Assembly (NCBI GenBank): GCA_027080775.1
Contig: JALWPV010000002.1
Coordinates: forward strand, 1-32,411
Source of the DNA: Acidilobaceae archaeon
Lineage (GTDB): Archaea; Thermoproteota; Thermoprotei_A; Sulfolobales; Acidilobaceae
Reading direction: 5' to 3'
DNA: 32,411 nt
The number at the start of each line of letters is the position of its first letter. Position 1 is the first letter of the stretch. This document shows, piece after piece, positions 1 through 32,411 of this stretch. A program made the position numbers and the translations under genes. The notes beneath the pieces were generated by a model. That model did not search any database. It saw only the letters and a program-made list of their open reading frames with translations, and was not told the origin of the DNA.

Positions 1-237
1 GCTGAGGGCCCACCTCCTCAGCGGGGGCCACTCCATGAGGGTGTCGCTATACGCCACCACCACCCTCTCGGGGCACCCCCGGCCCCCGCAGCCGTCCTCC
101 AGGAACCTTAGCGTGAGGTCGAGGAGGACAGTGCTGTCCTTCCCCCCGCTGAAGGCTAGGAGCCAGTACCTAAGGCTAGAGGCCCTACCCAGGGTCTCGA
201 GGGCCTCGGCGACGCGCTCCTCGAGGCGGCCCGCCAG
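1..237 (-). CDS. PP-loop ATPase, PAPS reductase/DndC-like (partial, 3' end outside window)
   Basis: Only the N-terminal 79 codons are present; the gene runs off position 1. The translation contains the PP-loop motif AFSGGKDSTVLLD near residue 32, followed by VVVAYSDTLMEWPPLRRWAL. This arrangement (SGGKDS, then a YSDTL strand and a PPL helix) is typical of the phosphoadenosine-phosphosulfate reductase family, including DndC-type proteins of DNA phosphorothioation. The reaction would be ATP-dependent adenylation or sulfur transfer, but the subfamily cannot be told from this fragment. No ATG, GTG or TTG precedes the PP-loop in frame after the upstream TGA, so I place the start at a CTG (237). 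It is preceded by GGGGATCC, which matches the second half of the archaeal Shine-Dalgarno, and by a TATA-like CCTTATCCC about 40 nt upstream. The gene follows metG in the same direction after a 53-nt gap. Confidence 0.72.
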   Translation of the reverse strand, partial: MAGRLEERVAEALETLGRASSLRYWLLAFSGGKDSTVLLDLTLRFLEDGCGGRGCPERVVVAYSDTLMEWPPLRRWALS

Positions 238-290
238 GAGGGATCCCCATGCGGCTCAGCGTAGCGGTGGGGGGATAAGGGGGGTGTGGG

Positions 291-1781
291 CTATTTGACC
301 TTCCTGAAGAGTATGGGGGAGTCCCTGACGGTGTACGCCTCCTGGCCCCCGAGGCCCGGCTGGGGTGGCGCGAGCTTGAACCCTAGGGCCTCGGCCGTCC
401 TCTGGGCGGCCCTGGGTATGACTACCTGGAGGGCGTTGGCTGAGGCCCTTATCGCCTCTAGGAGGGTGTATAGCTCCTCCGTTGGGTCGCTCTTCTCCCA
501 GGGCTTGGTCTCGTTTATGTAGGCGTTCGCCTCCCTGAGGGCCGCCATGATGGCCTGGATGGCCTGGGATACATCGAGTCTCTCCATGCTGGAGTGGTAC
601 TCCTCGAGCGCCCTCTCCACGGCCCCCTCGAGCCTGCCGTCGACGCCCCGGTTCTCCACCCTACCGCCGAGCCTCCTGATTGCTAGGGTTGAGACCCTCC
701 TAACCAGGTTCCCCAGGTTGTCGGCGAGGTCGGAGTTGTATATGCTGTCGAATAGCTCTAGGGAGACGTCTACGTCCTTGCCCAGGTTGAAGACCCTCAT
801 GAGGACGTACCTCACGCCGTCACTAGTCTTGTAGTGGCCCAGGAGGTCCTCGATCATTATCACGTTCCCCGTGGACTTGCCCATCTTGAGGCCCCTATTC
901 ACGAGGAACCCGTGCACCACAACCCTCCTCGGCGGGGGTATCTCGAGCGCCTCAAGCATGGAGAACCATATCACGGTGTGGAACCAGAGTATGTCCTTGC
1001 CTATCACGTGGTGGGCCGCGGGCCAGAGCCTCTCGAACCTCCCGCGGTCCCTCAGGAGCCCCGCGCCGGTGAGGTAGTTGAGGAGGGCGTCAAACCACAC
1101 GTACGTGGTGTGCCCTGGGTCCCAGGGTATGGGTATGCCCCACCACACCCTCTCCCGGGGCCTGGATATGCTGACGTCCCTGAGACCCTCCTTGTCTATC
1201 TTGCCGAGGATCTCCCTGGCGTAGTACTCTGGGTAGACCCTCTCCGGCAGGATCCTCCTGAGGCTCCCCTCGAAGGAGCTAAGCTTGAAGTAGTAGGTCT
1301 CCTCCTCCACCCACTCTAGGGGCTTCATGTGTATCGGGCAGTAAGGCCTGCCCTCTACTACCCTATACTCGCCCTCGCTGTAGAACTTCTCGCAGTCAAC
1401 GCAGTACCAGCCGGAGTAGCGGCCCTTGTATATGTAGCCCCTCCTCCTCATCTCCTCGAGGGCCCACTTGACCAGCTCCTCGTGGTCGGGGTCAGTGGTC
1501 CTAATGAAGCGGTCGTAGCTTATGTCGAGCTGGGCCCAGTACCTCTTGTAGACCCCGGCCATCTCGTCCACGAGCTCCTTGGGGTGCCTCCCAGCCCTCT
1601 CGGCGGCCCTCTGTAGCTTCAGGCCGTGCTCATCCGTGCCGGTGAGGTAGAAGGTCTCGTGCCCCATGAGCCTGTGGTACCTAGCCAGGACGTCGGCGTA
1701 CACCGTGGTGTAGGCGTGGCCTATGTGTGGGGGCGCGTTCGGATAGTAGATCGGGGTGGTGACGTAGAAGGCCCCGGGCAT
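291..1781 (-). CDS. metG: Methionyl-tRNA synthetase, bacterial (Thermus-like) type
   Basis: This cytoplasmic class I aminoacyl-tRNA synthetase charges tRNA-Met with methionine using ATP. The HIGH motif (PHIGHAY) lies near residue 20 and a KMSKS variant, KMGKS, near residue 300. The connective peptide holds one zinc site, C-x2-C then C-x2-H (WYCVDC and YCPIH). That single-zinc layout, the motif TTPIYYPNAPPHIGHAYTTV and the ~496-residue length resemble Thermus/Aquifex MetRS rather than the longer archaeal enzyme. There is no C-terminal EMAP/tRNA-binding domain. I prefer ATG at 1781 because GAGGTG lies 6 nt upstream; an in-frame GTG at 1790 would add three residues. It lies 40 nt after sufD in the same direction and is probably cotranscribed with the suf genes. 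A possible internal TATA (CTTAAA) lies at the sufD stop. Confidence 0.95.
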   Translation of the reverse strand: MPGAFYVTTPIYYPNAPPHIGHAYTTVYADVLARYHRLMGHETFYLTGTDEHGLKLQRAAERAGRHPKELVDEMAGVYKRYWAQLDISYDRFIRTTDPDHEELVKWALEEMRRRGYIYKGRYSGWYCVDCEKFYSEGEYRVVEGRPYCPIHMKPLEWVEEETYYFKLSSFEGSLRRILPERVYPEYYAREILGKIDKEGLRDVSISRPRERVWWGIPIPWDPGHTTYVWFDALLNYLTGAGLLRDRGRFERLWPAAHHVIGKDILWFHTVIWFSMLEALEIPPPRRVVVHGFLVNRGLKMGKSTGNVIMIEDLLGHYKTSDGVRYVLMRVFNLGKDVDVSLELFDSIYNSDLADNLGNLVRRVSTLAIRRLGGRVENRGVDGRLEGAVERALEEYHSSMERLDVSQAIQAIMAALREANAYINETKPWEKSDPTEELYTLLEAIRASANALQVVIPRAAQRTAEALGFKLAPPQPGLGGQEAYTVRDSPILFRKVK

Positions 1782-1821
1782 CACGGGCACCTCGGCCCCC
1801 GCCAGGCCTTGAGGGGGGCCT

Positions 1822-2967
1822 TTAAGGGTTAGCCGCCCCCCGGAGGTCTCCCAGGGTGAGGCCCAGCCTCTCGAGGACCCCGGGGTAGGAGGCTATGCCC
1901 TCGAGGAGGAGCCCCCGGGCCTCGCTGGGGCTCAGGCCCCTGGACTGCATGTAGAAGAGCTCCTCCTCCCCGATGCTCGATATGCTGGTGCTGTGGTAGG
2001 CCTCCTCTACGTTCCCAGTGTGTATCTCCAGCATCGGCGCAGCGTTCCCCCGGGCCCTATCGCCGAGCGTGAGTATCCTCACGTCAACCCTCGTGGCGGA
2101 CCACTCCGCCCGGTTCTCCACTATAGCAACACCCCTCAGCGTGAGGCCTCCTCCGTCGAGGACGGCGCCGCGCCCATCTATGCTCGACCTGCTCCTCGGC
2201 GCCCTGTGGACGGCGTTGAATAGCACGTCACCCCACTCGCCCTCCCACGCAACGGCTCCAGCCTCGACCCTAGCACTGCTACCAGTGCCCTCGAGGCTTG
2301 CGCTCTCCACTATCCTGCTCGACGCCCCGGGGGTGTAGAGGGCCCTCAACTCGAGGCTCGACGCCCCATGGAGGGTGTAGTTGATCCTCCTGTACACCGC
2401 AGAGGAGCCGTGCCTCGAGAGGCTGTAGATCACCAGCTTAGCGCCGTCGCGTAGCACGACCCTAGCCGTGAGGGTCTTAATGCTCGACCCGCCGGCGCCG
2501 CCGAGGTCCACCAGGACTAGCTCCGCCTCGCTCCCCTCGCCCGCCTCTATCACTAGGTGGTGGCCCGTGTAGCCGTCGCCGCCCAGGGAGGCCACGGCAA
2601 GCCTCGCCCCCCGGAGGCCCGGGGGCACGCGGATCCTGGCGGCCCTGGTGAGCCTGGCGGCGTGGTAGTAGTCTAGGCGCCCCTGGGGCTCTATGTCCCC
2701 CAGCACGTCGTAGTCGCTGCCGAGGTCCTCGAACTCCAGGCCGCCTAGGTCGCCGCTCACCCTGGCCTCGCCGGCCAGCACCACCAGGCCTGGGGAGGCC
2801 CCAGCGAGCCACCCTGGGGGCTTGGGGTAGGCCCTCGAGTCTGGAGCGTTGAGCCGCTCCTCGAAGACGCTCCAGCGGGTGTAGTACCGCACAGTGGGGG
2901 AGTCGGCTAGGTGCTGGTAGGGCTCCCTCCTGGCGGCCTCCAGGTACTCGGCCCTCCGCGCAGCCAT
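1822..2967 (-). CDS. sufD: SufD-like Fe-S cluster scaffold subunit
   Basis: This is a SufB/SufD-family beta-helix protein of about 381 residues, likely partner of SufB and SufC in a cytosolic SufBC2D-type iron-sulfur assembly complex. The C-terminus carries the family signature LFYMQSRGLSPSEARGLLLEG, nearly the same as in the SufB next door. A histidine in the preceding AYHSTS segment sits where SufD proteins keep their conserved His. The N-terminal helical part is shorter than in SufB, and the conserved cysteine of SufB is absent, which favours SufD over a second SufB. ATG at 2967 is chosen because GAGGTG lies 7 nt upstream; a GTG at 2976 is possible. It starts 12 nt after the sufB stop, so translational coupling is likely. 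Confidence 0.9.
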   Translation of the reverse strand: MAARRAEYLEAARREPYQHLADSPTVRYYTRWSVFEERLNAPDSRAYPKPPGWLAGASPGLVVLAGEARVSGDLGGLEFEDLGSDYDVLGDIEPQGRLDYYHAARLTRAARIRVPPGLRGARLAVASLGGDGYTGHHLVIEAGEGSEAELVLVDLGGAGGSSIKTLTARVVLRDGAKLVIYSLSRHGSSAVYRRINYTLHGASSLELRALYTPGASSRIVESASLEGTGSSARVEAGAVAWEGEWGDVLFNAVHRAPRSRSSIDGRGAVLDGGGLTLRGVAIVENRAEWSATRVDVRILTLGDRARGNAAPMLEIHTGNVEEAYHSTSISSIGEEELFYMQSRGLSPSEARGLLLEGIASYPGVLERLGLTLGDLRGAANP

Positions 2968-2979
2968 CGCTGTCACCTC

Positions 2980-4413
2980 TCAGCCGAGGCCTCCAACCTC
3001 CTTGAACTCGAGCTGTACTACCCTGTTGAGTATGTTGAGGTACTCGAAGGGCAGCTCCGCCAGGACGTCGCTTAGGAAGCCTAGTACTATGAGGCTCTTG
3101 GCCTCGCCCTCGCTCAGGCCCCTGGACTGCATGTAGAAGAGCTGGTTCTCGTTAAGCCTCCCCGTCGTGGCCTCGTGTGTAACCACGGCTGTGGGCTCCT
3201 CGAGCTGGTTGTGGGGGTACGTGTGGGCCTTGCTCTCCTCGTCGAATATGAGGGAGTCACACTCGACGTCGGCCCTAGCGTGCCTGGCCCCCCTCGCTAT
3301 CCTCACGAGACCCCTGTAGACGTTCACGCCGCCGTCGGCGCTTATCGACTTGCTCACTATCCTGCTTCTCGTCCTGGGTGCTAGGTGTATCATCTTAGCC
3401 CCGCTATCCTTGAGTACGGGGCCCTTCGAGAGTGTCACGACCATGCTCCTCGAGGCGGCGCCCTCCCCCTTGAGGATGGTCGCGGGGTAGGTCACGGTCA
3501 CCTTGCTCCCGATGCTGCCCTCGAACCAGTCCACCCTGGCGCCGGCCTCCGCTATTGCCCTCTTGTTGTTATAGTTGATCACGTTCCTGCTCCAGTTCTG
3601 TATGGTGGTGAACTTCACGGTGGCGCCGCGGTGGGCGTATATCTCGACCATGCCGTCGTGGAGGCTGTAGCCGACGAACCTCGGGGCGCTGCAGCCCTCT
3701 ATGAAGTTGAGGTAGCTGCCCTCATCCGCTACTATGAGGGTGTGCTCGAACTGGCCCTCCAGGGGCTGGCCTATGAGGAAGAAGCCCTCGATGGGCTCCG
3801 TTATCCTAACGCCCTTGGGGACGTAGACGAAGACGCCCCCGCTCCAGAGGGCGCCGTGGAGGGCCGCGAACTTGTGGTCGCTTGGAGGGAATATCTTCAT
3901 GAAGTACTCCTTGACTATGGGTAGGTCCCTCTGGACGGCCTCGTCCATGGACATTATTATGACCCCCTTCTCCCGGAGCTTCTCCTTCACCTTGCCGTAG
4001 ACTACCTCGCTGTCCATGGTGGTGTAGAGGCCCGCGAGGTACCTGGCCTCCTGCTCGGGTATCCCGAGCTTCTCGTAGTACTCCCTGATCTCCCTGGGCA
4101 GCTCGTCCCAGCTCCTGGCCTGGGGCGCCTCGGGCTTCACGTAGTAGGCCAGCTCATCCAGGTCTATCTCCTCAACGCCGGGGACCCACTTGGGCATTGG
4201 CAGCTTCTCGAACAGCTCGAGGCTCTTCAGCCTGAGCCTCCTCATCCAGTCGGGCTCCTTCTTCCTCCTGCTCAGCTCCTCGACCAGGCTCCTAGAGATG
4301 CGGCCCCTCAGCTCGACCTCGACCTTGTAGGGCCTCCTGGTCAGGCCCATGAGGTCTAGCGCCTCGGCCTCCCTGAGGAGCTCCTCCCTCAGCTTCACGG
4401 GGCCCCTGCTCAC
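2980..4413 (-). CDS. sufB: SufB Fe-S cluster scaffold
   Basis: This 477-residue protein is the core scaffold on which Fe-S clusters form in the Suf system, with SufC supplying ATPase activity. The sequence shows typical SufB blocks: HGALWSGGVFVYVPKGV, EGCSAPRF, the C-terminal ADVECDSLIFDE with the conserved cysteine that corresponds to the functional SufB Cys, and LNENQLFYMQSRGLSEGEA. The length matches the family. The GTG start shares one base with the sufC stop (TAGTG), with GGGGGTGACAGG upstream, so sufC and sufB are tightly coupled. Archaea lacking the ISC system often rely on a SufBC core; here a SufD paralogue follows directly. Confidence 0.97.
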   Translation of the reverse strand: MSRGPVKLREELLREAEALDLMGLTRRPYKVEVELRGRISRSLVEELSRRKKEPDWMRRLRLKSLELFEKLPMPKWVPGVEEIDLDELAYYVKPEAPQARSWDELPREIREYYEKLGIPEQEARYLAGLYTTMDSEVVYGKVKEKLREKGVIIMSMDEAVQRDLPIVKEYFMKIFPPSDHKFAALHGALWSGGVFVYVPKGVRITEPIEGFFLIGQPLEGQFEHTLIVADEGSYLNFIEGCSAPRFVGYSLHDGMVEIYAHRGATVKFTTIQNWSRNVINYNNKRAIAEAGARVDWFEGSIGSKVTVTYPATILKGEGAASRSMVVTLSKGPVLKDSGAKMIHLAPRTRSRIVSKSISADGGVNVYRGLVRIARGARHARADVECDSLIFDEESKAHTYPHNQLEEPTAVVTHEATTGRLNENQLFYMQSRGLSEGEAKSLIVLGFLSDVLAELPFEYLNILNRVVQLEFKEVGGLG

Positions 4414-5177
4414 TACCTGTCACCCCCGGGGGCCGCGATCGCCTGGTAGCCATGCTCCTCTATCCTCTTGGCCAGCTCGGCCCCGCCCCTCGCCGCTACC
4501 GAGCCGTTGACGAGCACGGTGACCTGGTCCGGCTCTACGTAGTTGAAGAGCCTGGCGTAGTGGGTTATCAGTAGCACCGCCTTGCCCTCGTCCCTGAGCC
4601 TCTTGATCACGCGGGCCACCATCCTGACGCCGTCCACGTCGAGGCCAGAGTCGGGCTCGTCCAGTATCACGACCTTCGGCTCTAGCAGGAGGGCCTGGAG
4701 TATCTCGGTCCTCTTCTTCTCGCCGCCGCTGAAGCCCACGTACAGCTCCCTCTCCAGCACGCTCCTATCAAGGCCGACCTCGCCCAGCAGCTTGTAGATC
4801 CTCCCGAGGAGCCTCGGGTCCCCGAGGCGTGAGAGGTCCTCCTCGCCCAGGCGCTTGTTCACCACGGCGATCAGGAACCTCGAGAGCCTCACGCCCTGGA
4901 TCTCGGGGGGCTCCTGGAACGCCAGGTAGAGCCCCCTGAGCGCCCTCTCGTGGGGTGGGAGGCCCACGATGCTCTCCCCATCGAGGAGTATGTCGCCCCT
5001 CATGACCTCGTAGCCCTCCCTGCCCATGATGGTGTAGGCTAGGGTGGTCTTACCGCTCCCGTTGGGGCCCATCACTGCATGCAGCTCGCCATAGCCCACG
5101 CTGAGGTCTACTCCCCTCAGTATCTCCCTGCCAGAGACCCTCACGTGGAGGTCCCTGACCTCCAGTGCTACCGGCAA
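4413..5177 (-). CDS. sufC: SufC Fe-S assembly ATPase
   Basis: This cytosolic ABC-type ATPase powers SufB/SufD conformational change during Fe-S cluster assembly. It has Walker A GPNGSGKTTLAY near residue 36, a Q-loop at LAFQEPPEI, the SufC-type signature GFSGGEKKRTEILQ, Walker B VVILDEPDSGLD and an H-loop (LLITHY). The length of 254 residues is typical. The track-long frame starts at TTG (5177), about 17 nt after the predicted start of transcription, with a GGGTGCTAGG motif just upstream. It is the first gene of a sufC-sufB-sufD-metG run and is transcribed divergently from the Fe-ADH-like gene. Confidence 0.97.
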   Translation of the reverse strand: MPVALEVRDLHVRVSGREILRGVDLSVGYGELHAVMGPNGSGKTTLAYTIMGREGYEVMRGDILLDGESIVGLPPHERALRGLYLAFQEPPEIQGVRLSRFLIAVVNKRLGEEDLSRLGDPRLLGRIYKLLGEVGLDRSVLERELYVGFSGGEKKRTEILQALLLEPKVVILDEPDSGLDVDGVRMVARVIKRLRDEGKAVLLITHYARLFNYVEPDQVTVLVNGSVAARGGAELAKRIEEHGYQAIAAPGGDR

Positions 5178-5195
5178 GACCTAGCACCCTCCCCT

Positions 5196-5210
5196 TTTAA
5201 CGGGGTTAAA
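5196..5210. repeat. Inverted repeat in the suf promoter region
   Basis: A perfect 6-bp inverted repeat, TTTAAC-GGG-GTTAAA, lies between the proposed suf TATA box and the sufC start. If transcription starts near 5194, the repeat sits at the start site and could be an operator. It may also simply be a second AT-rich promoter element. This is an inference from position only. Confidence 0.4.
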
Positions 5211-5217
5211 GTGGGAG

Positions 5218-5223
5218 TTTAAA
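5218..5223 (-). promoter_or_regulatory. TATA box of the suf operon
   Basis: TTTAAA in an otherwise GC-rich stretch lies 41-46 nt before the sufC TTG. A start of transcription about 26 nt downstream gives a ~17-nt leader that holds the GGGTGCT ribosome site. Confidence 0.5.
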
Positions 5224-5287
5224 GCTTAGAGCACGTAGCAGCGCCCACCTAGAACCCACCGAACCCGCAATCCTAACAGTCGGTTTC

Positions 5288-5297
5288 CATAAATACT
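5288..5297 (+). promoter_or_regulatory. TATA box of the Fe-ADH-like gene
   Basis: CCATAAATAC lies about 70 nt before the ATG at 5362 and would give a leader of roughly 44 nt. The 184-nt gap between the divergent sufC and Fe-ADH-like genes holds this, the suf promoter and little else I can identify. Confidence 0.45.
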
Positions 5298-5361
5298 CTA
5301 GACCCTACTATCACAACGGTGCCCCCCGCAGGCCGTACCCGGCCCCTATGGGTGGCCCCTG

Positions 5362-6555
5362 ATGAGTGAGGAGGTTTCAAGCGTAATGATGCCTAGGAGG
5401 ATACTATTAGACGCATCGCTGGGTGGAGCGCTGTCAACCCTCTCGTCGCAGTACTCACTGAGGAGGATGCTTATAGCCACCGAGACGTCCTATAGGGTCG
5501 CCGTCGACGGCGTGGCCGAGGTCCTCAGGAGGTCCGGTGTCAGGGTCACGGTCTACGAGGCCCCCGGGGACTGCCGGGGGGCGGGGGGCAGTATCGCTGA
5601 TGTGGAGGCCATAGCCCACCTAGCCGGGCTGGAGGGTGCAGACGCTATAGTCACCGTGGGATCCTCCTGCCTCCTATGCGCCGCCAAGGCGGCCCTCGTG
5701 AGGATCCACAGGCCCACCCTCCAGCTTGAGAGGGTCCACCCGCTAGCCCCCCTCGGCGTGGAGGGCCTGAGGCCCCTACTCATAGCGGCGCCCGCTGGGG
5801 GTAGCAGGGGTAGGGAGGCCGACTGGGTCGCTGCGGTTGATGTTGGAGGCGAGATCCTGGCTCTTGTGAATCCCGAGCTGACCCCGCATGCAATCGTGCT
5901 GGATCCCTCCCTGCTCGCGGTGATGCCCAGAGCGCCTGAGGCCATCGACATAATCGTGGACTCGGTCGCCCACGCCTTCGAGACCCTAGCCTCGAAGAGG
6001 TCCAACCCCCTGAGCGAGGCCATATCCGCCAGGGTGCTCAGGGAGGTCTTCAGGAGGGCCGAGCTGCTCAGGGGCCGCGGGGGCCTCGAGGCCAGCTGGC
6101 CCCGGCTCGCGCAGCTCTCCGCTCTCACCAGCATCGCAAACCCCGTCGCCGCAATATCCCTTACCTGCGGCATAGCGCTAGCTATACAGGAGCACTTCAA
6201 CACGCCGCACGGCGTGACGGCGGCTGTGGCGCTCCAGCACACCCTGAGGCTCTACGAGGAGAGGAGCCCCGAGGCACGCTCCAGGCTCGACGACCTCGTA
6301 GCAGTGATGGAGAGGGTGGACGGTGCCCCGGAGCTGGGGAGGGCGAGCCTCCACGTCTCGAGGCTACTCAGGACCCTAGGCCTCCCCAGGTCCTACAGGG
6401 AGATGGGGATACCCGAGGGGGAGTTCAGGGAGGCCGCACCGGCCCTGGCTGAGAGGGCCCTGGAGCTGTCAACCCCCAGCGGCTCGCCCGTCGACTTGAC
6501 GCCCGAGGAGCTTGCCTCCCTCCTGGAGAGGGCCTACGAGGCGCCCCCCGCGTAG
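5362..6555 (+). CDS. Iron-containing alcohol dehydrogenase superfamily protein, divergent active site
   Basis: The 397-residue protein follows the two-domain plan of Fe-dependent alcohol dehydrogenases: an N-terminal nucleotide fold and a helical metal domain. Metal-ligand positions can be aligned without gaps to the family pattern. D200 and H204 (DSVAHAFE) and H283 (NTPHGV) are kept, but the His normally 14 residues before the last ligand is a cysteine, C269 (LTCGIALAIQEHFNTPHG). The cofactor-binding GGGSxxDxxK motif is also degenerate (GSSCLLCAAK, residues 100-109). Substrate, metal and even redox activity are therefore uncertain. ATG at 5362 has GGTGG 7 nt upstream; Met9/10 are alternatives. 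It is monocistronic as far as can be seen and divergent from the suf operon. Confidence 0.75.
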   Translation: MSEEVSSVMMPRRILLDASLGGALSTLSSQYSLRRMLIATETSYRVAVDGVAEVLRRSGVRVTVYEAPGDCRGAGGSIADVEAIAHLAGLEGADAIVTVGSSCLLCAAKAALVRIHRPTLQLERVHPLAPLGVEGLRPLLIAAPAGGSRGREADWVAAVDVGGEILALVNPELTPHAIVLDPSLLAVMPRAPEAIDIIVDSVAHAFETLASKRSNPLSEAISARVLREVFRRAELLRGRGGLEASWPRLAQLSALTSIANPVAAISLTCGIALAIQEHFNTPHGVTAAVALQHTLRLYEERSPEARSRLDDLVAVMERVDGAPELGRASLHVSRLLRTLGLPRSYREMGIPEGEFREAAPALAERALELSTPSGSPVDLTPEELASLLERAYEAPPA

Positions 6556-6566
6556 GCGGAGCCCCC

Positions 6567-6574
6567 CATATAGG
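6567..6574 (+). promoter_or_regulatory. TATA box of the zinc-finger gene
   Basis: CATATAGG lies about 40 nt before the proposed CTG start at 6610 and ~95 nt before the next GTG. The usual 26-nt spacing gives a ~14-nt leader carrying GGTGGTG, which supports the CTG start. Confidence 0.5.
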
Positions 6575-6609
6575 CGGCTCTACCTAACCCGGGCTGGTGG
6601 TGTGGGGGG

Positions 6610-6921
6610 CTGACGAGGGGCTACCTCGAGGCTAGGATTATAGAGTACGTCGCCAGGCTAGCGGTGGGCTTCGAGGACCCTGAGAGCTTCGAGCCCAGGA
6701 TACTCTCCAGGGCCTACCTAGACGCTGTCAAGAACGTGGCCCTGAGGGTTGTAGTGGAGAGGGGCGGCGCCCTCTACTGTGGGATATGCGGTAGGGGGCC
6801 CTACCGTAGGAAGGGCCTCTACCTCCACCTCAAGAGGATCCACGGGGACGACATCCTAGACCTCGTGGAGCTGGAGGTTAGGAGGCTCGTCTCCTCCTCA
6901 AAGAGGCGGGGGCGGGCCTGA
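6610..6921 (+). CDS. Small C2H2 zinc-finger protein
   Basis: This is a protein of about 103 residues with one C2H2-like finger, C-x2-C-x12-H-x4-H (CGICGRGPYRRKGLYLHLKRIH is split here as CGIC, then HLKRIH), in its C-terminal half. A basic tail (SSKRRGRA) follows. Such single-finger proteins are common in crenarchaea and their viruses and are usually presumed to bind DNA or RNA; no specific role can be assigned. The frame is open upstream of GTG 6664 with protein-like sequence (TRGYLEARIIEYVARLA). CTG at 6610 is the only plausible upstream start and has GGTGGTG 7 nt before it; GTG 6664 (85 residues) is the fallback. Its 3' end overlaps the convergent unknown gene by 44 nt. Confidence 0.68.
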   Translation: MTRGYLEARIIEYVARLAVGFEDPESFEPRILSRAYLDAVKNVALRVVVERGGALYCGICGRGPYRRKGLYLHLKRIHGDDILDLVELEVRRLVSSSKRRGRA

Positions 6922-7456
6922 CTATCCTGGAGCCGCTCGGAGTCTCAATAATTACTAGGGCTACATCCTCGTCATCGCTTAGGAGCTGGGCCTTACCCTC
7001 GAACACGTACAACTCCTCATCCACCCTGTGCCACTCGATGTCCCCCTCCCCGAGCTCGACGGCTCCAACGCTCCCTGCCTCCTCGGGGGCCTCGCTGCCA
7101 GCCTCGCCGTCCCCCCCGGGGCTCCTGGGCTCCTGGATGCCGGGGGGCCCGCGGGCTATGCCCACCCGTAGGAGCCTCTCGGGCCTGTAGTAGAGGGCCC
7201 TGCTCCAGGTGTAGCGGGGCGCTACCCCCAGGATCCTCCTGGCCTCCCCGTCATCCACTATTACCTCAACGTAGTCGCCCCTCGCGCCCCTGGCCTCCTC
7301 CTCGGCAACCCTGAGCATTGCGTCTAGGGGGTCCCTCGCTGTTACCTCGACCTCCCTGCCCTCCAGCGGCTCGAGCACCCCCAGCTCCACGGGCCCGTAG
7401 GCCCTGGTGGATGCCCTGTAGCGCTTGACCCTCACCCTGAGCCTCCTGGTGGCCAT
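6878..7456 (-). CDS. Conserved-looking hypothetical protein
   Basis: This is a 192-residue protein I do not recognise. The basic N-terminus (ATRRLRVRVKRYRAS) is followed by a folded-looking segment to about residue 105. Then comes an acidic, Gly/Pro/Glu-rich linker (about 105-135), a second short domain (WHRVDEELYVFEGKAQL ... VALVIIETPSGSRIV) and a basic tail. There are no membrane segments and no catalytic motif. The start is ATG 7456, about 38 nt from a TTTAAA box that it appears to share with the divergent aminotransferase gene. The last 44 nt overlap the 3' end of the zinc-finger gene on the other strand. Codon use matches the neighbours, so this is probably a native gene. Confidence 0.7.
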   Translation of the reverse strand: MATRRLRVRVKRYRASTRAYGPVELGVLEPLEGREVEVTARDPLDAMLRVAEEEARGARGDYVEVIVDDGEARRILGVAPRYTWSRALYYRPERLLRVGIARGPPGIQEPRSPGGDGEAGSEAPEEAGSVGAVELGEGDIEWHRVDEELYVFEGKAQLLSDDEDVALVIIETPSGSRIVRPAPASLRRRRAS

Positions 7457-7490
7457 GGCCAGCCGCCCATTATGCCTCGGGTTTTGAGGG

Positions 7491-7496
7491 TTTAAA
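7491..7496. promoter_or_regulatory. Symmetrical TATA box shared by two divergent genes
   Basis: TTTAAA lies 35-40 nt from the ATG at 7456 on one side and about 41 nt from the aminotransferase TTG at 7537 on the other. No other AT-rich element is visible in this 80-nt gap. Confidence 0.5.
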
Positions 7497-7507
7497 CTCT
7501 CCCTAAC

Positions 7508-7517
7508 GCGTTAACGC
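7508..7517. repeat. 10-nt palindrome before the aminotransferase gene
   Basis: GCGTTAACGC is a perfect palindrome that lies between the TATA box and the start codon, just before the expected start of transcription. It could be an operator for a dimeric repressor; there is no further evidence. Confidence 0.35.
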
Positions 7518-7536
7518 CCCGCTGGTGGTACCCGGG

Positions 7537-8745
7537 TTGAGTGCTCCCACGCTAGATGTTGGGGAGAGGGTTAAGAGGATCGTCGGCGAGACCGCGTTCA
7601 CCTTCCTGGCCCTCGCCAGGGAGTACGAGGCTAGGGGTAGGAGGGTCATCAGCTTCGGGATAGGCCAGCCCGACTTCGTGACGCCCGCCCATATAAGGGA
7701 GGCCGCCAAGAGGGCCCTAGACGAGGGCTTCACGGGCTACACTGAGACCGCTGGGATACCGGAGCTCAGGGAGGCGATAGCGGAGTACCTCAACTCGCGC
7801 TACGGCTCGGACGTCAGGCCGGACGAGGTAGTGGTCACGACGGGCGCTAAGACGGCGATATTCATAGGGCTCGCGGCATACCTGAGGCCCGGCGACGAGG
7901 TCATCATACCCGAGCCCAGCTACTACGCCTACGCCCAGGTGGCTAAGCTCTTCGACGCCAAGCCCGTGTTCGTGCCGATGAGGTTCGAGCCCGGCAAGGG
8001 CTTCAGCCTCGACCTCGAGGCCATAGAGGACGCCGTCACCCCCAGGACCCGCGTTATAGTCCTGAATAACCCCCACAACCCCACGGGGGCGGTCTTCAGC
8101 CCAGAGGAGGTCGACGCCCTCTACGAGCTCGCGAGGAGGAAGGGGATAATGATAGCGGCTGACGAGATCTACGATAACTTCCTCTTCGACGGGGCCCGCT
8201 TCAAGAGCGTGATAAGCTACCCCGACTGGAGGGACCACGTGATCTACGTCAACGGGTTCTCGAAGACCTTCAGCATGACGGGCTGGAGGCTTGGCTACCT
8301 AGTCGTGAGGCGGGAGGTCATACCCAAGATGCTCGACCTAGCGGTGACGGTCTACAGTTGTGCAACGAGCTTCGCCCAGAAGGCGGGCGTCACAGCCCTG
8401 AGGGGCGACTGGGGCCCCGTCAGGGAGATGATTAAGGCATTCGAGGAGAGGGCCAGGATCCTCTACGACATACTCTCCAAGGCGCCCGGCATAGAGGCTT
8501 ACATGCCCCAGGGGGCCTTCTACATGTTCCCAAGGGTCAAGAAGCTGATGGACGCCATGGGCGTTGACGACGACGCGTTCGTCCACAGGCTCCTCGACGA
8601 GAAGGGGGTCCTAGTGCTCCCAGGCACGGCCTTCCCAGACAAGGCAGGCAAGGGCTTCATCAGGATAAGCTTCGCAACCGCAACAGAGCTAGTGAGGGAG
8701 GGGGCCCAACTCATAGTGGAGTTCGCCAGGGAGAAGATGGGCTAG
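7537..8745 (+). CDS. Class I/II aminotransferase (aspartate aminotransferase-like)
   Basis: This is a cytosolic PLP enzyme of fold type I that moves amino groups between amino acids and 2-oxoacids. It shows FGIGQPDF near the N-terminus, the [16 protein letters not shown] block, [11 protein letters not shown], the ADEIYD aspartate that binds the PLP pyridine nitrogen, the Schiff-base lysine in [16 protein letters not shown] and a C-terminal arginine region (GFIRISFA). The ~402-residue length fits archaeal aspartate aminotransferases, but substrate preference cannot be read from sequence. The frame is open from GTG 7525. I choose TTG 7537 because GGTGGT lies 7 nt upstream and the N-terminus then matches the family. 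Its TAG interlocks with the stop of the convergent adenosine-specific kinase gene. Confidence 0.93.
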
Positions 8746-9239
8746 CCCCTCTTATAGCCTATCTTTCTCAGGAACTCTATCCTCTCCCTCTTATCAGCCT
8801 CGCCCTCGACGCCCAGGGGCTTGAAGCCGTCGGCAACACCCAGGAGGGCCCTCTGCTCGCCTAGATCCGCCACTATCACCTTAACAGGGTTGGCTGTCGC
8901 GGCGTCGACGCCGACGACCTCCATAACCATCTTTACACGGTTCAAGACGTTAATAGGCCAGCCCTCCCTGATGTAGACTACGAAGACGTGGCCAGCAGCT
9001 ATCCTCCTACAAGCCTCGACGGCGAGGTCCTCCAGCTCCCTATCGTTGCCGTCGTGGCGTATCAGCCTCTTCCCACTGGCCTCGCAGAGGGCGACCCCGA
9101 ACCTCAGCGTGGGGCAGCTTGTAACGAGGGCCTCGTAGAGGTCCTCCACGGTCTTGATGAAGTGCGTCCTCCCAATAATCACGTTGGTGCCCTCAGGTAG
9201 GGGTATATCCACGACCTCAAGCCTGACCCCGCTGGCCAA
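8742..9239 (-). CDS. Adenosine-specific kinase family protein
   Basis: This 165-residue protein of the archaeal/bacterial adenosine-specific kinase family (Pfam PF04008) has the typical blocks [50 protein letters not shown] and a [20 protein letters not shown] stretch. Family members bind adenosine and nucleotides, though the physiological reaction is poorly established. The start is TTG 9239 with GGTGGG 7 nt upstream and a TATA-like T-tract about 40 nt upstream. It ends in the CTAG shared with the aminotransferase gene. It lies downstream of the large protease gene on the same strand but is separated from it by a terminator-like hairpin and appears to have its own promoter. Confidence 0.9.
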
Positions 9240-9278
9240 GGCGGGCCCACCAGGATGGGAGTAGGATTCGAGTGAGAT

Positions 9279-9306
9279 AAAAAACTGGAGAGCGGGAGGC
9301 TCCCGC
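9279..9306 (-). terminator. Hairpin plus T6 terminator of the protease gene, overlapping a promoter
   Basis: On the minus strand, 27 nt after the protease stop, comes GCGGGAGCCTCCCGC (GC-rich hairpin), then 7 nt, then TTTTTT. This looks like a terminator. The same T-tract (TTTTTTATC) is placed about 40 nt before the adenosine-kinase TTG, where its TATA box should be, so one element may do both jobs. Confidence 0.55.
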
Positions 9307-9332
9307 CCGTTAGCCTCTACTGAGGGCTAGGC

Positions 9333-12300
9333 CTAGTGTACAACGAAACCTGCCGCTGTGACGTAGATCATTGGCACTGCTGGTATTGCTTTTACGCCCA
9401 TGGGATAGCCGTACTGCGGCGAGGTCCAGCCTATTACTACGCTATAGCTGTGCGGCTCCATGACTAGCATCTCGAGTAGGTAGCTACCCGTACCGGCGTT
9501 GGTGGCGTCGTACTGGAATATGTAGTAGTGCGCCCTACCCGTGCCGGAGACATGTGGTGTGACCTTGAGGCCTGTGCCGCTGCCGAGTGGTATGAGGGCG
9601 TAGTCTAGTAGCTCTATGTCACTGTAGTAGGCTGAGATGTAGACGTTGGCCTTGACTCCCTTGAGGCCGGAGTGTATGTAGTAGATGTTGGGCATCATGA
9701 ACCTGTCGAAGGTTAGGAATATCTCCGGAGCCTCGCCGTCGTGGTCGCTGAACTTCTGGTGCACCACCAGCCAGTAGATGGTGTAGGTCTCGTTCTCCGC
9801 GCCGGGCCTGAAGTACCTCACGCTATCTATCGGGGCGTCGAAGCTCGCGATGCCGGGTAGCGGGTAGTCGAAGTAGCTGTATACTCCCCCGACTACGTAG
9901 GGATAGGTTAGCTTGGCTCCAAGCACGGCCGCGTCTATGTAGGCGGCGTAGCTCGTGTTGAAGACTCCCCACCAGTTGACTCCCGGGCCTATAAGGCCGG
10001 TGTCGTAGTCGGCGTTGGGGTTGCTCCACGCCACGACGACGTGGACGCCGCCGGTTATGAACTCGGGTAGCTCGTTAAATATTGCTATCGGGTAGACCCT
10101 CCAGTCACCCACCTCGGGCCTCCAGCCCTGGTCTAGGGTCGACCTGAAGGCGTAGTTGTCGTAGTAGTAGCCCTGTGGGCTACCCTTTATGACGTAGCTC
10201 ATCCTGGCCCAGGGGTTCACGGGCTTCGCCACCGGTATGCTTAGCGGCACGTTTATGACGCCGTATGAGCTGTTGATCACCACGTAGCCCTCGTAGATGC
10301 CGGGCTCTGCATTGGAGGGCACGCTTATGGTCACGTCGAATGTGGCCTCTGTGGTGTTAGAGGACACGCTGCTCGGCTCGCTGGCCATGCCGCAGTCGCT
10401 GGCGTTGTAGATCGCCAGGTATCCGTAGAGCGGCATGAGGCTCGTGCTGGTGTTGTACCACTGGTTGCCGAAGATTCTCAGCTCGACAGCCAGGTGGGCG
10501 ACGCTTAGGAGGGTGCTAACGCTTATGTTGGTGTAGTTCGCCACCGCCTCCGCGGCCCTTAGTATGGCCATCTGTGGGTCTCCCAGCTCTAGGTGGTAGA
10601 CGGGGCCTATCCTGTAGTCGTAGTTGAGCCTGCTTGTCTCGTAGTAGTACTTGGTGCCGTTCTTGTAGGCGTCTATCACGCTGTCATTGTTGAGGTCGAA
10701 CCAGACCACTAGCTCCCATATGGCGTCTATCTTGTTGTGGGTCGGGTCTGGCCTGCCGTCCGGCTGGCTCGCGAAGTAGTAGCTCGCAGGGAAGCCTAGG
10801 GCCAGCACGCTCAGGTTACCCTTGAGCACCTCATCCGCCGCTGTGGAGGTTAGGGGTATCGCTATCCTCGAGCCCGGCGGTAGGGCTGAGATGTTGAGGT
10901 ACACGTTGCCCTCCGAGTCGACGTAGAATAGGCTCGAGGCGTTCTCGCTAAGCACGGTTCCGTTGGCCGCCGCTGTTATGTTCCTGGCAGCGCTCACGTT
11001 TAGCACGTCACCCAGGCTGAGCTGGCCGGCCAGCCTTAGGGTGTAGTCGCTCACGTTGGCCGATATGTTGGAGGCGCCGCCGAGCGCCTGTATCACTACG
11101 GTCACGTTCCTTGTCTGGCCTGGGAGCATGGCTCCGGGGTAGACGGCGGTATCAGCAACCTTGCCCTCGAAGGTGCTCCAGACCTGGCTTAGGTTCATGT
11201 TTAGCATGGCTGCCATGCTCTCGTCTATGTACTGGAGCAGGTTGAGGGCGCTATCGTAGCTGTAGGCTATGTAGCCGCCATCCTCTATTGTCTCGATTGC
11301 CTTGGTGGCGTTGATGAAGCCGCTGCCCTGGCTATAGGCGTCGAAGCCCATGTTGGTTGCGGTGCTCTTCAGTATGGCCTTCACCAGGAGTGGGGTGGGT
11401 GTTATGTTGTTCTCCCTCAGCGCCTGCACTATCAGGGCCACGACGCCAGCGGTCATGGGGGTGGCCTCGCTGGTGCCGCTGAATAGCTCGTAGGCGTAGG
11501 TGCCATTGTAGGGTGCCTGGATTGCCCTAGAGCCGGCCCACTCGAAGCTGCCTATGGCCAGCACGTCGGGCTTGGGGTAGCCTAGCTCGGTTGGGCCCCT
11601 GTCGCTCCAGCTCACCACTAGGCCGTAAGTGCCGGGTAGGTAGGTGGCGTTCCCGATGCCGTAGGCTGGCCTGTAGTAGAAGTCCACAGCGGCGCCGACG
11701 GTTATCACGAAGGCGGCGGCGCCGGGTATGGTGACGCTACCCAGGCCGGGGCCTCCGTTGCCGGCTGCGTGGACTATGATCGTGTTGCTTACTATGCTTA
11801 TGAAGTCCTCCCAGAGGCTCGTTGGGTCGGCGTCGCTGGCGTAGCCGTTGAATAGCAGCCAGCTACTGCCCCAGCTGTTGCTTATGATGTCAACCTTGTG
11901 GTTGCCCGTGTAGTTCCATGTGTAGGTCTCGGCGTTCACCTGGTCGAAGCCTGCTAGCCATAGCTCCGCTGTTATCACGTCGCCATTCCAGAGGGCGACC
12001 GCCGCTCCCACGGTGGCGTTGGGTGCCATGCCGGGCATCTTGGTTGTGAAGTTGACGCCGGGGGCGGTGCTTATGATTGTCCTGTTCGTCTCGCCGCTGG
12101 CGGCGGCCACGTGGGCGCAGGCGGTGCCGTGGCCGTAGAAGTCGTAGAGCAGGTCAATCCACCTGCCGTGCTGGGTGTCGAGGCCGGGTATCACGTAGGA
12201 CGTGGGCTCCCAGTCGCTCATCCAGTCGAGCCCGTACTCCTTGCTTGGCCCGAAGACGCCGTAGTAGTCGTAGAGCGCCCCGGCGAGGGCTCCGAGGCTG

Positions 12301-13595
12301 AAGTCCGGCACGCCGTCGCCCGTGAAGTCCCTGTTCGCTGTTAGGGTCCCGTTGTAGCTTAGCCCGGTCTCGTCGGCGAAGCTCATGTCTAGTAGGCTGC
12401 TGTTGGCCTCGGGTATGGCGCCGTTTGTAACGTTGTGGAGGGCCTCCATAACCATGTAGTAGGTCGTGGAGAGGTCTATGTAGACGGTGTCGAAGGTCCC
12501 GTCGCCGTTGGTGTCAGCGAAGATGGCGGGGGCGGTGTACTCTAGGATACCGTACATGGGTATGCCCTGCTCGGTGTAGTACACGAAGAGTACCTGGAAT
12601 ACTAGGCCGAAGGTTATGTTACCGCTTATCCCCGAGGGTATCTCGTACGCCTTATTCAGTATGGTTAGGTTGTAGGTGTACTCCTCACCGTTTATTAGGT
12701 TGAGGGCTGTTGCGAAGGCGTGGTCGGTCACGTATATGTTGCCTAGGGCGAATACGGGTATCTCGTTGTTGAAGTCGGGGGAGCCGGTGACGTTTATGTA
12801 GGTGTCGTTTATCTTCTGGACGGGTATCATGAGTGTGAGGCCCAGCTCGTCGGCGTCGAAGGTCAGGGGTAGCCCGTTGTCGGTCGCCACCTTGCTGGAG
12901 CCTAGGTCGGGCGAGCCCAGGTCGACGCCGGTGTCGACTATGCCTATCTTGACCCCCTGCCCGCTGATGTTGTAGTGCTCCCACACGTATGCCGCGCCTG
13001 TTAGGTTGGGGGCAGAGTAGATCAGGTACCCGTCGCCCGAGCCGCTGCCGCCCAGGGGCGTGGGCGCGTGGGGCGCGGCCAGGGCCTCCGGGGCGCCCCG
13101 GGGCTGTAGCTCGTCTAGGAGGCTCCTCTGCGGCTCTATCCTGAGGACGAAGGGTAGGGTCGCGAGCTTCTCTACCTGCTTCTGGGTCGCCAGGGCGAAG
13201 GCCACGCTCAGCCTGCCAGTCTTTAATGCCGAGGTGACCCTGTAGACGTTCTCCTCTATCACCCTAAGCTCCTGGTCGCCGCCCCTGTAGTAGATAGCCA
13301 CCCGGGCCAGGTGGCCTGGGCCCTTGTAGAACTTGAGGCCGCTGTGGGCTATCCCCTCCATTATTAGCTTGTCAAGCTTCTGGTCGCCCACTATGCTGTT
13401 ATATGCCCCGGGCTTGAGTAGCTCGGGGGCGATCTTCTCCTCGGGGCTCACGCCGGGCTTTCCGGGTAGCGTGTAGGCGCTGGCCGAGGCAGCGGGCGCT
13501 ACCAGTGGGAGCACCATTATTGCTATGAGCACGGATGCGGCTATTGCCATTAGCTTAGGAGCTCTGGGGTTCAAGCTCCACTCAACCCCGCTCAA
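9333..13595 (-). CDS. Giant secreted subtilisin-like (S8) protease, STABLE/pyrolysin-like
   Basis: This 1420-residue extracellular serine protease has a signal peptide with a hydrophobic core near residues 16-36 ending APAASASA, followed by a pro-region to about 165. The catalytic triad is D221 (GIVDTGVD), H489 (FYGHGTACAH) and S709 (FSGTSEATP), with the oxyanion asparagine N613 (AAGNGG). The ~268-residue insert between Asp and His, the ~700-residue C-terminal beta-rich region and the total size match the pyrolysin, tripeptidyl-peptidase II-like and S-layer-associated STABLE proteases. Calcium-site-like loops occur at DTNGDGTFD (361), DFTGDGVPD (423) and DLNNDSVID. More than 30 N-x-S/T sequons suggest heavy glycosylation. 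There is no C-terminal membrane anchor. TTG 13595 gives a ~10-nt leader; ATG at residue 16 would still keep a signal peptide. Confidence 0.93.
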   Translation of the reverse strand: MSGVEWSLNPRAPKLMAIAASVLIAIMVLPLVAPAASASAYTLPGKPGVSPEEKIAPELLKPGAYNSIVGDQKLDKLIMEGIAHSGLKFYKGPGHLARVAIYYRGGDQELRVIEENVYRVTSALKTGRLSVAFALATQKQVEKLATLPFVLRIEPQRSLLDELQPRGAPEALAAPHAPTPLGGSGSGDGYLIYSAPNLTGAAYVWEHYNISGQGVKIGIVDTGVDLGSPDLGSSKVATDNGLPLTFDADELGLTLMIPVQKINDTYINVTGSPDFNNEIPVFALGNIYVTDHAFATALNLINGEEYTYNLTILNKAYEIPSGISGNITFGLVFQVLFVYYTEQGIPMYGILEYTAPAIFADTNGDGTFDTVYIDLSTTYYMVMEALHNVTNGAIPEANSSLLDMSFADETGLSYNGTLTANRDFTGDGVPDFSLGALAGALYDYYGVFGPSKEYGLDWMSDWEPTSYVIPGLDTQHGRWIDLLYDFYGHGTACAHVAAASGETNRTIISTAPGVNFTTKMPGMAPNATVGAAVALWNGDVITAELWLAGFDQVNAETYTWNYTGNHKVDIISNSWGSSWLLFNGYASDADPTSLWEDFISIVSNTIIVHAAGNGGPGLGSVTIPGAAAFVITVGAAVDFYYRPAYGIGNATYLPGTYGLVVSWSDRGPTELGYPKPDVLAIGSFEWAGSRAIQAPYNGTYAYELFSGTSEATPMTAGVVALIVQALRENNITPTPLLVKAILKSTATNMGFDAYSQGSGFINATKAIETIEDGGYIAYSYDSALNLLQYIDESMAAMLNMNLSQVWSTFEGKVADTAVYPGAMLPGQTRNVTVVIQALGGASNISANVSDYTLRLAGQLSLGDVLNVSAARNITAAANGTVLSENASSLFYVDSEGNVYLNISALPPGSRIAIPLTSTAADEVLKGNLSVLALGFPASYYFASQPDGRPDPTHNKIDAIWELVVWFDLNNDSVIDAYKNGTKYYYETSRLNYDYRIGPVYHLELGDPQMAILRAAEAVANYTNISVSTLLSVAHLAVELRIFGNQWYNTSTSLMPLYGYLAIYNASDCGMASEPSSVSSNTTEATFDVTISVPSNAEPGIYEGYVVINSSYGVINVPLSIPVAKPVNPWARMSYVIKGSPQGYYYDNYAFRSTLDQGWRPEVGDWRVYPIAIFNELPEFITGGVHVVVAWSNPNADYDTGLIGPGVNWWGVFNTSYAAYIDAAVLGAKLTYPYVVGGVYSYFDYPLPGIASFDAPIDSVRYFRPGAENETYTIYWLVVHQKFSDHDGEAPEIFLTFDRFMMPNIYYIHSGLKGVKANVYISAYYSDIELLDYALIPLGSGTGLKVTPHVSGTGRAHYYIFQYDATNAGTGSYLLEMLVMEPHSYSVVIGWTSPQYGYPMGVKAIPAVPMIYVTAAGFVVH

Positions 13596-13627
13596 TAGTC
13601 AGTCTCAACTAGGAATAAGTGTCTCCC

Positions 13628-13633
13628 TTAAAA
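13628..13633 (-). promoter_or_regulatory. TATA box of the protease gene
   Basis: TTTTAA within CGCTTTTAAGGG lies 33-38 nt before the protease TTG. It predicts a leader of about 10 nt, so translation would be nearly leaderless; no clear Shine-Dalgarno is present. Confidence 0.45.
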
Positions 13634-13668
13634 GCGTTCAACCATGGAGGGAGCCTCTAGCAGGGGGG

Positions 13669-14442
13669 CTAGCCCGGCTCCCGGTATAACCCAGGCCAGA
13701 CCCCCCTCCTCCTGAGCATGGCCCTCACGTGGGGGTAGAGCGTGACCACCTCCGGCTCCAGCTCCCCGGGGAGGCGGGGGTCTATGGAGTAGAGCCTCTC
13801 GAGGAGCCCCGCTACGGCCTTCTCGTCGTCGAAGCCGAGGACTAGGGCCGGCCTGTAGTCCCTGCCGGGCACCAGGCCCTCCCCGGCTAGCCTCTCGAGG
13901 GCGCGCAGCTGGAGCTCGAAGGCCCAGGAGGCCGCCCCGGTCACCCTCTCGAAGGTCTCGGGGCTCGCGGCCTTGAGGGACACCCTGAAGAACACCCTGC
14001 CCCTCCCCGCGGCTCTGAGGAGGTCGCGGGGCTCCACCCTCCCGGCCCCTACGAGGATCCCGTTGGTCTCCACCACGAAGACTGCGCGGGGGAGGCGTGC
14101 GAGGACCCCGCGGGCCAGCTCGACGAGGTGCCACCACCCGATCGTGGGCTCGCCACCCGTGAGCCTCGCAACATAAACCCTACGCCCGCGAGCCTCCAAG
14201 GCGAGCCTCTTCGCCGCTTCCCCCGGGCCCAGGAGCACGCCCCCGCCGGCCTTGTAGGCGAACCTCCAGGCCCAGCAGAAGGCGCACCTGAGGTTGCAGC
14301 CTATCACATCACCGGCCACGTTGCCCCCGTAGTGACGGCTCCACCTGAACCTAGCGTACCTCCTAAGCTGCACCCCACCCCTCCAGGGGGCGACGAGGGG
14401 CTCTAGCCTCTCAGCCAGCCGCAGGGGGTCGAAGCCAGGCAG
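13669..14442 (-). CDS. Radical SAM protein
   Basis: This archaeal radical S-adenosylmethionine protein has the cluster-binding motif C-x3-C-x2-C in DVIGCNLRCAFCWAWRF, the SAM-contact GGEPT motif (RLTGGEPTIGWWHLVEL), then ETNG and RVSLKA strands. Its substrate is unknown; it resembles stand-alone activase-like radical SAM proteins, but no glycyl-radical partner lies nearby. The GTG at 14373 sits too close to the cluster motif, and the frame upstream reads like protein (FDPLRLAERLEPLVAPWRGG) with no ATG, GTG or TTG. I therefore choose CTG 14442, preceded by GAGGTGGACC, for a 257-residue product. A TATA-like GTATAG at 14472 would start transcription only ~6 nt upstream, so the ribosome site may not be in that transcript. 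Confidence 0.83.
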   Translation of the reverse strand: MPGFDPLRLAERLEPLVAPWRGGVQLRRYARFRWSRHYGGNVAGDVIGCNLRCAFCWAWRFAYKAGGGVLLGPGEAAKRLALEARGRRVYVARLTGGEPTIGWWHLVELARGVLARLPRAVFVVETNGILVGAGRVEPRDLLRAAGRGRVFFRVSLKAASPETFERVTGAASWAFELQLRALERLAGEGLVPGRDYRPALVLGFDDEKAVAGLLERLYSIDPRLPGELEPEVVTLYPHVRAMLRRRGVWPGLYREPG

Positions 14443-14471
14443 CCCGGGTCCACCTCTCCATAGCCCCGACT

Positions 14472-14477
14472 CTATAC
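14472..14477. promoter_or_regulatory. TATA element between radical SAM and epimerase genes
   Basis: CTATAC lies 38-43 nt before the epimerase TTG at 14515 and about 30-35 nt before the radical SAM CTG at 14442. It is the only AT-rich stretch between the two divergent genes and may serve both. Confidence 0.4.
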
Positions 14478-14514
14478 CCCGCCCAAGCCCCGAGAGCCCT
14501 GGGGGGCTGGGCCT

Positions 14515-15468
14515 TTGAGGGTTGTCCTAGTCGGGGGCCTCGGCTTCCTGGGGGCTGCGCTCTCCGAGAGGCTCGCGGGCCAGGGCTGGCGGGTGGTTGT
14601 GGCGGCCCGCCGCTCGAGCGCCCAGCGCCGGCCCCGGCTGGCCTCTTACCTGAGGGGCCTGGGGGTCGAGCTAGCCCTGGCCCCCGGGGGCATCGACGCG
14701 GGCTTTCTCGAGGGCCTAGGGGGCGATGTGTACTACCACCTAGCTGGGAGGATAAGGGGCTCCAGGGGGATGTGGGAGGCCCACGCCCGCCTCGCCGCGG
14801 TGGTTGTTGAGGCTGCCTCCAGGCTGGGGTCTAGGGTGGTCTATGTTAGCTCGGTTAGGACGCCCGGGAGGATCCTGGGGGCCGGGAGGTGCTCTAGGGT
14901 CGTCGAGGAGGAGCCCCACCTCGACCACGCTAGGGTGAGGCCCGAGACCCCCTACGAGAGGTCCAAGGCGGAGGGCGAGAGGATCGTGGCCTCCTACCGG
15001 GGGCCCTGGGCCATACTGAGGCCCGGCCTCCTCGTGGGCAGGTGGGGCTACCACACCGAGTGGAGGCTCACAGCCCTCGCCTCCAAGCTGAGGCTCGCCC
15101 CGAGCCTCCCCTGCGTGCCCGTCACACCAGTCTCGGGGCTGGCCTCGATGCTCGCCGGGGCCGGCGAGGGCCGCTACGACGGGCTCTGGGTCAACGCCCT
15201 GGCGTGTACATGCGACCTCTCGAGGGTCACACTTGAAGCCTGCAAGAGGCTCACGGGGGGCGGGTGCAGGAGGATCCCCGTAGCCCCCCTCCTAGGCCTC
15301 GCGGGCAGGCTCTCCTCGGAGGCCACGCCCCCCAGGGAGCTGTGGGTCATGGCCAGGAGGGGTTACAGGTACGAGTCGAGGCACCCCCAGCCTCCCTGGC
15401 CGAGCCCCGAGGAGGCTGCTGCCGAGTGGGCCTCGTGGCTCAAGTGGTGGGGGAGCCTCAGCCTCTAG
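14515..15468 (+). CDS. NAD(P)-dependent epimerase/dehydratase (extended SDR)
   Basis: This is a 317-residue extended short-chain dehydrogenase/reductase with the Rossmann motif VVLVGGLGFLGAAL at the N-terminus, DVYYHLAGRIRG near residue 70, VVYVSSVRT and the catalytic Tyr-x3-Lys in PYERSKAEGERIV. Proteins of this type act on nucleotide sugars or related substrates, or are non-catalytic NDUFA9-like members. The substrate cannot be assigned, and no sugar-pathway neighbours are present. The TTG 14515 start lies about 7 nt after GGGGGG and ~41 nt after the TATA element. The last 11 nt overlap the 3' end of the convergent HAD phosphatase gene. Confidence 0.85.
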   Translation: MRVVLVGGLGFLGAALSERLAGQGWRVVVAARRSSAQRRPRLASYLRGLGVELALAPGGIDAGFLEGLGGDVYYHLAGRIRGSRGMWEAHARLAAVVVEAASRLGSRVVYVSSVRTPGRILGAGRCSRVVEEEPHLDHARVRPETPYERSKAEGERIVASYRGPWAILRPGLLVGRWGYHTEWRLTALASKLRLAPSLPCVPVTPVSGLASMLAGAGEGRYDGLWVNALACTCDLSRVTLEACKRLTGGGCRRIPVAPLLGLAGRLSSEATPPRELWVMARRGYRYESRHPQPPWPSPEEAAAEWASWLKWWGSLSL

Positions 15469-16180
15469 GGGGGAGGCGGCCCTCCAGGATGAGCCTGGCC
15501 ACCTCGGCGAACCCCCTCCCGCCAGGCTCCCGGGCCACGTAGTCGACCCGGGCCCTGACCTCCTCGGCCGCGTCCCCGGGGCAGGCGGAGTAGCCAGCCG
15601 CCTCCAGCAGCTCGAGGTCGTTCTCACCGTCCCCGAGGGCCACCGCCTCCCCCAGGCTCGCCCCCACGAGCCCGGCGGCGACCTCCGCGCCACGGGCCTT
15701 GGAGACCTCGGGGGGCGCTATGTGGAAGGCGAAGCCCGTCCACAGGATCCTTCCCCTCCACCCCGCCCTCTCAACGGCCTCCTCCACGGCCCTGAGGGCC
15801 TCCCGGGCCCCCAGGCCCTCCGGGGGTAGGAAGGCGAGGTCGTGGTGCCTGTAGGGGTTCTGCCAGCTAGCCCTGAAGCCTCTCGCCACCAGGTCCTCCT
15901 CCAGGGAAGCGGGGGGCTTGCCCCTGCAGACGTGGTACACCCTGCCCCCATAGAAGACCGTGCAGCCGTTCTCAGCCACCACCGGCCCCCGGGCGCCGAG
16001 GTACCTGGCGAGGCCCGCGGCGACTGGCACGCTGTTCCCGGTCACGAGCGAGACCCTCACCCCGGCCTCCTCGAGCCCCCTGATGGCCCTGGCAGCCTCT
16101 AGGCATAGGAGGAGGCTCCCGCGGGCGAGGGTTATGGTGCCGTCTACGTCGGTGAACACGATCCTAACCCTACCCGGCAC
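15458..16180 (-). CDS. HAD-family phosphatase (archaeal phosphoglycolate phosphatase-like)
   Basis: This is a 240-residue HAD hydrolase with the motif I nucleophile/acid pair DVDGT (VFTDVDGTITLARG), motif II in SLVTGNSVPV, motif III lysine in VSKARGAEV and motif IV GDGENDLELL. The Cof-type cap between motifs II and III fits the archaeal phosphoglycolate phosphatase / sucrose-phosphatase-like group. The likely reaction is Mg-dependent hydrolysis of a small phosphate ester such as 2-phosphoglycolate, but the specificity is inferred. The start is GTG 16180, with a T6 tract ~40 nt upstream as the probable promoter. It lies 61 nt downstream of ferritin on the same strand and overlaps the epimerase gene tail to tail. 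Confidence 0.87.
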   Translation of the reverse strand: MPGRVRIVFTDVDGTITLARGSLLLCLEAARAIRGLEEAGVRVSLVTGNSVPVAAGLARYLGARGPVVAENGCTVFYGGRVYHVCRGKPPASLEEDLVARGFRASWQNPYRHHDLAFLPPEGLGAREALRAVEEAVERAGWRGRILWTGFAFHIAPPEVSKARGAEVAAGLVGASLGEAVALGDGENDLELLEAAGYSACPGDAAEEVRARVDYVAREPGGRGFAEVARLILEGRLPPRG

Positions 16181-16220
16181 GGCTCACCGCCATCGAGGGC
16201 GTCGGGGGCGTGGGGGAGGC

Positions 16221-16226
16221 AAAAAA
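16221..16226 (-). promoter_or_regulatory. T6 tract: ferritin 3' end / HAD promoter
   Basis: TTTTTT on the minus strand lies 15 nt after the ferritin stop and about 41 nt before the HAD GTG. It fits both a T-rich archaeal terminator and a weak TATA element, as also seen at 9279-9284. Confidence 0.4.
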
Positions 16227-16241
16227 GCGGGGCCGCCTGGG

Positions 16242-16736
16242 CTAGTCCTTCCTCTGGGCTAGCCTCTGGTCTAGCAGGAGGAGGGCCTGGGGGGACTCGC
16301 CCGCTAGCTGGAGGGCCTGGAGTATCTCGGCGAAGCTCTTCTCCTCCTCCACCTGCTCCTCTATGAACCAGTGTAGGAATACCTCGGTGGGCTTGTCGCC
16401 GAGCTTACGTGCGAGGTCCACTAGGCTGCTTATGGCCTCGGTGACGGCTCTCTCGTGCTCGAGCCCGGCCCTTATGGCGTCGGTGATGGAGTCCCACTCC
16501 GTGGGGGGCTTCTCGATGGCCCTCAGGATCACCCTGCCGCCCCTATCGTTTATGTAGTCGTAGAACTTCATGGCGTGCTCGACCTCCTCCTCGGCCTGGA
16601 CCCTCATCCAGTGGGCGAAGCCCTTGAGGCCCTTGGAGTCGAAGTAGGCCGCCATGGCCAGGTAGAGGTAGGCCGAGTACAGCTCGGCGTTGAGCTGGGA
16701 GTTTAGGGCGTCGAGCATCTCCCTCTTCAGCTCCAC
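16242..16736 (-). CDS. Ferritin
   Basis: This 164-residue iron-storage protein of the ferritin family forms a hollow multimeric shell and oxidises Fe(II). The four-helix bundle is recognisable: NAELYSAYLYLAMAAYF carries the first ferroxidase Glu (E18), AEEEVEHAMKFYDYI has the E-x2-H pair (E51, H54), and later helices carry EHERAVTEAI and EEQVEEEKSFAEIL. The length matches archaeal ferritins. The frame stays open far upstream, but that part is antisense to fen. GTG 16736 has GGTG 7 nt upstream; GTG 16742 would add two residues. Its TATA box leaves a leader of only 6-12 nt. It may protect against iron and oxygen stress together with the Suf system, though the genes are not linked. Confidence 0.95.
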   Translation of the reverse strand: MELKREMLDALNSQLNAELYSAYLYLAMAAYFDSKGLKGFAHWMRVQAEEEVEHAMKFYDYINDRGGRVILRAIEKPPTEWDSITDAIRAGLEHERAVTEAISSLVDLARKLGDKPTEVFLHWFIEEQVEEEKSFAEILQALQLAGESPQALLLLDQRLAQRKD

Positions 16737-16769
16737 GGCCACGCACCGGGGCACGCGGCCCGTGGGCGG

Positions 16770-16777
16770 GTTATAGC
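16770..16777 (-). promoter_or_regulatory. TATA box of the ferritin gene
   Basis: GCTATAAC in a GC-rich setting lies 34-41 nt before the ferritin GTG and predicts a very short leader. Confidence 0.5.
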
Positions 16778-16874
16778 CTGGGGTACCTACGCCCCCGGCC
16801 CCATAACCCCGGGGGGTGGGGGCGGAGAGTCTTTGACTGGCCGCGGCCCCGCTTAGTGGTGGGTGGTGCTGGGG

Positions 16875-17927
16875 TTGGGTGTTAACCTGAGGGAGCTGAT
16901 CCCGGAGGGCGCCCGTAGGACCATAGACTTGAGGGCGCTGAGCGGGCGCGTGGTGGCCCTGGATGCGTATAACATGCTCTACCAGTTCCTCGCCGCCATA
17001 AGGCAGCCCGATGGGACCCCCCTGATGGATAGGCAGGGTAGGGTGACGAGCCATCTGAGCGGCCTCTTCTATAGGACGATTAACCTGGCGGAGGAGGGCG
17101 TGAAGCCCGTCTACGTCTTCGATGGGAAGCCCCCGGAGATGAAGAAGGCGGAGCTGGAGGAGAGGATCAAGAGGAGGGAGGAGGCCGCCAGGCGCTACAG
17201 GCAGGCGCTCGAGGCCGGCAGGATAGAGGAGGCCCGGAAGTACGCCCAGGCCACTGGAAGGCTGACGAGCGACATGGTTGGGGAGGCCAAGAGGCTCCTG
17301 GAGGCCATGGGGATACCGTACGTGCAGGCCCCCGCCGAGGGCGAGGCCCAAGCGGCGTGCATGGCGGCCTGGGGCGACGCCTGGGCGGCTGGCAGCCAGG
17401 ACTATGATAGCCTCCTCTTCGGGGCCCCGAGGCTCGTGAGGAACCTGGCTATAACGGGTAGGAGGAAGCTCCCCGGCAGGGACGAGTACGTTGAGGTCAA
17501 GCCAGAGCTCATAGAGCTGGAGGCGCTCCTGGAGGCCCTGGGGATAACGAGGGACCACCTGATAGTCATAGGGATCCTCCTGGGCACCGACTACAACCCC
17601 GGGGGCGTAAGGGGCTACGGGCCCAAGACAGCCCTCAGGCTGGTCCGGGGGGTGCGGGACCCCGTCGAGCTTCTCAGGAAGCTCCCCGCCGGCGAGGCCG
17701 GAGGCGCCGACCCGGTGAGGATATTCGAGTACTTCAAGAACCCGCCCTGCACCAGGGACTACAAGGTCGAGTTCAGGCCCCCCAACGAGGCCATGATCAG
17801 GAGGATACTAGTGGAGGAGCACGACTTCAACCCTAATAGGGTGGAGAAGGCGGTGGAGAGGCTCAAGAAGGCCTACAGGGAGCACCTCCGCGCCAGGCAG
17901 GCGAGGCTGGACCAGTGGTTCTCCTAG
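16875..17927 (+). CDS. fen: Flap endonuclease 1
   Basis: This structure-specific nuclease removes 5' flaps during Okazaki fragment maturation and repair. The N and I domains are complete: VVALDAYNMLYQFL, VYVFDGKPPEMKK, the acidic pair in YVQAPAEGEAQAA, GSQDYDSLLFG, and GTDYNPGG with the H2TH DNA-binding region after it. The C-terminus QARLDQWFS is a PCNA-interacting PIP box. At ~350 residues it has the usual archaeal length. The frame opens at GTG 16863, but TTG 16875 gives the universal FEN-1 N-terminus Met-Gly-Val-Asn-Leu-Arg and has GGTGGTG 6 nt upstream, so I use it. Its TAG interlocks in CTAG with the convergent thioesterase gene. Confidence 0.97.
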   Translation: MGVNLRELIPEGARRTIDLRALSGRVVALDAYNMLYQFLAAIRQPDGTPLMDRQGRVTSHLSGLFYRTINLAEEGVKPVYVFDGKPPEMKKAELEERIKRREEAARRYRQALEAGRIEEARKYAQATGRLTSDMVGEAKRLLEAMGIPYVQAPAEGEAQAACMAAWGDAWAAGSQDYDSLLFGAPRLVRNLAITGRRKLPGRDEYVEVKPELIELEALLEALGITRDHLIVIGILLGTDYNPGGVRGYGPKTALRLVRGVRDPVELLRKLPAGEAGGADPVRIFEYFKNPPCTRDYKVEFRPPNEAMIRRILVEEHDFNPNRVEKAVERLKKAYREHLRARQARLDQWFS

Positions 17928-18349
17928 CCGAAGCGGCCCGACTCCACCACGGCCCTCTCGTGGATCACCTCGCCTATGAGGGCCCCGCCCTCGCCCGTGA
18001 CGCGGGCGTAGAGCAGGATCCTCGGGCCCCTAACCGAGAGGAGGTAGCCCTCCACCCTAACCCTAGAGCCCACGGGTGCCGGCCTATGGTGGCGCACGTC
18101 AGCCCTCACACCCACCGTCACGAACCCCGGGTCCCCGAGCCTCTCGTCCACACACTCCTGGAGGGTTCTCTCCACTAGGAGCAGCATGCAGGGCGTCGAG
18201 AGGACCTTGACCCCCCTCCTGGCCAGGTGGCTGGCGGCGTACTCCTCGGGCACGACGGTCTCCCGGGTGCAGAAGGGCCCCGAGACCGCTAGGCCCGCGA
18301 GCCTCCGAGCGGCCTCCGCTGGCGACGAGGGCCCCGCCATCGCAGGCAT
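17924..18349 (-). CDS. Hotdog-fold thioesterase (FlK-like)
   Basis: This 141-residue single-domain hotdog protein is similar to the fluoroacetyl-CoA thioesterase-like group, which hydrolyses small acyl-CoA thioesters in the cytosol. The likely triad is visible: T52 and E60, eight residues apart (LSTPCMLLLVERTL), and a histidine in VRHHRPAPVGSRV (H87/H88). The pattern VGSRVRVEGYL ... LLYARVTGEGGALIGE completes the family layout. The true acyl-CoA substrate is unknown. The ATG 18349 start has only a ~6-nt predicted leader from the TATATAT element shared with the divergent CBS gene. It ends in the CTAG shared with fen. Confidence 0.85.
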   Translation of the reverse strand: MPAMAGPSSPAEAARRLAGLAVSGPFCTRETVVPEEYAASHLARRGVKVLSTPCMLLLVERTLQECVDERLGDPGFVTVGVRADVRHHRPAPVGSRVRVEGYLLSVRGPRILLYARVTGEGGALIGEVIHERAVVESGRFG

Positions 18350-18377
18350 CCCGGGAGCCCGGGCCCGCGCGCCCGCC

Positions 18378-18384
18378 TATATAT
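18378..18384. promoter_or_regulatory. TATATAT element shared by thioesterase and CBS genes
   Basis: TATATAT is the best TATA box in the window. It lies 36-42 nt before the CBS TTG (18420) and about 29-35 nt before the thioesterase ATG (18349). The 70-nt gap has no other promoter-like element. Confidence 0.6.
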
Positions 18385-18419
18385 GAGGTGACGCCCCAGG
18401 GGCGGCGCGGGGTTCGGGG

Positions 18420-18836
18420 TTGTCGAGTGATGTAAGGGTCGAGGACGTCATGAGCTCGCCCCCCATAACGATTAGTCCCAGGGCCACCGTCTACCAGGCC
18501 GCCAGGCTCATGGCTGATAGTGACATCGGGAGCCTTATCGTAGTGGATGAGAACGGGAGCCTCCTCGGGATAGTAACGGAGAGGGATATAGTGAGGAAGG
18601 TCGTAGCCCGCGCCCTCGACCCTAGGGAGGTCCTGATAGAGGAGATTATGACGAGGAACCCCTACTACGTCACCACCGATGACAGCATAGTGAGGGCGGC
18701 GGAGGTCATGGGTGAGCACGGGATAGGCCACCTCCCAGTGCTGGACCCCGAGAGCCTCAAGGTAGTTGGTATGATATCCAAGAGGGACATAGTGAGGATA
18801 GCCCCCGACCTGCTGATCACGGCCTACGGCCGCTAG
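18420..18836 (+). CDS. Two-CBS-domain protein
   Basis: This 138-residue protein is built of two CBS repeats forming one Bateman module: VEDVMSSPPITISPRATVYQAARLM ... GIVTERDIVRKV, then IEEIMTRNPYYVTTDDSIVRAAEVM ... GMISKRDIVRI (motifs abbreviated). Such modules bind adenine nucleotides or SAM and regulate partner proteins; there is no attached effector domain here. The TTG 18420 start follows a strong TATA box with a ~13-nt leader. It is followed 59 nt later by a second CBS gene with its own TATA-like element. The shared theme suggests a nucleotide- or energy-sensing role, which is inference. Confidence 0.9.
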   Translation: MSSDVRVEDVMSSPPITISPRATVYQAARLMADSDIGSLIVVDENGSLLGIVTERDIVRKVVARALDPREVLIEEIMTRNPYYVTTDDSIVRAAEVMGEHGIGHLPVLDPESLKVVGMISKRDIVRIAPDLLITAYGR

Positions 18837-18852
18837 CCCGTCTCAGGCACTA

Positions 18853-18860
18853 CTTATTAG
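18853..18860 (+). promoter_or_regulatory. TATA-like element before the four-CBS gene
   Basis: CTTATTAG lies ~40 nt before TTG 18896. A start of transcription at ~18882 would permit GTG 18881 only as a leaderless start, but gives the TTG a GGGGGTG-containing leader. Confidence 0.4.
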
Positions 18861-18895
18861 ACACCCCCCGGCGTCAGGGCGTGGGGGTGCAGGGT

Positions 18896-19723
18896 TTGTC
18901 AATGGAGGAGGCAGTCCTGAAAAAGGCCTCGGAGGTCATGGACCCCAAGCCGCCCGTGGTGGACAAGGACGTGAGCCTATCCCACGCCCTCGAGGTCGCC
19001 TCCAAGGCGAAGACGGACCGGGTCATACTCACCGAGGAGGGCTCCATAAGGGGGATCCTCACCCTGAGGAACGTGATATTCAAGCTGGGCACGGTCCGCA
19101 CGAAGTCCACGGTGCCGAGCGCGCTACACGCCAGCAGCTTCGCCTCGGAGCCCGTGGCGACAGTGGCGCCCGAGGACCCCCTCCTCAAGGCCCTCAGGGC
19201 CATGGCTGAGGGCGGCTTCACCAGCACGCCCGTAGCCACGGGGGACGGCGGTGTCGTAGGCCTCATATCGAGGTGGGAGCTAGCGAGGCTCGTCGCAGAG
19301 GCGCCCGCGGCGGGGGAGGTGAGCGTTAGAGACTACATGAGGACGCCCCCCGTCACGGCGACCCTCCAGACCAGGATCCTCCACATCAGGCAGCTGATAC
19401 TCCAGCACGACCTGAGCGTCGTCCCCGTGACGGAGGAGGGCCGCTTCGTCGGCGTCGTGGGCATAGACGAGATAGCCAACGTGTTCCTCAAGTACTACGA
19501 GCTAAGCAGGGGGGAGCCCAAGAGGATAACACCCCTCAAGTTCCTAGTGGCGGCCGACGCCATAACCCTCAGGCCCCCGAGGCTAACGCCCGACGCCAGC
19601 CTCGCCGAGGCGGCAGCCAAGATGGCGGGGGAGAGGTACCGAGCCGTAGTTGTAATAGACGCCGACAAGCCCGTGGGCCTCATAACCGGTATAGAACTCG
19701 TCAAGGCCCTCCTCGGCAGGTAG
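18896..19723 (+). CDS. Four-CBS-domain protein
   Basis: This protein of about 275 residues is composed of four CBS repeats (two Bateman modules). Repeat starts are visible at ASEVMDPKPPVV, FASEPVATVAPEDPL, VRDYMRTPPVTATL and LVAADAITLRPPRLTPD, with TERD-like ends such as GLISRWELARL and GVVGIDEIANVF. It probably senses adenine nucleotides. No enzyme or DNA-binding domain is attached. The start is ambiguous among GTG 18881, TTG 18896 and ATG 18902; TTG 18896 has GGGGGTG 6 nt upstream. It is followed 7 nt later by the Mut7-C RNase gene, with which it is very likely cotranscribed. Confidence 0.9.
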   Translation: MSMEEAVLKKASEVMDPKPPVVDKDVSLSHALEVASKAKTDRVILTEEGSIRGILTLRNVIFKLGTVRTKSTVPSALHASSFASEPVATVAPEDPLLKALRAMAEGGFTSTPVATGDGGVVGLISRWELARLVAEAPAAGEVSVRDYMRTPPVTATLQTRILHIRQLILQHDLSVVPVTEEGRFVGVVGIDEIANVFLKYYELSRGEPKRITPLKFLVAADAITLRPPRLTPDASLAEAAAKMAGERYRAVVVIDADKPVGLITGIELVKALLGR

Positions 19724-19730
19724 CAGGCTA

Positions 19731-20264
19731 ATGCCCACCCGCAGGGCCGGGGCCCGGCGGAGGGGGCCCCCGAGGTTTATCGTCGACACCATGCTGGGCG
19801 ACCTGGCTAGGTGGCTCCGCATACTGGGCTATGATACCCACTACTCAAGCAGGCTCGAGGACTGGGAGATACTTAGGATAGCCGAGGAGGAGGGCAGGGT
19901 AATCGTAACCATGGACAAGGGCCTCTACTCCAGGGCCCGCCGCAGGGGCCTCAGAGCGGTGCTGATAACGACCTTCCACACCCCCGAGAGGCTGGCGGAG
20001 CTAAGCCTCCGGGTCCCAATACGCCTCGAGGCCGACCCCTCGAGGAGCAGGTGCCCCGAGTGCAACTCCCCCCTGGTGAGGGTCACGGATAAGTCCAGGC
20101 TCAGGGGGAGGGTGCCGCCAAGGGCCTTGGAGGCCTACGACGAGTTCTACGTCTGCCCCCGCTGCGGCAGGGTCTACTGGATTGGGAGCCACTGGAGGAA
20201 CATCAGGAGGGTGCTCGAGGAGGCTAGGGAGCTTAGGGAGAAAATCAGGAGGGGAGAGGCCTAG
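19731..20264 (+). CDS. Mut7-C RNase domain protein
   Basis: This 177-residue protein of the Mut7-C family is a PIN-like RNase fold fused to a zinc ribbon. The N-terminal motif FIVDTMLGDLARWLRILGYD carries the conserved Asp and is characteristic; VIVTMDKGL holds a second acidic position. The ribbon is C-x2-C (CPECNSPL) and C-x2-C (VCPRCGRVYWIGSHW). A basic, helical C-terminus follows. Biochemical roles in archaea are unsettled; RNA cleavage is the family expectation. The start is ATG 19731 just after the CBS stop, with AGGTAGCAGG upstream. Operon placement with a four-CBS sensor suggests nucleotide-controlled RNA decay, which is inference. Confidence 0.9.
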   Translation: MPTRRAGARRRGPPRFIVDTMLGDLARWLRILGYDTHYSSRLEDWEILRIAEEEGRVIVTMDKGLYSRARRRGLRAVLITTFHTPERLAELSLRVPIRLEADPSRSRCPECNSPLVRVTDKSRLRGRVPPRALEAYDEFYVCPRCGRVYWIGSHWRNIRRVLEEARELREKIRRGEA

Positions 20265-20283
20265 AAGGGAGCGGGGCCCAGGG

Positions 20284-21465
20284 CTACTTCCTAGCTAGGA
20301 GGGCCGCCGCCACTATTATGATTATTATTATGACTATTACTGTGCCCCAGATGAGCGCCTTGTTGCTCTTCTTAGTCGTGGTCGTCGTTGGGGAGCTTGT
20401 TGTGGGGCTCGTTGCCGGGGATGTCTTGGTGGGCTTTGTGGTGGTGTGAGTGGTTGTCGTGCTAGTCGTGCTGGTTGTGCTCGTTGTCGTGGCTGTTATC
20501 GGCTTACCCGTGTGCGGGTCGACCTTGGGCGGGGTCTCGAGCTTGGGTGTTGTGGTTGAGGTTACCCACCACTTGAACCACTTTATCATGTTGGTCACGA
20601 ACTTGGGGCCGTCGAGGGGCACGCCGTGGTACTTCCAGCTCCAGGTGGGCTCGTAGTCGCCGTAGGGGGACTCGCCGCTCACGACGATTAGGTCATTGCT
20701 GTGGACCTCGGCGGCTAGTAGTACGAATGTCCTGTTGACGTCAACGGTGGGGTCGTAGAGCACGAGTGGCGGTGGGTTGTTATCCGCTATATAGGCTGTC
20801 GTGTAGGTCCAGACTATCCTTATGAGGCCGGGGAAGGGGTCGGTGACGGGGTCGTGGTACTGGCCCTTAGAGTCCTGCCATATCACCACGTCGGGGCCGT
20901 GGTATAGGACGGGCTTGGTTATGCCCTGGGAGATTATGTCGGTGTGGTAGCCGGGCAGGTTGTCTGGGCTAACGTGGCCCAGGACCCTGTAGAAGGCCTT
21001 AGCGTTGTGCACGTTGTCGTAGACGGAGCCGTACTCGAGCCTGAGCTTAGCGTTTATCGCCACGAGCAGGCTGTTCACTATCTTCTGGACGTTCGAGCCG
21101 CTCCCGTAGTCGCTGTCCCCGGCGATCCAGAGGACCCTCTTACCCGTCTGGAGCCACTTGAGTATGGCCGCCACCTCGCTGGAGCTGAAGCTCGTCGTCG
21201 GCTGGCCTATGATGAGTACGTCCACGTTCTTGAGCTCGTCGTAGGTTATCGAGTTATTAATTAAGACGAACGTGGCTATGCTGCTGAGGTTGCCCACGAT
21301 GTAGTTGACGTACTTGTGGCTCTCCCCGTGTGCGAAGTCTAGGGCCACGACGATCTTGCCGTTATTACTGGCTGCACAGGCGGGGCTCGCCAGGAACCCC
21401 AGGACACCGGTGGCTGCAAGTGCTACGAGTGCAAGAGCCACTGCCTTAGCGGTTGAGGGCCTCAT
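20284..21465 (-). CDS. Membrane-anchored surface protein with GATase1-like domain
   Basis: This 393-residue exported protein has an N-terminal signal peptide (hydrophobic residues 8-30, ending SPACA). Residues about 35-300 form an alpha/beta domain (KIVVALDFAHGES, DVLIIGQPTTSFSSSEVAAILKWLQTGKRVLWIAGDSDYGSG, LIVVSGESPYGDY). This resembles class I glutamine-amidotransferase-like or DUF4350-type ligand-binding folds without a clear catalytic Cys. A Thr/Ser/Lys stalk (about 303-363) and a C-terminal transmembrane anchor (ALIWG ... ALLARK) follow. It should face outside the cell. It is divergent from the ABC binding-protein gene, and its tail closely resembles that of the phosphoesterase at 26732. 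The start is ATG 21465 with GGGTGCTAGG upstream. The function is unknown. Confidence 0.8.
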   Translation of the reverse strand: MRPSTAKAVALALVALAATGVLGFLASPACAASNNGKIVVALDFAHGESHKYVNYIVGNLSSIATFVLINNSITYDELKNVDVLIIGQPTTSFSSSEVAAILKWLQTGKRVLWIAGDSDYGSGSNVQKIVNSLLVAINAKLRLEYGSVYDNVHNAKAFYRVLGHVSPDNLPGYHTDIISQGITKPVLYHGPDVVIWQDSKGQYHDPVTDPFPGLIRIVWTYTTAYIADNNPPPLVLYDPTVDVNRTFVLLAAEVHSNDLIVVSGESPYGDYEPTWSWKYHGVPLDGPKFVTNMIKWFKWWVTSTTTPKLETPPKVDPHTGKPITATTTSTTSTTSTTTTHTTTKPTKTSPATSPTTSSPTTTTTKKSNKALIWGTVIVIIIIIIVAAALLARK

Positions 21466-21519
21466 AACCTAGCACCCGGGGCTCTATGCACCCCGTTACA
21501 CCGCCCCGGGGGGTGTGGG

Positions 21520-21525
21520 TTTTAA
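21520..21525 (-). promoter_or_regulatory. TATA-like element of the anchored surface protein gene
   Basis: TTAAAA (within CCCTTAAAACCC on the minus strand) lies ~57 nt before ATG 21465 and predicts a leader of about 33 nt. Confidence 0.4.
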
Positions 21526-21549
21526 GGGGTTCCACCCGCACGCCGAGTC

Positions 21550-21567
21550 GTTGCGTGGAAGCGCAAC
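21550..21567. repeat. Inverted repeat upstream of the ABC transporter genes
   Basis: A perfect 6-bp inverted repeat, GTTGCG-TGGAAG-CGCAAC, lies between the divergent surface-protein and binding-protein promoters, 26 nt before the latter's TATA box. It could be an activator or repressor site, or chance. Confidence 0.35.
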
Positions 21568-21592
21568 GGGGGCCCCTGGGGCTTGTGCCGCG

Positions 21593-21598
21593 TTTAAA
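21593..21598 (+). promoter_or_regulatory. TATA box of the binding-protein gene
   Basis: TTTAAA is centred ~26-27 nt before GTG 21623, so the predicted transcript would begin at or next to that codon. This suggests leaderless translation. Confidence 0.5.
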
Positions 21599-21622
21599 CC
21601 CTCCCCAACGCGGGGTGGCGCG

Positions 21623-23224
21623 GTGGCATGGTTGAACCGGGCGGGCGTAGCCGCTATAATCATCGTGGTCCTCATCGTTGCAGGCGTTGCGGCGTACTAC
21701 GCCTACTCCTCCCATGGGGGCGCGACGAGCACCCTAACCACGACCACAACGCCGACCGGCACGCCGAGCCCTACGACAACCAAGCCATCCCCTACCACGT
21801 CGCTCGCCTCCAAGGAGTTCCCCTGGCTCCCCGAGCTAGTGAAGCTCGCCAAGGAGAGGCACGCCATCTACAAGAGCGTGACTCTCATAATAATAACGAG
21901 GCACGACGCCAACATCCAGAGGCACACGAGGGAGCTATTCCTCAACAGCCCCGTGGCCAAGGCGCTCAACATAACTAACCTCAAGTTCGTCCAGCTAGGG
22001 CCGACCCTCTGGCTGACCTACCTGGAGAGGGCTAAGCAGAGGGGGATAAGCTACGACGTCGCCTGGGGCGGCGGGCCTACCATATTCAACCTGATAGACA
22101 GCTACGGCTTCCTAATGCCGCTCGACAACAAGACTCACCCCGAGTTCAACGCTATAATGTATGAGTTCAAGAAGATACCCAAGGTGTACGCTGGAGCCAA
22201 GACCTACAAGGTAGGTAAGGACGGCTACATCCACTGGATAGGGGCGGCTGTCTCAAGCTTCGGCTTCACCGTCAACAAGCAGGTCGCCAAGGAGCTTGGC
22301 CTGCCGATACCCGAGACCTGGGCTGACCTGGCGAAGCCGATATACGCCAAGTACCTCCCAGCCAAGCCCGTCCTCGGGGGCGCCGACCCGACTAAGAGCA
22401 CGAGCAACACCAGGATATACGAGATCATACTCCAAGCCTACGGCTGGGAGAAGGGCTGGGAGGTGATAACCCGCTTCGCCGCCAACGCGAAGATCTACGA
22501 TGCAAGCGACGCCGTCAGGGACGCCGTGATCAGGGGCGACATAATGGCCGGGCTCACCATAGACTTCTACGGCTACATAGCCATGAAGCAGAACCCCAAC
22601 ACAGAGTATATCATACCAAAGGGCCTCTCCATCGTCAACCCCGACCCTATAGCGATACTCTCGACCACCCACTACCCCATAAGGGCAGCGGCCTTCATGG
22701 CCTGGGTGCTCAGCGAGTACGGCGGCCAGCAGGTCTGGCTCTACAGCGATGTGAACAGGCTCCCCATAAACCCGAGGGTCTTCGACACGCCCCTCGGCAA
22801 GCAGAGGCAGGACCTCCACTCCATCTGGCTGAAGGTGCAGAGCATAACGGGCATAAACTTCAGCGACGCGAGGGCTGCCAAGTGGGAGTTCGCGATGCAG
22901 GAGTACTTCCTGGCAACCCTGGTTAACGCGCACTCCCAGCTACAGTCTACCTGGGCCGCCCTGGCTAAGGCGTACCTGAACGGGAAGATAACCAAGGACC
23001 AGTTCGAGAAGCTCGCCACCGAGCTAAGTAAGCCCCTAACATTCAAGGACCCGTTCACCGGTAAGATGGTCACGTTCACCGAGAGCTACGCGGCGCAGAT
23101 CAACAACAAGCTACGCCAGGGCGCCGTGCTCAACGCGTACCTCAACGCCTGGGAGCAGGCGGCGATACAGAGGTACCAGAAGGTCTACAACGAGCTGCAG
23201 CAGCTCCTCTCGGGCAAGGGCTAG
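21623..23224 (+). CDS. ABC transporter substrate-binding protein (Fbp/ferric-type family)
   Basis: This extracellular solute-binding lipid- or TM-anchored protein has about 533 residues. Residues 8-28 form a hydrophobic anchor (AGVAAIIIVVLIVAGVAAYY), followed by a Thr/Pro-rich linker to about residue 65 and then a type 2 periplasmic-binding fold (KSVTLIIITRHDANIQRH, DVAWGGGPTIFNLIDSYGFL, IPETWADLAKP, DFYGYIAMK). The family handles ferric ions, thiamine, polyamines or 2-aminoethylphosphonate; the ligand cannot be read from sequence. It is longer than usual (~350), with an extra helical C-terminus (residues ~430-533). The longest open frame begins at 21515, before the TATA box. GTG 21623 fits a leaderless start, and TTG 21632 is an alternative. 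The permease and ATPase follow. Confidence 0.9.
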   Translation: MAWLNRAGVAAIIIVVLIVAGVAAYYAYSSHGGATSTLTTTTTPTGTPSPTTTKPSPTTSLASKEFPWLPELVKLAKERHAIYKSVTLIIITRHDANIQRHTRELFLNSPVAKALNITNLKFVQLGPTLWLTYLERAKQRGISYDVAWGGGPTIFNLIDSYGFLMPLDNKTHPEFNAIMYEFKKIPKVYAGAKTYKVGKDGYIHWIGAAVSSFGFTVNKQVAKELGLPIPETWADLAKPIYAKYLPAKPVLGGADPTKSTSNTRIYEIILQAYGWEKGWEVITRFAANAKIYDASDAVRDAVIRGDIMAGLTIDFYGYIAMKQNPNTEYIIPKGLSIVNPDPIAILSTTHYPIRAAAFMAWVLSEYGGQQVWLYSDVNRLPINPRVFDTPLGKQRQDLHSIWLKVQSITGINFSDARAAKWEFAMQEYFLATLVNAHSQLQSTWAALAKAYLNGKITKDQFEKLATELSKPLTFKDPFTGKMVTFTESYAAQINNKLRQGAVLNAYLNAWEQAAIQRYQKVYNELQQLLSGKG

Positions 23225-23245
23225 CCCCGCCCAGTAAGGTTCCCC

Positions 23246-23276
23246 TCTTTCCCACACCTGTTTTACCCTTATTTTC
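23246..23276 (+). terminator. T-rich terminator-like stretch after the binding-protein gene
   Basis: Three pyrimidine-rich runs (CTCTTT, GTTTTACCC, TTATTTTCC) follow the stop at 23224 in an otherwise GC-rich window. T-runs of this kind act as archaeal terminators, so partial termination before the permease gene is plausible. Confidence 0.4.
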
Positions 23277-23298
23277 CGTGTGCGTGCCTCCCTTCCAG

Positions 23299-23307
23299 TT
23301 TATTTTA
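23299..23307 (+). promoter_or_regulatory. TATA-like element before the permease gene
   Basis: GTTTATTTTA-type sequence lies ~59 nt before the permease GTG and would give a ~30-nt leader. This suggests the permease and ATPase can be transcribed separately from the binding protein. Confidence 0.4.
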
Positions 23308-23361
23308 CTCCCCCACGCCAGCGGCCTCCCGGAGCGCTTCCAAGCCGCGGGGTAGAGGCTG

Positions 23362-25554
23362 GTGGGCTTCTACGACTCGCTGCTGAAGAGGAAGCCGAGG
23401 CTCCTAGACCTGCTAGCCATAGGCGTTATCCTAGCGGTTGCATACTACGCCTACTACAGGGCCTACCCCGCCCTAGCCCACAGCCCTGGGGCGAGGCCTG
23501 GGAGGCTGGATCTCCTCGTGGCGCTCGCAGTGGCCGCCCTGGCCGGCTGGGAGGCCTACAGGGAGGGCCTCGACCCCTACAGGCTGAGGTTCTCCTCGAG
23601 CCTGGGGTTCCTCACGATATACGGCGGCCTCGCGGTCGCCCTCATAGTTCTCCTGGGCCTAACGGGCTCCGCTGGAGCTTTCTCCGTGTTCCTTATGCCC
23701 CTCATAGCGGCCGTTGTGGCGGCAAGGGCTGGAGGGCGCGGGGGGAGGGAGAGGGAGGCCTCGACCCGCGACTCCCTCATACTAGGCTTCGCGGGCTTCT
23801 CCATGAGCTACCTCCTCCTCTTCCTCTTGGCCCCCCTCGCGATAATGCTCGGGTACTCCTTCCTCACGCCTCACGGCGTAGGCCTGGACTGGTTCGTCTC
23901 CATGCTCAACAGCCCCACCTACGTTAACCCCGCCGGGATCCCGGGCGACAAGGCCGTAGCGGTACTCTCCACCCCCACTGGCAAGGAGATACTCATAGAC
24001 GGTAGGGACCACGGGATCATACTGAACTCGCTGATAAACTCGACGCTCGTAACGATATTCACGACTATACTCGGCACCGCTGTTGCGGCTGTCCTCTACA
24101 GGTACGACTTCCCCGGGAAGGAGGCGTTCAAGATCCTCGTGCTCATACCCATGCTAGTGACGCCCTTCATCAACGCCTATGCCATTAAGACACTCGTGGG
24201 CCACGGCGGCCTCCTCTCGATGGTGACGGAGAGGCTCTTCCACGTGAGGATGCAGGTGACGGGCCTGGCCGGTGTGACCCTGGCCCAGACGATGGCGTTC
24301 TACCCGATAGTATACCTCAACGCCTACGCCAGCTTCGCCAACATAGACCCAAGCATGGAGGAGCAGGCCGAGAACCTGGGGGCTAGGGGCCTCAAGCTAT
24401 TCTTCGACGTCCTCCTACCCCTAGCCCTACCCGGCATAATGGCCGGTTCGACACTAGTCTTCATATACAGCCTCGAGGACCTAGGCGCACCAATAGTCTT
24501 CCAGCAGATGAACATGATGAGCCCCACGATATACCACATGCTCCTCACCCAGTACGGGAGCGTCATGCCCGAGATAGCCGCGCTGGGGGTCATAATGCTG
24601 ACCGTGGCCCTCACGGGCTTCATAGCGGCGAAGAGCTTCGTGGGCCTCAGGCCCTATGCGATGCTCAGGCAGAGGATAGGTGAGAAGACCCCGAGGAGGC
24701 TTGGCTGGAAGGGCCTGCTAGTTGTCTACCTAGTCGTTCTACCCTTCATACTGGTAACGGCGTACCCCCAGATAGCTGTGGCCCTGATAGCATTCAAGAT
24801 CATGCCGCCCTACGCATTCAAGATACAGCTCCACGGGGCCACCCTCCACTACATGGAGGCCCTCTTCCGCGACCCCGAGGTCTCCGTCTATCTTAGGAAC
24901 ACATTCCTCTACGCCACCGTTGCGACGGGCATAATCATACTCCTAGCCCTCACGACTGCCTACGCCGCCGCGCGGGGGCGGGGGGCTATACTCGAGGCCC
25001 TGGACGCCATAGCCACCCTACCCCTGGCTATACCCGGCCTCGTGATAGCGGTGGGTTACTTCATATTCTTCGGCTGGCTCGCCCAGGCACTGCACGCGGA
25101 GGCCATAGACCCGGTTAACCCGAACTTCATAGCAGCCATACCCATAATCATAGCCTTCTCCGTCAGAAAGCTGCCCTTCGCCGCGAGGGCGGCCTACGCC
25201 GGCCTGCAGCAGCTGGACGCCTCCCTAGAGGAGGCGGCCATGAGCCTAGGCGCCACCAGGCTGAGGGTCCTCAAGTCCATAGTGCTCCCACTAGTGGGCG
25301 TGAGCCTCCTAGCCGGGGGCATGATAAGCTTCATCTACTGCGCCACCGAGGTAAGCGTGAGCGTCACCATAGGCAACTTGAACCCGAGCTGGTCCCCCAT
25401 GACGGCCTACATGCTGAACCAGTTCGTCGGCGGCACGGCCGGCAACATACCCCTAGTGGCGGCGATGGGGGTCGTTCTCATGCTGGTGCAGCTTGCGGCG
25501 CTCGCCACGGTGAACGCCGTGCTCAAGCAGAGGTACAGCTTCATAGGAATCTAG
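23362..25554 (+). CDS. ABC transporter permease, two fused domains (FbpB-like)
   Basis: This 730-residue membrane protein has two binding-protein-dependent permease domains in one chain, as in FbpB-type ferric transporters. An N-terminal extension adds about three helices (first hydrophobic stretch LLDLLAIGVILAVAYYAYY). Each half carries a cytoplasmic EAA loop that docks the ATPase: EEQAENLGARGLKLFFDVLLP near residue 332 is split as EEQAENLGA then LPLALPGI, and EEAAMSLGA then LPLVGVSL near residue 622. About 14 membrane segments are expected. The N-terminal ~130 residues, including a charged GGRGGREREAS linker, are extra compared with typical members. The start is GTG 23362 after GGGGTAGAGG. 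The ATPase gene begins 28 nt after the stop. Confidence 0.92.
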   Translation: MGFYDSLLKRKPRLLDLLAIGVILAVAYYAYYRAYPALAHSPGARPGRLDLLVALAVAALAGWEAYREGLDPYRLRFSSSLGFLTIYGGLAVALIVLLGLTGSAGAFSVFLMPLIAAVVAARAGGRGGREREASTRDSLILGFAGFSMSYLLLFLLAPLAIMLGYSFLTPHGVGLDWFVSMLNSPTYVNPAGIPGDKAVAVLSTPTGKEILIDGRDHGIILNSLINSTLVTIFTTILGTAVAAVLYRYDFPGKEAFKILVLIPMLVTPFINAYAIKTLVGHGGLLSMVTERLFHVRMQVTGLAGVTLAQTMAFYPIVYLNAYASFANIDPSMEEQAENLGARGLKLFFDVLLPLALPGIMAGSTLVFIYSLEDLGAPIVFQQMNMMSPTIYHMLLTQYGSVMPEIAALGVIMLTVALTGFIAAKSFVGLRPYAMLRQRIGEKTPRRLGWKGLLVVYLVVLPFILVTAYPQIAVALIAFKIMPPYAFKIQLHGATLHYMEALFRDPEVSVYLRNTFLYATVATGIIILLALTTAYAAARGRGAILEALDAIATLPLAIPGLVIAVGYFIFFGWLAQALHAEAIDPVNPNFIAAIPIIIAFSVRKLPFAARAAYAGLQQLDASLEEAAMSLGATRLRVLKSIVLPLVGVSLLAGGMISFIYCATEVSVSVTIGNLNPSWSPMTAYMLNQFVGGTAGNIPLVAAMGVVLMLVQLAALATVNAVLKQRYSFIGI

Positions 25555-25582
25555 CCCCGCGGCCCCGTGGGGGTGGGTGCCC

Positions 25583-26677
25583 ATGACTAGGGTCGAGTTG
25601 AGGGGTGTCACGAAGAGCTTCAAGGGCCAGGTGGTCGTCGATAACGTCTCTTTCACCGTGGAGAGCGGCGAGTTCTTCGTCATACTAGGCCCGAGCGGCT
25701 CGGGTAAGACGACGACCCTCAGGATAATAGCGGGCTTCGTCGAGCCCGACTCCGGCAGCATACTCTTCGACGGGGAGGACGTAACAAGGGCCAGGCCCTA
25801 CGAGAGGGGGACGGCGATGGTGTTCCAGAACTACGCCCTATGGCCCCACATGACGGTCTTCGACAACATAGCGTTTGGCCTCAAGATAAAGAAGGTCCCA
25901 TGGGAGGAGATCAAGAAGAGGGTCAAATGGGCCCTGGAGCTGGTCAGGCTCGAGGGCTACGAGGACCGCTACCCCCACCAGCTCAGCGGGGGCCAGCAGC
26001 AGAGGGTCGCCCTAGCCAGGGCCCTAGTGGTGGAGCCCAGGGTCCTCCTGCTCGACGAGCCCCTCAGCAACCTAGACGCCAAGCTGAGGGTTGAGATGAG
26101 GGAGGAGCTGAAGAGGCTCCAGAGGAGGCTCGGCATAACAACGATATACGTAACGCACGACCAGGTCGAGGCCATGACAATGGCTGATAGGGTTGCGGTG
26201 CTCAACAGGGGGAGGGTCCTCCAGGTGGGAACGCCGATGGACCTCTACTTCAACCCCGCGAACCTCTTCGTCGCCTCCTTCGTTGGGAGGAACAACATCT
26301 TCCCCTGCAGGATCCTCAGCCTCGGAGAGGGCATGGCGGAGGTCGAGGTGCCAGCGCTCAACGCCAGGCTCCGCGGGGTCCCGATGGGCAGGCTGGCCGA
26401 GGGCTCTAGGGCCTACGTAGCTATCAGGCCGGAGTTCCTCCGCCTCCACCCGCCCCGGGAGGGGGAGTACCACGTCCTCGAGGCAACGCTCGAGATGGCT
26501 ATGTTCAGGGGCGATAGGATAGAGGCCCGCTTCACCCTAGCGACGGGCGAGAGCCTCGTCGCCTTCCTAGACCCGGAGGAGCGGGTGAGGCAGGGGGCCC
26601 AGTACAAGCTCTACGTTAAGCAGGCCAACATAAGGATCCTACCCGAGCCCCGGGAGCCCCACGAGATGCCCGACTAG
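25583..26677 (+). CDS. ABC transporter ATP-binding protein (FbpC/PotA/UgpC-like)
   Basis: This 364-residue cytoplasmic ATPase energises the permease encoded just upstream. Motifs in order are Walker A GPSGSGKTTTLR near residue 37, Q-loop VFQNYALWPHMTV, signature HQLSGGQQQRVALARAL, Walker B VLLLDEPLSNLDAKLR, and the H-loop in YVTHDQVEAMTMADR. A C-terminal TOBE domain from about residue 240 (FVGRNNIFPCRIL ... YVAIRPEFLRL) puts it in the CUT1/ferric/polyamine/phosphonate group. ATG 25583 has GGGGGTG 7 nt upstream; GTG 25577 is in frame. It is presumably cotranscribed with the permease gene. A TATA-like element follows its stop, before the phosphoesterase gene. Confidence 0.96.
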   Translation: MTRVELRGVTKSFKGQVVVDNVSFTVESGEFFVILGPSGSGKTTTLRIIAGFVEPDSGSILFDGEDVTRARPYERGTAMVFQNYALWPHMTVFDNIAFGLKIKKVPWEEIKKRVKWALELVRLEGYEDRYPHQLSGGQQQRVALARALVVEPRVLLLDEPLSNLDAKLRVEMREELKRLQRRLGITTIYVTHDQVEAMTMADRVAVLNRGRVLQVGTPMDLYFNPANLFVASFVGRNNIFPCRILSLGEGMAEVEVPALNARLRGVPMGRLAEGSRAYVAIRPEFLRLHPPREGEYHVLEATLEMAMFRGDRIEARFTLATGESLVAFLDPEERVRQGAQYKLYVKQANIRILPEPREPHEMPD

Positions 26678-26690
26678 GCCTCCAACCCCC

Positions 26691-26696
26691 TTAATA
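26691..26696 (+). promoter_or_regulatory. TATA box of the surface phosphoesterase gene
   Basis: TTAATA within CCTTAATAGG lies ~38 nt before GTG 26732 and predicts a leader of about 11 nt. Confidence 0.45.
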
Positions 26697-26731
26697 GGGG
26701 GCGGCCCCAGCCCCACCCGGGTGCCTTCGAG

Positions 26732-28798
26732 GTGAGGGTCGCCCCCTGGATCGCGCTCCTAGTCCTAGGCCTCGCGGCCCTGGCGCCCCTCGCCGGGGCC
26801 CTCCAGTCCCCGCCGCCGCCTGAGAAGGGCCTCAACGGGGTGGTGAGCCCCCTCCCAGCTCTGCCTGCTGTAGCTAACTCGACGAGCGGCTTCAGGATAG
26901 TGGCTGCCAAGGAGGTCTCGAGCGTCGAGGTGTTCACGGTCTACTACAACGCCTCGACGGGGCGCCTAGGGGTCTACTCCAAGGCCTACAAGCCCGTGCT
27001 CCTCTCGAGTGGTGGGGGCCTCTACACCTACGAGGTCAGGGCCAGCCTCCCACCGGGCCTCTACGACCTCTACATAACCTACAAGGACGGCTCCAAGGCC
27101 TTCGACCCCCGCTCCCTCTGGGTCATCCCCAGGGGCCTCGGGAGGGTTAGGGTGATACACCTTACCGACCTCCACTTCGGGGCCGGGGACTCCGACTACA
27201 AGCTCACAGCCTACCTCCTCGCGCAGGCGTTCAACGCCACCCTCATAATAAACACGGGGGACGAGGCCGACACGGCTGACGTGCACCAGTACTACCAGAG
27301 CCTGGCGTACCGGTACACGTTCGCCTACAGCGTGCCCGAGGTCCTGGTGCCGGGGAACCACGACTACCCGCCCGGCAACTTCTACAGGTACTACGGCAAC
27401 ACTACGGTGATCTGCTGGAGGCCCCTCCCATGGCTACTGGTCACGGGCGGCTACACGTGGGAGGTGGGCCACTTCACCGAGGCCCAGATAAGGGCGATAG
27501 CCTCGTGCCTCCAGGCCAACAGTGATGCGGCAGTGAAGATACTCATAATGCACCACCCGGTCTTCTACTGGCAGGGGGCCGTGAAGCTGCCCCCCACGTA
27601 CCCCTTCAAGGACCCGCACAAGGACCCCCATAGCCCCCTCAGCTACTACTGGGGCGCCCCCGAGGTCCTCGAGAAGGGCCTCCTCCGGCAGCTCCTCGAG
27701 TTGATAGTGAAGTACAACGTCACCGTGGTCCTGGCGGGCCACATACACAGGGACCAGTACGTCGTCTACGAGCCCCCGGGCGGTGGGGTGCACTACTTCA
27801 TAACCACAACGACCTCCGGCCACAACAAGGCGAGGCCCAACTACAATGGCGTCCAAGTCATTGACTTCTACCCTAACGGCACCATAAAGTTCCCCTACGC
27901 CCCACCATTCTTCATAGGCTTCAAGAACGCCAGCAGGGCGACGGTCTACAATAGCATACCAACCGACCCCCACCCCAAGAGGGCCCCGAGCGGCTACGTC
28001 TACCTGCACGCCAACCTCATAGTGGGCCCCGGCGCCTACACCCTCATGGTGACTAACAGGTACACCTACCCGCTGGAGAGCGTGGTGGTCCTGCCGCTCC
28101 CAGCCCTCCACGTTGCCCAGGTACTCAACTCGACCACCAAGAAGGGCTCCAGCATCGAGGTCCTCGACTACAGGAACGTCACGCTGCCCACGGGGGCGGA
28201 GTACGCCTTCCTCGCCGTCAAACTCCACGTGGTCCCGCAGAGCAGCGCCACGCTAATGGTAGCGGCGAAGCCCGACAAGGAGCCCCCCAGGGCCTCACTC
28301 GAGTACACGATACCCTCGAAGCCCGTGGCGGGCGAGGGGCTTAGGGTCTTCATAAGGGTAAGCGATGACTCCTCCGGCCTCCTAGGCCAGCCAGCAGTCT
28401 CGGTGGTAGACGACAAGGGTAGGACCGTCAAGGCCCAGGTTCTCATGTACCCCACGAGCGTGCCCGGAGACATGTTCCTCTACATACCCTCGACTCCGAG
28501 CGACGCCTCCTACCTCCTGGTGAAGGTCAGGGCGTCGGACCCGGCGGGCCACACAGGCGTTAGCACGATCAAGATACCCCTAGCCGCCCCACCGGCAACC
28601 ACGACCACGGCGACGCATTCGATGGCGACGAGTACCCACACGACGCAGGCGAGCAGCGCATCCACGCAGGCCGCGAGCACCCCGGCGACGCCGTCAACAA
28701 CCACTGGTAAGGCTAGGAGCAGCGCGCTCGTCTGGGCGGCAGTCGGGGTCGTGATTGTCATAGTAATCGCTGCTGCCGTGCTGCTGGCGAGGCGCTAG
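26732..28798 (+). CDS. Membrane-anchored extracellular metallophosphoesterase
   Basis: This 688-residue calcineurin-like phosphoesterase is exported by an N-terminal signal peptide (residues 5-24) and held by a C-terminal TM segment. An N-terminal beta domain (~50-135) precedes the dimetal catalytic core: DLH (D146, H148), GDE (D177), GNHD (N209-D211), HHP (H274-H275) and GHIH (H337, H339). A beta-rich region to ~590, a Thr/Ser/Ala stalk (~625-660) and the tail ALVWAA ... VLLARR follow. It would hydrolyse a phosphate mono- or diester outside the cell. The position directly after an ABC importer suggests it releases the importer's substrate, or phosphate, which is inference. The start is GTG 26732. 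The stop is interlocked with the RNA ligase stop in CTAG. Confidence 0.9.
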   Translation: MRVAPWIALLVLGLAALAPLAGALQSPPPPEKGLNGVVSPLPALPAVANSTSGFRIVAAKEVSSVEVFTVYYNASTGRLGVYSKAYKPVLLSSGGGLYTYEVRASLPPGLYDLYITYKDGSKAFDPRSLWVIPRGLGRVRVIHLTDLHFGAGDSDYKLTAYLLAQAFNATLIINTGDEADTADVHQYYQSLAYRYTFAYSVPEVLVPGNHDYPPGNFYRYYGNTTVICWRPLPWLLVTGGYTWEVGHFTEAQIRAIASCLQANSDAAVKILIMHHPVFYWQGAVKLPPTYPFKDPHKDPHSPLSYYWGAPEVLEKGLLRQLLELIVKYNVTVVLAGHIHRDQYVVYEPPGGGVHYFITTTTSGHNKARPNYNGVQVIDFYPNGTIKFPYAPPFFIGFKNASRATVYNSIPTDPHPKRAPSGYVYLHANLIVGPGAYTLMVTNRYTYPLESVVVLPLPALHVAQVLNSTTKKGSSIEVLDYRNVTLPTGAEYAFLAVKLHVVPQSSATLMVAAKPDKEPPRASLEYTIPSKPVAGEGLRVFIRVSDDSSGLLGQPAVSVVDDKGRTVKAQVLMYPTSVPGDMFLYIPSTPSDASYLLVKVRASDPAGHTGVSTIKIPLAAPPATTTTATHSMATSTHTTQASSASTQAASTPATPSTTTGKARSSALVWAAVGVVIVIVIAAAVLLARR

Positions 28799-29964
28799 TC
28801 GAGGGGGCTTATGCCGGTCCTCAGTATCTTCCTCAGCTCCTCCTCGCTTTTCTTGTGCTTCAGGAACCTAGCCCTAACGTAGCCCTCCCCCGCCTCTATA
28901 CTCACCACGGATAGGGGGACGCCCATGCCAGCGCTGTAGGCGGTGAACTCCTCCAGCTCCTCCATGCTGGCGAAGGTTAGGGTGAACTCCTCCGCGAGGG
29001 GCTCGCCCCTCGCGAGGGTCCTCACGGCCTCTATGGCTGGCTCGAGGAGGGCGGCGCCGAGCCTCTCGGCCTCGGCCCTCAGCCTATCCTCGTCCCACCC
29101 CTCCTCTATTGCCTTGAATATCTGCCTGAGCACCCTGGGGAATATGAATGTGCGCCCCTCGTCGAAGGGGTACCTCATACCCAGCTCTATGTCGTGGACG
29201 TTCGTGTAGCTCGTAGTATACTTCAGCGGCTCCACCCTGTACTCGGGGTCCTTGAGGACCACCCCCTCCCTGCCGAGCTCCTCGAGGCCCCTAGTCGCCT
29301 CGAGTATCTCCCTCCAGTCATCCTTCAGGAACACGCCCAGCTGGGGCACGTTCCTCAGGCCGGCCTCCTCAGCGAGCCTCCTCCTCTCGGCTACCGGCAG
29401 CGGCTCTAGGCCCCGGGTGAATATGTCGAAGACGAAGTAGTCCCACTCGGGGGCCTCGGGGTAGTAGTAGCGGGTGTAGGGGTTCTCGAGGCCCACAACC
29501 TCCCCCGCTATCACGGCCTCCTCGCCGAGGGCCTCGAAGGCCCTCTCGAGGGCCCTGCCGTACTTCCTCCTCATCCTAGCGGTGGTGTAGGGGCAGATGT
29601 AACCGCCGCGGGTGAAGGCGTAGACCTCTCCCTCTATCCTGGCTACCCTGACGTTGTGGCCGTCCATCTTCTCCTCGACGACTACCTCGTCTATGAAGTG
29701 CCTGGGAACGGCCCTGCCGAGGAGGAGGATCCTCCTGATGTGGGGGTACCCCTCGATGACCCTCACAGCGCCGCTCCTAGTCAAGACGACGCTCGTGCCC
29801 TCGTAGTGCTCGCCCACGTCCCTCCTGAGGACGATGTAGGTCAGGCCGTGGTACCTGAGGACCCTGGAGGCCCTCCCCTCGAGGAGCCTCCGAGCCCTCT
29901 CAACGCTAAGCCCGAGGGCCTCGGCCAGCACGGGCGCGAGGTCAGCCTGCCCACTCGCCTCCAG
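28795..29964 (-). CDS. Archaeal RNA ligase (Pab1020/Rnl3-like)
   Basis: This ATP-dependent RNA ligase of the archaeal homodimeric type joins RNA ends through an enzyme-adenylate. The nucleotidyltransferase motifs are clear: motif I VVEEKMDGHNVRVAR with the adenylated lysine, FTRGGYICPYTT, motif III YFVFDIFTRG, motif IV EGVVLKDP and motif V LKYTTSYT. A C-terminal helical dimerisation domain completes the ~380-390 residues. GTG 29931 has no ribosome site. CTG 29964 lies 6 nt after GGGGGTGG and just after the upstream stop, so I prefer CTG, giving 389 residues with lysine 99 in motif I. It is in a run with UPF0200 and UPF0201 genes, which suggests an RNA-processing theme. Confidence 0.92.
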   Translation of the reverse strand: MEASGQADLAPVLAEALGLSVERARRLLEGRASRVLRYHGLTYIVLRRDVGEHYEGTSVVLTRSGAVRVIEGYPHIRRILLLGRAVPRHFIDEVVVEEKMDGHNVRVARIEGEVYAFTRGGYICPYTTARMRRKYGRALERAFEALGEEAVIAGEVVGLENPYTRYYYPEAPEWDYFVFDIFTRGLEPLPVAERRRLAEEAGLRNVPQLGVFLKDDWREILEATRGLEELGREGVVLKDPEYRVEPLKYTTSYTNVHDIELGMRYPFDEGRTFIFPRVLRQIFKAIEEGWDEDRLRAEAERLGAALLEPAIEAVRTLARGEPLAEEFTLTFASMEELEEFTAYSAGMGVPLSVVSIEAGEGYVRARFLKHKKSEEELRKILRTGISPLD

Positions 29965-29970
29965 CTCTCG

Positions 29971-29978
29971 CCACCCCC
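29971..29978 (-). promoter_or_regulatory. Ribosome binding site that supports a CTG start
   Basis: GGGGGTGG overlaps the last base of the UPF0201 stop codon and lies exactly 6 nt before CTG 29964, the usual spacing in this window. No ATG, GTG or TTG is in frame within reach. Confidence 0.6.
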
Positions 29979-30412
29979 TAGTCCGGCATGTCGTGCTCCC
30001 AGAGGGGCCTCCCGAAGGCTGTGGGGGGCGCGAGCCAGTCGATCACCCTCTCGGGCTCCGGGTGCTCGATGACCACTCTGATAGCTCCCATGGGGCTCTC
30101 CTGGTCGCCGCCGACGAAGCTTATCTTGCCGACGGTGGCGGCCTGCTTGTGGAGGTAGAACACTATCCTCCCCTGCCCCGCCCCCCTCTTGAGGACGCTC
30201 CTCGCGGCGTCCAGGATCCTCTGCTCCCTGAGGAGCCTGTGGAGCCTCCTGAGCCCCGCTATGCCTGCAGTGGCGACTAGGAGCTTCGTCCTACCGGCCT
30301 CCTCGACGTGGTAGTCCTCGATGTCCACTATCGACTTGACGGCCGCGAGCACCTTCTCGAGTGACTCGGTAGGCCTAACCTCCGCCTCCACTACAACCCT
30401 CCCACGAGCCAT
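29978..30412 (-). CDS. UPF0201 family protein
   Basis: This 144-residue archaeal protein of the UPF0201 (COG1325) family, with a ribosomal-protein-like fold, is often discussed as an RNA-binding, possibly exosome-associated factor. Family features seen are VEAEVRPTESLEKVLAAVKSI at the N-terminus, LRRLHRLLREQRILDAARSVL in the middle and the C-terminal WLAPPTAFGRPLWEHDMPD split as WLAPPTAFG and LWEHDMPD. No catalytic residues are evident. ATG 30412 has GGAGGAGC 6 nt upstream and lies inside the 3' end of the UPF0200 gene (38-nt overlap), which points to translational coupling. RNA ligase follows immediately. Confidence 0.93.
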   Translation of the reverse strand: MARGRVVVEAEVRPTESLEKVLAAVKSIVDIEDYHVEEAGRTKLLVATAGIAGLRRLHRLLREQRILDAARSVLKRGAGQGRIVFYLHKQAATVGKISFVGGDQESPMGAIRVVIEHPEPERVIDWLAPPTAFGRPLWEHDMPD

Positions 30413-30956
30413 GGCGTAGCTCCTCCGCTACCCTGGAGACCTGGGCCTCCAGCTCCCCGAGCCCCCACTCGTTGACGATCATGTAGTCGGCGAGGGCTAT
30501 AAGCTCCCCCACCCCGAAGTCGAGGTTCGCCCGGTCCCTGAGCCTCAGCGCCTCCCAGCCAGTCTCCCCCGGCCTCCCCCGGGCCCTCAGACGCTCCAGC
30601 CTCGTCCTGGGGGAGGCGTGGACCGCGAGCACGCAGACCCTGCCGAGCCTCGCGAGCACCGGGATCTCCTCGGGGCTCCTCGCGCCCTCCACTATAGCGC
30701 AGCCAGCCTCCCGGACGGCCCTAGAGACGTCGTCCAGCACGAGTAGGGCCACAGCCCCCCTGCCGTGCTCCCTCCTCAGCTCGGCGGCCAGCCCCTCAAT
30801 GTTCTCGGGGGTGGGCTCAAGGCCCCTCCTGGCGGCCTCCCTCCTAACGGCGTCGCCCATGGAGACCACGGGGCAGCCCAGGGCGCCCGAGAGCATCCTC
30901 GACACCGTGGACTTCCCAGACGCGGGCATACCTACGACAGCCAGGATCCACGGCAT
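30375..30956 (-). CDS. UPF0200 P-loop nucleotide kinase-like protein
   Basis: This P-loop kinase of about 193 residues in the archaeal UPF0200 family is related to dephospho-CoA and nucleoside monophosphate kinases. Walker A is VVGMPASGKSTVSRML at the N-terminus; VVSMGDAVRREA and IVEGARSPEEI follow, then lid-like arginines (RTRLERLRARGRPGE) and LRDRANLDFGVGELIALADYMIVNE. The substrate is not established. The open frame reaches ATG 31025, but that lies upstream of the predicted start of transcription and adds Pro/Gly-rich non-family sequence. ATG 30956, with GGTG nine bases before it, matches the family N-terminus. It is the first gene of the UPF0200-UPF0201-RNA ligase run, divergent from nurA. 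Confidence 0.88.
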   Translation of the reverse strand: MPWILAVVGMPASGKSTVSRMLSGALGCPVVSMGDAVRREAARRGLEPTPENIEGLAAELRREHGRGAVALLVLDDVSRAVREAGCAIVEGARSPEEIPVLARLGRVCVLAVHASPRTRLERLRARGRPGETGWEALRLRDRANLDFGVGELIALADYMIVNEWGLGELEAQVSRVAEELRHGSWEGCSGGGG

Positions 30957-31033
30957 GCCAACAGGCACCGGGCGCGGAGCCCGGGCCCCCGGGAGGCTAA
31001 TAGCCTCGAGGCCCCCCGGCTCCATGGGGCCCC

Positions 31034-31040
31034 TATATTA
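31034..31040. promoter_or_regulatory. TATA element between UPF0200 and nurA
   Basis: TATATTA is the only AT-rich stretch between the divergent genes. It lies ~40 nt before ATG 31081 (or 26 nt before GTG 31063, which would then be leaderless), and ~80 nt before ATG 30956. It may serve both directions. Confidence 0.45.
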
Positions 31041-31080
31041 TGGTAATACCGCTACTGTAGGGGTGGAGGAGCGCGGCGAC

Positions 31081-32337
31081 ATGCAGGCGCTAGCGATAGT
31101 CGACGAGATCAGGGCCACAGCCGAGGGGATAAGCCAGGCGCCGCTCCGCGCAGCCAGGATAGCGCCGAGCCTCCTCAGGCTCAGCGACCTAGTCCAGGTC
31201 AGGGCCCCGCTGGAGGACCTCGGAGCCCCGGGGGCGAGGGTCTACGAGGCAGCGCCCCACCTCCTAGCCCCGAGGAGGCCACTACCGCCGAGGCCCCCTA
31301 GACTGTTGTTCGCGGGGGTCGACTCCGGCAGCAGGGGCGTCGAGACCCCCCTGGCGGGCTTCGCCGTCGCAGCGGTCTCAGCCAGCCTCTCGGCCCCCCT
31401 GGAGCTGTTCGACTGGCCCCCTCTGCACCCGGGCCTCGAGCCCCCCGTGGAGGGCCCCCCCTTCCTCAGGGTGCTCCCGAACTGGGTCGGCTGGGACCCC
31501 CCGCTCCCTCGGGGGGCCACGGATAGGAACCCCGGGGGCGAGAGGTACGGGCCTGAGTACAGCATGGCCCAGGCGCTCGACGAGGCCAGGGTGTGCCTGG
31601 AGAACTGGGCCCTGGAAGTCCTCGCGGGCATGGCCTCGAGGCCCCCGAGGGGGGCGAGGGGGCTGGTGGTGCTCGTGGATGGCCCCCTCTACCTCGTGCC
31701 CGGGGCCCTCGCCTCCGGGGGCGCGCCGAGGGTCTACAGGGAGGCTTGGTCTAGGCTCCTCGATGCCAGGCTCAGGGCGATCAGGCTCCTAGAGGGCCTC
31801 GGGGTCCCAGTGCTGGGGGTGGTGAAGAGGGTCTCGAGGAGCAGGATCCTCTCCAGGGCCCGGGGGCTCGAGGCCCGGGTGGAGGCCTGCGTGGGCCCTG
31901 GGGAGCATAGTGATGAGATGATAGTGTATAGGGCCTACGCCGCCTGCGCTAGGAGGATCCCGGGCCGCATCTACAGGACCCCCATAGTGAGGGTTGACCA
32001 GCCGGTGCCCGGTGCCGTCAAGCTGGTCGAGTACCTAGCCGTGCCCCCGGGCCGGTGGCAGAGCGGCCCCGAGGGTGTCAGGATAGTCAGGCTCGAGTAC
32101 ACCCCGGCGACCCTCGAGATACTGAGGGACTGGGGCCTCGAGCCCTACCAGGCCTACAGCCTCGCGGGGATAGCCTCGGGGAGCCTCTACCCCCTACCGA
32201 TACTGGCGAGTGACAGGAGGGCCCGGGGGATAGCTAGGGCCGTCGCTAGGTTCCTCGAGAGGGAGCTGGCGAGGAGGGGCGTGCCCCTCAGCTACGAGTC
32301 AGCCCTCGAGGAGAGGCTCGAGGGGTGGGGGGTTTGA
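31081..32337 (+). CDS. nurA: NurA 5'-3' nuclease
   Basis: This is a 418-residue nuclease of the archaeal NurA family, which works with the HerA translocase and Mre11-Rad50 in end resection of double-strand breaks. The RNase H-like core shows the metal-binding aspartates: D81 in FAGVDSGSRGVE and D200 in VVLVDGPLYLVPGAL. Downstream comes the VLGVVKRVSRSRIL strand/helix and a C-terminal region with SLAGIASGSLYPLPI typical of the family. The open frame extends far upstream antisense to UPF0200 and is not coding there. ATG 31081 has GGAGGAG upstream; GTG 31063 is an alternative. HerA, Mre11 and Rad50, often neighbours of nurA, are not in the window but could lie beyond 32411. Confidence 0.9.
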   Translation: MQALAIVDEIRATAEGISQAPLRAARIAPSLLRLSDLVQVRAPLEDLGAPGARVYEAAPHLLAPRRPLPPRPPRLLFAGVDSGSRGVETPLAGFAVAAVSASLSAPLELFDWPPLHPGLEPPVEGPPFLRVLPNWVGWDPPLPRGATDRNPGGERYGPEYSMAQALDEARVCLENWALEVLAGMASRPPRGARGLVVLVDGPLYLVPGALASGGAPRVYREAWSRLLDARLRAIRLLEGLGVPVLGVVKRVSRSRILSRARGLEARVEACVGPGEHSDEMIVYRAYAACARRIPGRIYRTPIVRVDQPVPGAVKLVEYLAVPPGRWQSGPEGVRIVRLEYTPATLEILRDWGLEPYQAYSLAGIASGSLYPLPILASDRRARGIARAVARFLERELARRGVPLSYESALEERLEGWGV

Positions 32338-32411
32338 GGGGGTTGGGGGTGGCTTGGGCAGCCGGTGTGGGTTTGGGCGGGGCGGTGGGGGGGGCGGTAT
32401 ATGGGGGGTGG
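32338..32411. other. G-rich segment at the right edge
   Basis: These 74 nt after nurA are very G-rich on the + strand (about two thirds G), with runs of G3-G8 and a TATA-like TATAT at 32398-32402. It may hold a promoter for a gene beyond the edge; nothing coding can be supported. Confidence 0.3.

Follow-up and report, generated by a model that had tools for sequence, protein, structure and literature searches.

Probable initiation of an archaeal RNA ligase at a CTG codon and evidence for CTG as a minor but regular start codon in its genome

At which codon does translation of a gene begin if the only conventional start codon in its frame has no ribosome-binding site? The question is raised by an RNA ligase gene in the window, a stretch of 32,411 nucleotides from the draft assembly (1.78 Mb; here G000) of a heat-loving Acidilobaceae archaeon. 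The gene (28795..29964, minus strand) encodes a predicted ATP-dependent RNA ligase of the Pab1020/MthRnl type, 389 amino acids long when counted from a CTG codon. It matches the RNA ligase families PF09414 (1.6e-27) and PF18330 (2.1e-21) and, over residues 23-388, the whole-protein profile TIGR01209 (1.9e-106). The Pab1020/MthRnl-type archaeal RNA ligases in PDB entries 5d1o (1.1e-65) and 2vug (3.5e-45) are its full-length relatives, and the KxDG lysine motif is present (EEKMDGHN), with K99 invariant. Compared with these enzymes, only the start codon is unusual; the enzyme itself is ordinary. The ligase gene is the third of three co-directed genes, after an AAA-type nucleotide kinase-like gene (30375..31025, minus strand) and a gene for a PRK00447-like RNA-binding protein of PF01877 (29978..30412, minus strand), whose TAG overlaps the ligase Shine-Dalgarno (SD) sequence. 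A plus-strand open reading frame from ATG 30799 (window 30375-32337) overlaps the opposite-strand AAA-type gene, which extends to 31025, by approx. 230 bases.

The initial annotation placed the start at CTG 29964, 6 nt after GGGGGTGG and right behind the upstream stop, and this arrangement was confirmed on the minus strand. The SD sequence GGGGGTGG occupies 29971..29978, and the spacer CGAGAG (29970-29965) separates it from the putative initiation codon (29962..29964). The first G of GGGGGTGG is the last base of the TAG at 29980-29978, which ends the RNA-binding gene in a frame other than that of the ligase. The ligase frame itself is open for 26 codons before the CTG, back to an in-frame TGA (30043..30045), and contains no ATG, GTG, or TTG from there to GTG 29931 (29929..29931), which lies 11 codons downstream of the CTG and is the sole conventional candidate. 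The ten codons between the two (29932..29961) are in frame. The 16S 3' end GGATCACCTC is found in G000, where the 16S rRNA gene is split over two contigs (C11:266049-266815 and C9:29994-30014). In this genome, the distance from GGTG to an ATG start is most often 6-8 nt; the ligase GGTG stands 7 nt before the CTG and thus at the preferred spacing. The SD likelihood ratio is 134 for CTG 29964 versus 0.1 for GTG 29931, in agreement with the earlier remark that the GTG lacks a ribosome site, and the start model described below assigns the CTG a posterior of 0.99.

Comparison with a sister species (G003) bears on the choice between the two codons. The sister ligase gene (L004/L017) is 82% identical, and its start region reads TAG-C-GGGTGG-CCCCCG-ATG-GAG-CAG-GCA-GAC-CTA-GCC-CCC-CTA, compared with TAG-GGGGTGG-CGAGAG-CTG-GAG-(GCG-AGT-GGG)-CAG-GCT-GAC-CTC-GCG-CCC-GTG in G000. 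In the aligned sequences, the sister ATG and the G000 CTG coincide: both stand behind a shared GGGTGG motif at equal SD distance and are followed by GAG, after which nine bases have been inserted or lost. The QADLAP codons (29932-29949) differ by three changes, all synonymous, and the codon that corresponds to GTG 29931 is CTA in the sister. Moreover, the aligned segment extends to Leu9, upstream of that GTG, in 11 close family members, and all of them keep this residue. The alignment of orthologous N-termini, proposed with the initial annotation, thus finds the segment before 29931 conserved as protein in relatives; together with the sister ATG, this supports a start at CTG 29964.

Translation from GTG 29931, with the upstream reading a product of chance, would be in keeping with the common use of GTG as a start in G000 and with a TIGR01209 profile that reaches only to about residue 13. 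The predicted structure of the ligase monomer (pLDDT 94) can also be read this way, as residues 1-5 have no confident structure and the first helix spans residues 10-17; the model is compatible with the CTG start and not decisive by itself. Against these points stand the missing SD sequence, the sister's CTA with an SD-backed ATG upstream, and the conserved DLA residues that precede the GTG. GTG 29931 was therefore rejected, and initiation there is considered highly improbable. The conserved ligase protein leaves no conventional in-frame codon as a suitable start. Initiation at a nearby non-NTG codon, such as GAG 29967, or a frameshift after initiation in another frame, for example at GTG 29974, is scarcely credible: the ligase frame is open upstream and GTG 29974 does exist in another frame, but the posterior of GAG 29967 in the start model is 0.01, the sister has its ATG in the position of the CTG relative to the SD sequence, and no slippery site was noticed. 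It is very likely that the ligase is translated from CTG 29964 and that CTG serves approx. 3-4% of genes as a fourth start codon, minor but regular, as judged from sequence comparison and start-codon modelling.

The second part of this reading was addressed by genome-wide inference. From G000, 679 kb of 1,783 kb were analysed, and from the sister G003, 507 kb. A further 400 kb came from another genome (G015), whose length of 1,669,696 bp matches that of Aeropyrum pernix K1, and Sinorhizobium pSymB contributed 400 kb as a control replicon. A mixture model placed each gene start from the coding boundary, the SD profile, and the spacing, with a generic component that admits any codon; each extra codon was then tested for the improvement in likelihood that it brings beyond ATG, GTG, and TTG. 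For 636 genes of G000, the estimated starts are TTG 213, GTG 178, ATG 165, and CTG 24 (3.7%). The log-likelihood gain is 17.7 for CTG, compared with 3.1 for the next codon, GAA, and zero for CTA, CTC, and CTT; an earlier run on 471 genes gave 17.6 versus 2.3 for the next codon. In the sister, the gain is 8.2 (approx. 9 of 398 genes, 2%; next codon, 1.5). G015 gives weaker support, with a gain of 5.7 (approx. 8 of 375 genes, 2%; next codon, 1.8). In pSymB, CTG again ranks first, but at the level of noise (3.2, versus 3.0 for AAA and 2.8 for CTT). The 228 gains of other codons across the four data sets reach a maximum of 3.11. CTG is the only codon beyond ATG, GTG, and TTG with support in G000, and its enrichment is above chance. 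The bootstrap range of the G000 gain is wide (3.8-34.1), and the SD term is necessary for the signal: when this was left out of the inference, starts were not localised and CTG did not stand out.

Three other approaches were set aside. Simple codon counts at SD distance were too noisy: a 2.1-fold enrichment of CTG was confined to the strictest SD setting, where it came from 8 cases, and a similar value was obtained in another frame. A first inference, in which the any-codon component was missing, also ranked CTG first; it was replaced because the support that it lent to G-rich codons was spurious. Genes that have no conventional start close to the coding boundary were also listed; the list consisted mostly of gene-finding artefacts and was not used.

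Individual genes add to the statistical signal, and the strongest case is that of ribosomal protein uS7 (L062:7957, minus strand; PF00177, 2.7e-47). Its frame, TAG-TCA-GGG-TGG-CGG-GCT-CTG, is open for only five codons before the CTG, and no conventional start occurs until GTG at codon 33, which falls in GKWSWVGV within the conserved region. In a protein search, uS7 was found in 57 of 60 relatives, and the matches that cover the N-terminal part all begin at query residues 3-25, ahead of codon 33. The start codon is CTG also in G002, a second, independent assembly that is approx. 96.5% identical to G000 over the ligase region, and ATG in the sister. As far as these alignments can tell, an essential ribosomal protein very probably starts at CTG.

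Within the window, the initial annotation counted three other genes with the CTG pattern; two of these were recovered, and the third was not found. The first (6610..6921, plus strand) encodes 103 amino acids of no known family from CTG 6610, with the SD sequence GGTGGTG and a posterior of 0.94; its first conventional start is codon 19, and the CTG with its SD sequence is present in the sister as well. The second, a radical SAM protein gene (13669..14442, minus strand; PF04055), is assigned CTG 14442 behind GAGAGGTGG with a posterior of 0.90-0.92, and its first conventional start is codon 24. The aligned codon is GTG in a genome of the same genus (G001). In the sister (L173/L183), the gene has ACG behind GGGGGTG and an in-frame GTG three codons upstream. 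As ACG is not an NTG codon, this case speaks against the general pattern; ACG may itself be a start there. A further candidate, CTG 30538, reached a posterior of 0.49 in a stretch that overlaps a gene on the opposite strand; it is probably spurious.

Outside the window, G000 and G002 agree in a CTG for the NTPase_I-T gene (L060:8848), for which the sister has ATG, and the Csa1 gene (L074:2692) has CTG in G000 and TTG in G001. An AF2212-like gene with the frame TAA-ACG-CTG (L052:19294) keeps CTG in G002 and in its paralogues and has TTG in G001. Several AF2212-like copies (L052:19094-19294, minus strand; L195; L166; L170) are present in G000 and G002, and the copies that were read start with CTG. 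All three CTG starts that were found in G002 (uS7, NTPase_I-T, and AF2212-like) are kept. In G015, an arginase-family gene (L204:9722-10567, minus strand; C1, about 230567) has the frame TGA-GGC-CTG with the SD sequence GGGGTG and no ATG, GTG, or TTG before codon 65, which lies inside the domain. This gene is a candidate for a CTG start, and its organism has probably been cultured.

These cases bear on two further explanations. The ligase CTG is covered by one assembly only, as the near-identical G002 assembly ends before the site, and the sister has ATG; both points would fit an assembly or base error that conceals an ATG or another start at 29964. Such an error is nevertheless very unlikely, since similar CTG starts occur in many genes and are conserved in the independent assembly and in the sister species, and errors would not be expected to yield CTG at SD distance in preference to CTA, CTC, or CTT. 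It might also be argued that CTG starts are sporadic, decayed starts and not in regular use, given their low frequency (2-4%) and the fact that several are ATG or TTG in relatives. This explanation is rather unlikely in view of the enrichment of CTG in G000 and its sister, with a weaker signal in G015, the presence of an essential ribosomal protein among the CTG genes, and the CTGs common to the two species at the plus-strand gene from 6610 and to the AF2212-like paralogues. The suggestion of regular starts at CTG in this organism has thus gained support from the genome-wide inference (3-4% of genes) and from uS7. CTG is a minority start codon in G000, well behind TTG, GTG, and ATG; at approx. 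3-4% of genes, it would be a minor but regular fourth start beside them.

A possible mechanism follows known features of initiation in this genome. SD pairing would hold the message while the initiator Met-tRNA reads CTG with a first-base mismatch, as is required for TTG. Because TTG is the commonest start in G000, tolerance at the first position is evidently high, and CTG would be a small extension of it. The GGTG core is stronger in the CTG version than in the sister's ATG version of both the ligase and uS7 genes, which suggests, from two cases only, that a stronger core compensates for CTG. Reinitiation by ribosomes that finish the RNA-binding gene is plausible at the ligase CTG, because the first base of the SD sequence is also the final base of that gene's stop codon. 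The ligase protein would presumably begin Met-Glu-Ala-Ser-Gly, with Met assumed as the first residue. A search for the initiator tRNA yielded one GGGCTCATAACCC site, on contig C84, with no tRNA match reported there; the sole tRNA-Met read has a G as its first base and resembles an elongator tRNA.

CTG is listed as a possible initiator in NCBI table 11, and sporadic single CTG starts are known. In annotated genes, switches to CUG are very rare (2 of 61,358 AUG, 1 of 5,080 GUG, and 1 of 2,468 UUG; Belinky et al. 2017, PMC5622118), and in Haloferax CTG starts have been described in small proteins (PMC12482152). G000 resembles these systems in using CTG as an initiator and differs in that several percent of ordinary genes, including uS7, appear to be involved, in contrast to rare or small-protein cases. 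No description of regular, genome-wide use of CTG in archaea at such a level was found in the open-licence literature. The rarity of CUG in annotated genomes is itself biased, because the Prodigal gene finder considers only ATG, GTG, and TTG as starts (PMC2848648). Aeropyrum pernix, of a related family, shares with G000 a GGTG-type SD sequence and TTG as the commonest start. The summary figures for A. pernix quoted in PMC5911459 (52% TTG, 28% ATG, 20% GTG; Yamazaki et al. 2006) make no mention there of CTG, compared with approx. 3.7% in G000 and, more weakly supported, approx. 2% in G015.

It is an even chance that in the Acidilobaceae and Aeropyrum as a whole the initiation apparatus recognises NTG with hardly any constraint on the first base, which would make CTG a regular fourth start for a few percent of genes, including the essential uS7. 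As Prodigal ignores CTG, a few percent of N-termini in the lineage, that of uS7 included, would be wrongly annotated. What would be new here is CTG as a regular archaeal start at several percent of genes, single CTG starts being already known. Structural work describes first-position C-U pairing as weak and accounts in this way for the fact that bacteria do not commonly start at CUG (PMC11497404); this lineage may offer a natural case in which such pairing is tolerated at initiation.
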